Below are positions 1 through 64,000 of a DNA stretch of 64,000 nucleotides, piece by piece. The notes below the pieces were generated by a model. The model was not told the origin of the DNA. It saw only the letters and a list, made by a program, of their open reading frames with translations, and did not search any database. The stretch spans positions 1-64,000 of the forward strand of contig CAIYDQ010000035.1 in NCBI GenBank assembly GCA_903925075.1, read 5' to 3'. Numbering within the stretch: position 1 is the first letter of the stretch; each line of letters opens with the position of its first letter. This stretch comes from an uncultured Geobacter sp. (GTDB taxonomy: Bacteria > Desulfobacterota > Desulfuromonadia > Geobacterales > Geobacteraceae). A program made the position numbers and the translations under genes.

Positions 1-15
1 AAAGAAGGGGTTAGC

Positions 16-1506
16 ATGGGAAACGAGCTGGTTATCAACACCACCTCCCACGAAACCCGCATCGCGCTCATCGAGAACGGCACCATAGCGGAGCTGTACG
101 TCGAGAGGAGCAGGGTGAAGGGGATCATCGGCAACATTTACAAGGGGAGGGTGGTGCGGGTGCTGCCTGGCATGCAGGCGGCTTTTGTCGACATCGGCCT
201 GGAGAAGGCGGCCTTTCTCTACGTCGCGGACGTGTTCGACTCCATGGAGGAATACGAAACCTTCATGGAGAGGGAGCAGGGCGAGGAGCCGGTGCCGCAC
301 CCGCTCCATCCCATCGAGGACCTGCTGCAGGAGGGACAGGAACTGCTGGTGCAGATCTCCAAGGAGCCGATCGGCACCAAGGGGGCGCGCATCACCGCCC
401 ACATCTCGCTTCCCGGCCGGCACCTGGTGTACATGCCGACGGTGGACCACGTCGGCATCTCCAGGAGGATCGAGGACGAGACCGAGCGCGAGCGCCTGAA
501 GGAGATCGTCGACCGGATCAAGCCGGCGGGCGGGGGGTTCATCGTCAGGACCGTTTCGGACGGCAAGAGCGAGGAGGACCTGGTCGCCGACCTGCACTAC
601 CTCACCAAGCTCTGGGAGGAGGTGGCCAAGAGGAAGGACAAGGCCGGTGCGCCCAGCCTGATCCACTCCGACCTGGACGTGACCCAGAAGGTGGTGCGCG
701 ACATCCTGACCGAGTCGGTGGACCGCATCGTGGTGGACTCGAAGCCCGAGTACGACAAGATCGTGCAGTTCATCAGCACCTTCATGCCCAAGATGAAGTA
801 CTCCATCGAGCTCTACGACGACGAGGAGCCGATCTTCGACCATTTCGGGCTGGAGGTGGAGATCAGCCGCGCCCTGGGCAGAAAGGTCTGGCTGAAGAGC
901 GGCGGCTACATCATCATCGAGCAGACCGAGGCGCTGACCGCCATCGACGTCAACACCGGGCGCTACGTCGGCAAGCACAACCTGGAAGACACCATCCTTA
1001 AGACCAACCTGGAGGCGGTGAAGGAGATCGCCTACCAGCTGCGCCTGCGGAACCTGGGCGGCATCATCATCATCGACTTCATCGACATGGAGAAGGAGGT
1101 GAACCGCGAGAAGGTTTACGGTGCGCTGGAGGAGGCGCTGAAGAGCGACAAGTCCAAGACCAACATCCTGAAGATCTCCGAGCTGGGGCTGGTGGAGATG
1201 ACCAGGAAAAGGGTGCGCGAGAGTCTGGGGCGGATGATGTGCGAGCCGTGCCCCTACTGCGAGGGGAGAGGCTACGTTAAGTCGAAGATCTCCGTCTGCC
1301 ATGAGATCTTCCGGGAGCTGCGCCGCGAGATGCTGGACATCAGGGGGACCAAGGTGATGCTGACCGTGCATCCGCAGGTGGCCGACCTCCTTTACGACGA
1401 GGAGCGCCGGGGTCTGGAGGAGCTGGAAAAGAACTTCAAGAAGCGCATCACGGTGCGCGCCAAGCCCGGCTTCCACCAGGAGCAGTTCGAGGTCGCGGTA
1501 AGCTAG
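16..1506 (+). CDS. rng: Ribonuclease G (RNase E/G family)
   Basis: This is a 496-residue single-strand endoribonuclease that trims rRNA and decays mRNA in the cytoplasm. An S1-type RNA-binding domain lies at about residues 35-130, with an acidic insert near 75-100. The catalytic core has the metal-binding aspartates D311 (TAIDVNTG) and D354 (IIIIDFIDM). The zinc-link CPxC motif is at C412 and C415 (CPYCEGRG). The protein ends soon after the zinc link, so the long C-terminal degradosome scaffold of RNase E is absent, which favours RNase G. An AAGGGG ribosome binding site precedes the ATG by 5 bases. It is the first gene of the window and lies upstream of rplU, a common order in Geobacter relatives. 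Confidence 0.93.
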   Translation: MGNELVINTTSHETRIALIENGTIAELYVERSRVKGIIGNIYKGRVVRVLPGMQAAFVDIGLEKAAFLYVADVFDSMEEYETFMEREQGEEPVPHPLHPIEDLLQEGQELLVQISKEPIGTKGARITAHISLPGRHLVYMPTVDHVGISRRIEDETERERLKEIVDRIKPAGGGFIVRTVSDGKSEEDLVADLHYLTKLWEEVAKRKDKAGAPSLIHSDLDVTQKVVRDILTESVDRIVVDSKPEYDKIVQFISTFMPKMKYSIELYDDEEPIFDHFGLEVEISRALGRKVWLKSGGYIIIEQTEALTAIDVNTGRYVGKHNLEDTILKTNLEAVKEIAYQLRLRNLGGIIIIDFIDMEKEVNREKVYGALEEALKSDKSKTNILKISELGLVEMTRKRVRESLGRMMCEPCPYCEGRGYVKSKISVCHEIFRELRREMLDIRGTKVMLTVHPQVADLLYDEERRGLEELEKNFKKRITVRAKPGFHQEQFEVAVS

Positions 1507-1515
1507 AAAATATTT

Positions 1516-1541
1516 GACCAGTCGGACCGGTCCGACTGGTC
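1516..1541. repeat. 26-bp perfect palindrome between rng and the Rieske gene
   Basis: The left arm GACCAGTCGGACC is followed at once by its exact reverse complement GGTCCGACTGGTC, with no loop base. A further partial unit (CCGACTCGTCGGAC) runs to 1554. It lies 9 bases after the rng stop and 15 bases before the Rieske ribosome binding site. No T-run follows, so it is not a typical terminator. The GTCGGACTG motif is the same one that is tandemly repeated inside cobB at 60930-61058. Confidence 0.8.
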
Positions 1542-1570
1542 CGACTCGTCGGACATCGGAGGAAAACGCC

Positions 1571-1873
1571 ATGGTGTTCGCAGCAAAAAACGCGGAAATC
1601 CCCGAGTGGGGGAAAAAGCTGGTCGAGGTGGAGGGACAGTCGATCCTGCTGGTGAAGACCAAGGGGGCGGTGTACGCCTTGGAGAGGGAGTGCCCGCACC
1701 AGGGGGCGCCGATGGAGGGCGCTTTTCTGAAGGAGGCCGGCCGCATTTCCTGCCCGCGCCACGGCTACCGCTTCGATCTGGCCACGGGCGCCTGTGAGGA
1801 TCGGCCGGAGTTCACCCTGCGGGTCTACCCGGTGGAGCTGCGCGGCGACGACGTGTACGTGGAAATCGGCTGA
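1571..1873 (+). CDS. Small Rieske [2Fe-2S] ferredoxin
   Basis: This is a 100-residue stand-alone Rieske protein. The cluster motif is complete: C41-P-H43 (CPHQGAPMEG) and C61-P-R-H64 (CPRHGYRFDL), giving two Cys and two His ligands. No membrane anchor or signal peptide is visible, so it is likely a soluble cytoplasmic electron carrier of the nitrite-reductase-small-subunit or dioxygenase-ferredoxin type. The start at 1571 is chosen because CGGAGG lies 7 bases upstream; an in-frame TTG at 1514 would read through the palindrome and adds residues with no Rieske similarity. The gene sits between rng and rplU. No partner oxygenase or reductase is adjacent, so its redox partner is unknown. Confidence 0.88.
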   Translation: MVFAAKNAEIPEWGKKLVEVEGQSILLVKTKGAVYALERECPHQGAPMEGAFLKEAGRISCPRHGYRFDLATGACEDRPEFTLRVYPVELRGDDVYVEIG

Positions 1874-1964
1874 ACGCCTGCAACCGCGGGAGACAGGTTT
1901 TTCCGGCCGACAAGCCGCCGAATCGGCGGCCGGGAGCGGGAAAAACTCAAGGCGCAGAAAAACC

Positions 1965-1993
1965 TTGACTTGCCGGCGGTTTCGGGATAAATT
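1965..1993 (+). promoter_or_regulatory. Sigma-70 promoter for rplU-rpmA
   Basis: A -35 box TTGACT (1965-1970) and a -10 box TAAATT (1988-1993) are separated by exactly 17 bases, 42 bases upstream of the rplU start. This is the expected position for a ribosomal-protein promoter. Assignment is by consensus only. Confidence 0.65.
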
Positions 1994-2034
1994 TTACCGC
2001 TCATCGAAAATCCAGGAAAAAGGTGGTGAAGTTC

Positions 2035-2343
2035 ATGTACGCAGTAGTTAAAACCGGAGGGAAACAGTACAAAGTTTCCGAAGGCGACTTTCTGAAAGTC
2101 GAGAAATTGGAGGGTGCGGTAGGCGATACCGTAGAGATCTCCGAAGTCCTGATGGTTGGCGGCGATAAGGTTGTTATCGGAACACCTTTAGTGCCCAGCG
2201 CCTCTGTGATCGGCAAAATTGTCGAGCAGGGCAAAGACAAGAAGATTCTGGTCTTCAAGTCCAAGCGCAGGAAAGACTCAAGGAAACTTAACGGGCACCG
2301 TCAACTCAGGACGATACTGAGGATCGAGAAGATCAACGCCTAG
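2035..2343 (+). CDS. rplU: 50S ribosomal protein L21
   Basis: This is a 102-residue large-subunit ribosomal protein that binds 23S rRNA; the E. coli protein has 103. The family start MYAVVKTGGKQYKV is intact, as is the basic C-terminal RNA-binding stretch with KSKRRKDSRKLNGHRQ near residues 76-91. The ATG at 2035 is chosen because the family begins with MYAVV or MYAII and AGGTGG lies 8 bases upstream; a GTG at 2023 would add only four residues. It is co-transcribed with rpmA 74 bases downstream, the near-universal L21-L27-Obg arrangement. Confidence 0.96.
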   Translation: MYAVVKTGGKQYKVSEGDFLKVEKLEGAVGDTVEISEVLMVGGDKVVIGTPLVPSASVIGKIVEQGKDKKILVFKSKRRKDSRKLNGHRQLRTILRIEKINA

Positions 2344-2417
2344 GGAATATTCAACGGGACGGTGCGTAACACCGGGATCGGCGTGATCGCGGACGTTACC
2401 GTCAGGAGGAGCAGAAA

Positions 2418-3769
<1,352 letters not shown>

Positions 3770-3810
3770 AGGGTTGAAAAGGAGTCGGAAGGGAGTTGCA
3801 AAAGGAGTTG

Positions 3811-3845
3811 AAAAGGGAGCGGCGATGACTAGCCGTTCCCTTTTT
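3811..3845 (+). terminator. Intrinsic terminator after obg
   Basis: The stem AAAAGGGAGCGGC pairs with GCCGTTCCCTTTTT with a single G-T position, closes an 8-base loop and ends in TTTTT. It lies 42 bases after the Obg stop and ends the ribosomal gene block. The following 200 bases up to the HD-GYP gene contain two copies of ACCCGGTCCGG (near 3907 and 3950) and nothing else recognised. Confidence 0.75.
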
Positions 3846-4043
3846 GTTTCTAACGCAGTTTAGTTTGCCAAAACCGCGCGACACGTTTAAAATGAGGTTG
3901 CCTTTTTTGGCAAAGGACCCGGTCCGGTCCGCAATCGACTTTTGACCGACACCCGGTCCGGCTCTTGTTCCTGTCGCCCGCCCAAAGTGGAGCTGCACAG
4001 GTTGCAGCCGAGGCGGCACAAATGAACTGCGGGAGGCGCAGGC

Positions 4044-4976
4044 ATGTTCAGGATGATCCAGCTTGAATCTTTGATACCGGAGACGCTGCCCGGAGTCCCG
4101 CTCTTCATCGGGCACGGCGAGAAGCAGGTCTTGTACAAAGACGCCACGCTTCCCTTCACCAATTACGACAAGTCCAGGTTGCTCGACAACAACGTGAAAT
4201 TCCTGTTCGTAAGAACCGGGGACATGGCCCATTACAACCAATATGTGGAATCCAACCTCCCCGCCTTGCTGAGCGATGAGCAGCTTCAGCCTCACGAGAG
4301 GCAGCAACTCTTGTACCAGGCCTCGGTCAACTACGTGCACGAGGTGTTCGACAGGCCCGCCGTGGCCGTGAAGGAAAGTTTCAGCAGATGCCGGAAGCTG
4401 ATAGAGAACATCTTGAACGACATCATGGATTCCAACGGCGTGATGACCGCCCTGGGCGGCTTGGTCGACCATAGCTCCTACACCTATGTCCATTCGGTGC
4501 ACGTCGCCACCTACTCGATCTCGCTGCACATGAAGATGTTCAGCCTGGGGCGCGACGAGTTGCTGGACGTCGGCATCGGCTCCCTGTTCCACGATTACGG
4601 CAAGGTGTATATTCCGAAAGCGCTGCTGGACAAGCCGGGGAAATTGACCGAAGCGGAATACGAGGAGCTCAAACAGCACCCGGTCTACGGCTACGACGCG
4701 TTGAAGGACCTGGAGATCTTCAGCCCCGTCTCCTTGGGGATCGTGAAGCACCATCACGAAAAGGAAAACGGCAAGGGGTATCCGGACGGCCTGTCGGGGC
4801 GCGACATCGCCAGGAGTTCGAAGATAACGGCGTTGGCGGATGTCTTCAGCGCGCTGACCACCAACAGGGCCTATCGGGAGGCGCTTCCCAGAGAGGCCGC
4901 CCTGGAAATCATGGTCGGCGAAATGGACGGTTCGTTCGATCCGCAGTATCTGGAGGTATTGAAGGACCTGCACTAG
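4044..4976 (+). CDS. HD-GYP domain protein, probable c-di-GMP phosphodiesterase
   Basis: This 310-residue protein has an unassigned N-terminal region of about 110 residues, which resembles the small regulatory domain seen ahead of many HD-GYP domains. The HD-GYP domain covers about 140-305. Metal-binding H183-D184 (LFHDYGK), the HHHEKENGKGYPDGL block at 236-250 with the GYP signature, and the later DVFSALTTNRAYR segment are all present. The enzyme should therefore hydrolyse c-di-GMP. No membrane segment or receiver domain is seen. GGGAGG lies 7 bases before the ATG. It stands alone between obg and the thioesterase. A G+C-rich inverted repeat (4976-5000) overlaps its stop codon and may end transcription. 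Confidence 0.88.
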   Translation: MFRMIQLESLIPETLPGVPLFIGHGEKQVLYKDATLPFTNYDKSRLLDNNVKFLFVRTGDMAHYNQYVESNLPALLSDEQLQPHERQQLLYQASVNYVHEVFDRPAVAVKESFSRCRKLIENILNDIMDSNGVMTALGGLVDHSSYTYVHSVHVATYSISLHMKMFSLGRDELLDVGIGSLFHDYGKVYIPKALLDKPGKLTEAEYEELKQHPVYGYDALKDLEIFSPVSLGIVKHHHEKENGKGYPDGLSGRDIARSSKITALADVFSALTTNRAYREALPREAALEIMVGEMDGSFDPQYLEVLKDLH

Positions 4977-5174
4977 CGGCCGTTCCGAACTGCCGGCCGC
5001 GGGCGGAAATCCTCCCCGCTCGGAAACGCTACCCCCTTGCCCTTTCCGCCCCGCATTCGAACAACGGCCCCGCCCGCCTCAACCGCAAAAAAACCCCTTC
5101 CCCGAACGGCCCGCACGCTCATTCCCCGCAACCGGTGCTCCTCTGTATGAGGTAGCCGCTTCCGCGACTCGCCC

Positions 5175-6233
5175 TCAGTCCACCCTCTGTCGGTAGGCTT
5201 TAAGGAACCTGGCGTCCTCGGCATAGGTCACCGGATAGATGAAGGGGACCGGCTGGGGGCGCATTTCGCCGTCCACGTTGCTGAAGGTGAACAGGCAGGA
5301 GTTGGTGAGCGCCAGGCCGCCGGCGGCGCTGCCGAAGCGCTCCACGTCGGATTGCACCGTGACGGTGGTCTTGCCGGTATAGACGACCCTGGCGGTGAAT
5401 TTGAGCTTGTCTCCGAGGAGCACCGGTTGGTTGAAGTTGATCCGGTTCACCTCGCAGGGGACGACCCTGTCGGGGGCGACCATCTCCGCGGCCAGCACGG
5501 CCAGTTCGTAGGCCTTGCGTATCAGGTAGCCGCCGAAGACGGTGCGCGGCACGTTCTCCTGCTCGGGATAGGCCCGCGAGGTCGAGGCCAGCACGCAGCC
5601 GCCGGCGCGCATGCCGCTGAAATCAGGCGCTTCCTGCTCCTTGTGCAGGTTCTTCAGCAGCAGGTACTCCGCAAGCGACGGCATTTCCTCGGCCTGGGCC
5701 AGGCTTTCCCGGTAAAGCTGCCGGCGGTGGTTTGCCTTGTCGTATCTGGCTATTTCCTTTTCCGACTGGTAGGCCAGCGGCGGCAGGGAGAGGCTCTTCG
5801 CCTCGCCGCAATCGGTGGAGCGCGCCACCATGGTGAAGTAACAACTGGCCACGTGGCACGCCTGCGGTCCGAGGCGCTCGACCCTGATGCCGACCTCCAG
5901 CGACGAGTTCCCCACGTGGTTGATGCGCGCCGAGAAGATCAAGTCGTAGAGCGTGTCCGCCGGATTGCGCACCCGGATGCTGTCTACGGCGGCGGTCACC
6001 ACCCTCGCCCCCGGGTAGAAACGGTTTACGTAGGCAAGGGCGGTGTTCTCGGCGACTTTGTCGAGAGTCTCCAGGAGTTTGCCGAAGCGCAGGTTGCCGA
6101 GAATGTCCAGTTCGCTTACCAGAAAGCGCCGGGCCAGGGTCGGATCGGTAGAGAACGGCAGCACGAAGCTGTAGCTGGTGTCTTTGGGGGTGAGGGCCGG
6201 GGCGATTGTGCCCGGCGGCGCAGGTTCCTGCAT
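5175..6233 (-). CDS. Acyl-CoA thioesterase, double-hotdog type
   Basis: This 352-residue protein contains two hotdog halves, about 30-170 and 210-345. The first has FGKLLETLDKVAENTALAYVNRF and the second has TVFGGYLIRKAYELAVLAAEMV, both corresponding to the central hotdog helix. This layout is that of the ACOT9/brown-fat-inducible thioesterase group, which hydrolyses acyl-CoA to free acid and CoA. The start at 6233 follows AAGGAGAC by 3 bases; the longer upstream reading is Arg/Pro/Ser-rich and not family-like. It lies just downstream of nuoN on the same strand and could be the last gene of that transcript, although nothing links it to complex I. Confidence 0.8.
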   Translation of the reverse strand: MQEPAPPGTIAPALTPKDTSYSFVLPFSTDPTLARRFLVSELDILGNLRFGKLLETLDKVAENTALAYVNRFYPGARVVTAAVDSIRVRNPADTLYDLIFSARINHVGNSSLEVGIRVERLGPQACHVASCYFTMVARSTDCGEAKSLSLPPLAYQSEKEIARYDKANHRRQLYRESLAQAEEMPSLAEYLLLKNLHKEQEAPDFSGMRAGGCVLASTSRAYPEQENVPRTVFGGYLIRKAYELAVLAAEMVAPDRVVPCEVNRINFNQPVLLGDKLKFTARVVYTGKTTVTVQSDVERFGSAAGGLALTNSCLFTFSNVDGEMRPQPVPFIYPVTYAEDARFLKAYRQRVD

Positions 6234-6285
6234 GGTGTCTCCTTTGGGCAACGGATGGTGGCGAGCGCGGGGGAGGCGGGGGAGG

Positions 6286-7680
6286 CTAGCGCAACACGAC
6301 ATCCACCAGGCGCATGAGCGGGGCGGGGTAAACGCCGATGACGACGATGGCGGCAGAAGCGCAGCAAAGCGCGGCCGTCTCGGCTGGATGGGCATTTTGA
6401 GGAGATGAGGCCACGGGGCGGTGCATGTAGAGATGCACCACGACCTTGAGATAAAAGTAGGCCGAGGCCGCCGCGCTGACCATGCCGACGACGGCGAGCG
6501 CGGTCTGGCCGCCGCGGATGGCGGCGTAGAAGATGAAGAACTTGCCGATGAAGCCCGCGGTCGGCGGCACGCCGGCCAGAGCGAGCATGGAGAGGGCCAG
6601 CACTCCCCCCCGAAAAGGCGCGCTGAAACCGACTCCCGAGTAATCGGCGATCAGTTGGCGCTCTTCCGCGGCGGACAGGGCGGCGATGGCGCCGAAAGCC
6701 GCCAGGTTCATGGCGGTGTAGATGGCGCCGTAGAGGAGCACGGCGGCGTATCCCTCCTTGCTGCCGGTCAGTAGCGCCAGCGTCAGATAACCCATGTGGG
6801 CTATGGAGGAGTAGGCCAGCATTCGCTTGATGTTCTTTTGCAGCAAGGCCGCCAAATTGCCGATCACCATGGAGAAGAGCGACAGCAGGTAAAGAGGCGC
6901 GCGCATCTCGGACAGGGGAGGGGCGAAGGCGAGCAGCATGAGCAGGGCGGCGGCCGCGGCCACTTTGGAAATGGTGGAGAGAAAGGCCGCGACCGGCGCC
7001 GGCGCGCCCTGGTAGACGTCGGGAGTCCAGAGGTGGGCGGGAACCAGCGAGAGCTTGAAGGCCAGCCCGATAACCACGAGCCCCCAACCCGCGGAAACGA
7101 TGGCGCGGTTGCCGGGAGCGGCGAGGGCCGCGCTCAGGGCGAGCGTGCCGCTGCCGGCAAAGATCAAGGAGAAACCGAAGGCGATGAACGCGGCGGCCAC
7201 CGCCCCCATCAGCAGGTATTTAAGGCCCGCTTCCCCGGATTCGGCCCGGTTCAGGTCGATGGAGACCAGGATGTAGAAGGCGAAGGCGATCGACTCCAGC
7301 GCCAGGAAAAGAATCAGCAGGTTGCCGGCGCAGGGGAGCACGCACATGGCGAAAAGGGCAAAGAGGACGGTGGCCGGATACTCCTCGCCCTTGATGGCGC
7401 GCCGCTGGTTGTAGCCGTGAGAGAGGAGCAGGGTGAGGGCTGCGGCCAGGCAGAAGATCGGGATCAGGAAATGCGCCAGCGGGGTGAAGGCGAGTCCGGG
7501 AAGAACGGGAGCGTTGGCGGGCGAGGCGGAGGCAGCCCAGAGGCCGGCGGCGAGCGAGGCGGCGACGGCGATGGCGCAGGAAGAGCCGGCCTGCAGCAAG
7601 GGGCCGGTGAGCAGCACCAGCAGCGCCGCGCCGGCGGTGATGACAATGGGCATGATGGAAAAAAGGTCGGCAAGGGTCAT
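6286..7680 (-). CDS. nuoN: NADH-quinone oxidoreductase subunit N
   Basis: This is a 464-residue polytopic membrane protein of the antiporter-like Mrp family, one of the proton-translocating arms of complex I. About 14 hydrophobic segments can be traced. The transmembrane proton-channel residues typical of the family are visible, including the glutamate in [13 protein letters not shown] and the lysine in [26 protein letters not shown]. The gene is the last of the nuo operon and begins 8 bases after the nuoM stop. Its ribosome binding site is poor, so translation is probably coupled to nuoM. Confidence 0.94.
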
Positions 7681-7688
7681 AAGGTTTT

Positions 7689-9176
7689 TTATTTACCCCC
7701 AGTCAATAAGGCGATCGGCGTCTTCATCAATTCCAGGAGCGGCCCCGGGTGGACGCCGAGATACACGTCGACAACGGCCAAAACCGCCAAAATCCCCCCT
7801 TCTCTGAGCGTTAGATCCGCCAGGGCCAGCGGCTTCTTCTCCTTGCCGAACAAAATCTCCTGCACGAGCCTCACCGTGTAAACCAGGGTCAGCACGATGC
7901 CGAGGAAGGCGCCGGCAGCGGCGGCGGGCGAGACCCTGAAGGTGCCGACCAACACCAGGAACTCGCCCACGAAGTTGTTCAGCCCGGGCACCCCCGCGGA
8001 GGCCATGCAGAACAGCAGGAAGAAAAAGGCCAGCACGGGCGCTTTGCCCCAGACCCCTCCGTAGGTGGCCAGCTCCCGGCTGTGCGTCCTTTCGTCCAGC
8101 ATCCCGACCAGCGCGAACAGCGCGCCGGTGGTCACCCCGTGGTTCACCATCTGCAGCAGCGCCCCGGAGAGCGCCACCGGGCTCCAGGCGGCGATGCCCA
8201 GCGCGACGAACCCCATGTGGCTGACGCTGGAGTAGGCGACCAGCCGCTTCATGTCCTCCTGCGCAAAGGCGACCCAGGCGCCGTAGCTGATGCCGATGAC
8301 GGCGCTGACGTACAAAAGCGGGGTGAAGGCGCGCGCCGCCTCGGGAAAGAGGGGATAGCCGAAGCGGATCAGTGCGTAGGCGCCGGTCTTCAGAAGCAGG
8401 CTAGCCAGGATGACGCTGCCGGCGGTGGGCGCGTCGGTGTGGGCGTCGGGGAGCCAGGTGTGCAGCGGGAAGAGCGGGAACTTGATGGCGAAGGCGAATA
8501 AAAAGGCGGCATAAAGCCACAGGCCGATCCCGTAAGGGACCGAGGTGTGGATCAACTGTCCCAGCGCGAAGGTGTAACTGCCGCTCTGGGCACCGTGCAT
8601 GAGGTAGAGCGAGATGATCGCCACCAGCATGAGCAGCGAACCGAAAAAGGTGTACAGGAAAAACTTGACCGCCGAATAGATCCTCCGGCCATGCCCCCAG
8701 ATGCCGATCAGGAAGAACATCGGGATCAGCATCGCCTCCCAGAAGAGGTAGAACAGGAACAGGTCGAGGCTCAGGAACACCCCCTGGATGCCGGCCTCCA
8801 GGGCGAGCAGCAGGGCGAAGTACAGCGGTATCCGCTCGGTGATCCCCTTCCAGGAGACCACGGCGGCGATGGCGCTGATGAAGGCGGTTAAAAACACCAT
8901 GATCAGGCTGACGCCGTCCATGCCGAGCGTGTAGCGGATGCCGAAGCGCTCGATCCAGGCGGCGTCCTCGAACAGGAAGAAGCCGGCCGGCGCACCGGCG
9001 GGCGCCGCCGGCAGCGAGGCCAGGCAGATCCAGGCGCAAACCGCCAGCTCGGCCAGCGCGAAAAAGAGCGCGACCCTGCGCGCGGCCAGGTCGCTGCGCC
9101 GGCAAGCCAGCGTCAGCAGCGACCCGCAAAGCGGGAGAAGGATCAGCAGCGTCAGTATCGGGAAATCAAAAGTCAT
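7689..9176 (-). CDS. nuoM: NADH-quinone oxidoreductase subunit M
   Basis: This 495-residue subunit has about 14 membrane segments. The conserved block [21 protein letters not shown], with its essential glutamate, and [24 protein letters not shown], with its lysine, mark it as the NuoM antiporter-like subunit. The start at 9176 ([11 protein letters not shown]) is chosen because it begins with the first membrane helix; extra upstream codons encode charged and Arg-rich sequence. It lies 50 bases after nuoL and 8 bases before nuoN. Confidence 0.94.
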
Positions 9177-9226
9177 TGCCGTTCGTTCCCATGGGAGTTC
9201 CCCTCTTTGCGAAGGGGATCGATTGC

Positions 9227-11104
9227 CTACAGCGTGAGCCAGGCGAGGTAGCCTAAGATCAAGGCGCCTCCCGCCGCGAAACTGAAGATGTACACGGAAA
9301 TGCGGCCGGTGGTCCACCCGCCGAGCCAACTGCCGGAGGCGCCGAGCCCTGCCGCCAGCCGGTCGAGCGAGTCGTCGATCACCCCCTCGTCCATGCGCCG
9401 CCAAAGCACCCCGGAGAGGGCCTGGTAGGGACGGATCAGGATGGCGTGATAGAGACGGTCGAAGTACCAGCCGTTCAGCAGAAACATGGTCAAAGCGGAG
9501 CTGCTAAGCGCGGACTCCTTGAGCCGTTGCGCCCTGGCCTTGCCGCCGTAGCGCAGATGCGCGGCCAAGAGTCCCGCCAGCGCCAGCACGCTCGCCACCC
9601 CTTGCAGCGCGAGTTCCTCCAGATGGGAAGCTTCGGCCGCGGCCCCACCCGAGAGCCGAGCGAAAAAGCCGTTCAGGAAGCCTCCGCCCAGATAATCCGG
9701 CAGGTTCAACAGGCCGCCGAAAAGTCCGAGCAGGGCCAGGGGAATCAGCACCCATTGCATCGCTTTGAGTTCGGCGTGCACGTGGGGCCTGCCGTTTTCG
9801 CCGCAAAACACCAGGTAGACCATCCGAAAGCTGTAGAAGGCGGTCAAAAGCGCGGTCAGGAGCGCCAGCAGGTAGAGTCCCCGGTAGAGTCCGCCCCCTT
9901 TGAGCCAGAGGGCGGCGAGGATGCTGTCCTTGCTGAAGAAGCCGCCGGTGAACGGCAGCCCGGCCAGGCAGGCGGCGCCCGCGAGGTAGCACCAGAAGGT
10001 GAGCGGCAGCGTGCGCCTGAGGCCTCCCATCTTGAAGATGTCCTGTTCGTGATGCATGGCGCTGATCACGCAGCCGGCGCCGAGGAAGAGCAGCGCCTTG
10101 AAAAAGGCGTGCACCAGCAGGTGAAAGGTGGCGGCGGTGATGGCCCCGGCGCCGACGCCGAGCATCATGTAGCCGATCTGGCTGATGGTGGAGAAGGCGA
10201 GCACCCGCTTCAAGTCGCGCTGGGCCAGGGCGCAACTGGCGCCGTAGAAGGCGGTCACCCCTCCGGTGACGGCGACGGCGGCCGTGACCGTCGCCGAGCC
10301 GCCGATCAGGGGGAACATGCGCGCCAGCAGATAGACCCCGGCGGTGACCATGGTGGCGGCGTGGATCATGGCGGAGACCGGCGTTGGACCGGCCATGGCG
10401 TCGGGAAGCCAGACCATGAGCGGCACCTGCGCCGATTTTCCCATGGCGCCGACCAGCAAGAGGAGCCCGATGCCGGTGATTACCCCTCCCGGCAGCAGGA
10501 AGGCCATGCCGTTTAGCTGGGTGATGGAGAGGGAGCCGGTGAGTTGGAACAGCCAGGCGACGGCGATCACCAGCGCGGTGTCGCCGACCCTGGTGGTGAT
10601 GAAAGCCTTGCGGCCGGCGTCCGCGTTGCGCTTGTCGGTGTACCAAAAGCCGATCAGCAGGTAGGAGCAAAATCCCACCCCTTCCCAGCCGAGGTAGAGA
10701 AGCGGCAGGTTCTCGGCCAGGATCAGGGTGAGCATGGCGAAGACGAAAAGGTTCAGGAGCGCGAAGAAGCGGGCGTAGTCCAACTCCTTCGCCATGTAGA
10801 AGACGGAGTAGACGTGTATCAGGCCGCAGACGAAGCCGATCATGACGGCCAGTGAGAGCGAAAGCGGGTCGAGGTAGAGCGAGAGCGGCGCCAGCAGATC
10901 GAAAGCGGAGAGCCAGTCGCCAAGCGTCACCTTTTCCGGGGCGCGATAGGTGCAGGCCGCCAGGAACGCGCAGACGAAGCTCCCCCAGACCGCCGCGCAG
11001 GCGATCGTCTCCACCAGCCGGCGCGGCAGCTTGCGGCCGAACAGCGAGCTGATCGCCGCGCCGAAGAGCGGAAACAGGAGCATGAGTGAGAGGTAGATCT
11101 TCAT
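9227..11104 (-). CDS. nuoL: NADH-quinone oxidoreductase subunit L
   Basis: This 625-residue antiporter-like subunit carries the long C-terminal amphipathic region that runs along the membrane arm of complex I (about 510-600). The core motifs NLPLLYLGWEGVGFCSYLLIGFWY and KSAQVPLMVWLPDAMAGPTPVSAMIHAATMVTAGVYL are clear. The start has an AAGGA ribosome binding site 7 bases upstream. It follows nuoK by 43 bases. The length is typical of the family. Confidence 0.95.
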   Translation of the reverse strand: MKIYLSLMLLFPLFGAAISSLFGRKLPRRLVETIACAAVWGSFVCAFLAACTYRAPEKVTLGDWLSAFDLLAPLSLYLDPLSLSLAVMIGFVCGLIHVYSVFYMAKELDYARFFALLNLFVFAMLTLILAENLPLLYLGWEGVGFCSYLLIGFWYTDKRNADAGRKAFITTRVGDTALVIAVAWLFQLTGSLSITQLNGMAFLLPGGVITGIGLLLLVGAMGKSAQVPLMVWLPDAMAGPTPVSAMIHAATMVTAGVYLLARMFPLIGGSATVTAAVAVTGGVTAFYGASCALAQRDLKRVLAFSTISQIGYMMLGVGAGAITAATFHLLVHAFFKALLFLGAGCVISAMHHEQDIFKMGGLRRTLPLTFWCYLAGAACLAGLPFTGGFFSKDSILAALWLKGGGLYRGLYLLALLTALLTAFYSFRMVYLVFCGENGRPHVHAELKAMQWVLIPLALLGLFGGLLNLPDYLGGGFLNGFFARLSGGAAAEASHLEELALQGVASVLALAGLLAAHLRYGGKARAQRLKESALSSSALTMFLLNGWYFDRLYHAILIRPYQALSGVLWRRMDEGVIDDSLDRLAAGLGASGSWLGGWTTGRISVYIFSFAAGGALILGYLAWLTL

Positions 11105-11147
11105 CGTTTGGTCCTTAGCCTGCCGCGAAGTGAGAGAGAGGCGCTCC

Positions 11148-11456
11148 TCATCCGTTCATGCTGTCGAAGTCGTCCGTATTCACCGACCGCTTGCGCCGGT
11201 GCAGGTAAACCACCATGGCGAGGGCGAGCGAAACCTCGGCCGAGGTCAGCGCCATCAGCATCAAGGCGAACAGCTGCCCGTCCGCTATGCCCCATTGGGC
11301 GGAGCCCCCGACGAAGGTGAGCATGACCGCGTTCAGCATGATCTCGATGCCGATCAGCATCATGATCACGTTGGCGCGCCAGGCGACCACGCAGGCGAGC
11401 CCCAGGCTGAAGAGCGTGGCGGCGAGGATCAGCACGTGATACAGCGGCACCGTCAT
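11148..11456 (-). CDS. nuoK: NADH-quinone oxidoreductase subunit K
   Basis: This 102-residue subunit has three membrane helices. The conserved glutamates lie in the second and third helices (MMLIGIEIMLNAVMLTF and TSAEVSLALAMVVYLHR). The start at 11456 (MTVPLYHVLIL) gives the family length of about 100 and overlaps the nuoJ stop by 4 bases (ATGA), a sign of translational coupling. Confidence 0.95.
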   Translation of the reverse strand: MTVPLYHVLILAATLFSLGLACVVAWRANVIMMLIGIEIMLNAVMLTFVGGSAQWGIADGQLFALMLMALTSAEVSLALAMVVYLHRRKRSVNTDDFDSMNG

Positions 11457-11938
11457 CTTCGCCTCCCCAGGTAAAGCGCGCCGACCAGCGCGAACAGCAA
11501 CTGCATGGAGATCACTTCGACGGCGACTCCGTAGCGCTTGAAGAGGGTCACCGAGAATTCCCGCACCGTGATGCCGTGGAAAGCGGCCGGCGGCGCCGGT
11601 TGCCTGGCGGCGGCCAGCACCGCCACCGAGCCGATCACCACCAGCATCAGGATGAGCGCGGGCCACCACTCCGAGAGCCGCGGCTTGGCCAACTTCTCCG
11701 GGTGGGCGAGTTCCAGCATCATGATGACGAACAGGAACAGCACCATGATGGCGCCGGCGTAGATGATCACCTCGAAGGCCGCGACCAGCGGAGCGCCCAG
11801 CAGGTAGAAGATCAGGGCCAGCGCGAAAAACGAGGTGACCAGGTAGACGATGGCGCGCACCGCCTGTCGCGCGGTGATCGCGCAGAGCGTGCCGATCAGC
11901 GTCACCGCGGCAAGTAGGTAGAAGAGAATGGCTTCCAT
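11453..11938 (-). CDS. nuoJ: NADH-quinone oxidoreductase subunit J
   Basis: This 161-residue subunit has five predicted membrane helices. The third includes the conserved FEVIIYAGAIMVLFLFVIMML with the pi-bulge tyrosine and glycine region known to change shape in complex I. AGGAAA precedes the start. The gene lies 23 bases after nuoI and overlaps nuoK by 4 bases. Confidence 0.94.
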   Translation of the reverse strand: MEAILFYLLAAVTLIGTLCAITARQAVRAIVYLVTSFFALALIFYLLGAPLVAAFEVIIYAGAIMVLFLFVIMMLELAHPEKLAKPRLSEWWPALILMLVVIGSVAVLAAARQPAPPAAFHGITVREFSVTLFKRYGVAVEVISMQLLFALVGALYLGRRR

Positions 11939-11961
11939 TTAGCTTTCCTGGTCCGGGTCGG

Positions 11962-12492
11962 TCAAGGCAGCAGGCTGCGCGCGTCCACCGGCGGCTGCTC
12001 GTCCCGATTGCCGCCGCGGGGGTTCGCCACGCCGATGCCGGAGTGGCGATAGAAATTATATTCGGCGTCCTTGCCGGTGCCGTCGATCAGCAGATCTTCT
12101 TTCTCGTAAACCATGTCCATCAGCTCCCGCTTGCAGGGAAACATCTCCGACGACATCTGGATCGCCAGGGTGGGGCACGCCTCGGCGCACAGCCCGCACA
12201 GGATGCAGCGGGAGAAGTTGATCCGGAACCAGGCGGCGTAGCGTCGCCCGCTTGGGTCCTCGGCGGCCGCCATCGAGATGCAGTCGACCGGGCAGGCGCC
12301 CGAGCAGAGGTAGCAGGCAACGCAGCGCTCGCCGCCGTCGGGGTCCCGGGTGAGCACGATGCTGCCGCGAAAGCGCGGCGGCATCGGCCTCTTCTCCTCC
12401 GGATACTGTATGGTGACCGGCTTTTTCAGCATGTGGCTAAAGGTAATAGCCAGGCCGGTGAGGATTTCCTTGATGTCGTTGAATATAGGCAT
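11962..12492 (-). CDS. nuoI: NADH-quinone oxidoreductase subunit I (2x[4Fe-4S])
   Basis: This 176-residue hydrophilic subunit carries clusters N6a and N6b. Both motifs are complete: CVACYLCSGACP at about 58-69 and CILCGLCAEACP at about 97-108. They pass electrons from NuoG to NuoB. The C-terminal tail of about 60 residues includes a segment rich in Gly, Asp and Arg. It is separated from nuoH by the inserted ankyrin gene and begins 27 bases after that gene ends. Confidence 0.95.
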   Translation of the reverse strand: MPIFNDIKEILTGLAITFSHMLKKPVTIQYPEEKRPMPPRFRGSIVLTRDPDGGERCVACYLCSGACPVDCISMAAAEDPSGRRYAAWFRINFSRCILCGLCAEACPTLAIQMSSEMFPCKRELMDMVYEKEDLLIDGTGKDAEYNFYRHSGIGVANPRGGNRDEQPPVDARSLLP

Positions 12493-12519
12493 GCGTGTAC
12501 CGGGGTTCGAAACCCGCCT

Positions 12520-12969
12520 CTACGAGTTGGAGCGCAGCGATTTCAGCAAAATGGCGAGCGTCTCGGGATGACGGTTGTTTTCCGCATAGGCGAGCGCGGT
12601 GCCGCCGGCCTGCGAGACGGCGAACAGGTCGGCGCCGGCGTTGATCAGCACCTCGCTGGACCGGTTGCAGCCGTAATTGGCCGCCAGCATCAGCGGCGTG
12701 TGCCCGGTCTTGTCGCGCGGGTCCACCTCGGCTCCTTTGGCCAGTAGAAGCCGGACCACCTCGGCCTTGCCGTGCGAAGCGGCGAAATGCAGCGCGGTCT
12801 TACCCTTGTCGCTCCTGGCCGAAAGGCTCGCGCCGCGCTCCAAAAGCGCCGTCACTTGGGCCACGTCGCCCGCCTTGGCCGCATCCATGAGCGCGGTATG
12901 CCCGCTCTTGCCGACCGCATCCACCTGCTGCTTAAACCCCTCTCCAGAGCCGAGTTCCATCGTTTCCAT
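12520..12969 (-). CDS. Ankyrin-repeat protein inside the nuo operon
   Basis: This 149-residue protein is almost wholly four ankyrin repeats. They begin near residues 22 (GHTALMDAAKAGDVAQVTAL), 55 (GKTALHFAASHGKAEVVRLL), 88 (GHTPLMLAANYG) and 121 (GTALAYAENNRHPETLAILL). There is no signal peptide or membrane segment, so it is a cytoplasmic protein-binding scaffold. GGAGG lies 8 bases upstream of the first ATG. It sits between nuoH (45 bases upstream) and nuoI (27 bases downstream) on the same strand and is surely co-transcribed with them. A role in complex I assembly or regulation is a guess from position only. Confidence 0.88.
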   Translation of the reverse strand: METMELGSGEGFKQQVDAVGKSGHTALMDAAKAGDVAQVTALLERGASLSARSDKGKTALHFAASHGKAEVVRLLLAKGAEVDPRDKTGHTPLMLAANYGCNRSSEVLINAGADLFAVSQAGGTALAYAENNRHPETLAILLKSLRSNS

Positions 12970-13014
12970 TGCAGTTCCTCCGTTGGTAAGAATGCATTGT
13001 CCGATACAGCGCCA

Positions 13015-14004
13015 TTATCGCAGAGCAAGCCACCAACCGGTGGCCAGGATATTGAGGAGCGCGAGCGGTGTCAGAAACTTCCAGCCAAGGTGCATGAGTT
13101 GATCGTAGCGCAGGCGCGGCAGGGTCCCCCTGACCCAGATGAACAGGAAAGAGAAAACGGAGACCTTGAGAAAAAACCAGCAGATCGGCGGCAGCAGCGG
13201 GCCTCGCCAGCCGCCGAAAAAAAAGACCGAGGCGAGCGCGCCCAGGGCGATGATGTTGATGTATTCCCCGACGAAGAAGAGCCCGAAGCGCATGCCCGAA
13301 TACTCGGTATGGAAGCCGGCGACCAGTTCTCCCTCGGCCTCGGGGAGGTCGAAGGGAACCCGCTTGCACTCGGCGAAGATGCTCACCAGAAAGATCAGGA
13401 AGGCGAGCGGCTGGTAGACGATGAACGGCATCTGCGCCTGGGCGTCGACGATCTCGGAGAGCCGCAGCGAGCGCGCCAGCATGACCACCGGAACCAGGGA
13501 AAGCCCCATGGAGAGCTCGTAGGAGATCAACTGGGAGAGCCCGCGGATGCTCCCCAGGAGCGCGTATTTGGAGTTGGACGCCCACCCCCCCAGCGCCACG
13601 CCGTAGACGGCGATGGAGGAAAGCGCCAGGAAGAAGAGGACCCCGACGTCCAGGTCGGTCACCTGCATGTTGACCTTGTGCCCGAAGATGACCGCGGGCG
13701 CCGCCAGGGGGACCACCGCGAAGGTCAGGATGGCCGGGACCGCGGCCATGGCCGGTGCCAGGCAAAAGAGCAGCCGGTCGGAGGCGGTCGGTATCAGGTC
13801 CTCCTTGGTCAGCATCTTGATCACGTCCGCCAACGGTTGCAAGAGTCCCAGCGGCCCGACCCGGTTGGGGCCGATGCGGTCCTGCATCCAGGCGAGGATG
13901 CGCCGCTCCGCCAGCACCAGGTAGGCGGCGAGCGTCAGCACGATGAAGAAGAGCACCAGTATCTTGCCCAGCATCAAGGCTATGTCGATGAGGTCCCAAC
14001 TCAT
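13015..14004 (-). CDS. nuoH: NADH-quinone oxidoreductase subunit H
   Basis: This 329-residue membrane subunit lies at the junction of the arms and helps form the quinone chamber. About eight membrane helices are visible. The conserved stretch AERRILAWMQDRIGPNRVGPLGLLQPLADVIKMLTKED is near the N-terminus, and CKRVPFDLPEAEGELVAGFHTEYSGMRF, the acidic quinone-site loop, lies at about 212-240. The start follows the nuoG stop by 38 bases. Confidence 0.96.
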   Translation of the reverse strand: MSWDLIDIALMLGKILVLFFIVLTLAAYLVLAERRILAWMQDRIGPNRVGPLGLLQPLADVIKMLTKEDLIPTASDRLLFCLAPAMAAVPAILTFAVVPLAAPAVIFGHKVNMQVTDLDVGVLFFLALSSIAVYGVALGGWASNSKYALLGSIRGLSQLISYELSMGLSLVPVVMLARSLRLSEIVDAQAQMPFIVYQPLAFLIFLVSIFAECKRVPFDLPEAEGELVAGFHTEYSGMRFGLFFVGEYINIIALGALASVFFFGGWRGPLLPPICWFFLKVSVFSFLFIWVRGTLPRLRYDQLMHLGWKFLTPLALLNILATGWWLALR

Positions 14005-14042
14005 GAGCGCGTCCAGTAAGAACTTAAAGTGTCGAAAGTCAT

Positions 14043-16005
14043 CTATTTCAGGCCCAGGATGCGCAGACCGCCCCCCTCAGGGTCGAGATCGATCAGTTCG
14101 CTCCACTTGCCGGCAAGCGGCTGGGCGATCCGCGCCCCGCCCAGTCTCTCCAGCAACCGGGCCGCCACCCGCCAGCAATCCTCTTCCAGGCCGCCGGGAA
14201 TCTCGGCGCGATGCACTCTAGGAGGGTGCAGAGGCGTGTGATCGGCTTCGGAACCGGCACCGGCTCCCGCCTCCTTGTTGCCGCAATAATATTTGGCGTC
14301 CAGCCCTTTCAACGGGAGACCGGCCCGCGTGGCGCGCTGGAAACGCTGGGCGCGTCCCTCGAAGTTGATGCTGGTGCCGTCGGATTCCACCCAGGTCGTG
14401 GTCGGCAAAAAGACCGACTCCGCTCTCGCGGCCGCAGCGGCGCTCCAGTCGGCGCTTCCCAGCACGGCGACGCCTGCCGGCAGTCCCTCGGGGAGATCGC
14501 CCTCGAAGCTGACGATTCCCTTGACCTTGCCGGCGGCAATGATTTCCGACAGCGGGACGGCGCCGTGCTCAAGGGCCAGCAGCGCCGCGCCGAAGCCGTT
14601 CGCCCCCGGCTGCAGCATGACCAACTTCGCTCCGATCGAGGCCAGGTGGGCCAGCAGTTCGGGCTCCTTTTCTCCGGCGCCGCAGACGACGACCCCCTTG
14701 CCCCCCCCCCTCCAGAGGCACCTCGTCCAGCGAGCCGACCGCCGTGCAGCGAAAGGGGAGATCCTTTTGGGCGGCGCCGGGCTCGGCGGCAACCAGATAG
14801 ACCTGCGCCCCGGCCAGCGCGGCTTTCCTCACCGCCAGCGCCAGCATGGGCCCCTCCTGCATCAGGTCCAGGTCGAGCAGCGCGATGCAATCGGCCCCTT
14901 CCAGGTCGCTCAGCGAGGCGGCGTTTTGCTCGTTCAACAACTGCACCGCCGCCAGGCTCCCCCCGGAGAGGGACGAGTCGGCGAAGTAGCAAAGTTGAGC
15001 CCCGTCCAGGTACCGGGCCAGTTCGCCCAGCAGGATCGCCCCTTCCAGCGACAGCCTCGCCGAGCCGACCAGGGCCAGGCTCCCGGTGCCGTTCATGCCG
15101 ATGAAGTCGGAGATTCTGCCAGCCAGCGCGTCGAGCGCTTCCTCGTAGCCGCAGGCCACGCCGTCGATCATCGGCTGCCGCGGCCGCCGGCCGTCGTTCA
15201 CATATCCCTTGTCGAAGCGCCCCCGGTCGCAGATGAACCAGCCGTTCACCTGGTCGTTCCTGCGGGCGACTACCTTGATCAGTTCGCGCTGGAAATTTTG
15301 CGGGGAGGTGTTGCAGCCGACGGAGCAGTGGGGGCAGATGGAAGGGGCGAACTCGTAGTCCCAGTAGCGCGCCCGGAAGCGTCCGGTCTTGTCGGTGAAC
15401 ACCCCGGTCGGGCAGATGTCCACCAGGTTGCCGGAGAAGGGGGATTCCAGGGCGCCGTCGGCGAATCTGCCGAAGTAGACGCGCCCGGCGCTCCCGGTGA
15501 CGCCGAAATCGGTGCCGCCGGCGTAGTCCTGGTAGAACCGGACGCAGCGGTAGCACTCGATGCAGCGGTTCATCTCGTGTTGAATACCTTCGCCCAAATA
15601 CTGGTTCAGGAAGGTCCGTTTTTTTCCCTGGTACCGGCGCCGGCCGTGCCCCCCCGCGATGGTGAAGTCCTGCAACAGGCACTCGCCCCCTTCGTCGCAG
15701 ACCGGGCAGTCGTGGGGATGGTTGATCATCAGCCACTCGATCACCATGCTGCGGAGTTGCAGCGCCTCCGGATCCGTGGTCGACACCACCATGCCGTCCT
15801 GGGCCGGGAGCGAGCAGGACATCTGGATTCCCTTTACCGGGCCGTCCAGGAGCTTGACCGCGCAGAGCCTGCAGGCGCCGGCGATGGCGAGCGCGGGGTG
15901 GTAGCAGAAGTGCGGGATGGTGATCCCCACGCTGCGGGCCGCTTCCAGCACGTTGGTCCCGGCGGGCACCTCGACCGCTATGTCGTCGATGATCAGTTTC
16001 GGCAT
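14043..16005 (-). CDS. nuoG: NADH-quinone oxidoreductase subunit G, frameshifted at a C10 run
   Basis: NuoG carries the iron-sulfur chain of the peripheral arm. The N-terminal [2Fe-2S] motif (CRLC within residues 34-65), the His/Cys N5 site HPHDCPVCDEGGEC, the N4 cysteines CIECYRC with a later CPTG, and N7-type cysteines CPHCSVGC are all present. The reading frame from 16005 runs to 14569, but similarity leaves it at ten C on the plus strand (14701-14710). It continues in the next frame to the stop at 14043 (GKGVVVCGAGEKEPELLAHL onward). Removing one base from the run restores a single 653-codon frame. It is either a sequencing or assembly slip or a real phase-variable site. The start follows GGGAG by 4 bases. 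Confidence 0.85.
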
Positions 16006-16018
16006 GCAACTCCCATAA

Positions 16019-17287
16019 TCATTGTCCCTTGAACGGGCATCTTCTTTTCGATATGTGCTCGCGCACTTCGTCCTCGAAGTGCGTCAAGAGCCCCTCCAGG
16101 GGAGCCATGGCGCCGGGCGCCAGGGCGCAGAACGAATAGGAAAGGTACTTGACGTGCTCGCGCAGGATGCCCAGATCCCGTTCCTCGCCGCCCCCCGCCT
16201 CGATCCTCGCCAGGATCTCCTTGACGAAGGGGAGCCCCTCCCGGCAGGGCGTGCACCAGCCGCACGATTCGCGGGCGAAGAAGTCGATCAGGTTCAGGGT
16301 GGCGGCCACCAGGCAGCGCCCCTCCTCGAAGACGATCACTCCGCCGCTGCCCAGGCGGGAGCCGACCTTGGCCACCGTGTCGAAATCCATCGGCACGTTC
16401 AGGTGCTCGGCGGTCAGGAACTGGGTGGAGGCGCCCCCCGGGATGCAGGCCTTGAACTTTTTCCCCTCCCGCATGCCGCCGCAGGGGCCGTCGATGATAG
16501 CGCCGAGCGTAGTGCCGATGGGGAGCTCGAAGCAGGCGCGATTGGTCACGGCGCCGCTCACGCAGAAGAGCTTGCTGCCCGCCCCTTCGGGGTTGAGGGC
16601 AAGACTCTTGAACCAGCCCGGTCCGTGGGCGACGATGGCGGGGATGTTGGCCAGGGTCTCCACGTTGTTGACCACGGTAGGGCCGTCCCAGAGTCCCTTC
16701 ACCGCCGGAAAGGGGGGCTTGCTCCTGGGATTTGGGCGCTTCCCCTCCAGCGCGTTGATCAGCGCCGTCTCCTCGCCGCAGATGTAGCGCCCGGCGGAGA
16801 GGTGCAGATCGATGTCGATGGAGACGTCGCTCCCGGCGATCCGCTCTCCCAAAAGCCCCGCCTCTTTGGCCTCGGCGATGCCGCGGCCGAGGTTGGCGGC
16901 CGCCTTTTCGTACCCCTTGCGGATGAAGATGAAGGCGTGCCTGACCCCCAGGGCATAGCAGGCGAGGGTCATCCCTTCGATCAGGCTGTAGGGGTTGTGC
17001 TCCAGCAGCACCCGATCCTTGTAGGTGCCGGGCTCCATCTCGTCGCAGTTGCAGATGAGCCAGCGCGGGCCGGGGAGGTCGCGCGGCACGAAAGACCACT
17101 TGCGCCCGGTCGGGAAGCCCGCGCCGCCGCGCCCGCGCAGACCGGAGTCGATCACCGCCTGCTGCACCTCGGTCGGGGACATGCCGGAGATCGCCTTTTC
17201 CAGCGCCTTAAATCCCCCCTCCTGCCGGTATTGGGCAAAGGTGACCGGGCGGTCGGGGCGGTTATGTTTGAAGAGCGGCAGTTCCAT
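16019..17287 (-). CDS. nuoF: NADH-quinone oxidoreductase subunit F
   Basis: This 422-residue subunit binds NADH, FMN and the N3 [4Fe-4S] cluster, and is the electron entry of complex I. Evidence is the NADH/FMN loop GLRGRGGAGFPTGRKW, the FMN region ICNCDEMEPGTYKDR, the RYICGEETALINALEGKRP block, and the cluster motif ESCGWCTPCREG with the fourth cysteine in YSFCALAPGA. The start at 17287 (MELPLFKHNRPDRP) has AAGG upstream and matches the family; the longer reading would overlap nuoE. It begins 26 bases after nuoE. Confidence 0.95.
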   Translation of the reverse strand: MELPLFKHNRPDRPVTFAQYRQEGGFKALEKAISGMSPTEVQQAVIDSGLRGRGGAGFPTGRKWSFVPRDLPGPRWLICNCDEMEPGTYKDRVLLEHNPYSLIEGMTLACYALGVRHAFIFIRKGYEKAAANLGRGIAEAKEAGLLGERIAGSDVSIDIDLHLSAGRYICGEETALINALEGKRPNPRSKPPFPAVKGLWDGPTVVNNVETLANIPAIVAHGPGWFKSLALNPEGAGSKLFCVSGAVTNRACFELPIGTTLGAIIDGPCGGMREGKKFKACIPGGASTQFLTAEHLNVPMDFDTVAKVGSRLGSGGVIVFEEGRCLVAATLNLIDFFARESCGWCTPCREGLPFVKEILARIEAGGGEERDLGILREHVKYLSYSFCALAPGAMAPLEGLLTHFEDEVREHISKRRCPFKGQ

Positions 17288-17313
17288 GGAAACCTTTTTG
17301 GACCGACAGTTTT

Positions 17314-17790
17314 TCAGCTCGCCAACGCGCGTTCCCTCGCCAGGATCTCGTCCACCAACTCCGGCGTCAGCTTGCCGTACGGCGTGCCGTTCACCGACAT
17401 CGCCGGGCTGTCGCCGCACATCCCCATGCAGCAGCAGGGAAGCAGGGTGAACATGCCGTCGGCGCTGGTTCCTCCCGGCTCGACGCCGAGGCGCTCCTTG
17501 AGATGCCGCATGATCTCCTCGCAGCAGGCGCACCAGCAGGAGATGGAGTCGCAGACGTGGATCACCTTCTTGCCCACCGGGCGGCGGTAGATCATCTCGT
17601 AAAAGGTGGCGAGCTCCTCCACCTGCAGCTCCGACAGCCCGAGCAACCGGGCCGCCTCGCCCACCGCCTCGTCGGTCAGCCAGCCGTAATGGGCCTGCAG
17701 CTCCTTCATTACGTCGACCGCCGCCTCGCGGGGAGTAACCGCGGCGGCCACCCGCGCCTGCAGAGATGTCCTCAATGCCTCCGGCATCAT
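17314..17790 (-). CDS. nuoE: NADH-quinone oxidoreductase subunit E
   Basis: This 158-residue thioredoxin-fold subunit holds the off-path N1a [2Fe-2S] cluster. The ligands are CDSISC (Cys-x4-Cys) and CCCMGMC (giving the Cys-x3-Cys pair). The N-terminal helical region VTPREAAVDVMKELQAHYGWL is typical. The neighbouring residues after the last ligand read GDSPAM, close to the usual DxAPxM. It is separated from the fused nuoBCD gene by a 127-base gap holding a repeat element. Confidence 0.94.
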   Translation of the reverse strand: MMPEALRTSLQARVAAAVTPREAAVDVMKELQAHYGWLTDEAVGEAARLLGLSELQVEELATFYEMIYRRPVGKKVIHVCDSISCWCACCEEIMRHLKERLGVEPGGTSADGMFTLLPCCCMGMCGDSPAMSVNGTPYGKLTPELVDEILARERALAS

Positions 17791-17828
17791 CTTGATGAAT
17801 GCTCCCCTAATTACCTGTCAAAGTTCCG

Positions 17829-17917
17829 TAGGATGCGCTGAACATCGTGAACCGCATCATTGCCAAGCCGCGTCATCGCCAAACCGATGCGGTTCGTGCC
17901 TCACCGCATCCTGCAGC
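17829..17917. repeat. REP-like imperfect palindromic element
   Basis: The element lies between nuoBCD and nuoE, inside the nuo transcript. Outer arms AGGATGCGCTGA (17830-17841) and TCACCGCATCCT (17901-17912) pair with one mismatch. Inner arms GAACCGCATC (17849-17858) and GATGCGGTTC (17886-17895) pair exactly. A 30-base part (17831-17860) recurs in inverted orientation at 22761-22790 with one difference. It can fold as an mRNA hairpin and may modulate expression between subunits. Confidence 0.7.
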
Positions 17918-20317
17918 CTACCTGTCCAAGTCGGCCAGCACGAAGTCGATGGAGCCGATGATGGCCAGGAAGTCGGACACCAGCCAGCCGCGGCTTAGCA
18001 CCGGCAGCGACTGAATGTGGGGAAAGCTCGGCGTCCTGATCCGCATCCGGTAGGCGGTGTGCAGCCCGTCCGACACGGCGAAATAGCCGGTTTCCCCCTT
18101 GGGCGCCTCGATGGCGGTGTAGCACTCGCCCCGCGGCGGCGACATGCCCCGCGTGCTGTTCACGAAGTGGTGAATCAGCGATTCGATGTCGTTGAGCGTG
18201 TCGCGCTTTTGCGGCAGGACGTAGCGGTAGTCCGCCGAGACCCAGCGCCCCCCCGGCATCCCGGTCGCCGCCTGCCTGACGATGGCGAGCGACTGCCTCA
18301 TCTCCTCCATCCTGACCAGGTAGCGGGCGTAGCAGTCGCCGCCGGTGGCGGTCGCCACCTCGAAATCGAAACGCTCGTAGCCGCCGTAGGGGATCTTCCT
18401 CCTGAGGTCCCAGGCTAGGCCGCAGGCGCGCAGGTTGGGCCCGGAAAGCCCCCATTCAATGGCCTGCTCCAGGGTGATCGCCGAGACCCCTTCCAGGCGC
18501 GCCTTGAAGATCGGGTTGCCGGTAAGGAGCTTCTCGTACTCCGCCAGCCGCGGCGGGAACCACGCCAGGAACGCCTGCACCGGCGTCAACCACCCCTCCG
18601 GGAGGTCCTCGGCGACCCCGCCGATCCTGAACCAGGCCGGGTGCATGCGCCCGCCGGTGATGCTCTCCACGATGTCGAAGATCTTTTCCCGGTCGGTGAA
18701 GGTGTAGAAGACCGGAGTCATGGCGCCGAGGTCGGCGGCGAAGGTGCCGAGCCAGACCAGATGGCTTGCCAGCCGGAACAACTCGCAGAGCATGACCCGG
18801 ATGTAGAGGGCGCGCTCGGGTATCTCGATGCCGCAGAGCTTCTCCACCGAATTCACGTAGGCCATGTTGTTCTGCACCCCGGCCAGGTAATCGATCCGGT
18901 CCGTGTAGGGGAGGAATTGGTGCCAGTTCTGGCGCTCCCCCATCTTTTCCGCGCCCCGGTGGTGGTAGCCGATGTCGGTGTCGATGTCGACGATCTCCTC
19001 GCCGGAGAGCTTCAAGACGAAACGGATTACCCCGTGGGTGCCGGGATGCTGCGGCCCGAGGTTCAGGATCAGGGTCTCGTCGTCCACCCGGTCGAAGAAA
19101 TCCCCTGCCGGCAGGGCCTTCAGGCGGGCGGCGTCGTCCGTGGTGTAAGGGGGGAGCTCGGTCGCCCTGGACGGGTGCTCCTTTCTGAGGGGATGCCCCT
19201 GCCAGTCGTGCGGCATCAGAATCCGCTTGAGGTTCGGATGGCCTGCGAAGCGGATGCCGAACATGTCGAAGGCCTCGCGCTCGTACCAGTCGGCCACCGG
19301 GAATACCGAGGTGACGCTGGGGATCTCGGGATAGCTGCCGTCCAACTCGGTCTTGATCCTGATCCTTCCGGGGGTCTCGAAACAGGTGAGGTGATAGTTG
19401 ACCGTGAAGTCGCGGAACTTGTCGCGCTCCCGCCGGCAGGACTCGTCCACGCAGGCGATGTCCTCAAGGCGCCGGAAAGGCGCGGCGCCGCGCTCCATCA
19501 GGTGCCGGAGGAGTTCCGGGACCAGACGTGCGGGAGCGCGGTAGGTCTGCATGTCGGCCGCCGAGGGGTCGAGCTGCACCTCGCTCCCGAAGGCGTCGTG
19601 CAGTTCCTGCTGCAGCCCGAAATCGGGGTAGTCGAGCCGCGGCTGTCTCGGGCGCCAAAGCTCGTCGGAGCGCGGGGCGGGAAAAGCGGGGTGCTGCATG
19701 GAGCTGCCGCGCACGGCGCACCCCTCCATGCCGGGTCCCCGCGGGTCGCGCGACTTGCTGGCGCCGTCCACCAGCACCGGGGCGGTGGTCCCCTGGCTGC
19801 CGCCGCGCATGCCGAGCACCGGGCGGGTCGGCCGCTCGTCGCTTTTGATCTTTTGCTGCAGCAGCATCAGCCCTTCCAGGAACGCCTCGGGGCGCGGCGG
19901 GCAGCCGGGTATGTAGACGTCCACCGGCAGGATCTGGTTCACCCCCTGCACCACGCTGTAGACGTCGTACATCCCGCCGGAGTTGGCGCAGCTTCCCATC
20001 GAGATCACCCATTTCGGCTCCGCCATCTGCTCGTAGAGCCTAAGGATGCTGGGCGCCATCTTCTTGAAGACGGTGCCGGCGATCACCATCAGGTCCGCCT
20101 CGCGCGGGGTGCCGCGCAGCACCTCCGCGCCAAAGCGCGAGACGTCGTAGCGGGAGGTGAAGGAGGTCATCATTTCCACGAAGCAGCAGGAAAGGCCGAA
20201 GAACATCGGCCAAAGGGAATTTGCCCGTCCCCAGTTGATGACGTCATCCAGGGAGGCCAGGAGAATATTATCGGGGATTTTTTCGCCGTCCGTTTCGCTC
20301 AAAGCTGCTCCAGTCAA
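17918..20317 (-). CDS. nuoBCD: Fused NADH-quinone oxidoreductase subunits B/C/D
   Basis: One 799-residue frame joins three subunits normally encoded apart. NuoB occupies about 1-190, with N2 cluster cysteines C44-C45, C110 and C139 (PGCPPRPE). A linker of about 40 residues rich in Pro, Gly and Arg follows. NuoC spans about 225-395 ([26 protein letters not shown]). NuoD spans about 410-799, beginning [15 protein letters not shown] and ending in the family C-terminus with FVLADLDR. NuoBCD fusions are known from some Geobacter species. The first start is TTG at 20317; a TTG at 20302, with GGAG 5 bases upstream, is at least as likely. It lies 37 bases after nuoA. Confidence 0.94.
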
Positions 20318-20354
20318 ACAGTCTACGCAGTGTCTACCCGTCGCCGCTGCTTCT

Positions 20355-20765
20355 TCAATAGTGGCTGGATTTTCTTCCCGAACGGGCCGCCGACGGCCCC
20401 CAGTCCAGTCCCCCCTTCATCCAGAGCCAGACCAGCCCCAGCAGGAGGACGCAGATAAAGACGGTGATATGCACCAGTCCCGGCATGCCGAGCAGGTCCC
20501 AGGCGGTTGCCCAGGTGAGGATGAAGGCGCCCTCGACGTCGAAGACGATAAAGAAAATGGCGATCAGGTAGAAAGGGACCTGCGAGGCGTGGCGGGCGCT
20601 GCCGGTGGGAAGGACGCCCGATTCGTAGGCGATCCCCTTGTCCTTCGCGTCCTTGCCGGAGCCGAGATAATAGGCCGCGAGCAGGAGCCCGCCTATCAAT
20701 GCGACGGCGATAAGCGTATAGACGGCAAGAGGGATCAACTCTACTTGTTGTGCGGTGACTGGCAT
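20355..20765 (-). CDS. nuoA: NADH-quinone oxidoreductase subunit A
   Basis: This 136-residue subunit has three membrane helices. The long first loop, which faces the quinone site, holds [38 protein letters not shown] with the conserved Glu and Asp in the second helix. The ATG at 20765 is chosen because AAAGG lies 6 bases upstream and the next codons lead straight into the first helix. It is the first gene of the nuo operon. Confidence 0.95.
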
Positions 20766-21068
20766 GGTTGGCCTTTCACTGACAGAGGGATGGTGAATTT
20801 TTTCACCCGTACAATCTAGCCTAGAGACAATTAAAGTCAATGTGGAACTTGATTTTTTAAAACATCCGGCTATGCCTGCGGCCCTGTCTCAGGCTGCCTT
20901 ACAAGGCTTCGCCTCGCGGGCCTGTGACAGAGCGGTCTGTAGAATGACAGTCTGCGGGATCTATGTCAAAAGGATTTTCTTAACTAAATGAAATTTTGCA
21001 GGATAACTTCCCGGCTTAAAATCCGCCGGAGAACTTTTCCAATCCTACTTTGCGGATCTGGAAAGCGC
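20766..21068. other. Intergenic region upstream of the nuo operon
   Basis: About 300 bases without a gene. It holds the likely nuo promoter (20813-20840, minus), a small hairpin GGTGAA/TTCACC (20792-20807) in the nuo leader, and a weak inverted repeat CCGGC/GCCGG (21010-21028) that may end the oxidoreductase transcript coming from the right. Nothing else is recognised. Confidence 0.5.
20813..20840 (-). promoter_or_regulatory. Candidate nuo operon promoter
   Basis: On the minus strand a -35 box TTGACT (20835-20840) and a -10 box TAGATT (20813-20818) are spaced by 16 bases, about 48 bases upstream of the nuoA start. Confidence 0.5.
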
Positions 21069-22088
21069 TCAGATGGCGGGCGCAGCGGCATCGATCAGGT
21101 TCACCACGGTGCGCCCGCGCAGCTCGCCCTTCAGGATGGCGGCGAATTTTCCCTCCAACCCGGCAAGAGGCGTTTCCACTGCGCTTTCCAGAAGCCGAGT
21201 CGGCTTCCATTCGCCCGCCAACCGCCGCCAAACCTCGCGCCTGACATCGGCCGGACATTGCGCCGAGTCGATGCCGATCAGCGAGACCGCTCGCAGGATG
21301 AAGGGATAGACGTTCAAGGGAAGCTCAGGAGAACCGGCCAGCCCGCAGCAGGTCACCGCCCCGCCGTAGGTAGTGGACTTGATCGCCGCAGCCAGCATCT
21401 CGCCCCCGACCACGTCCAGCGCCCCCGCCCAGCGCTCCTTCAGAAGCGGCCGATCCGCGCCGCGCAAAAGGTCGTCGCGGCCAAGCACCAGCCGCGCCCC
21501 CAGTCCCTGCAGGAACTCCGCCTCCGAACTCTTGCCGGTGACCGCGACCACCGGGTACCCCGCCCGGGTTAAAATATTCACCGCCAGGCTGCCGACCCCG
21601 CCCGTGGCGCCGGTGACCAGAACGTCGCCCGCGCCCGGCCGAACTCCGGCCCCGGCCAGGGCGTGCAGGGAGAGTCCGGCGGTAAGGCCGGCGGTGCCGA
21701 TGATCATGCTTTCCTTCAGGGTGAGTCCCTCGGGGAGCCTCACCGCCCAAGCCGAAGGGACCCTGATGCACTGGCCGAACCCTCCGGCGCAGTTCATCCC
21801 CAGCTCGTAACCGGTGACGATCACCCGGTCGCCGGCTTCGAAGGCTCCGTCCGTGCAGGAGACGACTTCGCCTGCCGCGTCGATGCCGGGGGTGTGCGGG
21901 TACTGCTTGGTCACCCCGGGACGTCCCAGGGCGGAAAGGGCGTCCTTGTAGTTGAGCGACGAGTAGTGCACCCTGACCAGCAGTTCCCCCTCGGGAAGCT
22001 CCTCCACCGTTTTGCTGCCGATCCGCCGCACGAACTCGCCGTCTTGCCGCTGCTCGACCACCAGGGCCAGAAATCTGTCGGGTATCAT
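21069..22088 (-). CDS. YhdH/AcuI-type NADPH-dependent oxidoreductase
   Basis: This 339-residue protein belongs to the zinc-independent medium-chain dehydrogenase group. The GroES-like half has SSLNYKDALSALGRPGVTKQYPHTPGIDAAGEV. The Rossmann half has VLVTGATGGVGSLAVNIL and binds NADPH. The NYKDAL motif and HTPGID are those of the YhdH/YhfP subfamily, which includes acrylyl-CoA reductase AcuI; the real substrate here cannot be read from sequence. It lies 33 bases downstream of the GreA/B-like gene on the same strand. Confidence 0.85.
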   Translation of the reverse strand: MIPDRFLALVVEQRQDGEFVRRIGSKTVEELPEGELLVRVHYSSLNYKDALSALGRPGVTKQYPHTPGIDAAGEVVSCTDGAFEAGDRVIVTGYELGMNCAGGFGQCIRVPSAWAVRLPEGLTLKESMIIGTAGLTAGLSLHALAGAGVRPGAGDVLVTGATGGVGSLAVNILTRAGYPVVAVTGKSSEAEFLQGLGARLVLGRDDLLRGADRPLLKERWAGALDVVGGEMLAAAIKSTTYGGAVTCCGLAGSPELPLNVYPFILRAVSLIGIDSAQCPADVRREVWRRLAGEWKPTRLLESAVETPLAGLEGKFAAILKGELRGRTVVNLIDAAAPAI

Positions 22089-22121
22089 CCGCCACCTCCT
22101 GTTTTTTAATCCGGCTCCGCC

Positions 22122-22601
22122 TCAGCAGACCCGGACGATCTCGAAATCCTTCTTCCCGATGTTCACTTGGTCGCCGACGCACTTGCCGATCAGCGCGTTG
22201 CCAAGCGGAGAGCCGGGAGTGATCACCACCACTTCCAGGTCGTCCGTCTTGAGCTTCAGTCCCCCTTCCTGCGGGCCGACGAACAGCGTCCTGGTCTCGC
22301 CATCCTCGGCTTCCAGCGTCACCAGCGCGGTCAGGCGAATCGGCCCGTCCGGTTGGAACGGTTGCAGCGTCAGGGTCTGGTAGGCGTGCAGGGAGCGCTT
22401 TAACTCCTGGGCGCGGTTCGCCTGCCCCTGCGCCACGTAGGACGCCTCCAGGCTCAGTGTGTCGTATTTGTTGTCCGGGATGTTCTCTTCATGGATGGAT
22501 GCCGCATGTGCCGTCTTGGCGGCGACCGAGAAAACTTCCAGATCCGCCGCTATCTGCTCTGTGATCAGCCGTTGCAGGCGAACTTTTTGTGCACTGACGA
22601 T
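22122..22601 (-). CDS. GreA/GreB-family transcription factor with a probable ATC start
   Basis: The frame encodes about 159 residues. An N-terminal coiled-coil half contains HEENIPDNKYDTLSLEASY (the usual KAEDKYDTRGLE region), and the C-terminal Gre domain contains GPQEGG and ITPGSPLGNALIGKCVGDQV. It should act in the RNA polymerase secondary channel or as a Gre-fold competitor. No ATG, GTG or TTG lies in frame upstream of this homology before the stop at 22614-22616. The first GTG (22434-22436) would remove the coiled coil. An AGGAAGG ribosome binding site sits 7 bases before an ATC codon at 22601, which is taken as the start. Confidence 0.75.
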   Translation of the reverse strand: MVSAQKVRLQRLITEQIAADLEVFSVAAKTAHAASIHEENIPDNKYDTLSLEASYVAQGQANRAQELKRSLHAYQTLTLQPFQPDGPIRLTALVTLEAEDGETRTLFVGPQEGGLKLKTDDLEVVVITPGSPLGNALIGKCVGDQVNIGKKDFEIVRVC

Positions 22602-22671
22602 GGGAGTACCTTCCTATGGCTATTGACGGTTCGGGTGACGATCGGGGGATAGTATCTCTTCCGCAGAGATC

Positions 22672-22819
22672 TGTCATGGAAAAAAATCGGCAGGGATTAC
22701 CTGGCCAAATACGGTTAACTCGTAGGATGTGGTGAGTCACGAGCAGCATCGGTTTCCGAAATGATGCGGTTCACGATGTTCACCGCATCCCACGGGGTGT
22801 CATGGAAAAAATCGGCAGG
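22672..22819. repeat. Short direct repeat flanking a REP-like element
   Basis: TGTCATGGAAAAAA with TCGGCAGG occurs at 22672-22694 and again at 22798-22819, differing by one A. Weaker similarity continues beyond it into the last codons of the PagL-like gene (22820 onward). The left copy therefore looks like a decayed duplicate of that gene's 3-prime end. A REP-like palindromic element (22722-22792), with arms GGATGTGGTGA and TCACCGCATCC, lies between the copies. Confidence 0.6.
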
Positions 22820-23365
22820 TTATCGTGCAAAATACCAGTTAAGCCCCAGCAGATGCATGTTGAGACCGGGATTGGCGCCGCCGTTCATGCCGGCATTGGA
22901 CATGTGCTGGAAGCGGTATTCCAAGCCGACTCGCGGGCCCAGCCTCAAATCCAAACCGAAATGCGAAGCGAACTGCAGGCTTCCGTGGAAGTCCTTGCCG
23001 TCGAAGCGGTCACGGCTAAGGTAGGTGGGGCTGATGCCGATGTCCATCTCCAGGGGGAAGCCCGGCTTGCCGAAGCTGAAGGCGGGGCCTGCCGAGCCGA
23101 CGAAGCCGGATACTTTCTCCCCCCTCAAAAGACCTGCCGCCACGTCGAGCTCCGTAGACATTCCCCATCCCGAGCGAGCCCGCCATTCCCACGGCAATTG
23201 AAATACGGCGGCGGCCTCGTACTGATGGAAGTAGTGTTCGGTGGCGGTGGCGGAGAGCCCGGCCCTGATGCCGACGGACCTGAGCATCGTCTCCGCGGCC
23301 GCGCTTAGGCCGGGGTAGCAGGAGATACAGAAAGCCACCAATAGGAGCATCTTTGCAGTTTTCAT
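22820..23365 (-). CDS. PagL-like lipid A deacylase / acyloxyacyl hydrolase
   Basis: This 181-residue protein has a signal peptide (about 1-23, ending SAAA) and alternating beta-strand patterns ending in an aromatic residue near the C-terminus, as in an 8-strand outer-membrane barrel. PagL enzymes remove the 3-O-acyl chain from lipid A. The catalytic His and Ser are visible as H154-M-S156 (YRFQHMSNAG). The third PagL residue, a Glu 14 positions after the His, is not present (Leu168 here). Many homologues of the wider family share this NPGLN loop. Function as an outer-membrane esterase is likely, exact substrate uncertain. Confidence 0.75.
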   Translation of the reverse strand: MKTAKMLLLVAFCISCYPGLSAAAETMLRSVGIRAGLSATATEHYFHQYEAAAVFQLPWEWRARSGWGMSTELDVAAGLLRGEKVSGFVGSAGPAFSFGKPGFPLEMDIGISPTYLSRDRFDGKDFHGSLQFASHFGLDLRLGPRVGLEYRFQHMSNAGMNGGANPGLNMHLLGLNWYFAR

Positions 23366-23503
23366 TGGCTTGTCCCAATTCGTGTTTAATTGGAAATAGA
23401 CTAGCTGCTAATCCTGAAAATTCAACAACTCCGCAGCAAACTTTTGGGGTCCGATCGGGGCGGTGGCGCAAAAGACGGATAATCTCATGTGTTGCATGAG
23501 ACG

Positions 23504-23570
23504 TTGCTTTCATTGGTGCTTTCGCTATACTCCTGTAGCCTTCCCGCCGGAGAACGGGCGGGAAGGCTAC
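23504..23570 (+). promoter_or_regulatory. Promoter followed by a strong 5-prime hairpin
   Basis: A -35 box TTGCTT (23504-23509) and a -10 box TATACT (23526-23531) are spaced by 16 bases. The predicted transcript start falls at about 23538, within a perfect 14-bp inverted repeat: GTAGCCTTCCCGCC (23535-23548) and its complement (23557-23570) around an 8-base loop. No T-run follows. The hairpin would form at the very 5-prime end of the message, 18 bases before the start codon of the oxidoreductase gene. Confidence 0.5.
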
Positions 23571-23588
23571 ATCAGCCAGGGAGGGACT

Positions 23589-24590
23589 ATGAAAGCGATA
23601 ATCGTCAGCAGATTTGGAGCTCCGGAGGTCATGCAGATCGAAGAGGTGGCGGATCCGGTCGCCGGTGAGGGGCAGGTGCTGGTGCGGCTGCATGCGGCCG
23701 GGGTGAACCCGGTCGATACCTATATCCGTTCGGGCCACTACTCGCAGCAGGCGCATCTCCCCTATACGCCGGGCATGGACGGGGCAGGGGTGATCGAGGC
23801 CATCGGTCCGGGCGTGAAGCATCGCAAGCAGGGAGAGCGGGTTTATATAGCGCGTTCCCTGTCGGGGACCTACGCGGAGAAGGTGCTTTGTGCCGAAAGC
23901 CAGACCTACCCTCTTCCCGAGGGGGTCTCGTTTGCCCAGGGGGCGGCGATCGGCGTGCCGTATGGCGCGGCCTACCGCGCCCTGTTCCAAAAGGCGCGCG
24001 CTCTCCCCGGAGAGAACCTCTTGGTGCACGGGGCCAGCGGCGGCGTCGGCATCGCGGCCGTGCAACTGGCGCGCGCGGCGGGGCTCAGGGTCATCGCGAC
24101 GGTAGGCAGCGAGCAGGGGCGCCGGCTGGTGATGGAAATGGGGGCGCACGCCGTCCTTGACCATCATCAGGCGGACCACCTGGCCCGGATCGGCGAGCTC
24201 ACCTGCGGAGTCGGGATCGACGTCGTTCTGGAGATGCTGGCCAACGTGAATCTCGGTCAGGACCTGGGAGCGCTGGCCAAGGGAGGGCGGGTGGTGGTGG
24301 TCGGCAGCCGGGGGCGGGTTGAGCTCGACCCGCGCGACGCCATGACCCAGGAGTCGGTGATCATGGGAATGACCCTTTTCAACGCCACCGAAAAGGAGCT
24401 GCGCAGCATGCACGCGGCCTTCGCCGCCGGCCTGGAAAACGGGACGCTGCGTCCGGTGGTGAGCCGCGAACTGCCGCTTTCCGAAGCAGCCGTTGCCCAT
24501 CACGAGGTGATCGAGACCAGCACCCTGGGCAAGATCGTGCTGATTACCGAGCAAGGGGCCGCGGACAGAGGGATACCGGCGAAGAATTAA
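23589..24590 (+). CDS. NADPH:quinone oxidoreductase, zeta-crystallin type
   Basis: This 333-residue medium-chain reductase begins MKAIIVSRFGAPEVMQIEEV, typical of the Qor/zeta-crystallin group. It has NPVDTYIRSG and LPYTPGMDGAGVIEAIGPGV in the GroES-like half and LLVHGASGGVGIAAVQLARA as the NADPH-binding Rossmann motif. No structural or catalytic zinc ligands are seen. The ATG at 23589 is chosen because GGAGGG lies just upstream; an earlier in-frame start would include the hairpin. It likely reduces quinones or enones with NADPH in the cytoplasm. It stands alone. Confidence 0.88.
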   Translation: MKAIIVSRFGAPEVMQIEEVADPVAGEGQVLVRLHAAGVNPVDTYIRSGHYSQQAHLPYTPGMDGAGVIEAIGPGVKHRKQGERVYIARSLSGTYAEKVLCAESQTYPLPEGVSFAQGAAIGVPYGAAYRALFQKARALPGENLLVHGASGGVGIAAVQLARAAGLRVIATVGSEQGRRLVMEMGAHAVLDHHQADHLARIGELTCGVGIDVVLEMLANVNLGQDLGALAKGGRVVVVGSRGRVELDPRDAMTQESVIMGMTLFNATEKELRSMHAAFAAGLENGTLRPVVSRELPLSEAAVAHHEVIETSTLGKIVLITEQGAADRGIPAKN

Positions 24591-24631
24591 AGGCCCTTGG
24601 CTGAGGACGGCGCTCTGCGGGCGCAAAACAA

Positions 24632-24660
24632 TTGATTGGCGGGCTCGAAATTGATAAAAT
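24632..24660 (+). promoter_or_regulatory. Sigma-70 promoter upstream of 24715 gene
   Basis: TTGATT (24632-24637) and TAAAAT (24655-24660) are separated by 17 bases, about 55 bases before the start codon of the hypothetical gene. Confidence 0.55.
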
Positions 24661-24714
24661 TAACGTGGGTTGTTTAGCGTGGGTTGGCTGTTTCGGCCCA
24701 GAGGGAGGACGGTC

Positions 24715-25089
24715 ATGCAAGGATACGAACTGGCAAAGGCGATCCAGAAAGAGCGCAACGAACATCCTGAGCGTGTTTTTATCAAATGGTGGCGCAAGGA
24801 GGAGGACTACATAGATTTCGATCTGGTCGCCAGATTCCTGGAAAAGATCGACTTCGGCGGCACCGAGCTTGCCGGGTTTGAATTGATCGATCAGGAGGAG
24901 ATGTGGCGAACCGTCGAAAGACGTTGCGATGGAAGAGCGAGCAAAGTGAATCGGGACGGCAGTTGGTTTCTGATCTGGACTCCTCCCAAGGGAGCGGAAG
25001 TGGAGGAGAGCGCCCCGGAATACCCCTACAACCCGGAGTCGCTGCTAAAGGTCCTGGATCTGGAGACCAACTACAACTACGTCGATTGA
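24715..25089 (+). CDS. Hypothetical protein, 124 residues
   Basis: No family is recognised. The product is soluble, fairly acidic and rich in aromatic residues (FIKWWRKEEDYIDFD near 22-36 and SWFLIWTPP near 81-89). It shows no signal peptide, membrane segment or cysteine motif beyond a single Cys. The start at 24715 is set by GAGGGAGG 6 bases upstream. A good promoter lies further upstream, and the gene stands alone between the quinone oxidoreductase and the convergent glycerate kinase. Coding status is supported by the ribosome binding site, the promoter and the balanced composition. Confidence 0.7.
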   Translation: MQGYELAKAIQKERNEHPERVFIKWWRKEEDYIDFDLVARFLEKIDFGGTELAGFELIDQEEMWRTVERRCDGRASKVNRDGSWFLIWTPPKGAEVEESAPEYPYNPESLLKVLDLETNYNYVD

Positions 25090-25143
25090 AACGGAACAAC
25101 GGCTGGCGGGGGCGCGGCGAACCGTGCCCTGCGCCGTTCGCCG

Positions 25144-26478
25144 TTACGCCGTCGACACCGCGCCGTCCGCGTCCGGCCGCGAAAGAACCATGATCTGCAA
25201 GTCCATGACGTTGGTGCCGGTCGCTCCGGTTCTCAAGAGTCCGGCGCAGCGATCAAGGAGGATATAGGCGTCGTTATCGGCCAGAGACCGCTCGGGAGCA
25301 AGCCCCGCAGCCTTGGCAAAGGCGGCGGTTTCCCCGTCCACGATGCCTCCCGCCGCGTCGGTCGGGCCGTCGATGCCGTCGGTGCCGGCTGAAAGCAAGG
25401 TGATGCCCGGTTCCCCCTCAATGGCCATGGCGAAGGCCAGCGCCAATTCCTGATTCCTGCCCCCTTTCCCCATGCCCGCCACCCGCACCGTAGTCTCCCC
25501 CCCGCTGATCAGGCAGAGCCGCTCGCCGGGCGCGAGCCTTTTCCTCTCCGAGAGAGCGATAGCGGCCAGTTTTTCGCCGGCCCACCTGGCCTCGCCGCAG
25601 ACAGGCTCCTCCAGCAACCGCACCCTCACTCCTTGCAGAGACGCCGCGCGTGCGGCTGCCTCCTGCGCGTCGCGGTTGCGCGCGGCGATTATGGTGGTGA
25701 CCGCGGAAAATATCGGGTCACCCTGCTTGGGAGTCTCCGCGACCGCCCCCGCTGCGCCTTGCCGCAGCCGCTCCAGCACCGGACCGGGAACCTGCGAGGA
25801 GATCCCCAGTCGATTCAGCACCCCCAGCGCGTCGGTGAAGCTGGTCGGATCGGAGTAGGCAGGGCCGGAGGCGATTACGTCAGGGCTGTCGCCGGGGACG
25901 TCGGAGATCGCCAGCGAGATCAGCCGTGCCGGGTGGGCGAGGGCGGCGAGTCTTCCCCCCTTGATGTTCGACAGGTGTTTGCGGACCGTGTTCAGTTCCA
26001 GGATATCGGCGCCCGCCTCCATCAGCAGGCGCGAGGTCTGCAGCTTTTGCTCCAGTGAGATGCCGTCAGCGGGCGCCGTGAAGAGCGCCGATCCGCCGCC
26101 GGAAATCAGCAGGAGCAGCAGAGTCTTGTCGTCCGCGGCGCGCGCCAGCTCCATGATGCGCAAGCTTGCGGCCAAGCCGTCTCGGTCCGGGTGAGGGTGG
26201 CCCGCCGCCGCGACCTCGATGCGGTGCAGCGGCGTCGTCGGTTGGCAGCCGTGCGGCACGATCACCAAACCGCAGTCGATGGACGCACCCAGTATTTCCT
26301 CGGCGGCCCGCGCCATCGGGAGTGCGGCCTTACCAAAGCCGGCGACGACCAGCCGGTCGAACCCGCCGCTCAGGTAGAGCTCTCGGACCCTGCGCAGATG
26401 AGGGAGCAGCGCCCGAAAGGGGTCGACCGCAGCCAGCGCCGCGCAGAATAAGCTGTCAACCAGTTCACGATCAGTCAT
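25144..26478 (-). CDS. Glycerate 2-kinase, MOFRL family
   Basis: This 444-residue kinase phosphorylates D-glycerate, probably to 2-phosphoglycerate, in glyoxylate and serine-pathway carbon flow. The N-terminal half has the GFGKAALPMARAAE lysine loop, LLISGGGSALFTAPADGI, and LNTVRKHLSNIKGGRLA. The C-terminal MOFRL domain has GKGGRNQELALAFA and GTDGIDGPTDAAGGIVDG. Length and motif order are typical. It lies 15 bases downstream of the peroxiredoxin gene and is probably co-transcribed with it. Confidence 0.92.
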   Translation of the reverse strand: MTDRELVDSLFCAALAAVDPFRALLPHLRRVRELYLSGGFDRLVVAGFGKAALPMARAAEEILGASIDCGLVIVPHGCQPTTPLHRIEVAAAGHPHPDRDGLAASLRIMELARAADDKTLLLLLISGGGSALFTAPADGISLEQKLQTSRLLMEAGADILELNTVRKHLSNIKGGRLAALAHPARLISLAISDVPGDSPDVIASGPAYSDPTSFTDALGVLNRLGISSQVPGPVLERLRQGAAGAVAETPKQGDPIFSAVTTIIAARNRDAQEAAARAASLQGVRVRLLEEPVCGEARWAGEKLAAIALSERKRLAPGERLCLISGGETTVRVAGMGKGGRNQELALAFAMAIEGEPGITLLSAGTDGIDGPTDAAGGIVDGETAAFAKAAGLAPERSLADNDAYILLDRCAGLLRTGATGTNVMDLQIMVLSRPDADGAVSTA

Positions 26479-26493
26479 GGAAGAAACCCGCCT

Positions 26494-26970
26494 CTATCTC
26501 CCCTTGGCCAGCATCTTGAAGAAGTCCAGCACCTTGTCGGGGTGTTCCGACGCCTTGGGTATTTTCGGCCAATGTTTGATGACCGTGCCTTCCGGCGAAA
26601 TCACCACCGTCGAGCGGATGCTGCCGATAGTCGTCTTGCCGTAGGCCACTTTTTCTCCATAGGCGCCGTAGGCGGTCATAACGGCTGCGTCCGGGTCCGA
26701 GAGGAGCGTGAAGGGTATCTTGTACTCGCAGACGAACTTGTCGTGGGACTTAAGAGAGTCCTTGCTGACGCCCACCAACACCGCTCCCAGTTGCTCGAAA
26801 AGCGGCTGCAGCTTGCTGAAGCCGACCGCTTCGGCAGTGCACCCCGGCGTGTTGTCCCTGGGGTAGAAGTAGAGCACGAGGATCTTGCCGGCGTAATCCC
26901 TGAGGGTGTGCAGCTTGCCGTCGCTTCCCTGCAGCTTGAAGTCAGGCGCGGGACGTCCTTCTAAAAACAT
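26494..26970 (-). CDS. Peroxiredoxin, BCP/PrxQ subfamily
   Basis: This 158-residue thiol peroxidase reduces hydroperoxides in the cytoplasm. The peroxidatic cysteine is C44 in the PxxxTxxC-type motif FYPRDNTPGCTAEA. The classical BCP resolving cysteine five residues later is a valine here (V49). The only other cysteine is C81 (KFVCEYK), which could act as a distant resolving residue as in PrxQ variants; otherwise the enzyme is of the 1-Cys type. The Arg near R119 in SIRSTVVI completes the active site. Upstream is a good GGAGG ribosome binding site. Confidence 0.9.
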   Translation of the reverse strand: MFLEGRPAPDFKLQGSDGKLHTLRDYAGKILVLYFYPRDNTPGCTAEAVGFSKLQPLFEQLGAVLVGVSKDSLKSHDKFVCEYKIPFTLLSDPDAAVMTAYGAYGEKVAYGKTTIGSIRSTVVISPEGTVIKHWPKIPKASEHPDKVLDFFKMLAKGR

Positions 26971-27097
26971 GTAGTCCTCCTTTTGTTGCCTTCATGAGGT
27001 TTTGTAAGATAGCAGAGCGGAGATGATACGGCAAGCAAGAGAGCGACTCCCGGTATCGAGCGCGATCTAGCGGTTGTCTCTTCCCGGGAAACCGGTT

Positions 27098-27148
27098 ATG
27101 CTGCGCTGCAAGCACGAGATCCAAGGAGGAGGCATGAAAGCGGCATGA
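27098..27148 (+). promoter_or_regulatory. Possible leader peptide coupled to the HExxH gene
   Basis: An ATG at 27098 opens a 16-codon frame ending MKAA, and an ATG at 27134 with AAGGAGG 4 bases upstream lies in the same frame. Both end at TGA 27146-27148, which overlaps the ATG (27145) of the next gene in an ATGA junction. The ribosome binding site is well placed for 27134 and too far (15 bases) for 27145. Initiation at the small frame followed by re-initiation is therefore plausible. Confidence 0.4.
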
Positions 27149-27693
27149 GAGGCGGCGCGATTAAACAGTTGGCCGATGGGGGGACGCAGTCTTGGCACCA
27201 CTTTGCCGGATTGCTGCTGGTCATCGCCCTGGCAGTGATGCAAGGGCGAGTCGGCAGAATCGGCACCTTTTGGCAGATCGCTTGGGCTCTTCCCGGCACC
27301 ATTCTCCATGAACTCTCCCACCTGCTGGTCGCCGCTTTCACCGGTGGCAGGCCCGTCGGCTTCAGCGTCGTCCCGCGCCGCGAGGGAAGCCGTGGTCCGG
27401 TGGAGTACTGGCGGCTTGGTTCGGTGACCATCAGTCGCCCCGGACCCATCTCAGCGCTCCCTTCCGCTCTTGCGCCGCTCGCCCTGAACGCCGTGGCCTA
27501 TTACCTCTACCGGCACTGGGCTACCTGGTTTCCGTCAGACCTGCCGCACACCCTGCTGATGTACGCAGCCATCTATCTTTTCAGCTACAGCTCCATCCCT
27601 TCCGGCCAAGACCTTAAAGTCGCCGTGTCCAGTCCGACCGGTCTGCTCCTCTACGCCGCCCTTGGCTGCGGCGCCTGGTTCCTCTGGCGCTGA
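27145..27693 (+). CDS. Small integral membrane protein with HExxH zinc-protease motif
   Basis: This 182-residue protein has about four hydrophobic segments (about 20-33, 43-65, 105-125, 140-175). The motif HELSH at residues 55-59 lies inside a membrane segment (LPGTILHELSHLLVAAFTGG), as in site-2-type intramembrane metalloproteases. No typical downstream NPDG aspartate motif of classical M50 proteases is recognised; a later PSGQDLKVA offers a candidate Asp. It may be a minimal M50-like protease or a non-proteolytic relative. It stands alone, with the coupled mini-frame at its start. Confidence 0.7.
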   Translation: MRGGAIKQLADGGTQSWHHFAGLLLVIALAVMQGRVGRIGTFWQIAWALPGTILHELSHLLVAAFTGGRPVGFSVVPRREGSRGPVEYWRLGSVTISRPGPISALPSALAPLALNAVAYYLYRHWATWFPSDLPHTLLMYAAIYLFSYSSIPSGQDLKVAVSSPTGLLLYAALGCGAWFLWR

Positions 27694-27815
27694 AGCAGTT
27701 CGGGTCTTTCATTGAGTAAAATTAATATATCGAGCGCGGAAATGCTTGGTTTGTTTTAACCTTGCAGGGAGTTTCTTGGCCGGAGCGCCGCTGAGGGATG
27801 AATGGGCGAGAGTTG

Positions 27816-27968
27816 AATGGTAATAAAATTACCATTGGTTCGTATGTTGCTGTATTCGTTGTAGTTATTTTTGGAGGCAAAATGGTAATAAAATTACCAC
27901 TCCTGTTAGGTTTACTGTGAATTCAATGAGTTACAACTTTTGGCAATGGTAATAAAATTACCATTGCC
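27816..27968. repeat. Three phased copies of a 19-base palindrome
   Basis: ATGGTAAT-AAA-ATTACCAT occurs at 27817-27835, 27882-27900 (last base C) and 27946-27964. Start-to-start distances are 65 and 64 bases, near six helical turns. Copy 3 has the longest arms, 12 bp (27942-27968), 9 bases beyond the stop of the minus-strand maturase gene, and may also end that transcript. The 283-base gap is AT-rich relative to its surroundings. Each copy on the plus strand also begins a short frame reading MVIKLPL; copy 2 has GGAGG upstream. The copies resemble operators or a small repeat element. Confidence 0.85.
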
Positions 27969-27976
27969 TTCCAAGG

Positions 27977-29266
27977 TCACTTCCGAAGCGTCAGATCCTG
28001 CCGTATGAATTGCTCCAAAGTAGCGTCCAAGGATTCTTTACGACAGTCCAACCCTGCAATTGAACCCGTGTTGAGCCTTTGCAGGAAACGGCAGCCTCCG
28101 AAACAAAGCGGCAGATATGCGCAGTTGAGGCATTCGTCGTTTTTCCAGGCACCCAGGTCGTGAGACGCGCAATGGTCGCCTATTCCTGTCGCCAGGGTCC
28201 CGATCTGCATATCCGGCCATCCCATGAATGCAGGGCACTTGAACAACGCGCCGTCGAAACCGACCACCAACTCATTCTCGGATTCAATCATGCAGCCGGA
28301 GAGCTTGGGTCTTGGCGTATTGAATCCTCGTTTGAGAATCTGTTCGCGCAGATACAGCGCGGCCTCCAGCAGCCAAGGCTCGCTGGTGCATGCGCACCCC
28401 ATGGGGAAGTCTGAGAGGCCGGCGTCGCCTGCCTTGGGCATTATCGGCCCGAACATGATCATTTCCAACGACTCCGGGCTTATCCCCTCCTGCAGTAAAA
28501 AGTCTAGCAGTTCCGGGAACCTGCGGTAGTTGTCCCGGCTGAAGTTGCCCCCCACCTGGACCCGCAACAGGCCGCAGACTTCCTTGATGTTGGCGACTAT
28601 TGCGGCGAAACTACCGCTCCCCTTGGCGAATGGGCGTTGCCGGTCGTGTATGTCCTGCGGCCCGTCCAGGGTGACTCTCGCGCCGGAGAGCCCGAGCGGG
28701 AGCAATTCGGAGACGGTTTTCCTGTTGAGGAGGGTGCCGTTGGTAACCAAGGAGAAGGCGTAGCCGGTTCCTTGGTCGCTGGCCGCCTTGAGAAGCGGCT
28801 GCGAAATACGGCGTATGAGCGGGACCGAAAGCAGCGCCTCGCCGCCATAGAAATCCATCTGGATGTCCTTACCGGCAGCCAGCGGGCCGTCCAAGATGGT
28901 CTGCACCAAGAGGTCGGCGGTGGCGTCGTCCATGTAGCTTTTGCCCCGGAAATGATCCTCGTAGCAGTAGCAGCAGGCGAGATTGCAGTCCAGGTTGAGG
29001 GTCACCAAGGTGGTGAAACGCCGCCCTTTCTGGTTGGAAAGCTCGAAAATCGAGCGCAGCTGTTCGCGTTCGGCTGCCGCGTCCTCGACCAAAATCCCCA
29101 GCCGAGCCAAGGTTTCCAACTCCGGACCGGTCACCTTCCCGCTTTTGATTTTTTCGACCAGGGAACTGGAAACGGTGAGCTTAGAGCCGCGTAGCGTCGA
29201 GTAGATCAGGACCGAGTCGGGATTGTCTGCGGCAGGGTAGAGTTTGATATAGCTGGAGAGTTCCAT
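27977..29266 (-). CDS. Radical SAM/SPASM peptide maturase (geopeptide type)
   Basis: This 429-residue enzyme should modify the small peptide encoded just upstream. The N-terminal 75 residues resemble the peptide-handling region common in SPASM maturases. The radical SAM cluster motif is CNLACCYC (C94, C98, C101). The SPASM domain carries the pattern C-x(n)-G-x4-C in SGCMIESENELVVGFDGALFKC (written here by motif, about 323-343). It also has ECLNCAYLPLCFGGC (C-x2-C-x5-C-x3-C) and a final Cys in GLDC, which bind auxiliary clusters. Related enzymes form thioether or C-C crosslinks. The gene begins 60 bases after the precursor. No protease or exporter is adjacent. Confidence 0.88.
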   Translation of the reverse strand: MELSSYIKLYPAADNPDSVLIYSTLRGSKLTVSSSLVEKIKSGKVTGPELETLARLGILVEDAAAEREQLRSIFELSNQKGRRFTTLVTLNLDCNLACCYCYEDHFRGKSYMDDATADLLVQTILDGPLAAGKDIQMDFYGGEALLSVPLIRRISQPLLKAASDQGTGYAFSLVTNGTLLNRKTVSELLPLGLSGARVTLDGPQDIHDRQRPFAKGSGSFAAIVANIKEVCGLLRVQVGGNFSRDNYRRFPELLDFLLQEGISPESLEMIMFGPIMPKAGDAGLSDFPMGCACTSEPWLLEAALYLREQILKRGFNTPRPKLSGCMIESENELVVGFDGALFKCPAFMGWPDMQIGTLATGIGDHCASHDLGAWKNDECLNCAYLPLCFGGCRFLQRLNTGSIAGLDCRKESLDATLEQFIRQDLTLRK

Positions 29267-29288
29267 TATGAAGTGAATCCTTGTAGTT

Positions 29289-29312
29289 AAGGGGGGAGAT
29301 GTCTCCCCCCTT
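29289..29312 (-). terminator. Hairpin between precursor and maturase genes
   Basis: A perfect 11-bp palindromic stem (AAGGGGGGAGA with TCTCCCCCCTT, 2-base centre) lies between the peptide stop and the maturase start. The bases after it on the minus strand are AACTAC, so there is no strong T-run. It probably stops part of the transcription or protects the short peptide message, favouring precursor over enzyme, as is usual in RiPP loci. Confidence 0.6.
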
Positions 29313-29326
29313 ATGGGTTTACCTGG

Positions 29327-29428
29327 CTACCTGATTATTCCTAAAGCGGAAATGCAGCAGATAGTTTGCGGGCCACTGACAAAGGGGTTGGTCCCTTCCT
29401 CGTGTACCTCCAAGATTTCGGTTTGCAT
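29327..29428 (-). CDS. RiPP precursor peptide (geopeptide-like), 33 residues
   Basis: The gene was found by reading the minus strand upstream of the radical SAM gene. It has an unusually strong ribosome binding site, AAAGGAGGTGATC, just before the ATG at 29428. The peptide has an acidic leader-like N-terminus (MQTEILEVHEEG) followed by TNPFVSGPQ. It ends in a hydrophobic core-like segment, TICCISALGIIR, with adjacent Cys24-Cys25 and Ser27. Small size, strong translation signal, Cys pair and position directly before a SPASM maturase all support a modified peptide. Expected product is a Cys-crosslinked peptide of unknown activity. A plus-strand frame overlaps it but has no ribosome binding site. 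Confidence 0.85.
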   Translation of the reverse strand: MQTEILEVHEEGTNPFVSGPQTICCISALGIIR

Positions 29429-29479
29429 CGCGATCACCTCCTTTTATTTGAACTATGTTCATCAAGCTCTGGACTGCGT

Positions 29480-29493
29480 AACACAGCTGTGTT
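29480..29493. promoter_or_regulatory. 14-bp perfect palindrome in the divergent RiPP/TonB control region
   Basis: AACACAGCTGTGTT lies 13 bases before the TonB receptor start and 51 bases before the precursor start on the other strand. It may be an operator serving both genes, or a small hairpin in the receptor leader. No convincing sigma-54 or sigma-70 promoter was found on either strand of this 78-base region. Confidence 0.5.
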
Positions 29494-29506
29494 ATTAACG
29501 CTCTTA

Positions 29507-31351
29507 ATGAAACGCAATATCCATGCCCCCGAGATTATCGTTACGCTGTTGCTGATGCTGATTTCTATCGGTGTCTTTCCCTATTCTGCGCTCTGCGAGG
29601 TGCAGGAGGAGACACTGTCGGTCCTGGGAAGCCGAGAGACGGAAACGACCGCCACCGGCAGATTCAGCCGGCTCATTTCCCGAACCGCAGAGAACGTCAC
29701 AATCATCACCGCCACCGAGATCGAGGCGCTCAACGCGCACACGCTCGCAGACGTTTTGGCCACCGTTCCGGGAATCCTGCTGGAAACTCAGACCGGATCA
29801 GCCAGCCTTGCCTACCTTCACCTGCAGGGCTCAAACTCCGGCCATGTACTGGTGTTGCTGGACGGTATCCCGATCAACAACCTTGCCGACAACTTTCCCG
29901 ATCTGGGCTTTGTGCCGGCCTATATCATCGAAAGGGTCGAGGTGGTCAAGGGCGCTGCATCCTCCAGTTGGGGACAGGCGCTTGGAGGGGTGATCAACGT
30001 CATCACCAAATCTCCCGATGCGGAACGGACGGCGAGCGGGGCGCTGTCCGCTTCCCACGGCATGCGCGGCACCGACGACGCCCACGCCGAGATATCTGGC
30101 ACTTCGGGCCACCTTGGATATCATCTGGCCGGCGGCTATTTCAGCTCCGGCGGCTTCCAGCCCAATACCTACGCAAGCCTCGGCTCCGCCTACGGCAAGC
30201 TGGTCTACGATTTGCCGGGACAGGCAAGAGGGATCTTTTCCCTGCACTACACCGAAGCCAATCGCGGCGAACTTTCTTTCGTCCCCTTGGACGTGGAAGG
30301 AAAAGACTCGCTGCGGCGTCTCACGCTTGCCCTCTCCCTCAACAAACCGCTTGGCGACCAGGTCGAACTGGAGATCTCCGCACGCAATTCCAACAGCAAA
30401 GTACAAATAGATGCCGGCCTCATATCCTCGCATTCTCTGTTGCAAACTATAAAAGACGCCGAGTCCGTCAGGGGCGGGAGCGCGAAACTCCTCTGGCACG
30501 GCAGCGGCAACGTCATGGTGCTCGGGGCGGATTACGACCACGTTCGGCTCAATCAAAACGATGCCTTGAACCACGTCGACATTCTCAACAGAGAGGCCGA
30601 CAGGTGGGGCTTTTACCTGAACGACACCTATACCTTTGGTCGTTTTTCCCTTTCCGCCGGAGCCCGCTACGACATCACCGGGACCTCCGGGGACCAGATC
30701 AGCCCATCGGTGGGAATGACTTGGCAGCTCACGGAAAATACCACGGTTCGCGGCTATACGGCAAAGGGATATAGTTTGCCGTCTTTCAATTTACAGCGCG
30801 GGGCGGAAAAAGTCTGGACCACGCAGATCGGTGTGGAGAGCAGCGACATCCCCTACCTCTGGCTGAAAGGGACCCTGTTCCGAAACGACACCTGGGACAT
30901 CACCGATTTCGATTCGCAAAGCGGGCAGTACGTACTGGAACGGCAGATCAAAAAAGGAGTGGAAACCGAAGCCAGGACCACGCCGTTTTTCAATACCTCG
31001 CTCTCCATGGGCTACACCTTCGTCGATGCCAGGCGCAGCGCGGACGACAGCATCGTCAAGGACCTGCCGCGCCACACGGCTATGTTGGGCCTTCGCTACG
31101 ACGACGGCGCCTGGCTGCGCCTGCTGGTAAACGGCAGGCATATAGACATGCAGGCCGCCTCCTTCCACAACGGCAGTTATGCCGGTTTCGTCTGGGATTC
31201 CCACCTGACGGTCACCCCTCTCGGGCGCGGCGAGCAACGGCCGGAATTTTTCTTCTCGCTGCATAACGCCTTCGATAGGCCCCAGTACATAGACGAGGCC
31301 TACAAGAACCCCGGCCGGTGGGTAGAGGGCGGAGTGAGGTGCCGATTTTGA
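29507..31351 (+). CDS. TonB-dependent outer-membrane receptor
   Basis: This 614-residue receptor has a signal peptide (about 1-27, after MKRN). It is followed by a plug domain with VTIITATEIEALNAHTLADVLATVPGILLE and VLVLLDGIPINNL at about 60-165, typical of BtuB/CirA-like receptors. A 22-strand barrel pattern ends in the aromatic terminus VRCRF. It should import a scarce ligand across the outer membrane using TonB energy. The ATG at 29507 is chosen because it opens the signal peptide; the ribosome binding site is weak. The gene is divergent from the RiPP precursor and overlaps the binding-protein gene that follows. Ligand unknown. Confidence 0.9.
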   Translation: MKRNIHAPEIIVTLLLMLISIGVFPYSALCEVQEETLSVLGSRETETTATGRFSRLISRTAENVTIITATEIEALNAHTLADVLATVPGILLETQTGSASLAYLHLQGSNSGHVLVLLDGIPINNLADNFPDLGFVPAYIIERVEVVKGAASSSWGQALGGVINVITKSPDAERTASGALSASHGMRGTDDAHAEISGTSGHLGYHLAGGYFSSGGFQPNTYASLGSAYGKLVYDLPGQARGIFSLHYTEANRGELSFVPLDVEGKDSLRRLTLALSLNKPLGDQVELEISARNSNSKVQIDAGLISSHSLLQTIKDAESVRGGSAKLLWHGSGNVMVLGADYDHVRLNQNDALNHVDILNREADRWGFYLNDTYTFGRFSLSAGARYDITGTSGDQISPSVGMTWQLTENTTVRGYTAKGYSLPSFNLQRGAEKVWTTQIGVESSDIPYLWLKGTLFRNDTWDITDFDSQSGQYVLERQIKKGVETEARTTPFFNTSLSMGYTFVDARRSADDSIVKDLPRHTAMLGLRYDDGAWLRLLVNGRHIDMQAASFHNGSYAGFVWDSHLTVTPLGRGEQRPEFFFSLHNAFDRPQYIDEAYKNPGRWVEGGVRCRF

Positions 31352-32235
31352 GGGGGTTAATTCTCTTGATCGTCGCGCTCGCCTGCGCCCTTCCTGCCGT
31401 GGCCGACGCTTACCAGGTGCTGCTGCTGATCAGCTCGCGGGACAAGGTTTACCAGGAAGCGGTCAGCGGTTTGCGCCAAGGCAGGGATTTCTCCGACCGG
31501 GTGATTTTTCTCTCCGACTACGCCGAGGCGGATCTGGCGCGGACCATTCGCGAGGACCGGCCGCATCTCATAGCCGCGGTCGGCGACCGGGCACTTGCCG
31601 CCGCGAGAAAGGTCCGGCAGATCCCGGTGGTCTCCCTGATGGCGGTGAGTTTCCACAGGATACCCGGCTCAACGCCGAACATAACCGGAGTGGACCTGTT
31701 CATTCGGCCCGAGCACTATATGAACCTGTTCGCGGCCATGAAACTATCCAGGGTCGGCGTGCTCTACGATCCGGAGAAAAGCGGCTATTACCTGAAGAAG
31801 GCCCTGCAACAGGCGTCCAAGTCGGGCATCGAGCTGCTGCCCAAGGTGGTTAAATCCTCCGAGGAGGTAGTCGGCCAGCTTGCCAAGTCCCGGGGAGAGA
31901 TGGATGCGATCTGGATGATACCGGACGCCTCGGCGGTCAGCCACCAGTCGGCCGAAGCGTATTTTCTGTTTTCCATGAGGCAGCAGGTCCCGGTAATCTC
32001 CTTCAGCAGTTCGCATCTGCGGCTCGGGGCAGCCGTGGTCATCGAGGCGGACCAGGAGGAAATGGGCAGGCAGGCCGGGGAAATGGTCCGGGCGATTTTG
32101 CAGGGAACGCCGGTCTCCGAACTGCCGCCGACGACGCCGCGCAAGATCATGCTCAAGGTCAACCAGCGCGTGTTGAATCACCTGGGCATCCCGGCCGCGG
32201 CGATCATGCGGCTGCCGAATTTTTCCAAGGAGTAG
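31339..32235 (+). CDS. Periplasmic ABC-type substrate-binding-like protein
   Basis: This roughly 298-residue protein has a signal peptide (LRGLILLIVALACALPAVADA) and two lobes of the ABC_sub_bind/DUF534-like fold. Supporting segments are LIAAVGDRALAAARKVRQIPVVSLMAV and RVGVLYDPEKSGYYLKKALQQASKSGIEL. No permease or ATPase gene is adjacent. Since a histidine kinase follows 3 bases later, it more likely presents a ligand to that kinase. The start is uncertain: GTG 31318 and TTG 31348 (overlapping the receptor stop) are also possible, and GTG 31339 has GGAG just upstream. Confidence 0.8.
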   Translation: MPILRGLILLIVALACALPAVADAYQVLLLISSRDKVYQEAVSGLRQGRDFSDRVIFLSDYAEADLARTIREDRPHLIAAVGDRALAAARKVRQIPVVSLMAVSFHRIPGSTPNITGVDLFIRPEHYMNLFAAMKLSRVGVLYDPEKSGYYLKKALQQASKSGIELLPKVVKSSEEVVGQLAKSRGEMDAIWMIPDASAVSHQSAEAYFLFSMRQQVPVISFSSSHLRLGAAVVIEADQEEMGRQAGEMVRAILQGTPVSELPPTTPRKIMLKVNQRVLNHLGIPAAAIMRLPNFSKE

Positions 32236-32238
32236 CCG

Positions 32239-33804
32239 ATGGCCGCCGCTCGTCGCATCGCCCGATCGCCTTGGAGCTTCCGCTACAAGCTCTTCGCCAT
32301 CTTCACGCTGTTCACCGCCGTCATTTCGGCGACCTTTACCGCCATCTACACCTTCAAAGAGGTGCGGGCCTACAAGCTTCGGACTGCCGAGAAGTCGCAG
32401 CTTCTGGCCACCATCCTGGCCAATTCCGCCCGGCTGCCGCTCTATGGCGGAGACCAGGGGAGCCTGGAGTCGTTGGCGATTGAAACCGCCGGTTATCCGG
32501 GGGTGAAGAGGGTGACCATAGCCGACGCGGCAGGAAAGTTTCTGGCCCAGGCCGGCGGTCGGCCCGATCCCTCGGTCGATTTGGACCTGTGCACGGCGGA
32601 GGTAACGCCGGGGCTTTCGGGGAACTCGGGCGGCCCCCTGTTCAGCGTACGGCCTCGGGACGACAAGCCGCTGGGGAGGGTGTCCGTGTTCATGGACGGC
32701 GGCGAATTGACCCGCGCAATCCGCTCCATGATCAAAACGTCGGCCTTGACCGCCCTGATATTCTGGTTGGCGGTCACCGGCGTCAGCTATCTGGTGGTGA
32801 ACTGGATCACTCGGTCGCTCAGGCCCCTGACCGAAGGCATCCGAGCGATCCGGGGAGGCGACTACGAGTTCAGGATATGGACCGTAAATCGTGACGAACT
32901 GGGAGACGCGGCCCTCGCCGTGAACGAGCTGGCCGCCGAACTGTCCCGGCGCGAGCAGGAGAACAAGAGTCTGCAGCAGGACCTGGTCAACTCCATGAAG
33001 CTGGAGATGAGCGAGGAGCGAAAGAACCTGATGGCGAAGCTGATCCAGACCAACCGGATGACTTCGCTCGGCCTCTTGGTTTCCAGCATGGCGCACGAGA
33101 TAAACACGCCCAACGGCGCCATCAAGCTGGCCGGACAGCAGATAGCCAAGGTCTGGAAAAGCGCGGTGCCCATTCTGGACGCAGTCGCCAAGGAGGAGGG
33201 GGATTTTCTGCTGGGGGGCGGGGCGTACAGCATGGTGCGGGAGGAGATGCTGCAAGCCACCGCCTCGGTGGGGCGCAGTTCGGAGCGGATCGAGCGGGTT
33301 ATCCAGGATCTGCGGGCTTTCAGCGCCGGAGCGCGCGGCGAGAAGGGCCAGGATGTCAGCATAAGCCAGGTCGTCGCCGACGCCGTCGCCATCATCCGCG
33401 CCCATGGCCGCTACGGCAACATCTCCATCCGCAGCCGAGTGCAGCCGGACCTCCCCCCCGTGGTCGGGAACCATCACCAACTGGAGCAGGTGATCATCAA
33501 CCTGCTGTTGAACGGCATGCAGGCGATACCGGACGGGAAAGCGGGAACCGTCGGCATCGACACCGAGATCGGCGCCGAGACCGGGGAAATGCTGATCATG
33601 GTCAGCGACGACGGCGAGGGGATTCGGCCCGAACACCTGGGGCAGCTCATCGAGCCCTTTTTCTCGACCCGCCTGGAGAAGGGGGGAAGCGGACTGGGGC
33701 TCTACATCTCGAACTTTATCATTTCGGAGCACCAGGGCCGCCTGGAAGTCGCCTCGGAGGTGGGCGTAGGAACCACCGTAACCATCCGCCTTCCGGTAGC
33801 GTAG
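32239..33804 (+). CDS. Membrane sensor histidine kinase
   Basis: This 521-residue kinase has two membrane segments (about 17-38 and 170-190) enclosing a periplasmic sensor of about 130 residues, then HAMP (about 191-245). The phospho-acceptor region SSMAHEINTPNG carries H286. The ATPase domain has NLLLNGMQAI (N box), DDGEGI (G1) and GGSGLGLYI (G2). It likely senses the ligand of the preceding binding protein and phosphorylates the convergent sigma-54-type response regulator. It lies 3 bases after the binding-protein gene. Confidence 0.9.
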   Translation: MAAARRIARSPWSFRYKLFAIFTLFTAVISATFTAIYTFKEVRAYKLRTAEKSQLLATILANSARLPLYGGDQGSLESLAIETAGYPGVKRVTIADAAGKFLAQAGGRPDPSVDLDLCTAEVTPGLSGNSGGPLFSVRPRDDKPLGRVSVFMDGGELTRAIRSMIKTSALTALIFWLAVTGVSYLVVNWITRSLRPLTEGIRAIRGGDYEFRIWTVNRDELGDAALAVNELAAELSRREQENKSLQQDLVNSMKLEMSEERKNLMAKLIQTNRMTSLGLLVSSMAHEINTPNGAIKLAGQQIAKVWKSAVPILDAVAKEEGDFLLGGGAYSMVREEMLQATASVGRSSERIERVIQDLRAFSAGARGEKGQDVSISQVVADAVAIIRAHGRYGNISIRSRVQPDLPPVVGNHHQLEQVIINLLLNGMQAIPDGKAGTVGIDTEIGAETGEMLIMVSDDGEGIRPEHLGQLIEPFFSTRLEKGGSGLGLYISNFIISEHQGRLEVASEVGVGTTVTIRLPVA

Positions 33805-33831
33805 GGGCGAACCTGCTATTCGCCCCTACGC
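33799..33831. terminator. Hairpin between convergent kinase and regulator genes
   Basis: A 13-bp perfect stem (GCGTAGGGGCGAA with TTCGCCCCTACGC, 7-base loop) overlaps the kinase stop codon. No T-run follows on either side, so its role as a bidirectional terminator is tentative. Confidence 0.5.
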
Positions 33832-33861
33832 CGGGCGGTTACCAACTAAACCTTTCAAGGA

Positions 33862-35298
33862 TCATCGCCCAAGCGCCGGCTTTTCCAAGTCGGCCACCTT
33901 TTTCCTCACCGTCTGCCGGCAAAGCCCCAAAAGGTCGGCAGCGGCGCTTTTCTTCCCTCCGGTCGTCTTCAGCGCCTCCTCCAGCATCACCACCTCCACC
34001 TGTTCCATGGTGGGAAAAGACGGAAACACCATATGCAGGCTGAACTGGCTGCTGCCAAACCGGCGGGCCTCGTCGCTCACCGCCTGCTGCTTTATGACGA
34101 TCTCCGGGAAATCGGCCGAGGTCAAGAGTCCGTCATGGTTGGCCACCACCGCGCTGCTCACCTTGTTGATAAGCTCCCTGACGTTGCCGGGATAGTCGTA
34201 TTCGGACAACAGGAAGCGCAATTCCGTGGAAACCTCGGGCGGCGCCTTGCCGACGTTCCTCGCCGCCACGTTGACATAGTGGTTCACCAGCGGCAGGATG
34301 TCGTCCCTGCGCTCCCTAAGGGGCGGGATGTGGAGGTTTAGACAGGAGAGCCGGTGGTACAGGTCCTCCCTGAAGGCCCCTTGCTGCTGCAGTTTGTTAA
34401 GGTCCTTGTTGGTGGCAGCCACGATGCGCGCGTCGTTTTTGAGGACCAGGTCCGAGCCGAGCCGGTAATACTCGTTTTCCTGGAGCAGGCGCAGCAGTTT
34501 GATCTGGGAGTTCAAAGAGAGGTCGCCGATTTCGTCCAGAAAAAGCGTGCCTCCCTGCGCCTTCTGAATCAACCCGTCCCGGCGTTCGTTCGCGCCGGTG
34601 AAAGCCCCCTTGTTGTGCCCGAAAAGGGTGTCTTCGAACATGAGCGCGTCGAGCCCGGCCACGTTCAGCGCGACGAAGTCGCCATTGAGGCCGCTCGCCT
34701 TGTGGATGGCTCGCGCCACCAGCTCTTTGCCCACGCCCGTTTCGCCGGTGACGACCACGGGATAGCGCGCGGGAGCGATGGTCTCGATGACCTTGAAGAT
34801 CGCCTGCATTTTTTCGTTCTGGGAGAGGATCTCGCTGAAAACGCTGGGACAGACGACGGGATCGCCCAGCAGGTAATTTTGCAATTGCCGGTTTTGCGCC
34901 GACAATTCGGTGATTCTTAGCGCGCTGGAGATGCTCGACAGCAGCCGCGTGGTGTCGACCGGCTTGGTGACGTAGTCCATGGCGCCCTGTTTGATGCAGG
35001 ATACGGCGGTGTCGACGTCGTTGACGCCCGTCATGACGATAACCGGCAGGTTGGGGAATCTCTTGGCGATAACGGGCAGCAGGTCACCGCCGGAAAGCCC
35101 GGGCATGACCCAATCCAGGAAGAGAATCGAGTAAATGCCCTTTTCAAGTTCGGCGAGCAGCTTGCCGCTGTCGGTAAGCGTGACCACGTCGCACACCTTG
35201 TGGGAAAGAAGGACGAAACGGATCTGTTTCAGGAAATCCTCGTCGTCGTCCACGAAAAGCGCGACCGGAAGTTGTCCGGTTCTCAGCAGGTCGGTCAT
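33862..35298 (-). CDS. Sigma-54-dependent response regulator (NtrC type)
   Basis: This 478-residue regulator has a receiver domain (about 10-125) with phospho-acceptor D62 (LFLDWVMPG). An AAA+ domain follows, with Walker A GETGVGKE at 185-192 and an intact GAFTGA sigma-54 contact loop at 231-236. A C-terminal FIS-type helix-turn-helix ends the protein (KKSAAADLLGLCRQTVRKKVADL). It should activate RpoN-dependent promoters when phosphorylated. It is convergent with the histidine kinase, which is its likely partner. Targets may include the RiPP/TonB genes, but no clear -24/-12 element was found next to them. Confidence 0.92.
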   Translation of the reverse strand: MTDLLRTGQLPVALFVDDDEDFLKQIRFVLLSHKVCDVVTLTDSGKLLAELEKGIYSILFLDWVMPGLSGGDLLPVIAKRFPNLPVIVMTGVNDVDTAVSCIKQGAMDYVTKPVDTTRLLSSISSALRITELSAQNRQLQNYLLGDPVVCPSVFSEILSQNEKMQAIFKVIETIAPARYPVVVTGETGVGKELVARAIHKASGLNGDFVALNVAGLDALMFEDTLFGHNKGAFTGANERRDGLIQKAQGGTLFLDEIGDLSLNSQIKLLRLLQENEYYRLGSDLVLKNDARIVAATNKDLNKLQQQGAFREDLYHRLSCLNLHIPPLRERRDDILPLVNHYVNVAARNVGKAPPEVSTELRFLLSEYDYPGNVRELINKVSSAVVANHDGLLTSADFPEIVIKQQAVSDEARRFGSSQFSLHMVFPSFPTMEQVEVVMLEEALKTTGGKKSAAADLLGLCRQTVRKKVADLEKPALGR

Positions 35299-35494
35299 GT
35301 GTAGGTACCCTCCTGATTTTGACGATGCAAAAAAGCGGCCTTAAATAACGGCAGAGGCAAAAAAATGGGGCCGAGCATCGAGCCGGGGCCGGCGGGCAGC
35401 TCGCCTTTATGAGAGTCGCTGCTCCCCTCGCTCTATCCGAGTCATCCATTCGTCTTGCTGCGTTTCCGCTTCGATGATTACCTGCGAAGGTCTT

Positions 35495-35523
35495 TTGACA
35501 GCCGCCCCTAATGCGGCGATAGT
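35495..35523 (+). promoter_or_regulatory. Promoter with inverted repeat in its spacer
   Basis: TTGACA (35495-35500, perfect -35) and GATAGT (35518-35523) are spaced by 17 bases. The spacer itself is an inverted repeat, GCCGC-CCCTAAT-GCGGC. A repressor or MerR-like activator could sit there. It lies 34 bases upstream of the patatin-like gene. Confidence 0.55.
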
Positions 35524-35557
35524 TTGTGGTCGAAGGCGTTTGACTTGGAGGTGAGCT

Positions 35558-38428
35558 ATGGGTTCGAAACGGGAAGAAGGCGAAGCCGACGGCGGAAAAA
35601 TGAGGGTGGACGGCCAGAGGTGCTATCCGTTCTCCTATGCCTTTCAGGACGAGCTGGAAGCGCAGGGCATCGTTGCCGACTTGCCCGTCCCGCCGGCGGG
35701 GGAAGAGGAGCTGCCGGCATGGGAGCGCAGGCGACTGGAAGCGGCCTACGATCTGGCGCACGCGCAAGACCCGCCCCTGGCCGCGCTTTGCCTCTCCGGC
35801 GGCGGCATCCGCAGCGCCACTTTCAACCTCGGGATGCTGCAGGGGCTGGCCTCGATCGGCTTGCTCGACAAGTTCAACTACCTCTCCACCGTCTCCGGCG
35901 GCGGATACATCGGCAGCTGGCTCAGCTCCTGGACGAGAGACGCGGCCATCGCCGAGGTTTCCACCGAGCTGGAAAACCCCTTCCCGGACGGCAACGAGAT
36001 CCGGCAGATCAGGTTCTTGCGCGATTACAGCAATTACCTGAGCCCGCGGGTGGGGCTTTTGACCTTGGACACCTGGACGCTCTTCGCCATTTACCTGCGA
36101 AACCTCCTGGTGAACTGGCTGATGCTGGTCCCCTTGCTGTTCGCCATTCTCGTCCTTCCCCGCCTGTACATCGCCTATCTTGAGCCGCTGGGAGACCAAG
36201 CCGGTTTTCTCTGGAGCGGCTTCGCTTTCGGGGTGCTGGGGAATTTCTGCACGGCGATCGATCTCCCCACCATCGCGGCGGGACCCGCGTGGTGCCGCAG
36301 CTTCTCGCGCCGGGCCTTCGTCCCCTTCCTGCTCCTGTCCGCCTGCTCCCTTTCCTTTTACTGGGCCTCCCTCGACTTCTGTATCCTCCCCGGTTGGGGT
36401 GCCGCGGCGAGCTTCGCCGGTTTCGGCGCCTGCACCTATTGGAGCGGCTGGGCGGCCCCCTCGCTGCTCTGCCTCGGGAAAGGAGCACCCTCTCTCGGCC
36501 AGGCGAAAAGCCGCCGCTGCCGGACCGCGCTCGCCTTCAACGCCATCGCCGCAGCGTCCGGGGCCGTCGGCGGGATGTTGGCGTACTTGATGGGGGTCAA
36601 GGTCTTTCCCGCCCTGCTCGCCGCCACCTGGTTTCCGAAACCTGCGTACGCCGCGCTGGCGGTCCCCGCCATCATGAGCGTATTCCTCATTTCAGGTGTG
36701 GTTTTCATCGTGGGGACCAACAAGTTCACCGGCGACGACGACCGCGAATGGTGGGGGCGCGCCGGAGCCCTGGTCATGCTGGTGATTTTGGTGTGGCTGC
36801 TGCTTTTCCTGAGCGCCGTCTACGGTCCGATGCTCGTATTGCATCCGTTCTGGGAGACCAAGGTCAAACTGGACGGCATTGCGACGACCCTGGGCCTTGG
36901 CGGGGTCACCGGTCTGGTGACGGCCCTTTTCGGAAAGAGCAAAAGGACTCCGGCGGGCCTCAAGGGGGACGAGCAGAAGCAGAGCCCCTTCGGCAACTTC
37001 AGCTTGCAAGCCGGGGCGCTCTTGTCCATCTTCCTGCTGGTGATCACCCTCTCTTCGGTGGCGACCCGCTTCATCGAGAGCCGCATGTTTCCCGGCCAGC
37101 CGACGGCGATGGATATGACCGATTACCCGATTCCGAGCAAGTTCGCCCAGTCCCCGAAGAGGGCGACGCCTTTCGGGCTGTCGGCAAAAGAAGCGAGGCA
37201 TATGAGCATCCTGTGGCTGCCGCATCGACGAAGCCCGCTCATGACCGAGGAGGGCGGCGTCTCGCTGCTCTGGCTGATGCTCCTCGCGCCGCTGGCGTTC
37301 TCCTTGCTGGTCGGCTGGCTGGTGAACCCCAACAGGTTCTCTCTGCACGCCATGTACAGGGCGCGCCTGATCCGCGCCTACCTCGGCGCGGTAAGGGATG
37401 CGCGTCAAACCAGGAAGCCTCATCCGTTTACCGGGTTCGATCCGGCGGACAACTCCCGGATGAGCGAGCTGTCCGGCAAGCCGATGCAGATCGTCAACAT
37501 GGCCTGGAACGTGGTAAAGGGGAAACGGCTCGGTTGGCAGGAGAGAAAGGCCATGTCGTTCACCGCCTCCAAACTGCACTGCGGCAGCGCCAACGTCGGC
37601 TATCGGCCTGCCGGCGCATACGGCGGCTCCGGCGGCATCACCTTGGGCACAGCCATGGCGATATCAGGCGCAGCCGCCAGCCCGAACATGGGGTACCATT
37701 CCTCGCCGCTCATCACCTTCGTGATGGCCTTTTTCAACGTCAGGCTGGGGTGGTGGATGGGCAACCCGAATTCCGGCAGTTGGAGCAAGGTAGGCCCGAT
37801 CATGGGCTTCGGACCCATGATCCGGGACGCCTTCGGCCTAACCAGCAGCGACAGCGACTACATTTATCTCTCCGACGGCGGGCATTTCGAAAACCTGGGG
37901 CTGTACGAAATGGTCAGGAGGCGCTGCCGCTATCTGGTGGTGGGGGACGCCTCCTGCGATCCGCAGGGCTCCCTGGAGGATCTCGGCAATGCCATCAGGA
38001 AAATAAGGGTGGACCTGGGGATAGAGATCGACCTGGATCTTGCCGGGCTGCAGCCCCGGGCGGAGGATAAGGACGGGCCGGTGAGGACGAGCGCATCCCA
38101 TTTCGCCCTGGGAAAAATAAGATATTCCCTGGTGGACAAGGGGAGGGAAGACGGGAAGATCCTCTACATCAAGCCGTCGCTCTGCCGGGAGCTGCCGGGG
38201 GACGTGTATCATTATGCGAGGGAGTTCGCGGAATTCCCGCACCAAACCACCGCCGACCAGTGGTTCAACGAATCGCAGTTCGAAAGCTACCGCAAGCTTG
38301 GGAGGCACAGCATCGAGCACTTGACCGGCACCCAAAGGGAAAAGGGGGGCAAACCCGGGCTCGGCTTCGACTCCTTCGAGCAGTTCTTCGCTTTCGCGGC
38401 GAGAAGGGTCGGACGCGGCAAGGCGTAG
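35558..38428 (+). CDS. Large membrane patatin-like phospholipase
   Basis: This 956-residue protein holds a patatin catalytic core split by a membrane region. The oxyanion loop SGGGIRSATFN (80-90) and the nucleophile region STVSGGGYIGSW with S113 lie at the N-terminus. The catalytic aspartate lies in LSDGGHFENLGLYEMV (D773). Between them are about ten hydrophobic segments (roughly 187-207, 216-236, 254-278, 283-305, 328-350, 365-386, 403-429, 485-502, 568-588). The dyad is thus complete, and lipid acyl hydrolase activity at the membrane is likely. GGAGGTGA precedes the start. It stands alone, convergent with a sensor kinase gene 11 bases away. Confidence 0.88.
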   Translation: MGSKREEGEADGGKMRVDGQRCYPFSYAFQDELEAQGIVADLPVPPAGEEELPAWERRRLEAAYDLAHAQDPPLAALCLSGGGIRSATFNLGMLQGLASIGLLDKFNYLSTVSGGGYIGSWLSSWTRDAAIAEVSTELENPFPDGNEIRQIRFLRDYSNYLSPRVGLLTLDTWTLFAIYLRNLLVNWLMLVPLLFAILVLPRLYIAYLEPLGDQAGFLWSGFAFGVLGNFCTAIDLPTIAAGPAWCRSFSRRAFVPFLLLSACSLSFYWASLDFCILPGWGAAASFAGFGACTYWSGWAAPSLLCLGKGAPSLGQAKSRRCRTALAFNAIAAASGAVGGMLAYLMGVKVFPALLAATWFPKPAYAALAVPAIMSVFLISGVVFIVGTNKFTGDDDREWWGRAGALVMLVILVWLLLFLSAVYGPMLVLHPFWETKVKLDGIATTLGLGGVTGLVTALFGKSKRTPAGLKGDEQKQSPFGNFSLQAGALLSIFLLVITLSSVATRFIESRMFPGQPTAMDMTDYPIPSKFAQSPKRATPFGLSAKEARHMSILWLPHRRSPLMTEEGGVSLLWLMLLAPLAFSLLVGWLVNPNRFSLHAMYRARLIRAYLGAVRDARQTRKPHPFTGFDPADNSRMSELSGKPMQIVNMAWNVVKGKRLGWQERKAMSFTASKLHCGSANVGYRPAGAYGGSGGITLGTAMAISGAAASPNMGYHSSPLITFVMAFFNVRLGWWMGNPNSGSWSKVGPIMGFGPMIRDAFGLTSSDSDYIYLSDGGHFENLGLYEMVRRRCRYLVVGDASCDPQGSLEDLGNAIRKIRVDLGIEIDLDLAGLQPRAEDKDGPVRTSASHFALGKIRYSLVDKGREDGKILYIKPSLCRELPGDVYHYAREFAEFPHQTTADQWFNESQFESYRKLGRHSIEHLTGTQREKGGKPGLGFDSFEQFFAFAARRVGRGKA

Positions 38429-38439
38429 CCTCGTTCGGG

Positions 38440-39906
38440 TCAAAGGGTGAAATAGAAGGCGGCGCCCCGGCCGAGCTCGCCTTCGCACCAGATGCGGCCG
38501 CCGTGCCGGTTGATGATGCGCTTCACCGTGGCAAGCCCGATGCCGGTACCCTCGAATCCTTGCGCGTTGGGGAGCCGGCTGAACGGCTCGAACATCCGTT
38601 CGCCCTGGGAGCGGTCGAAGCCGATGCCGTTGTCGCCGACGAAATAGACGGTTTCCTCCCCGTTTCCGCGCACTCCCCATTCGATCAGGGCATGCTCGCT
38701 CTTGCCCGTGTATTTCCAGGCGTTGCCCAACAGGTTCTGCATCACCACCCGCAGCAGGGCCGGGTCGCCGTGCGCGGTCACGCCGCAGGCGATCCTGAAC
38801 TCCCCCTGCCTTTGCGGAGACTCCATGCGCAGTTCGGCCGACACTTCTTCGGCGATGGCGCTCAGATCGGTGGCTTGGCGCGCGACCTCGCCCCGTGAAA
38901 TGCGCGAAAACTGCAGGAAGGTGTCGATCAGCGCGCCCATGCGCCGCGCCTGGTCCCTGACGACAGCGGTGAAGCGGCCGCAGCTCTCCAGGTGCCGGTC
39001 GTCGGGCAGATGTTGGATGAGCTGGCAATAGCCGTCGATGCACATGAGCGGCGAGCGCAGGTCGTGGGAAACCGTGGCGCAGAAGGATTCCAACTCCTGA
39101 TTGGCCGCTTTCAGGTCAGAGGTCAACACGAGCAGATGCCGGTTCAGGTTGGCAACCTCCAACTCGGCGCGGTTGCGCTCCAGGATGGTCCGGCGCAGGT
39201 GACGGGCGCCGAACAAGATCCCGGCCAGGCCGGCAATCCAGAGCAGGACGAAGCTCGAGGCCTGGAGCGCCAGGGTCTGCGCGGAAATCCTCCGCAGCGG
39301 CTCCATCGGCACGGCGACGCTTATGCCTCCCCGGATGTCGCCCACGCGGTAGCCGTCCTTGCCGTGGCACTTGAGGCACTCCTGCGTGGTCAGCAGCGGA
39401 CCCATCAGACGCAGGTAGCTGGCGCCCGCCATCTGTTCCACGGAGCTTACCTCCTTTTCCCCGCGAGCGAAGGCCTGCAAGGCGTCGGTCTCCCAGGGGT
39501 CGGACAGGTTCTGCGGACGAAGCGGGCGCAGGCTGGCGATGTGCCCCTTGACCTCCTGGCCTTGCGCCGCCAGGTCGAACACGAGCCGCGTCATGTAGGC
39601 GGGGTTCACCAGGGTGAGTTTTTTGCCGGTGGAGGTGGTGACGTCGCGATCCGGGACCTGCGACAGGTACGCGTTGGGCTGGATTTCCTTGCTTACCTCC
39701 AGGTAGACCGAGCCGCTGCTGGCGTTCCATTGGCGGTAGGTCACGTCGCGCTGGAAATTGCTTCTGGCTTGGATGCGGGCCATCTCGACGGTTTGCGCGC
39801 GTTCGTGCAGCACGTTGAGGGTCAAGAGGACGAAGATCACCGCGGTCCAGCCTGTGGCGAGGCTCAACTCGTAGAGCTTCAAGATGCGTGGCTGGGCTTC
39901 ATGCAT
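38440..39906 (-). CDS. Heme-binding sensor histidine kinase (DUF3365-type)
   Basis: This 488-residue kinase has an N-terminal membrane segment (about 20-33) and a periplasmic sensor resembling the Tll0287/DUF3365 fold. The sensor carries a c-type heme motif C177-L-K-C180-H181 (TTQECLKCHGKDGYRVGDIRGG). A second membrane segment (about 216-235) is followed by a short coiled coil and a kinase core: CATVSHDLRSPL with H281, the N box NLLGNAWKYT, VGDNGIGF and GTGIGLATV. It likely senses redox state or a gas through heme. No response regulator gene is adjacent. Confidence 0.9.
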   Translation of the reverse strand: MHEAQPRILKLYELSLATGWTAVIFVLLTLNVLHERAQTVEMARIQARSNFQRDVTYRQWNASSGSVYLEVSKEIQPNAYLSQVPDRDVTTSTGKKLTLVNPAYMTRLVFDLAAQGQEVKGHIASLRPLRPQNLSDPWETDALQAFARGEKEVSSVEQMAGASYLRLMGPLLTTQECLKCHGKDGYRVGDIRGGISVAVPMEPLRRISAQTLALQASSFVLLWIAGLAGILFGARHLRRTILERNRAELEVANLNRHLLVLTSDLKAANQELESFCATVSHDLRSPLMCIDGYCQLIQHLPDDRHLESCGRFTAVVRDQARRMGALIDTFLQFSRISRGEVARQATDLSAIAEEVSAELRMESPQRQGEFRIACGVTAHGDPALLRVVMQNLLGNAWKYTGKSEHALIEWGVRGNGEETVYFVGDNGIGFDRSQGERMFEPFSRLPNAQGFEGTGIGLATVKRIINRHGGRIWCEGELGRGAAFYFTL

Positions 39907-40025
39907 GGTAGCGCCTCAATCCGATCGAATGGTGACGGGGGGCGCGCCTCATCGGGCGCGTCATAGAGCCCCCGACGTGCAGGGAGGGCACGGTGGCAGG
40001 GTACACAACATGGCCGCCAGATGCC

Positions 40026-40113
40026 TTGATACATGTCAAGAAACCGGCGTTGCCGGCCTCGGCAACGGCGAGCCTGAGGTTCCTCTGGCAATTTCCGGGC
40101 GTTTATTATAATA
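40026..40113 (+). promoter_or_regulatory. FNR/DNR-like box and -10 element upstream of the SDR gene
   Basis: TTGATACATGTCAA (40026-40039) fits the CRP/FNR-family half-site pattern TTGA-N6-TCAA. A perfect -10 TATAAT lies at 40108-40113, with a poor -35 (TCTGGC, 17 bases upstream). The box is about 85 bases from the predicted start, farther than usual. It could equally act on the divergent heme-sensor kinase. Low certainty. Confidence 0.3.
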
Positions 40114-40170
40114 CTGCTGGCACTGCGGGCCTCGGCTCGAGGCCGGGGGCGCGAAAAGAAGGGAGGCGGG

Positions 40171-41064
40171 ATGAACGGGACGGGTCATTTGGCGGGCAAG
40201 ACAGCGGTGGTTACCGGCTCGGGGAGCGGCATCGGGCGTGCGGTCGCCTTCGAGATCGCCAAGGCGGGAGGGAGCGTGCTGGTCAACGACCTCGACCGGG
40301 AGCTGGCGGAGGAAACGGCGGCGGCCATCAGGGCGCTGGGCGGGGCGGCGGTCGCCAATGCGGACAGCGTCGGTTGCTGGGACGGGGCCTGCGGCATGGT
40401 GCAGCAGGCGGTCGAGGCCTTCGGCGGCATCGACGCCGTGGTGAACAACGCCGGCATCGTGCGCGACGCCATCTTTCACAAGATGTCCCCGCAGCAGTTC
40501 GACCAGGTGGTCGACGTGCACCTGAAAGGAAGCTTCTACGTGAGCCGCGCCGCGGCCGACCACTTCCGCCGGCAGCAAAGCGGCGTCTACCTGCACATGA
40601 CCTCCACCTCCGGGCTAATCGGCAACCTCGGGCAGGCCAACTACTCAGCGGCCAAACTGGGCGTGGTCGGCCTCTCCAAATCGATCGCCCTCGACATGCA
40701 GCGCTACAACGTCCGCTCCAACTGCCTGTCCCCCTTCGCCTGGACCGGCATGACCGCCGCCATTCCCGCGGAGACCCCGGACCAGGCGGCGCGCGTGGAA
40801 AAGTTCAAACAGATGACTCCGGAAAAAGTTGGGGTGGTCGCGGCGGCGCTGCTGTGCGAAAAAGCGGCTCACATCAACGGGCAGGTTTTCGTGGTGCGCA
40901 AGAACGAGATCTTCCTGATGAGCCAGCCCCGTCCCCTGCGCTCGGTGCACAGCGGCGACGGTTGGACCTTGGACGGCATCTTCGAGACCGCACTCCCCGC
41001 GTTGGAGAAAAACATGTATCCGCTGGACCGGTCGCAGGACATCTTCAGCTGGGATCCGGTTTAG
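40171..41064 (+). CDS. Short-chain dehydrogenase/reductase, FabG/HsdB-like
   Basis: This 297-residue SDR has the cofactor loop TGSGSGIGRA (about 15-24), NNAGIVRDAIFHKM, and the catalytic Ser-Tyr-Lys in TSTSGLIGNLGQANYSAAK. An Asp at the end of beta-2 (VNDLDR) favours NAD over NADP. A C-terminal extension of about 50 residues beyond the usual 250 resembles that of multifunctional-enzyme-2-like hydroxyacyl-CoA dehydrogenases. The substrate is probably a hydroxyacyl-CoA or another secondary alcohol. The ribosome binding site GGGAGGCGGG is strong. No beta-oxidation gene is adjacent. Confidence 0.85.
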   Translation: MNGTGHLAGKTAVVTGSGSGIGRAVAFEIAKAGGSVLVNDLDRELAEETAAAIRALGGAAVANADSVGCWDGACGMVQQAVEAFGGIDAVVNNAGIVRDAIFHKMSPQQFDQVVDVHLKGSFYVSRAAADHFRRQQSGVYLHMTSTSGLIGNLGQANYSAAKLGVVGLSKSIALDMQRYNVRSNCLSPFAWTGMTAAIPAETPDQAARVEKFKQMTPEKVGVVAAALLCEKAAHINGQVFVVRKNEIFLMSQPRPLRSVHSGDGWTLDGIFETALPALEKNMYPLDRSQDIFSWDPV

Positions 41065-41083
41065 CCCCGGCGGCTCGCCAGCT

Positions 41084-41240
41084 TCAGCCATCGGCAACCC
41101 GCTCAAGCCTCTCACGCAGCAACTGCCCCTGCAAATCAATTGGAAACTGCACCTGTGCGCGCCAGACATTTTCGTCTATGATGTCGCTCGTCAAGCCGTC
41201 GAGGCGATTGACGGTCGGCAGCCGCGGTCGCGGGAAAATT
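41084..41240 (-). pseudogene. Orphan coding-like remnant, no clear start
   Basis: Downstream of the MocR stop on the same strand, an open stretch reads VNRLDGLTSDIIDENVWR and onward to a stop at 41084, with protein-like composition over about 45 residues. No ATG or GTG opens it; a TTG (the L of DGLTSD) would give only 36 residues and has no good ribosome binding site. It may be the 3-prime end of a deleted gene. No family is recognised. Confidence 0.3.
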
Positions 41241-41249
41241 CCGCCTGGT

Positions 41250-42644
41250 TCAGCGGCTCCAGGTCTTGAACAGCAGTGCCACGGCCTGCTCCAGTTCATC
41301 GCCGCTCATGCCGCCGAAGCCGAGCAGAAACCTTGAAGAGTCGGGTTCACCCTCGGCAGCGGTGACTGAAAACGGAAAAAGATTGATTCCCTGGTTGCGG
41401 GCGCGCTCGATAAGCTGCGCCTCGCTGCCAAAGCGGGGCGACAACTGCAAAACGACGTGAAGCCCGGCTCCTTGTCCGAGGACGGTGGCCTCTTCGCCGA
41501 AATGGCGGTCGATGGCGAGCAGCAGCGCATCGTGCTTGTGCTTGTAGATGGTGCGCATCCGACGCACGTGCCGGTCCCAGTGCCCCTGCTCCATGAATTT
41601 TGCGATGGTCCGCTGTTCAAGCAGCGAAACGGTGCAGACGTAATCCCGAAAAAAGCCGCGGTAGGCAGGGGGCAGGGAGCGCGGAAGGACCAGATAGCTG
41701 ATGCGCAGAGCGGGGGAGAGTATTTTGGAGAAACTCCCCAAATAGATGATGTTGCCGCCCGGACGCAGCCCTTGCAACGACGGGATCGGCTTGCCGTGAT
41801 AGCGCAGTTCGCTGTCGTAGTCGTCTTCCAGAATGAACTTTGCGCCCGATTCGGCCCATTCGATCAACTTCAACCGGTTGGCGACGGGCATCACGCAGCC
41901 CAGGGGGAATTGATGCGAGGGGGTGACGTAGGCCATGGTGGCGTGGCTGCGCTTCAGGGCATCAAGGTCGAGTCCCTGCGCGCCGACCGGAATCGGCGCG
42001 ACTTCAAAGGATTGGTTCCGAAAAACGGAGCGGGGGAGGAAGTAGCCGGGGCTCTCCACGGCCAGTACGGAATGTGCGTCCTTCAGTAGGCGCGCGACGA
42101 TGTCGAGGCTCTGCTGGAGTCCCGAGCAGACGACGATCTGTTCCTGCTCGCAGAGCACGCCCCGGGAACGCTCCAGATAGCTCCGGATCTGGCTGCGCAA
42201 TCCCGAATCTCCCTGGGGATCGCCGTAATGAGCGAGCTCGATGGCGCTCTCCCGCAGGCTGTCAAGGAAGCATCGGCGCCACAGGGTCATCGGGAAGCTC
42301 TTCGGGTCGAGCCGTGCCGGGTGAAAGTCGTACCGGTAGCGCAGCGGCGCCTTCGGGAGAGATGGGCCGGGCGGGCGGTCCGCGCAAGCCGCGGGACCGG
42401 CGTCGTGGTCGAGAGCCGATACGAAATAACCGCTGCGCGGCTTGCTGTAGAGATAGCCTTCCGCAAACAGCTCCAGGTAGGAGCTCTCCACCGTGTTGCG
42501 GCTGGTGGAGAGTTCCGCCGCCAGGCCCCGAACGGACGGGAGCCTGGAGTTCGCGGTCAGTTTCCCGGTAAGTATGCGCTCTTTGATCTGACGATAAAGT
42601 TGCGCGTATAAAGGGAGTTGGGCGTCGTGGTTCAGGACGAACAT
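41250..42644 (-). CDS. MocR/PdxR-family transcriptional regulator
   Basis: This 464-residue regulator has a GntR-type winged helix (about 5-75: PLYAQLYRQIKERILTGKL, LPSVRGLAAELSTSRNTVESSYLELFAEGYLYSKPRSGYF). It is joined to an aminotransferase-I-like domain (about 115-460) that binds pyridoxal phosphate through a lysine in LGSFSKILSPALRISYL. Such proteins control vitamin B6 or amino-acid genes. The start at 42644 (MFVLNHDAQLPLY) is chosen because it begins the helix-turn-helix domain; an upstream ATG adds 23 unlike residues. It is divergent from the FMN-binding protein gene, its likely target. Confidence 0.9.
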   Translation of the reverse strand: MFVLNHDAQLPLYAQLYRQIKERILTGKLTANSRLPSVRGLAAELSTSRNTVESSYLELFAEGYLYSKPRSGYFVSALDHDAGPAACADRPPGPSLPKAPLRYRYDFHPARLDPKSFPMTLWRRCFLDSLRESAIELAHYGDPQGDSGLRSQIRSYLERSRGVLCEQEQIVVCSGLQQSLDIVARLLKDAHSVLAVESPGYFLPRSVFRNQSFEVAPIPVGAQGLDLDALKRSHATMAYVTPSHQFPLGCVMPVANRLKLIEWAESGAKFILEDDYDSELRYHGKPIPSLQGLRPGGNIIYLGSFSKILSPALRISYLVLPRSLPPAYRGFFRDYVCTVSLLEQRTIAKFMEQGHWDRHVRRMRTIYKHKHDALLLAIDRHFGEEATVLGQGAGLHVVLQLSPRFGSEAQLIERARNQGINLFPFSVTAAEGEPDSSRFLLGFGGMSGDELEQAVALLFKTWSR

Positions 42645-42703
42645 GGCTCTCAAGTTCTCCGGTTCGTTTGAATTCGCAAGCGATGGCAGGGTGCGGTCGC
42701 TAG

Positions 42704-42726
42704 TATAGTGCATACGCGGAAAGTGC
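42704..42726 (+). promoter_or_regulatory. -10 box and AGTGC direct repeat in the MocR/FMN-protein control region
   Basis: TATAGT (42704-42709) lies 41 bases before the FMN-binding protein start. AGTGC occurs at 42707 and again at 42722, a direct repeat with 15-base phasing. MocR-type regulators often bind direct repeats, so this is a candidate site. The -35 region is poor. Confidence 0.35.
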
Positions 42727-42750
42727 TACAACACTAAATGGAGGTTTGTC

Positions 42751-43122
42751 ATGTTCCCGGAAAAAATGCTTGAAGTGCTGAAACACGCCGGCGTGGTCGC
42801 CATCGCTACCCAAGGCCCTACCGGGCCTCATCTGGTCAACACCTGGAACAGTTATCTGCAAATTACCGACGACGGCCGTTTGTTGATCCCCGCCGGCTAT
42901 ATGCAGGAAACGGAAGCCAACGTAACCAAGGACAATCAGGTGCTGGTCACGGTCGGCAGCCACGAGGTGGCGGGAAGGATGGGCCCCGGCACCGGTTTTC
43001 TGATCAAGGGGAGTGCGGCCTTCCTCCCGTCCGGTCCGGAATTCGACGCGATCAAGGCGAAGTTCGCCTGGGCGCGGGCCGCTCTGGTTATAACGGTTTC
43101 ATCCGTCACCCAGACGCTGTAG
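42751..43122 (+). CDS. FMN-binding split-barrel protein
   Basis: This 123-residue protein closely follows the small FMN-binding protein of Desulfovibrio vulgaris, as remembered: EVLKHAGVVAIATQGPTGPHLVNTWNSYL, then AGRMGPGTGFLIKGSAAF and FAWARAALVITV near the C-terminus (motifs given in parts). It binds FMN as a homodimer and is thought to carry electrons, though its physiological partner is not settled. GGAGG lies 6 bases upstream. It is divergent from the MocR-type regulator. Confidence 0.88.
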   Translation: MFPEKMLEVLKHAGVVAIATQGPTGPHLVNTWNSYLQITDDGRLLIPAGYMQETEANVTKDNQVLVTVGSHEVAGRMGPGTGFLIKGSAAFLPSGPEFDAIKAKFAWARAALVITVSSVTQTL

Positions 43123-43156
43123 TTTGCGGGAAGGCGGGCCTTTTTCGACGCCCCGG

Positions 43157-43184
43157 TTGACTTGCCGGCTAAATGTTGTATCTG
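43157..43184 (+). promoter_or_regulatory. Candidate promoter of the alpha/beta hydrolase gene
   Basis: TTGACT (43157-43162) and TATCTG (43179-43184) are spaced by 16 bases. A G+C-rich inverted repeat (CGACCGGCAG with CTGCCGTCGGTCG, about 43203-43229) follows and would fold in the mRNA leader. Confidence 0.4.
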
Positions 43185-43261
43185 ATTCCTTTGCTCGAAA
43201 GCTCGACCGGCAGCTCCTGCCGTCGGTCGGCTTTTGCCAACTCATTGGAAAGGGGATTCAG

Positions 43262-44107
43262 ATGAATTACATCACCGTCGGCAAGGAAAACTCCTGCAAC
43301 ATAGATCTCTACTATGAGGACCACGGCGCGGGTAAGCCGGTGGTGCTGATTCACGGTTGGCCGCTTAGCTCCGCTTCCTGGGAGAAGCAGGTGCCGGCGC
43401 TTTTGCGCGCCGGGCATCGGGTGATCGTCTATGACCGCAGGGGGTTCGGCAACTCCAGCAGGCCGGCCGTAGGCTACGATTACGACACCCTCGCCGACGA
43501 CCTGCATCGCCTCATGACCACCTTGGACCTGCGCGAGGCGACGCTGGTCGGCTTCTCGATGGGAGGGGGAGAGGTGGCGCGCTATCTCGGCCGCCACGGC
43601 ACGGAACGCGTCAAAAAGGCGGTGTTCATGGCTGCCGTCACCCCTTTTCTGCTGAAGGGGGCGGACAACCCGGCCGGCGTGGAGGCTTCCGTCTTCGAAG
43701 CGATCAAGCAGGCTATCCTCGCCGACCGGCCGGCCTTTCTGACCAGCTTCCTGTTGAACTTCTACAACCTGCACGCGTTCGGCGGCAAGAAGGTGAGCGA
43801 CGAGGCGGTGCGGCTCAGTTGGAACATCGCCGCGGGCGCCTCTCCCAAGGGGACGCTCGACTGCGTGCAGGCCTGGCTCACCGATTTCCGGGACGACCTG
43901 ATTCGCGTCGATCTGCCGACCCTGGTGATTCACGGCGACGACGACCGGATACTTCCCTTCGCGGCCACCGGCAGCCGCACCCACGAGGCGGTGAAGGGGA
44001 GCAGGATGATGGTGGTGGCCGGCGCCCCCCACGGGCTGAACTGGACGCACGCCGAGGAGGTGAACCGGGAGTTGCTGGCGTTCCTGGAGGAAGAACCGGC
44101 CATCTGA
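43262..44107 (+). CDS. Alpha/beta hydrolase, non-heme haloperoxidase-like
   Basis: This 281-residue hydrolase has the oxyanion segment LIHGWPLSSASWEKQ, the nucleophile elbow VGFSMGGGEVARYLGRHG with S99, an Asp in VIHGDDDRILPF, and the His in GAPHGLNWTHAEEVN. The pattern is that of the cofactor-free chloroperoxidase/arylesterase group, active on esters and able to form peracids. The ATG at 43262 is set by AAAGGGG upstream. No signal peptide. It stands alone between the FMN protein and the hairpin repeat. Confidence 0.87.
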   Translation: MNYITVGKENSCNIDLYYEDHGAGKPVVLIHGWPLSSASWEKQVPALLRAGHRVIVYDRRGFGNSSRPAVGYDYDTLADDLHRLMTTLDLREATLVGFSMGGGEVARYLGRHGTERVKKAVFMAAVTPFLLKGADNPAGVEASVFEAIKQAILADRPAFLTSFLLNFYNLHAFGGKKVSDEAVRLSWNIAAGASPKGTLDCVQAWLTDFRDDLIRVDLPTLVIHGDDDRILPFAATGSRTHEAVKGSRMMVVAGAPHGLNWTHAEEVNRELLAFLEEEPAI

Positions 44108-44187
44108 TCGGCGCCGGTTATCGCCGAAGCGGCGTCCATAGGCAGAACTTTGTGCCTATTCACTAGCATCGGCCACCAGCTGCACAT

Positions 44188-44282
44188 CCGTAGGTCGTGT
44201 TGAACGGCTTCATCGTGAAACGCGACATTGCGACCGTGGCACCGTGGCAACGTCGCGTTTCGTACCTCAACACGACCTACGG
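44188..44282. repeat. 95-base nested inverted repeat
   Basis: Perfect 16-bp outer arms (CCGTAGGTCGTGTTGA at 44188-44203 and its complement at 44267-44282) enclose perfect 10-bp inner arms (GAAACGCGAC at 44217-44226 and its complement at 44252-44261). The loop has two direct ACCGTGGC copies. It resembles a REP/MITE-like non-coding element and would fold as a long hairpin downstream of the hydrolase gene. Confidence 0.8.
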
Positions 44283-44307
44283 GTTACGGTAGAAATAACC
44301 ACCACGT

Positions 44308-44338
44308 AAAAAGGCCCTCCTGCAAGAGGGCCTTTTTT
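44308..44338. terminator. Intrinsic terminator between hydrolase and pilT
   Basis: The stem AAGGCCCTC/GAGGGCCTT with a 6-base loop has A-rich bases on the left and TTTTTT on the right, so it can work in both directions between the convergent hydrolase (+) and pilT (-) genes. Confidence 0.85.
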
Positions 44339-44363
44339 ATGTGGTGCACGTTCGATCTCGGCA

Positions 44364-45434
44364 TCAAAGTTTGGGCAGCGGCGGGAGGTACTGCTCGAAC
44401 TGCTTCTTGTCCGTGCAGAAAAGGTAGGCCTCCTCGCCCGCTATCTTCTTGGTCTTCAACAGGTCCAGTATGTGCTGATCCATGAGCTGCATGCCGTCCT
44501 TCCTGGCGGTCTGCATGATGGAAGGGATCTGAAAGGTCTTCGCCTCGCGGATCAGGTTGCCGATGGCGGGGGTGCCGATCATGATCTCCAGCGCCGCCAC
44601 CCTCCCTTTGCCGTCGGCCGTCTTCAGCAGCTGCGGGCAAATCACCCCCTTCAGCGACTCCGACAAGATGGCGCGGCACTGCTCCTGGGAATCCTTGGGG
44701 AAGACGTCGACGATGCGATCCACGGTCTTGGCGGCCGAGCTGGTGTGCAGGGTGCCGAAGACCAGGTGGCCGGTCTCGGCGGCGCTGATGGCCAGGCTGA
44801 TGGTCTCCAGGTCGCGCATCTCGCCCACCAGGATCACGTCGGGATCCTCGCGCAGGGCCGCCCTAAGCGCGCTGGCGAAGCTGTCGGTATGCTCGCCGAT
44901 CTGACGCTGATTGAAAAGGGCCATCTTGTTTTCGTGGATGAATTCGAGCGGGTCCTCCAGTGTCAGGATGTGCTCGTGCCGGGTGCTGTTGATCAGGTCG
45001 ATCATGGCCGCGAGCGTGGTCGACTTGCCGCTCCCGGTGGGTCCGGTCACCAGCACCAGCCCCTTTTTCAGCTTGGTGAGGTTGCGCACCCCCTCGGGGA
45101 GCCCCAGATCGTCGGCCGAAAGGATCTTGGTCGGGATGATGCGGAAGACGGCGGCGATCCCGCGGTGCTGCAGCAGCATGTTGCCGCGGAAGCGGGCCAG
45201 GCCGGGGACGGTGTAGGCGAAATCCAGGTCGTGTTTCTCCTCGAACAGGTCGCGCTGCTTCTGGGTCAGGATCTCGAAGAGTATCGCCTTCAGCTCCTCG
45301 TGGGCCAGCGTCTTGAAATTCTGGCGCACCATCTCCCCGCGCAGCCGGAAGATGGGCTGCGATCCGGAGGAAAGGTGCAGGTCCGAGGCTCCTTGGTCGC
45401 TCATCAGCTTGAAGAGTGCATCAATCCTTGCCAT
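44364..45434 (-). CDS. pilT: Type IV pilus retraction ATPase PilT
   Basis: This 356-residue hexameric ATPase drives pilus retraction. It starts with the PilT N-terminal region (ALFKLMSDQGASDLHLSSGSQP). It has Walker A GPTGSGKST at 131-139, the Asp box, Walker B with VGEMRDLETI, the His box FGTLHTSSAAKTVDRI, and the AIRNLIRE-like segment here as AIGNLIREAKTFQIPSIMQT. Length is typical. GGAG precedes the ATG. It lies 12 bases after the degenerate PilB-like gene and shares its transcript. Confidence 0.94.
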   Translation of the reverse strand: MARIDALFKLMSDQGASDLHLSSGSQPIFRLRGEMVRQNFKTLAHEELKAILFEILTQKQRDLFEEKHDLDFAYTVPGLARFRGNMLLQHRGIAAVFRIIPTKILSADDLGLPEGVRNLTKLKKGLVLVTGPTGSGKSTTLAAMIDLINSTRHEHILTLEDPLEFIHENKMALFNQRQIGEHTDSFASALRAALREDPDVILVGEMRDLETISLAISAAETGHLVFGTLHTSSAAKTVDRIVDVFPKDSQEQCRAILSESLKGVICPQLLKTADGKGRVAALEIMIGTPAIGNLIREAKTFQIPSIMQTARKDGMQLMDQHILDLLKTKKIAGEEAYLFCTDKKQFEQYLPPLPKL

Positions 45435-45446
45435 GTTTAATCTCCG

Positions 45447-47105
45447 TCACAACAATAGGGAAGCGACGTACTCGCCGGGAGAGATCTCGCCCCGCTCCAG
45501 GAGTTCCGCCCCCTCCTCGGTGATGCCGCGGTAGCCGTTGTCCTTCATGAAGCGGATGATGTCCGCGCTCTTGCGGATCGCTTCGAAGGCCTCCAGGAGC
45601 CGGTGGTCGAAGCGGATCACGTCCAGCAAATAGCGCTTGCCGCCGTAGCCGGTATGGTCGCAGGCGGGGCAGCCGCCGGCGCGGTAGTAGTCTGCCGGAC
45701 GGGCCGCGAGCCTCAGCGCCGCCAGTTCTTCGGGGGCGGGGGCGTAGCGCTCTTTGCAGTGCGGGCACAAAAGGAGCACCGTCTTGCAGCAGACCAGACC
45801 CTTCAACTGGGTCGGAATCAGGAAATTCCGCTCGTGCAGGTAGAGGAGCTGCTTCAGCGCCGATTCCTTGTCGGGGTGAGAGGTGCCGGCCAAAAGCAGC
45901 TTGCCGCGCAGCGCGGCCTTGCTGGCCTCGATGAAGGCGTCAACCGCCGTGGCGTCTTCAACCACCATGGTGTCGGGGTCGTGGTCGAGCGCGGCGGCCA
46001 CGATGGCGGCGGTGTCGTTCGCCCCGTCGCGACAGACCGGGATGCGCGGGTAGCGCTTCCTGCCGCGCCCCAGGCGCTCACCGAACAGCAGCACCGTCCG
46101 CTCCTCGTCCTGGCAGGAGTCCAAAAAGAGGTCGATCAGCCTCCCTCTCTCCTCGGCGTCTCGGCCGCAGAACAGAATCAACCCCTGGCGTTCCCCGGCC
46201 AGTGTCCGCAGATCATGGTCCTTGGAGGGGGCAAGCTCCAGATCGGCCAGCTCCTTGAGCGGCGGGGCAGAGATCTTCAGCTTGAGCGTCACGTATTCGC
46301 CGCCGTAGCCGCCAAGAAGCGAGGCCTGGAAAGGTATCCGCTTTCCCTGCCAGAGAAATTGCAGCAAGCCGCTGGCGGAGATCCCTCCGGCGCCGGCCAG
46401 CCCCGCCAGCTTGCGGATCCTGCCGGTGAGCCGAGCGTAGTTGGCCGCCTCCAGGCTGCCGATCTCGCTCTTTTTGCCGCCGCCGCGTACCAGCACGCTC
46501 ACCCGACCGTCCAAAAGCTGCAGCGCCAAACCGGCGAATTTGTGTTTTACCACGTACAAAAGCAGATGGTTCAAAAGGGTCGCCGCACTCAGGTCGGCGT
46601 TGATGGACTCCAGGGCCTTGGCGGAGAAGTGCGTGGAGCTGAACCCCAGTTCGGGAACCAGTTCGCTCGGTCCGTAGACCAGATCCTGCATCTCCCTGAT
46701 CTCGCGGACCAGTCCCACCGAGACGGCGATCTGGCAGCCGGTCGTTCTGGCGAGTTCGCCGATCGCCTCCTTGTTGAGCGGGTCCGTCATGGCGACGGAG
46801 ATCTCGTCGCCGGAGAGAAAGAGCGGGAACAGCTGGTAGCGCCGGGCCAGTTGCGCCGGCACCCGGGCGATCGCCTCCGGGTCGAGGCTTTCCCGCTTGA
46901 GGCGGACATAGGGGATATTCAACTGGTTGGCGAGCGCCCAGTCGATGTCTTCCTGGGTGACCACCCCCAGGCGGACCAGTTCCTCGCCGACCCTTCCTCC
47001 CGATATCTTCTGCGCCTCCAGCGCCGCCTTCAGCTCCTGTTCGGTGATGATATGCGATTGAAAGAGGATTGCGCCGATGGACCCTTGCTTGACAAGCCCG
47101 TTCAT
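45447..47105 (-). CDS. Degenerate PilB/GspE-like protein lacking Walker A
   Basis: This 552-residue protein has the MshE/GspE N-terminal domain (about 1-150: AILFQSHIITEQELKAALEAQK) and an N2/ATPase-like domain that can still be aligned by its zinc tetracysteine region (CPHC at 447-450, CPAC at 479-482, followed by HTGYGGKRYLLDVI). At the Walker A position it reads CGRDAEERGR (about 313-322) in place of GPTGSGKTT. The Walker B region reads DPDTMVVEDA in place of the GEIRD form. ATP hydrolysis is therefore unlikely; a regulatory or structural role beside PilT is inferred. The ATG at 47105 is set by GGAGG upstream. Confidence 0.82.
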   Translation of the reverse strand: MNGLVKQGSIGAILFQSHIITEQELKAALEAQKISGGRVGEELVRLGVVTQEDIDWALANQLNIPYVRLKRESLDPEAIARVPAQLARRYQLFPLFLSGDEISVAMTDPLNKEAIGELARTTGCQIAVSVGLVREIREMQDLVYGPSELVPELGFSSTHFSAKALESINADLSAATLLNHLLLYVVKHKFAGLALQLLDGRVSVLVRGGGKKSEIGSLEAANYARLTGRIRKLAGLAGAGGISASGLLQFLWQGKRIPFQASLLGGYGGEYVTLKLKISAPPLKELADLELAPSKDHDLRTLAGERQGLILFCGRDAEERGRLIDLFLDSCQDEERTVLLFGERLGRGRKRYPRIPVCRDGANDTAAIVAAALDHDPDTMVVEDATAVDAFIEASKAALRGKLLLAGTSHPDKESALKQLLYLHERNFLIPTQLKGLVCCKTVLLLCPHCKERYAPAPEELAALRLAARPADYYRAGGCPACDHTGYGGKRYLLDVIRFDHRLLEAFEAIRKSADIIRFMKDNGYRGITEEGAELLERGEISPGEYVASLLL

Positions 47106-47290
47106 GTCTACCTCCAGGAGTTGCAGACGACCGCTCGCAGGGAATGTACCCGAAAAACCGGGCACCGACAACCTTTACTTTCCTTCGCCCTTCGTGTTAC
47201 TTGTATGAGCCAACTAGACAGGACTGTTCGATCTTCTGCCGGATCGCGCGGTCCCAACCTTGAACTCAATCAAGTTTCACGGAGAACTAC

Positions 47291-48295
47291 ATGCAACGAA
47301 AAGCGATCGCCCTGTTGTCGGGGGGACTCGATTCCACACTCGCCGTCAAAGTGCTGCTCGATCAGGGGATAGTCGTCGAAGCGCTCAATTTCACCTCGCC
47401 CTTTTGCACCTGCACCGGCAAAAACGCCGGCTGCAAATCGGAGGCGGTCCGAGTTGCGGGGGAGTTCAACATCCCGATCAAGGTCATGCACAAGGGGGTC
47501 GAGTACCTGGAACTGCTGAAGAACCCCAAACACGGCTACGGCAAGGGGATGAACCCCTGCATCGACTGCCGCATCTTCCTGCTCAAGAAGGCCAAGGAGT
47601 ACATGCTGGAGAGCGGCGCCGACTTCGTCTTCACCGGCGAGGTGCTGGGACAGCGGCCGATGAGCCAGCGCCGCGACACGCTGCGCGTGATCGAGAAGGA
47701 GAGCGGCCTGGAAGGGCTGCTGTTGCGCCCGCTTTCGGCCAAGCATTTCAAGCCGACCATTCCCGAGACCGAGGGATGGGTGGACCGGGAGAAGCTGCTG
47801 TCCATGCAGGGGCGCTCCCGAAAGGAGCAGTTCGAGTTGGCGGCGGAACTGGACGTGAAGAATTATCCCTGCCCGGCCGGCGGCTGCCTGTTGACCGATC
47901 CCTCCTTCGTCGGCAAGGTGCGCGACGTCTTCGACCACTCCGATCAGCTGGACCTGAGGGACTTCAGGCTCTTGAAGCTCGGGAGGCACTTTCGGATCGG
48001 CGAGCGGACCAAGGTGATCATCGGCAGAAACGACGCGGAGAACCAGATGCTGGAGGCCGCGGTGCAGCCCGGCGAGGCGACGATTAGGTGGAGCGGCGGA
48101 CCGAGTCCGCTGGCGGCGCTGATGGGGGAGAGTTCCGAAGAGCTGGTGGAGCGCGCCGGGCAGGTGCTGCTGCGCTACACCAAGGCCGAGGCCGGCGCCG
48201 AAGCCGAGTTGAGCGTGACCTGCAACGGCGACGAGCACGGCATCGTCACCGGTAATCTGTTGGACGAGGCGGCGGTGGAAAGCCTCAGACTGTAG
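47291..48295 (+). CDS. PP-loop ATPase, tRNA-thiolation-like (MnmA/ThiI relative)
   Basis: This 334-residue protein begins with the PP-loop SGGLDST (10-16) of adenylating ATPases. Cysteines follow in FCTCTG, CIDCRIFLLKKAKEYM and CPAGGCLLTD. The middle segment TGEVLGQRPMSQRRDTLRVI is also conserved in the group. The C-terminal 120 residues (LGRHFRIGERTKVIIGRNDAENQML) resemble the small NFACT-R-type RNA-binding domain found fused to ThiI-like proteins. It probably modifies or thiolates tRNA, but it is not canonical MnmA. GGAG lies upstream of the start. It is divergent from the PilB-like gene and ends at a terminator. Confidence 0.75.
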   Translation: MQRKAIALLSGGLDSTLAVKVLLDQGIVVEALNFTSPFCTCTGKNAGCKSEAVRVAGEFNIPIKVMHKGVEYLELLKNPKHGYGKGMNPCIDCRIFLLKKAKEYMLESGADFVFTGEVLGQRPMSQRRDTLRVIEKESGLEGLLLRPLSAKHFKPTIPETEGWVDREKLLSMQGRSRKEQFELAAELDVKNYPCPAGGCLLTDPSFVGKVRDVFDHSDQLDLRDFRLLKLGRHFRIGERTKVIIGRNDAENQMLEAAVQPGEATIRWSGGPSPLAALMGESSEELVERAGQVLLRYTKAEAGAEAELSVTCNGDEHGIVTGNLLDEAAVESLRL

Positions 48296-48460
48296 GCGAG
48301 GAGCTACGGGGCTGTTGGTTGCTGCCCCGCTGCCGTTTAATTTAAGCTCGGTCCTTGTATTTCTCCCCCTCCCTCCTTCGCCAAGGCTTCGGCGGACAAG
48401 CCCTTTATGGGAGGGGGTGGGGGGGGGGAGAGCTTTCACGAGCTTTTCACCCTCTCCCCG

Positions 48461-48491
48461 CCCCTCTCCCATCAAGGGAGAGGGGGTTTTT
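48461..48491 (+). terminator. Intrinsic terminator after the PP-loop gene
   Basis: A 10-bp stem CCCCTCTCCC/GGGAGAGGGG with a 5-base loop is followed by TTTTT. The 230-base gap before it is rich in G and C runs (including G9 near 48421) and holds nothing else recognised. Confidence 0.75.
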
Positions 48492-48529
48492 GATCCACGT
48501 CGATCCTGCCAGCGCCGGACTTGCCGTCA

Positions 48530-49606
48530 CTAGTCCCGCTGGGAGGCGAAGATCTCTTCGAAATCCGAGGCCGCGGCGGCAAACGCCTCCAGCACTCGGG
48601 GCTGGAAATGGCACGGCATGGTGCGCCCGTCGCCTTGCATGATGATCTGCATGGTTCTTTCATGATCCAGCGCGGCCTTGTAGACCCGCTTGCTGCGCAA
48701 GGCGTCGTACTGGTCCACCAGCATCACGATGCGCCCCTCCACCGGGGTCGCTTCCCCCTTCAGTCCATGAGGATAGCCGCTGCCGTCCCAACGCTCGTGG
48801 TGGGATAGCGCGATGGACGCCGCCATTTGCAGCACCTTGTGGGCGGAACCCGAGAGAATTTTCCCCCCGACCAGCGTGTGGCTCTTCATGACGCAGAACT
48901 CCTCGTCGGTGAGCGGGCCGTACTTGAGCAGGATGGCGTCCGGGATGCCGATCTTGCCGACGTCGTGCATGGCGGCGGCGATGGCGATGGTGTCCCGGAA
49001 ATCGTCGGGCATGGAGAGGGCCTCGGACAGCCGCTTCGCGTACAGACCGATCCGGGAGATGTGCAACCCGGTGTCCTCGTCGCGCAACTCGGCGGCGGCT
49101 GTCAACCTCTCGATAGTCTCCTGACTCATGCTCCGCATCTGGTCCAGCGCGTCGGCCAACTCGCGGGTGCGCAGCTCCACGGTGCGCTCCAGGTCCATCT
49201 TGTAGTTCTTCTCCATCAAAACCAGTCGCTGGTAGTTGATTCCCTTCTCCACGGAATGGATCAGGTAGGGAGGGTTGAAAGGCTTGACGATGAAGTCGAA
49301 GGCGCCTTTCTTGATGGCGGAAACCGCCATTTCCAGTTCGGCGTAGGCGGTCATCAGGATGACCGGGATGTCGCGGTCCTGTTCGTGGATCCGTTCCAGA
49401 AGCTGGATGCCGGTGATGTGCGGCATGTTGACGTCGGTAAGCACCACATGGGGCGACAGCTGGCGCAGTTGGGCGAGGGCATCGTTGCCGTTTGAGAAAG
49501 GGTGCACCTCAAAGCCGCTCAGGGAGAGTAGCGTCGCCACGCATTCCAGCACATACGGGTCGTCGTCCACAACGACGACTAACCCCCCTGAAGCATTTGT
49601 TTCCAT
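48530..49606 (-). CDS. Response regulator with HD-GYP output
   Basis: This 358-residue protein has a receiver domain (about 8-125) with phospho-acceptor in [10 protein letters not shown], a short coiled-coil linker (about 130-165), and an HD-GYP domain with [31 protein letters not shown] and [13 protein letters not shown]. It should be a c-di-GMP phosphodiesterase switched by phosphorylation (RpfG-like). No kinase gene is adjacent. The ATG at 49606 begins METNASGG and fits the receiver start. Confidence 0.92.
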
Positions 49607-49771
49607 ATAGCCACCTCTCTAGACGGTCTCGCGCATTTTAGTAGCTTTCTCGGCAAAATCAATGGGAACTTGAACGGCCCTTATTTATAAATCTCCAACA
49701 AAAACGGATGCATCGCCCGGTTGGGGCCGCGGCGCCCAGCCGATGAGCGCCGGGCGCGGCACGCCGTGACC

Positions 49772-50686
49772 CTACGGCGGGGGCGCCGCCGGCGCCGGGG
49801 CGGCTGCGGGCTCGGCCGCCGGCTCCGCTGCCGGTTCCCGGTCCGCCCCCTGCTCCTGGCGATCCGGCGCTGCCGGGCCCTTGGCGCTCGACAGGTTGGC
49901 CAGCACCTCCACCCGCTTGATGCTCTCGTCCACCTTCTTCTGCATGCGTCCGACGTTGGGCGTTTCGGCCAGCGCCGTCCGGTATTCCTCGGCGGAGAGC
50001 ACCCCCTTGGCTTCCAACAGCCTCAGGATCATGTTGGACCTTTTCAGAACCTTGCCCAGATTCTTGTACGGGTTGTATGCAAGACGGGGGCCGGGGAGCA
50101 TGGCGGCCAGAAAGGCGCACTCGCGCGGCGACAGGCTTGCCGGGGACTTGCCGAAGTAATAGCGGGCGCCGTGGCCTATGCCGTGCACCATGGGACCCAG
50201 CTCGATCACGTTCAGGTAGAGTTCGATGATCCTCCCCTTGGTGAGTTCCTGCTCCATCCGTTTGGCCAGATAGATCTCCTTGGCCTTGCGGGTGAGGGTC
50301 TTCTCGCGGGAGAGGAACAGGTTCTTCGCCACCTGTTGGGTGATGGTGGAGGCGCCCCGGGCGAAGCTCTTTTTTTCCAGATCGTACTTGATGGCGTTCT
50401 TGATCGCCTTGACGTCGATCCCTTCGTGCCGGTAGAAATCCGCATCCTCGGCGAGGATCACCGCCCACTTCATCTCGGCCGGAATGCTGGCCGAAGGGGT
50501 CCAGTAGCGGTTCTGGGGACCGACCACGAACGGGTGGTAGTCGCCGTGCCAGTCCTTAACCTGAATGACGAGGTTGGCTTTGCGGTCGCGAAGCTGAGCC
50601 ACCGGGGGCATCAGGTAGAGCGAGACGGCGAGGTAGACGGCATAGACCGCCACCGCCCCCAAGGCGAGCCACAGAAACCGTTTCAC
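49772..50686 (-). CDS. mtgA: Monofunctional peptidoglycan glycosyltransferase (GT51)
   Basis: This 304-residue enzyme polymerises lipid II glycan strands. A single N-terminal membrane anchor (about 4-26) is followed by the GT51 domain with catalytic E80 in ILAEDADFYRHEGID, RGASTITQQVAKNLFLS, RKAKEIYLAKRMEQELTKGRIIELYLN and the GARYYFGKSPASL block. No transpeptidase domain follows. The C-terminal 35 residues are rich in Ala, Pro and Glu, an unusual low-complexity tail. It overlaps the pdxA stop by 4 bases (ATGA). Confidence 0.9.
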   Translation of the reverse strand: MKRFLWLALGAVAVYAVYLAVSLYLMPPVAQLRDRKANLVIQVKDWHGDYHPFVVGPQNRYWTPSASIPAEMKWAVILAEDADFYRHEGIDVKAIKNAIKYDLEKKSFARGASTITQQVAKNLFLSREKTLTRKAKEIYLAKRMEQELTKGRIIELYLNVIELGPMVHGIGHGARYYFGKSPASLSPRECAFLAAMLPGPRLAYNPYKNLGKVLKRSNMILRLLEAKGVLSAEEYRTALAETPNVGRMQKKVDESIKRVEVLANLSSAKGPAAPDRQEQGADREPAAEPAAEPAAAPAPAAPPP

Positions 50687-51723
50687 TCGGCTCCCCCGAC
50701 CGTGGGGACGGCTTGGGCGCTGCCGCCGACCCCGGTCGCGGCCATGCGGGCGGCCATGAACAAGGCCGCTTTCATGCTGGCGGTCGAGGCCCGGCCGGTC
50801 CCGGCGAGATCGTAGGCGGTGCCGTGATCGACCGAGGTGCGAATGATGGGGAGACCCAGCGTGACGTTGACGCCGTCGTCGAAATGGAGCAGCTTGAGCG
50901 GGATCAGCCCCTGGTCGTGGTACATGCAGACCACCGCGTCGTAGGCGCCGGAGGCCGCGAAATGGAACAGGGTGTCGGCGGAGAGCGGGCCGGTGGCATC
51001 GATGCCGGCCTTCCTGGCGGCGGCCACGGCCGGCGCGATCGCCGCGGCCTCTTCGTCGCCGAACAGTCCCCCCTCGCCGCAGTGCGGGTTGAGGGCCAGC
51101 ACGGCCAGGCGCGGATTTTTGCAGAACCAGCGGGAGAGGGAGTCGTGGGTGATGCGGATGGTGGCAAGCACCCGCTCGAAGCTCACCAGCGACGGCACGC
51201 GGGAGAGCGCCTCGTGGATGGTGACCAGCGTCACCCGCAGTCGGTCGCCGGCGAGCATCATCACCGGCTCTTGGCCGCCGGTGAGTTCGGCTAAGAGTTC
51301 GGTATGGCCGGGATAGTGGTGGCCGGCGCGGTTCATGGATTCCTTGTTGATGGGGGCGGTGGCCATGGCCGCCGCCGTGCCGTTCAGGCAGAGCCGCGCC
51401 GCCTCGCAGATGTAGCGAAAGCAGGCGTCGCCGCCGGCGGCGCTCGGCTTGCCGTACTGCATGGCGTCGAGCGGGAGCGCTGAGAGCTCGTGCAGGTAGA
51501 GCACGCCCGGGCGCGGCTCGGCGGGTGGCATGGCGGCCGGCACGCTTTCCACGGCGAGCGCTACCCCGGCTACGGCGATGCCGCGCTCCAGGGCGGCGCG
51601 GTCCCCCAGCACCAGCGGCCTGGCGATTCGTGAGACCGCCGGGTCGGCCAGGGCCGCGGCCACGATCTCCGGGCCGATCCCGCTCGGATCCCCCATGGTT
51701 ACTGCTATGACGGGCTTTTCCAC
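50683..51723 (-). CDS. pdxA: 4-hydroxythreonine-4-phosphate dehydrogenase
   Basis: This 346-residue NAD-dependent enzyme acts in pyridoxal 5-phosphate synthesis. Features are the N-terminal ITMGDPSGIGPEI-like segment (VTMGDPSGIGPEIVAAAL), the metal-binding histidines in GHTELLAELTGG and LNPHCGEGGLFGDEE, and VVCMYHDQGLIPLKLLHFDDGVNVTLGLPIIRTSVDHGTAYDLAG near the C-terminus (parts). It starts at GTG 51723 with GAGAGGA upstream. A 4-base overlap joins it to mtgA, and it lies 21 bases after the helicase gene. Confidence 0.94.
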   Translation of the reverse strand: MEKPVIAVTMGDPSGIGPEIVAAALADPAVSRIARPLVLGDRAALERGIAVAGVALAVESVPAAMPPAEPRPGVLYLHELSALPLDAMQYGKPSAAGGDACFRYICEAARLCLNGTAAAMATAPINKESMNRAGHHYPGHTELLAELTGGQEPVMMLAGDRLRVTLVTIHEALSRVPSLVSFERVLATIRITHDSLSRWFCKNPRLAVLALNPHCGEGGLFGDEEAAAIAPAVAAARKAGIDATGPLSADTLFHFAASGAYDAVVCMYHDQGLIPLKLLHFDDGVNVTLGLPIIRTSVDHGTAYDLAGTGRASTASMKAALFMAARMAATGVGGSAQAVPTVGGAE

Positions 51724-51744
51724 TTTAGTCCTCTCCCAAAATTC

Positions 51745-53955
51745 TCAATCCCTCTCCAGGCCGGCGAAGCGCACCAATAGTTTCTTCGGACCGCGCAGCG
51801 AGGTGAACCAGACGATCACCTTCTGGTTGTCCCCTTCGCCTTCGATCTTCCTGATGGTCCCCGAGCCGAACTGCGCGTGCCGCACCCGCATGCCCAGAAA
51901 GATCCCATCCCCGTGGTCCTCCGGCACCATGCGCACCTCGTTGTCGAACTCCGGCTCGATCTCCTCTTCGAAGAGCGAGGCGAGGTTGTGCGCGGGGGGC
52001 GTGCGGGGCGCGGTCTGCTGCGCGGCCGGGCTTGGCCACTGCTGGCCGTCGTCGATCAAATCCGCGGGTATGTCGCGGATGAAGCGGGCCGGCGGGTTCA
52101 TCTGCTCTTGCCCGAAGATGTGGCGCCGGCGCACGTTGAGGAGGTAGAGCCGCTTTTTGGCCCGCGTCATCCCCACGTAGCAGAGCCTGCGCTCCTCTTC
52201 CATCTGGACCGGGTCATCGAGCGCTCGGGTGTGAGGGAAGAGGCGCTCCTCCATGCCGACCATGAAGACCAACGGGAATTCCAGCCCCTTGGCCGAGTGC
52301 AGCGTCATCAGGGTGGCCGACGATTTCTTCCCTTCGCCTTCCTGTTCCAGGTCCGAGACCAGCGCCACCTGCTCCAGGAAAGCGGCCAGCCCGTTGTCGC
52401 CGGCGCTGCTTTCGAACACCTGCATGGCCGTCACCAGTTCCTGGAGGTTGGCCAGCCGGTCCTGCGCCTCCTCGCTCCCCTGTGACTTGAGCCTGGCCAG
52501 GTAGCCGGAATCGAGCATGACCGTCGCGGCCAACTCGTCGAGCGGCAGCTTGGCGGCGAGCTTTCGGTATCCCCGCAGCTCCTCCACGAAGGAGGCCACC
52601 TTGGCGCGCAGCCCGCTGGCCAAAAGGCTCCCCTGAGCCGCTTCCAGCAGGGCCTCGTGGAAGGTGATCCCCTTTTCGGCGGCCAGCTCCGAGACGCGCT
52701 GCACGGTGGCGTTGCCGATGCCGCGCGGCGGGGTATTGATGATGCGCTTCAGCGCCACCTCGTCGGCCGGGTTGTCCAGCGCCTTCAGGTAGGCGAGGAT
52801 GTCCTTCACCTCCAGCCGCGCGTAGAAGCGGAGCCCGCCCACCATGTGGTAGGGGATGCCCGCCGCCACCATGGCGTCTTCCACCACCCGCGACTGGGCG
52901 TTGGTCCGGTAAAAAACGGCGACGCCGGAGAGATCTCCACCCTCCGCCAGGAAACGCTCGGTTTCCCGGCAGACCAGGCGTGCCTCCTCCCACTCGTTGG
53001 GAAGCGTGCGGTAGACGATCGGCTCCCCGTCCGGGTTTTCGGTCCAAAGCCTCTTGGGCTTTCGGCCGCGGTTCTTTTCCACCACGTTCCAGGCGCCGTC
53101 CAGGATGGTCTTGCTGGAGCGGTAGTTCTGCTCCAGCTTCACCACCTTCACCCCGGGGAAGTCCTTCTCGAACTCGAGGATGTTGCGGATGTCGGCACCC
53201 CGCCAGCCGTAGATGGACTGGTCGTCGTCCCCGACCACGCAGAGGTTTTGCCGGCTCCCGGCCAAAAGCTGCACCAGCCGGTACTGGACCGCGTTGGTGT
53301 CCTGGTACTCGTCCACCATGATCCAGCGGTAGCGCTCCCGGTACTTGTCGAGCACCTCGGGATGCTCTTCGAACAGGCGCACGGTCAAGAGCAGCAGGTC
53401 GCCGAAGTCGGCGGCGTTGCAGCGTTTGAGCCGCTCCTGGTAGAGGGCGTAGACCCGGGCGAGGGTCGCCTCGTAGGGGGAGCCGGAAGGGACCCGCTCC
53501 GGGGAGAGCCCGTCGTTCTTGAATTGGTCGATAGCGGCGGAGAGCGCCTTCGGCGGGTAGCGCTTCTCGTCCAGGTTCAGTTGGGCCGCGCAATCCTTCA
53601 GCAGGCGTTCGCAGTCCTTGTCGTCGTAGATGGCGAAATTGCTGTCGTAGCCCAGGTGCGCGATCTCGCGGCGCAGGATTCTGGCGCAGCTGGAATGGAA
53701 GGTGGAGATCAGCGGCAGCTCTCCCTCCCCCTGGATCTGCCGCACCCTTTCCCGCATTTCGCCGGCCGCCTTGTTGGTGAAGGTGACCGCGAGGATCTGC
53801 CAGGGGGGCACCCCTCGTTCCTGGATCAGGTAGGCGATGCGGTGCACGATGACGCGGGTCTTGCCGGAGCCGGCGCCGGCCAGGACCAGCATCGGGCCTT
53901 CGCCGTGCAGCACGGCCTCTTTTTGAGGGGGGTTCAGGTTGTGGAGCAGTTTCAT
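51745..53955 (-). CDS. UvrD/PcrA-type DNA helicase
   Basis: This 736-residue superfamily 1A helicase unwinds DNA 3-prime to 5-prime in repair. Motifs in order: Q motif NLNPPQKEAV, Walker A AGAGSGKTR, TFTNKAAGEMRERV (Ia), DEYQDTN (II), VGDDDQSIYGWRGAD (III), LEQNYRSSKTIL (IV), MTLHSAKGLEFPLVFMVGMEERLFPH (V, in parts) and EERRLCYVGMTRAKKRLYLL (VI). The C-terminal region has a Tudor-like tail (VRHAQFGSGTIRKIEGEGDNQKVIVWF) that contacts RNA polymerase in PcrA. The ATG at 53955 follows AAGGA. It leads the helicase-pdxA-mtgA group. Confidence 0.94.
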   Translation of the reverse strand: MKLLHNLNPPQKEAVLHGEGPMLVLAGAGSGKTRVIVHRIAYLIQERGVPPWQILAVTFTNKAAGEMRERVRQIQGEGELPLISTFHSSCARILRREIAHLGYDSNFAIYDDKDCERLLKDCAAQLNLDEKRYPPKALSAAIDQFKNDGLSPERVPSGSPYEATLARVYALYQERLKRCNAADFGDLLLLTVRLFEEHPEVLDKYRERYRWIMVDEYQDTNAVQYRLVQLLAGSRQNLCVVGDDDQSIYGWRGADIRNILEFEKDFPGVKVVKLEQNYRSSKTILDGAWNVVEKNRGRKPKRLWTENPDGEPIVYRTLPNEWEEARLVCRETERFLAEGGDLSGVAVFYRTNAQSRVVEDAMVAAGIPYHMVGGLRFYARLEVKDILAYLKALDNPADEVALKRIINTPPRGIGNATVQRVSELAAEKGITFHEALLEAAQGSLLASGLRAKVASFVEELRGYRKLAAKLPLDELAATVMLDSGYLARLKSQGSEEAQDRLANLQELVTAMQVFESSAGDNGLAAFLEQVALVSDLEQEGEGKKSSATLMTLHSAKGLEFPLVFMVGMEERLFPHTRALDDPVQMEEERRLCYVGMTRAKKRLYLLNVRRRHIFGQEQMNPPARFIRDIPADLIDDGQQWPSPAAQQTAPRTPPAHNLASLFEEEIEPEFDNEVRMVPEDHGDGIFLGMRVRHAQFGSGTIRKIEGEGDNQKVIVWFTSLRGPKKLLVRFAGLERD

Positions 53956-54398
53956 GGGGTTCCTTAAGGCCTTTCGGCGCCGGGCGCGATCAAAGGCGGG
54001 GCGCACCATTTATAGCATCTCGCTTCGTTTTGGTCAAAAGGGAATTGGCATGGGGGTGGCAATGGACGTGGTGGGCGTGGTGGACGTGGTGGACAACTGG
54101 GGGCGGCGCCGGCGGCGGTGCTGTCGGGCAAAATGAAAGGCCCGCCAGTTATGGCGGGCCCTTTGCTGTTTATTGCTTGGCACCCTTTTCAAGGGTCGTT
54201 CCGGAGCTCTTTCTCCCCGGATCTGTTCCTGCTGTCACGTTGTGAGAATCCTTTGCGGTGGAGTATCTGTAATGCTGATTACCTCCTTTTCTCAGATTCT
54301 GTTTCGCTAGCTAGCTGTGTCGTAATATAGCTCCGCTAACGACCAATTAACAGTCTGTCGGAAAAAAATATTTCGGCGTATACTGCGTTGTTCCCCGG
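53956..54398. other. Intergenic region upstream of the helicase gene
   Basis: About 440 bases without a supported gene. From 54058 to 54104 a run of GGACGTGGTGGGCGTGGTGG-like 9-base units occurs; its translation is only repetitive Trp/Thr and is not believed. A hairpin (AAAGGCCCGCC at 54136-54146 with GGCGGGCCCTTT at 54153-54164) is probably a terminator for plus-strand transcription. The rest is AT-richer and shows nothing recognised. Confidence 0.5.
54136..54164 (+). terminator. Terminator-like hairpin
   Basis: The stem AAAGGCCCGCC/GGCGGGCC(C)TTT has one bulged C and a 6-base loop. No plus-strand gene ends nearby, so its purpose is unclear; it may belong to the minus-strand leader of the helicase gene. 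Confidence 0.5.
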
Positions 54399-56042
54399 CT
54401 AGAGCCGGAACTGGGCTACGATCCGCTTCAACTCCTCGGCCATGCCGGCCAGCTGCTGGGCGGCGCTAGCGGTCTCCTTGGCGCTTCCCGAGGTCTCCTG
54501 CACTACCTGGGTGATGCGATGCATGTTCTTGCTGATCTCGTTGGTAACCGAGGTCTGCTCCTTGGCGGCATAGGATATCTGGTCTATCTGGCTGGAAACG
54601 CCGGTCACCTGCTCCAGGATGTCTTCCAGGGCTCTCCCCGAACTCGCCGCATCGTCGGTGCCGTGCTGCACCTCCCGGACTCCCTCTTCCATGGCCGTTA
54701 CGGCGGAAATGGTCTCCTTCTGAATGCTCTTGATCATCTCGGAAATCTCGCGGGTGGCCTTGGTGGTCCGCTCCGCCAGTGCCCGCACCTCGTCGGCCAC
54801 CACGGCGAAGCCGCGCCCCTGCTCGCCGGCGCGGGCGGCCTCTATGGCAGCATTGAGCGCCAACAGGTTGGTCTGGTCGGCGATGTCCTCGATGGTGCCG
54901 ATGATCTGCCCGATCTGCTCGGAACGGGTGCCCAAGGCGGCTACCGTCCGGGCGCTCTCCTGCACCTTGCCGGCTATCCTCTGGATGCTGAGCACGGCGT
55001 TGCCGACCACCGCGGAGCCGTCCTTGGCGCTGCGCCCGGCCCGGTTGACGTTCTCCACCGCGTTGGCGCAGCTGCTGGCGATGGACGACGAGGTGGAGGC
55101 CATCTCCTCGCTGGCGATGGCGACCGAGCCGGACTCGAAGGCCACCTGCTCGGTGCCGGCGGCGATGCTTGCCGCGGTGTTGTTGAGATGGGTGGCTGCC
55201 GCCGCCACTTCCAGCGAGTTGCGCGTGATGTGCATCACGATCTCTTTCAGATTGTCCAGGAACTGATTGAAGGAGCGGGCCAGCGAGCCGGTCTCGTCCT
55301 CCCGCTCCACCAGCAGGCGCCGGGTCAGGTCGCCCTCGCCGCTCGCCATTTCCCGCAGGGTGCGGTCCACCCGGCCCAGGGTGCGGGTTATGCCACGGCT
55401 GACCGAGTAGGCAAGCAGCAGGCTCAACGCCGCCACCAGCAGGTTCAGCCCCAGGAACAGCCACCTCACCGCGTTCACGTCCTTTTGCACGTCGTCCACG
55501 TAAATGCCGCTGCCGACGACCCAGCCCCAGGGGACGAAGGTCTTCACGTAGGAGATCTTGGCGACCGGATCCTTCTCGCCCGGTTTGGGCCACAGGTAAT
55601 TGACGAAGCCGCCCCCCTTTTCCTTACAGATCTTGACGAATTCCTGGAAGATGTGGACGCCGTTGGGGTCCTTCAGGCCGGACAGGTCCTTGCCGTTCAA
55701 CTCGGGCTTGATCGGGTGCATGATGCAGACGGCGTCCAGGCCGTTAAGCCAGATGTACTCTTTTTGGTCGTAGCGAAGCTTGCCGATGCGCCTGGCGGCT
55801 TCCTGCTGGGCGACCTGCAGGGTGATCCTGCCGGCTTGGACTTCGGCATTCTGGTCATCGAGCAGGCTCACGGTCAGTTCCACGATGTGGCGGGTGGCGT
55901 CCTGCTTTTCCTTCATGATCTTCTCTTCCACCAGCGGGAGCACGAAACAGAACAAGCCAAGCATCATGATCGACACGCTCATGACCGTGATGAACATGAT
56001 CTTGGTTTGGATTCTCCAGTCCTTGAAGCGCCTAAACTGCAT
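54399..56042 (-). CDS. Methyl-accepting chemotaxis protein with Cache sensor
   Basis: This 547-residue chemoreceptor has membrane helix 1 (about 14-34), a periplasmic single Cache domain (about 35-188: LRYDQKEYIWLNGLDAVCIMHPIKPELNGKDLSG, then YVKTFVPWGWVVGSGIYVDDV, in parts), and membrane helix 2 (about 192-214). HAMP and the long signalling coiled coil follow, with the conserved tip IEDIADQTNLLALNAAIEAARAGEQGRGFAVVADEVRALAERT (parts). Cache domains of this type often bind small carboxylates. No CheB/CheR-binding pentapeptide is seen at the C-terminus. It stands alone. Confidence 0.93.
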   Translation of the reverse strand: MQFRRFKDWRIQTKIMFITVMSVSIMMLGLFCFVLPLVEEKIMKEKQDATRHIVELTVSLLDDQNAEVQAGRITLQVAQQEAARRIGKLRYDQKEYIWLNGLDAVCIMHPIKPELNGKDLSGLKDPNGVHIFQEFVKICKEKGGGFVNYLWPKPGEKDPVAKISYVKTFVPWGWVVGSGIYVDDVQKDVNAVRWLFLGLNLLVAALSLLLAYSVSRGITRTLGRVDRTLREMASGEGDLTRRLLVEREDETGSLARSFNQFLDNLKEIVMHITRNSLEVAAAATHLNNTAASIAAGTEQVAFESGSVAIASEEMASTSSSIASSCANAVENVNRAGRSAKDGSAVVGNAVLSIQRIAGKVQESARTVAALGTRSEQIGQIIGTIEDIADQTNLLALNAAIEAARAGEQGRGFAVVADEVRALAERTTKATREISEMIKSIQKETISAVTAMEEGVREVQHGTDDAASSGRALEDILEQVTGVSSQIDQISYAAKEQTSVTNEISKNMHRITQVVQETSGSAKETASAAQQLAGMAEELKRIVAQFRL

Positions 56043-56336
56043 AAATTTCTCCTTTGATCATGTTAAAAGCCAAGCGTGCATAGGTAGCACCGGTTCCGCG
56101 CGATGCTGCCGCGCAGGATGGCGGGTGTGCCGTCGATTCTGAGGTGGCAACCAAGAGAGATGCCGGGCCGGGTCTTTATGGGTGCGGAAGGGGAGGGGGC
56201 AACGTTTTCAACCATTGGTTGATATCGGGTTGCATGCGGGAAAACTTTAGCGGATTACGTCGATTTATGCACTGCGGCCGCGACTGCGGCTCGCAAGATG
56301 CGGGTCGCCGGCAAAAAACGGCCTCCGGGCCCGGTC
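56043..56336. other. Intergenic region between cbiO and the chemoreceptor gene
   Basis: About 290 bases. On the minus strand a short GGCC-CGGA-GGCC hairpin followed by TTTTTT (about 56315-56334) may terminate the cobalamin operon directly after cbiO. The remaining sequence shows no supported gene or promoter. Confidence 0.4.
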
Positions 56337-57176
56337 TTATCGGACCATCGCCTCCACGATTTCTCTCCTGGCTTCGCCGATGGTGAGCGGTATGCGGCGA
56401 AAGGGGAGACCTTCCTCGTGTTTCAGCTTGTAGATCAGTTCGGCTATGTGGGGCAGGCGCAACTTCACCTGCTGCAATTCCTCGGGGGCGGTGAAGACTT
56501 CCTCCGGCGTGCCGCCGCGGACCAGGGTGCCGCGGCTCAGGATGTGCAGCCGGTGCAGGAAGATCGGCACCAGGTCCACGCTGTGGGTCGCCATGACGAT
56601 GGTCACTCCCTGTTCCCGGTTCAGCCTGGTCAAGAGCTCCATCATCCGGTACTCCCCCATCGGGTCGAGGCCGGCGGTCGGCTCGTCCAGGAGCAGTATC
56701 TCGTGCCCCATGGCGAGCAGCCCGGCGATGCAGACCCGCTTCTTCTGTCCGTAGCTCAGGTTGTGGATCCCCTTGCCGGCGTAGGCCGCCATGTCGACGC
56801 TCGCCAGGGCGGACTCCACCCTCGCGCGTACCTCGGGCTCGGCGCACCCCATGTTGCGCGGGCCAAAGGCGGTGTCCTCGAAGACGGTGGCGGCGAAGAG
56901 CTGATCGTCCGGGTTTTGAAAGACCAGTCCCACCTTGCGGTAAATATCGCGCGGATGCAGGCTCAACACGTTGTCGCCGTCGAGCAGCACCTCGCCCCGG
57001 TACCCCTTGATCAGGCCGTCCATCGCCTTCAAGAGGGTGGTCTTGCCGGAACCGTTGGCGCCGAGGATGCCGGTGAACTCCCCCCTGGCCACGCGCAAAG
57101 AGATGTCGGCCAGGGCGATGGTGCCGTCGGGGTATTTGAAGCTTTCCAGCTGGACGGAGATCCTTGTCGAGTTCAC
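56337..57176 (-). CDS. cbiO: Cobalt ECF transporter ATPase CbiO
   Basis: This 279-residue ABC ATPase powers cobalt uptake with CbiM, CbiN and CbiQ. Walker A is GANGSGKTT (about 37-45), the signature is LSYGQKKRV, Walker B is ILLLDEPTAGLDPMGEY, and the switch His follows in MATHSVDL. A Q-loop lies in VFQNPDDQLF. It is the last gene of the operon, 17 bases after cbiQ. Confidence 0.93.
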   Translation of the reverse strand: MNSTRISVQLESFKYPDGTIALADISLRVARGEFTGILGANGSGKTTLLKAMDGLIKGYRGEVLLDGDNVLSLHPRDIYRKVGLVFQNPDDQLFAATVFEDTAFGPRNMGCAEPEVRARVESALASVDMAAYAGKGIHNLSYGQKKRVCIAGLLAMGHEILLLDEPTAGLDPMGEYRMMELLTRLNREQGVTIVMATHSVDLVPIFLHRLHILSRGTLVRGGTPEEVFTAPEELQQVKLRLPHIAELIYKLKHEEGLPFRRIPLTIGEARREIVEAMVR

Positions 57177-57193
57177 GGAGTTCCTTTGCCGCT

Positions 57194-57949
57194 TTAGATG
57201 GCCCTGAGCGCCGCCAGACAGACGACCAGCAACAGGGCAAGGGCGACCTCGGCAGCTTTGAAAGGTTTGTGCAGCAGCATCGGCATCTTGCCGTCATAGC
57301 CCCTTTGCACCATGGCGGTGGTGACGCTCTGGCTGTTGTCGAACGCCTTGATCACCAGCACGCCGGCCAGGGTGCCGAAGGAGCGGAGCCCGCGCCGGTA
57401 GCCGACGTATCCCAGACGGTTCCTCTGGGCGTTGTACACCACCTGGGCCTCCTCCAAGAGCAGGAACAGGTAGCGCCAGGCGAAAAGGGCCACGTCGATC
57501 AGCGTCTGCGGCACCCGCAGCCAGGAGAGGGCGGCCATCAACTGCGTGAAGGGGGTGGAGAAGCCGACCGCCGCCAGCAGGGAGACCCCGCCCAGGATGC
57601 GGCAGGCGATGCGCGCCCCCTCCAGCAGCCCGTCGCGCTGGCCGGTCAGCTCGAAACCGGCGAACTGCAGGGAAAAGAGCGGCTGGTGGCCGGCGAAGAA
57701 AAGCTTCAACAGCAAAACGGTGGCGGCGATGAACAGCGGTTCGGCGAAACGCAGGGCGAGGGTGCGCGCCGGCACGCCCAGGGCGCGGCAAAGGCCGAGG
57801 CTCAGGGCGCAGATCAGCAGGGGGAAGCCGGCGCCCGGGCAACTGATCACCATGGCCAAGAGCGCAGCCGCGCTCAAGAGCTTCACCCGCGGGTCGATGC
57901 GGCTCAGGCGATGGGAGGCGTCGAAGATCTGCGGCGTGAAATGGTGCAT
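57194..57949 (-). CDS. cbiQ: Cobalt ECF transporter transmembrane protein CbiQ
   Basis: This 251-residue T-component has about six membrane helices. The two short cytoplasmic coupling motifs of the family (Ala-Arg-Gly type) appear as NRLGYVGYRRGLRSFG and TAMVQRGYDGKMP. They join CbiM to the ATPase. The ATG at 57949 (MHHFTPQIFDASHRLSRIDPR) is chosen for its AAAGG ribosome binding site and family N-terminus. It lies 8 bases after cbiN. Confidence 0.92.
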   Translation of the reverse strand: MHHFTPQIFDASHRLSRIDPRVKLLSAAALLAMVISCPGAGFPLLICALSLGLCRALGVPARTLALRFAEPLFIAATVLLLKLFFAGHQPLFSLQFAGFELTGQRDGLLEGARIACRILGGVSLLAAVGFSTPFTQLMAALSWLRVPQTLIDVALFAWRYLFLLLEEAQVVYNAQRNRLGYVGYRRGLRSFGTLAGVLVIKAFDNSQSVTTAMVQRGYDGKMPMLLHKPFKAAEVALALLLVVCLAALRAI

Positions 57950-57957
57950 GGGAGCCT

Positions 57958-58242
57958 TTAGGGAGCTTTCTTGGTCAGCTCGCGCCAGTAATAGCCGGCG
58001 GCGAAGCCGCCGACGGCGCCGGCCACCAGGAAGACGAAGAGCAGCAGATCGCCGGAACCGGGGTCGATCAGCGGCGCCTTGACCTCGCGGCCGTGCTCCT
58101 TGGCGATCTTTTCCACCACCGCCTCGTCCACCCCGGTCCAGGGCTTGGGCGCCAGGGAGAAGAAGTAGACCCCGAAAAGCAGGGTAGGGAGGATGGTCGC
58201 ATGAATCAGCAATATTTGCCACTTCCTTTTGCGCTCAGGCAT
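57958..58242 (-). CDS. cbiN: CbiN-like small membrane component
   Basis: This 94-residue protein has two membrane helices (about 9-29 and 65-87) flanking an extracytoplasmic loop with a GSGD turn. The layout matches CbiN, which inserts cobalt into CbiM. Sequence similarity is modest, so the symbol rests on size, topology and position between cbiM and cbiQ. Its start overlaps the cbiM stop by 8 bases. Confidence 0.78.
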   Translation of the reverse strand: MPERKRKWQILLIHATILPTLLFGVYFFSLAPKPWTGVDEAVVEKIAKEHGREVKAPLIDPGSGDLLLFVFLVAGAVGGFAAGYYWRELTKKAP

Positions 58243-58978
58243 GGTCGGGGAGCTCCCTCTCGCGGATCACCCGCATCTTGACCAGCAGGTCTGGTCTTTT
58301 CCGGTAAAGCAGCGTCACCATGCCGGCGGTGATCACCCCTTCCAGGATGCCCAGCGGAAGTTGGGTCGGTATGAAGGCGACCATGATCCTCGCCGTCAGC
58401 GGCAAGAGCGGCGCCTCGCCGCGGATGCCGGCCGCCAGGATCAGCGAGGTCGCGGCGTAGGTGCCCCAGTCGGCGAGCACCCCGGCGATGAAGCCGGCAA
58501 CGGCGAGGCTTCCCCCCAGGGCGCGCACGCCGCGAAAGGCGAGCCAGCCGGCCAGCGAGCCGACCACGCCCATGGAAAAGACGTTGGCGCCCAGGGTCGA
58601 CAGCCCGCCGTGCGCCAGAAAAAGCGCCTGGATCAGCAGGGCGACCGCGGCGATCAGCACGCTGATCAGCGGTCCGACCAGCACCGCCGCCAGCCCGGTG
58701 CCGCAGGGGTGCGAGCAGGTGCCGGCGGTCGGCACCGGGATCGGCAGGCAGGAGATGATGAAGACCACGGCGGCCAAAAGGCCCACCAGCGGCTTCAGGG
58801 AGAGGTCCTCGCGGGCCAGGACGTTCAGGCGCTTCACCCCGAGGGCTACGAAAGGCGCCGCGGCCAGGTACCAAAAGAGCGCCCAGTTGAAGGGGAGCAG
58901 CCCCTCCGAGATGTGCATGGCGAAGGCCGGCGCGGCGACCGACAGGCAGGCCAATGTCAGCAACAGGAGCCGCGCCAT
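58235..58978 (-). CDS. cbiM: Cobalt ECF transporter substrate-binding protein CbiM
   Basis: This 247-residue S-component binds cobalt. A signal peptide ([20 protein letters not shown]) is followed directly by MHISEGLLP. After cleavage the mature N-terminus would be Met-His, the residues that coordinate the metal in the family. Later histidines occur in TAGTCSHPCGTGL and LFLAHGGLSTLGANVFSMG. About seven membrane helices. Its ATG shares one base with the stop of the ThiC-like gene. Confidence 0.93.
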   Translation of the reverse strand: MARLLLLTLACLSVAAPAFAMHISEGLLPFNWALFWYLAAAPFVALGVKRLNVLAREDLSLKPLVGLLAAVVFIISCLPIPVPTAGTCSHPCGTGLAAVLVGPLISVLIAAVALLIQALFLAHGGLSTLGANVFSMGVVGSLAGWLAFRGVRALGGSLAVAGFIAGVLADWGTYAATSLILAAGIRGEAPLLPLTARIMVAFIPTQLPLGILEGVITAGMVTLLYRKRPDLLVKMRVIRERELPDHA

Positions 58979-60285
58979 CAGATCTTGTCGCCCCGCAGGT
59001 CGCCGGCGAAGATCTTGGCGGCGCCCCTGGAGGCGCAGAAGTCGCCGCACATGGTGCAGGTCTTCTCGTCCTCGGGGGTGCGGCTCCCCCGGATGGCGGC
59101 GGCGTCCGCCGGATACAGGCAGAGCTCGAACTGCCGCTGCCAGTCGAGGTCCCGCCGGGCCTTGCTCATCTCCTTGTCCCGTTGCCGTCCCTTCTCCGGG
59201 TACTTGTTCATGTCGCCGATGTAGGCGGCGATCTTGGCGGCCTTCACCCCCATGCGCACGTCCTCTTCGTTGGGAAGCGCCAGGTGCTCGGCGGGGGTGA
59301 TGTAGCAGATCAGGTCCGCGCCGAAGCGCGAGGATTGGGCGGCGCCGATGGCGGCGGTGATGTGGTCGAAGCCGGGTGCCACGTCGGTGGTGATCGGGCC
59401 GAGCATATAGTAAGGGGCGCCGCCGCTCATCCTCTTTTGCAGCTTGATGTTCCCCTCGATCTCGTCCAGCGGCACGTGCCCCGGTCCCTCGACCAGCATC
59501 TGGCACCCCAGGTCGCGGCCGATCTCGGCGAGTTCGCAGTTGATCAGCAGTTCCTGGACCTGGGCGCGGTCGCTGGAGTCGTGGATCGCCCCGGCGCGCA
59601 GGCCGTTGCCGAGCGAGAGCACCACGTCGTAGCGCTTGAGGATCTCGACCACCCGGTCGAATTTTTCGTAGAGCGGGTTTTCGCGGCCGTTGGCGATCAT
59701 CCAGGCGGCCATGCTCACACCTCCCTTGGAGACCAGTCCGCCGTAGCGGTACCCCTGCTTGCGCAGGCGCTCCAGGGTGTAGAGGTTGATGCCGCAGTGC
59801 ACCGCCATGAAGGACATGCCGTCCGCGCACTGCCTCTCGATGATTTCGAAGAGCAGCTCGTCGTCGAGTTTGTTCGGGTCGCCGTACTTGCGCGCCGCCT
59901 CGCAAAACGCCTGGTAGAGCGGGACGTTGCCGACCGGCAGATCGACCGCGCCGATCACCTCGCGCCGCACCCGGTCCAGGTCGCCACCCACCGAGAGTTC
60001 CATCAAGGTGTCGGCCCCGGACTCGGCCGCAGCCAGCGCCTTGCGCACCTCGCCCGCGTAGTCGACGATGTCCGAGGAGGTGCCGATGGAGGCGTTGACC
60101 TTGGTCCTCATTCCCTCGCCGATGCCGGCCACCCGCGGCTTGCTGATCCGGCTCCAGGGGATGACGATGCGCCCTTCGGCCACCTTCTCCCGCACGTATT
60201 CCGGCGTGACCCCCTCGTCAGCCGCCACCGTTGCCATCTGCGGGGTTACCACCCCTGCGCGCGCCATTTCGATCTGAGTTTTCAT
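58978..60285 (-). CDS. bzaF: 5-hydroxybenzimidazole synthase BzaF (ThiC paralogue)
   Basis: This 435-residue radical SAM enzyme belongs to the ThiC family but sits inside a cobalamin operon between cobB and cbiM. By knowledge of Geobacter and Desulfuromonas relatives, such a copy converts aminoimidazole ribotide to 5-hydroxybenzimidazole, the anaerobic precursor of the B12 lower ligand. It lacks the N-terminal extension of plant and many bacterial ThiC. The cluster motif near the C-terminus is C410-T-M-C413-G-D-F-C417. Other family blocks are [26 protein letters not shown] (parts), [16 protein letters not shown] and [17 protein letters not shown]. Sequence alone does not exclude true ThiC function. 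It overlaps cobB by 4 bases. Confidence 0.8.
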
Positions 60286-61766
60286 GTGAGACTCCTTGTC
60301 CGGTATGCCCTGCAGTGTCCCACAAAGCTCTCGGCGATGCCGGCTGAGCTGCCGAAGTGAAGATGAATGTAGGAAGCGAGGCAGTTTTTATAGCGATAGC
60401 CTTCCTGCCCCAGCGGCGAATTTTTTCTGCTGACCCGGTAAAGCCGCTCCACCCCGTCCGGCATCTCGTCCATCTCCGAATAGTGGAATTCGTGCCCGCG
60501 GGCGAGCGTCCCCGGTCCGCCGATGACGCTCTCTCCCAGCAGCTCCACCTCGCGGTAACCGAGCGCCTTGCGGCGCGGCAACATGCGGGTCGCGACCGGG
60601 AAGATGCCGACGAAGCTGTGGAGTGCGCCCTCGGACGCCACCCCTCGGGTGAGATAGATGAAGCCGCCGCATTCGGCGTAGACCGGCATGCCCGCCTCGA
60701 TCGCCAAGCGCAGTTCCTCTTTGAGCGGCCGGTTGGCGGCCAGTTTCTCGGCGAAGAGCTCCGGGTAGCCGCCGGGGAGGTAGACGCCGGAGACCGCCTC
60801 GGGGAGCGCGCGCTCCTCCAGCGGCGAGAAGTAGCAGAGCTCGGCGCCGCTCTCCTTCAACAGCCGCAGGTTGTCGTGGTAGGCAAAGCAAAAGGCGGCG
60901 TCGCGCGCCACCGCGATGCGCACCGGCTGGTCGGACAGGTCGGACAGGTCGGACAGGTCGGACAGGTCGGACAGGTCGGACTGGTCGGACTGGTCGGACT
61001 GGTCGGACTGGTCGGACTGGTCGGACTGGTCGGACTGGTCGGACTGGTCGGACTGGTCCAGGGCGAGAATGGCGTCCAGGTCCAGGTGCCGGTCGATCAC
61101 CCGGGCGAGATGCGCCAGGAACTCGGCCGAGAGCGGGTTCTCCTCGGCGGTCAATAGACCCAGGTGGCGGGAGGGGATGGCCAGCGCCGGGTCGCGCGGT
61201 AGGCAACCGAGCACCGCTACCTCCGGCAAAGAGGCGGCCATGGCCTCGCGCAAGATGCTTTCGTGATTGGCGCTGGCCACGTTGTTGAAAATCACCCCGG
61301 CGAGCCTCAGCTCCGGGTCGAAGCCGGCGAAGCCGCGCACCAGCGCGGCGGCGCTGCGCGCCTGGCTGCGCGCGTCCACCACCAGGACCACCGGGGCTTT
61401 GAGCCACTTGGCCACTTGGGCGCTGCTCCCCGCGTCGCTGGCCCCGTCGATGCCGTCAAATAACCCCATCACCCCTTCGATGACCGCGATATCCGTGCCT
61501 GCCGCGTGCCGGACGAAGCTTTCCCGCACGAAGGCCGCGCCGCACATCCAGCCGTCCAGATTGATGGAGGGAACGCCGGTCACCAGCCGATGGTAGCCCG
61601 GATCGATGAAGTCGGGACCGACCTTGAAGGGGGCGACGTTCAGCCCCCGCCTGGTCAGGGCGGCCATGATGCCGAGGGTCAGGGTGGTCTTCCCCGAGCC
61701 GCTTTGCGGCGCCGCAATGACGATGCGCCGCGCGGCAACCCCTTTGACCGGCTCAGCCGTTGGCAA
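60282..61766 (-). CDS. cobB: Cobyrinate a,c-diamide synthase (CobB/CbiA)
   Basis: This 494-residue enzyme amidates the a and c side chains of cobyrinate using ATP and glutamine. The N-terminal half has the P-loop [10 protein letters not shown] and [13 protein letters not shown]; the C-terminal class I glutaminase half has YLPGGYPEL and the nucleophile Cys in [11 protein letters not shown]. The two halves are joined by an unusual low-complexity insert of DQS and DLS triplets (about residues 236-279), coded by a 9-base minisatellite. Its length should not disturb the folded domains. It overlaps cobC by 14 bases and bzaF by 4. Confidence 0.94.
60930..61058. repeat. In-frame 9-base minisatellite inside cobB
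   Basis: About fourteen tandem 9-base units occur, GGACAGGTC-type on the left (five) and GGACTGGTC-type on the right (nine). On the coding strand they read as DLS and DQS triplets, so unit number can change without shifting the frame. The units are identical within each block, a sign of recent expansion. The same GTCGGAC motif forms the palindrome at 1516-1541. Confidence 0.92.
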
Positions 61767-62352
61767 GCTGCACCACGGAGTTGCCGTCGGCGAAGTAGTC
61801 GATGACGTTCAGGCAGCAGTAACTCTGCTCGATGCCGAACATGGAGGCGAGCGGCGCGCCGATGGCGTCCATCAGGATGACCCGATTGACCCCGCCGTGC
61901 GCCACCACCAGGACTTCCTCGCCGCGGTGCCGCGCCACGATCTCCGAGATCGCCGGCAGCACCCGGGCCGCCAGGTCGGCCAGGCTCTCTCCCCCCGGCG
62001 CCCGAAAATTCACCAGGTCGGCCAGACGGGCCGCCCATTCCTCGGGCCGGTTCGCCTGGATCTCGGCCAGGGTCAGCCCCTGCCACGCCCCGCAGTTCAG
62101 CTCCCGCAGTTCGGGGACCTTGAGCGGCTCCACCCCCAGGTAGGGAGCGAGGATCTCGCCGCCGCGCACGGTGCGCGTCAGGTCGCTGGTATAGCAGGCG
62201 CCGATGGCGTCCGGGTCGAGACGAGGCTTCAACTGGTGGTATTGATCGACTCCCCGAGCCGTCAGCGCCACGTCGCGGTGGCCGTTGTAACGGTGGGCGC
62301 TCTCCACCTCGCCGTGGCGGATCAAATGAATGCGCGTTTTCTGCATGTTCAA
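61753..62352 (-). CDS. cobC: Alpha-ribazole-5-phosphate phosphatase-like (histidine phosphatase)
   Basis: This 199-residue histidine phosphatase has the catalytic RHG motif in [19 protein letters not shown], the second Arg in [15 protein letters not shown], the acid [11 protein letters not shown], and the second His in [11 protein letters not shown]. Position between cobS and cobB supports the role of removing phosphate from alpha-ribazole phosphate or the cobalamin phosphate in nucleotide-loop assembly. It lies 3 bases after cobS. Confidence 0.88.
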
Positions 62353-62355
62353 CTC

Positions 62356-63117
62356 CTAGGGCAATAACGCCTGCCAGCCGCGGCCGGTCAGCACCAGCAA
62401 CGCGAGCAGGCAGGCTATTTCGTTCAATTCGCTGGCGCAGCCGATCACGTCTCCCGTGATGCCGCCCAGCTTTTTTTGGGACCAGGACCTGACGCCCCAG
62501 GTGAGCAGGTAGAGAACCAGGGCGCAGTAAATGCCCTGCATGCGGAAAAGCCAGTAGGCCGCAGCCAGGGTGAAGGCGTAGGCGAGTACGAACTGTGTGA
62601 GCCCGGCGCCGCCGATGAAGGCGCAGCCCAGCCCGTCGTCTCTGGCCCTTTTGGCCCCCACGGTCATCTGCACCTGGGCGAAGCGCGCCGCCAGCGGGAA
62701 GAAGAGCAGCGCCGGGCGCTTGAACTGGAGCGGCACGGCAAGTAGCGCCTGGTATTTCAGCCCGAGCGCCAGCACCAGCGCGACCGCCCCCACCGCCCCC
62801 ACCCGGGAATCCTTCATCACCTCCAGGAAGCGCTCCCGCGAGCCGCGCGCGGCCAGGCCGTCGCAGACGTCGGAAAGCCCGTCCAGATGCAGGCCGCCGG
62901 TGACCACGCTCAAGAGCACGACCAGCAGCAGGTCGGCCACGGCGCGCGGCAGCAAAGGCGCCATCAGGAAGTCGCACCCGGCCAAAAGCGCCCCGATAGC
63001 GAGCCCAACCAGCGGGAAAAAGGCCATCGAGCGCCCCAAGTCCTGCTCCTCGCAGCGCAGCGCGAACGGCAGCGGGACGATGGTCAGGAACTGGAACGCG
63101 ATCAGGAAAAGTCTCAT
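62356..63117 (-). CDS. cobS: Adenosylcobinamide-GDP ribazoletransferase
   Basis: This 253-residue integral membrane enzyme joins alpha-ribazole to adenosylcobinamide-GDP. The substrate-binding acidic motif GGLHLDGLSDVCDGLAARGSRERFLEVMKDSRVGAVG (parts) is complete, and about six membrane helices follow. The N-terminus FQFLTIVPLP is typical. It starts 33 bases after the cobT stop. Confidence 0.93.
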   Translation of the reverse strand: MRLFLIAFQFLTIVPLPFALRCEEQDLGRSMAFFPLVGLAIGALLAGCDFLMAPLLPRAVADLLLVVLLSVVTGGLHLDGLSDVCDGLAARGSRERFLEVMKDSRVGAVGAVALVLALGLKYQALLAVPLQFKRPALLFFPLAARFAQVQMTVGAKRARDDGLGCAFIGGAGLTQFVLAYAFTLAAAYWLFRMQGIYCALVLYLLTWGVRSWSQKKLGGITGDVIGCASELNEIACLLALLVLTGRGWQALLP

Positions 63118-63150
63118 GCTGCGCCACCCCTCTGCGACGTTAGCGGCGCG

Positions 63151-64000
63151 CTACTCGGAGGCCACTCCGGCCTCGGCGAAGGTGGCCATTTCCTTCAGCA
63201 CCTTGACGCCCGCCTCGATCAGGCTCATGGCGAGCGCGGCGCCGGTCCCCTCCCCCAACCGCAGTTGCAGGTCGAGTATCGGCTTGGCGCCGATGCGCTC
63301 CAGCATCATCCGGTGGCCGATCTCGACGGAGCTGTGGGCGGCGAACAGGTAATCGCGCACCAGCGGATGCATCTCCGAGGCGATCAGCGCGCCGGCGGTG
63401 GAGATAAAACCGTCCACCACCACCGGTATCCGGTTGGCGGCGGCCCCCAGCACCAGGCCGGCGATGCCGGCGATTTCCAGCCCTCCCACCTTGGCCAGCA
63501 CGTCCAGCGGGTCCTCGGGGTTGGGCCGGTTCAGGGCCAGCCCTGCCTCGATCACGGCGATCTTGTGCTCCAGCGCCTGATCGTTGATGCCGGTCCCCCG
63601 GTGAGTGACCTCGCGCACCGAGCAGCGGGAAAGGGCCGCGATTATGGCGGAGGAGGGGCTGGTGTTGCCGATCCCCATCTCGCCGGTGCCGATCATGGCG
63701 ATTCCCTCGGCCTTGGCCTCTTCCGCGAGCGTAATGCCGACCTCGATGGCGGCGACCGCTTCGTCCTTGGTCATGGCGCTACCCTTGGCGAAGTTGCGGG
63801 TCCCCTTGGCGATCTTGCGGATGATCAGCCCGGCGGCGGGCTCGAAATCGTAGTCCACCCCGATGTCGACCACCCGCACCTCGGCGCCGACGTGGCGCGC
63901 CAGCACGTTGACGCCGGCGCCCCCGCGCAGGAAGTTCAGCACCATCTGCGGGGTCACCTCTTTGGGGAAAAGGGACACTCCCTCCTCGACGATGCCGTGG
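63151..64000 (-). CDS. cobT: Nicotinate-nucleotide-dimethylbenzimidazole phosphoribosyltransferase, 5-prime truncated by window
   Basis: The gene enters from beyond the window edge: the frame is open to base 64000, where it reads [20 protein letters not shown], the internal CobT segment that follows the AGDHG motif. The visible 282 codons include [20 protein letters not shown]-type [31 protein letters not shown] and the C-terminal catalytic-glutamate region [18 protein letters not shown]. The enzyme activates the lower-ligand base, here probably 5-hydroxybenzimidazole, to alpha-ribazole phosphate. It is the first gene seen of the operon. Confidence 0.94.

Follow-up and report, generated by a model that had tools for sequence, protein, structure and literature searches.

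The window analysed here, a stretch of 64,000 nucleotides from an uncultured Geobacter sp., carries a short peptide gene just upstream of a radical SAM enzyme gene, with genes for a receptor, a binding protein and a two-component system alongside. The features of this locus are as follows:

27977 to 29266, minus strand: radical SAM/SPASM maturase of 429 aa with an N-terminal domain of RRE-like make-up (TIGR04280, AlphaFold2 model, CteB match)
29288 to 29313, minus strand: stem-loop TAAGGGGGGAG/CTCCCCCCTTA between precursor and maturase (z -2.72)
29327 to 29428, minus strand: geopeptide-like precursor of 33 aa, MQTEILEVHEEGTNPFVSGPQTICCISALGIIR (upstream-frame detector, pN/pS, profile A3)
29437 to 29442, minus strand: precursor ribosome binding site AGGAGG (read from the sequence)
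29470 to 29494, minus strand: perfect 16-base palindrome TAACACAGCTGTGTTA (29479-29494), then GTCCA (29470-29474)
29507 to 31351, plus strand: TonB-dependent receptor, divergent from the precursor (PF00593 and PF07715)
29513 to 29528, minus strand: sigma-54-like promoter GGGCATGGATATTGCG, 100 nt before the precursor ATG and within the first receptor codons
31318 to 32235, plus strand: PF04392 periplasmic substrate-binding protein (Pfam match), with no ABC permease or ATPase nearby
32239 to 33804, plus strand: HAMP sensor histidine kinase (Pfam match)
33862 to 35298, minus strand: NtrC-type sigma-54 response regulator, convergent (Pfam match)

The precursor frame starts with an ATG at 29428 and stops with a TAG at 29329-29327; eight bases separate AGGAGG from its start codon, and the maturase begins, with an ATG at 29266, 60 nt beyond its stop. 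The original prediction, made from the letters of the sequence, had described a short minus-strand gene at this position with a ribosome binding site 60 bases before the enzyme, and position, AGGAGG and gap were all confirmed. The Cys24/Cys25 pair and the hydrophobic C-terminal half TICCISALGIIR are likewise present as it described them. The peptide reads EILEVHEEG...ICCISALGIIR, with 8 residues C-terminal to the CC pair; the leader is acidic, and its stretch EVHEEG differs from the VLDEG, VLEEG or similar stretches of most relatives. The calculated monoisotopic mass is 3584.768 for the unmodified precursor and 2189.134 for residues 13-33, and each thioether would lower it by 2.016. It falls outside the geopeptide precursor model TIGR04229 (cut-off 30 bits), and its comparison with NCBIfam returned no family at E<=1, TIGR04229 included, a point that the original prediction had missed. 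The window peptide does satisfy a wider definition of our own, under which a geopeptide precursor is short, begins with ATG, lies immediately before the gene of a TIGR04280 enzyme, and carries the motif hydrophobic-x-hydrophobic-x-[DE]-x-G followed by a CC pair that has 7-15 residues C-terminal to it.

The enzyme matches NCBIfam TIGR04280 with 624.5 bits over residues 1-427 and profile positions 1-427 of 428; the cut-off of 400 is exceeded by 224 bits, which makes it a full member of the geopeptide maturases. The next NCBIfam models (CefB, TIGR04463, Clo7bot, nif11-type, PapB and QhpD-type) score between 95 and 135 bits, all well short of their own cut-offs. The CNLACCYC segment contains the CX3CX2C motif (C94, C98 and C101), and this motif and the seven SPASM cysteines (C325, C344, C379, C382, C388, C392 and C408), the two marks of a SPASM maturase, are invariant in 16 aligned maturases. 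The original prediction had correctly read the 429 residues, CNLACCYC and the full SPASM pattern, and the comparison with the NCBIfam geopeptide models that it had proposed came out in favour of TIGR04280. An eighth cysteine, C291, is also invariant in the 16 maturases; it lies outside the usual seven SPASM positions, beside a low-confidence loop (279-290), and is possibly an extra cluster ligand.

The AlphaFold2 model of the maturase (29 sequences) has a mean pLDDT of 90.6 and a pTM of 0.88, with loop 279-290 poorly predicted. Its N-terminus, in the whole-length model, is composed of three strands and three helices (7-11, 18-23, 28-33, 34-42, 47-55 and 63-71). The best Foldseek match is CteB (5why, E 1.6e-22, 20% identity, N-terminal domain included), and the CteB structures 5why and 5wgg match the fold over the entire length of the maturase. 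A VIA alignment to CteB gave a Z of 23.8 and an rmsd of 4.6 over 374 aligned positions (residues 4-426). Ranked by Z, the same aligner placed anSME at the top (25.0, residues 82-429) and gave TigE 22.6 (residues 1-426); CteB and TigE are the matches whose alignments begin in the first residues of the maturase. By this ranking the catalytic part of the modelled enzyme is SPASM-like in general, a shared fold being no proof of the reaction.

CteB is a thioether-forming maturase of SCIFF peptides, or ranthipeptides (PMC8326336). The window enzyme lies outside the SCIFF maturase model TIGR03974 (78.7 bits, cut-off 425), and SCIFF precursors, as the same review describes them, have six Cys in about 45 residues, as against two in 33 here. 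By analogy with the nearest characterised enzymes, a thioether at the Cys pair would be the expected chemistry.

The original prediction had also suggested a search for a conserved small frame upstream of homologous maturases. We gathered 94 distinct maturase loci and applied a uniform motif detector to the 600 nt upstream of each of the 93 with at least 300 bases of upstream sequence (L064, with 131 nt, was left out). A CC frame was present in 59 of the 66 loci whose maturase scores at least 450 bits, as compared with 0/66 on the reverse strand and about 0.1 matches expected from dinucleotide shuffles. Among the weaker maturases (<450 bits) the detector was positive in 17/27, with one hit on the reverse strand and about 0.05 expected from shuffles. 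Four of the seven misses (L008, L049, L074 and L144) possess a precursor-like frame with a single Cys or an altered leader motif, the precursors of L008 and L049 having one Cys at the CC site; no precursor-like frame was seen upstream of the other three maturases (L060, L139 and L141). Two distant maturases of about 200 bits (L213 and L215) showed no precursor of the geopeptide motif in 900 nt upstream. Tandem precursor copies stand before a single maturase in L039, L050 and L053, and L039 also has two maturases in a row.

Common to the precursors are the leader motif [LI]-x-[VI]-L-[DE]-x-G and, mostly 8-13 residues further on, a CC pair that is followed by a tail of 7-15 residues; the commonest tail has 8 (29/80 precursors). 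Pooled over 13 related and non-independent precursor pairs, pS was 0.35, pN 0.079 and pN/pS 0.23, a ratio by which the precursors are under purifying selection. Precursor and maturase are, on the evidence of the sequences, a real pair of a named RiPP type, because the upstream frame recurs where the reverse strand gives none, pN/pS is low and the enzyme belongs to TIGR04280. The central claim of the original prediction, a RiPP-type precursor with a SPASM maturase of the geopeptide family, is thereby upheld, and the lack of a conserved upstream frame, which it had named as one of two refuting outcomes, did not arise. Its proposal of Thr22 and Ser27 as modification sites is unsupported, because the residues surrounding CC are variable in the 80 CC precursors, those at -2 and +2 relative to the pair included.

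TIGR04229 recognises only some of these peptides. When it was applied to the peptides of ten relatives (E<=10), three passed the cut-off, three gave weak matches and four gave none. The model scores above its cut-off in 7/48 host-family genomes and gives any match at E<=0.1 in 25/48; a six-frame scan of the genome of the window at E<=0.1 returned the peptide of one other contig (C174) alone, at 16.5 bits. Since TIGR04229 passes in only 7 of the 48 genomes, annotations may lack many such peptides.

Signals of expression surround the precursor gene. Of the 80 regions upstream of precursors, 41 contain AGGAGG, as compared with 2.7 expected, and a G-rich/C-rich hairpin 3' of the precursor has a mean z of -2.8 over 80 spacers, 52 of them below -2. 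This hairpin is possibly an attenuator or processing hairpin; a search of positions 24000-36000 of the window against Rfam gave no match at gathering score. The hairpin would suit a small frame whose peptide, as an attenuator-type leader, regulates the maturase gene and is no substrate of the enzyme. We consider that explanation very improbable, given a conserved leader motif and Cys pair, the pN/pS ratio, the tandem copies before one maturase in L039 and L050, and a precursor that persists at L206 with no maturase downstream in the retrieved stretch.

Upstream of the gene, 33/80 precursor loci have GTCCA no more than 90 nt from the ATG, and the hexamers TGTCCA and AGTCCA together number 31 against 4.4 expected; palindrome and GTCCA are a possible operator or promoter element. 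By eye, GTCCA often stands 15-16 bases after TANCA, and in same-genus loci it is preceded by the dyad GTG[CT]TAAnTTA[GTC]CAC. The sigma-54-like site of the window scores 21 of 23, a value reached in 0/50 shuffles. As a family-wide feature the sigma-54 promoter was rejected, the window site being retained as a local feature: scores of at least 20 were found in 9/80 upstream regions, compared with 2.2% of shuffles and 1/80 on the reverse strand, so that family-wide support for sigma-54 control is weak at the sequence level.

The receptor, binding-protein and two-component genes are the most informative part of the locus. The original prediction made no mention of them, and this neighbourhood of the geopeptide pair is the new part of the finding. 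Neighbours were counted around the 67 maturase instances for which longer stretches were retrieved, L213 and L215 being kept in. A TonB-dependent receptor lies within 4 kb of the maturase in 64 of them (39 divergent upstream, 22 co-directional upstream and 3 downstream), when the chance of a receptor this close to a random point is about 1.5% by our arithmetic from 12 Plug matches in 6.55 Mb. The three instances without a receptor comprise L039 (its second tandem copy), L064 (at a contig end) and L215 (a distant homologue). A PF04392 binding protein occurs within 6.5 kb in 59/67 instances (L213 and L215 among the misses), a kinase-like match within 9 kb in 55/67, and a response regulator match within 9 kb in 31/67. 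Furthermore, the maturase exceeds the TIGR04280 cut-off in 42/48 host-family genomes, and all 42 possess a PF04392 binding protein, which lies within 8 kb of 49 of the 53 maturase copies, the other four being on short contigs or near contig ends. All four maturase loci of the genome of the window likewise have PF04392 and Plug matches nearby on the same contig, out of genome totals of 7 and 12.

This conserved module argues, at the level of gene neighbourhood, that the mature peptide meets an outer-membrane receptor. Because a binding protein without permease or ATPase adjoins a kinase, we propose sensing, which would be added to cytoplasmic uptake or replace it. In the mechanism that we favour, and to which we give an even chance, a modified Cys-Cys peptide is made, exported, recaptured by its own receptor and reported to the two-component system, as a metallophore or signal. 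The leader stretch ([LI]-x-[VI]-L-[DE]-x-G) would attach, as a strand, to the RRE-like domain at the N-terminus of the maturase, and the enzyme would make one or two thioether links, of ranthipeptide or sactipeptide type, from the Cys pair. An unlinked protease would then remove the leader, and the product would leave through an unlinked exporter. Free or metal-loaded, it would re-enter by way of the TonB-dependent receptor and be captured by the PF04392 protein, whereupon the kinase would signal to the sigma-54 regulator; a report through the kinase is proposed because no inner-membrane permease was seen nearby. The regulator would in turn adjust the cassette, and the product could be a metallophore with its sensor or a peptide signal. 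The chemistry, the export and the ligand of the geopeptide are what we infer in this scheme. Export and leader removal are its weakest steps, with no candidate genes at the loci.

The same gene order allows a different reading, in which receptor, binding protein and two-component system are devoted to the import and sensing of some unrelated small molecule (such as a corrinoid, chelate or aromatic compound) and the geopeptide, unsecreted and intracellular or periplasmic, serves that uptake, for instance in the role of cofactor or regulator. Near the maturase loci no exporter and no leader protease recurs, and the best NCBIfam matches, both far below cut-off, are a vitamin B12 receptor model for the receptor (120.5 bits, cut-off 599.7) and, as sole match of the binding protein, the tryptophan-binding TrpX (50.5 bits, cut-off 390). 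Receptor modules without a maturase or visible precursor also exist. An exclusive pairing of receptor and binding protein with geopeptides, suggested by the phylum sample, was rejected by the host-family search, because 31 of 79 binding-protein copies stand apart from maturases, more than 8 kb away or on other contigs (at least four of the 31 are perhaps split loci, the unpaired maturase being on another contig, at its end or on a short one). The association, as read from gene positions, holds from maturase to receptor and not in reverse. Outside the genome of the window, 17 of 18 genomes of its genus have one binding-protein copy away from the maturase.

Twenty of these 31 maturase-free loci were retrieved. 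Receptor, binding-protein and kinase matches occur together in 19 of them, L242 being without a kinase match, and several have a kinase gene divergent from the receptor gene, at the place where the peptide would be expected. A precursor scan of the 20 loci found no convincing frame in any; the receptor module therefore also serves where no peptide is encoded beside it, and could have a different ligand. The receptor is uncut in 16 loci (L239-L249, L251, L253 and L255-L257), and the four in which a contig end cuts it (L250, L252, L254 and L258) were excluded from the receptor tree.

In quick trees with SH-aLRT support only, the maturase-free receptors were scattered in several places among the geopeptide receptors, and three other TonB receptors of the genome of the window stood apart from the geopeptide receptor clade with a support of 100. 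Note that two of the eight other receptor stretches of this genome (L232 and L233) are absent from the 68-receptor tree, and that a later tree was made without the long-branch entries L197_17559, L228 and L229 but retained the three other receptors and L227. A receptor on contig C100 of the same genome (L227/L237) grouped with the geopeptide receptors; no maturase or binding-protein match and no convincing precursor were found in its 14 kb. Scattered receptor-only loci fit a loss of the producing genes with the receptor retained, although a pre-existing receptor family that gained producing genes is a possible alternative on the same tree.

This scatter, as secondary loss or piracy would give, speaks against an unrelated ligand. 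So does the orphan precursor MREEHDDLLVLEEGSDTEMPMTCICTTSVTKIK (L206:11443-11544, in G199:C22), which still faces receptor and binding-protein genes in a retrieved stretch of 19 kb that contains no maturase, two maturases being present elsewhere in its genome; a receptor can thus accompany a peptide without the enzyme. In this orphan, C-x-C replaces CC. On balance we regard an unrelated ligand as unlikely, while keeping it as the principal rival of a recaptured peptide.

Co-variation was analysed over 49 loci in tests that keep shared ancestry in. Maturase and receptor distances correlated with an r of 0.79. The core correlated with the receptor when the maturase was controlled (partial r 0.28, 0/2000 permutations as high), and also with the maturase when the receptor was controlled (partial r 0.21, 0/2000 permutations), as plain co-inheritance would give. 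The leader correlated with neither.

The product could also be an antimicrobial of bacteriocin-like kind, with the receptor providing self-protection or kin entry. Many SPASM-modified peptides are antimicrobials, and the cores are variable apart from the Cys pair. However, no gene family of at least 80 aa beyond receptor, maturase, binding protein, kinase and regulator occurs in more than 9/66 instances, ABC ATPases are nearly absent (1/50 loci by motif), and the maturase is widespread in the host family. For SCIFF peptides, the review cited above takes wide spread as contrary to an antimicrobial role (PMC8326336). An antimicrobial product appears improbable to us, more so than an unrelated ligand of the receptor.

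Returning to the peptide that is made, recaptured and sensed, its cassette can be compared with known systems. The geopeptide models TIGR04229 and TIGR04280 describe the same maturase family and a short CC peptide before the enzyme, but the link to receptor and sensor is absent from their names. The LuxP/LuxQ/LuxO system likewise joins a binding protein in the periplasm to a membrane kinase and a sigma-54 response regulator, yet it is not known to include a TonB receptor, and it has a small borate-containing ligand and a binding protein of another family. The window regulator scores 277.5 bits against the LuxO model (cut-off 800), and several other NtrC-type models score above it. Methanobactin (MbnA, MbnB, MbnC, MbnT and MbnE) is also made ribosomally and has a TonB-dependent importer and a periplasmic binding protein of its own, according to PMC7558416 and PMC3621798; its modifying enzyme and chemistry differ. 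MbnE is related to OppA/AppA (PMC7558416) and the binding protein here is of PF04392, while methanobactin loci have a MATE exporter (PMC3621798) and geopeptide loci no recurring one. A Pfam scan of nine larger window proteins found no MbnB or MbnC.

Geopeptides are a family that has been named yet is uncharacterised. In the open-access literature, subscription journals and preprints being outside the scope of the search, we found no paper on the family or TIGR04280 and no description of a receptor-linked cassette; the name turned up inside gageopeptides and other Bacillus lipopeptides, which look unrelated, and in the passages of PMC4289311 on Geobacter, the genus appears only among lasso-peptide candidates. 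In the phylum sample 31 of 395 genomes pass the maturase cut-off, that of the window included, and named loci include Geotalea toluenoxydans, Desulfuromonadales, Desulfobulbaceae, Desulfurivibrionaceae and Nitrospirae MAGs, full-length named relatives being 38-52% identical to the window enzyme. A link to receptor and sensor in the host family, the phylum sample and some Nitrospirota makes the role of geopeptides testable. If the favoured mechanism is true, most host-family genomes (the 42 with a maturase) would make a peptide that they also perceive, which would matter for how metals are handled or how cells signal to one another in iron-reducing sediments. More tentatively, and with somewhat less than even confidence, geopeptides at large may serve Gram-negative anaerobes as ribosomal signals or as metallophores that are sensed. 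Radical SAM enzymes would make them, dedicated TonB receptors would recapture them, and a periplasmic binding protein, kinase and sigma-54 regulator would read them, the receptor-only loci of relatives belonging to eavesdroppers or pirates.

The genome of the window has four TIGR04280 loci: the window itself (C35), C174, C199 and C300. Profile A3 found the four peptides in this genome and otherwise nothing better than E 0.28, a search that is circular for these peptides because the profile was built including all four. The C300 maturase (G000:C300:23953-25235, L238) has an in-frame TGA, each piece scoring below the cut-off, and the precursor upstream looks intact; judged from the reading frame, the split marks either a pseudogene or a draft-assembly error.

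Three copies of a palindromic 22-mer, AATGGTAATAAAATTACCATTG, lie 3' of the window maturase (27816-27837, 27881-27902 and 27945-27966) with a spacing of 64-65 bases. The genome contains 22 copies of its core TGGTAATWWWATTACCA and none of the reversed control, and the copies are often paired about 65 bases apart, with the central A/T run opposite. Among 258 retrieved loci the 22-mer was found in two only (L001 and L033), both of which are the window's own stretch. By its sequence and distribution it looks like a dispersed element of the REP/REPIN type.
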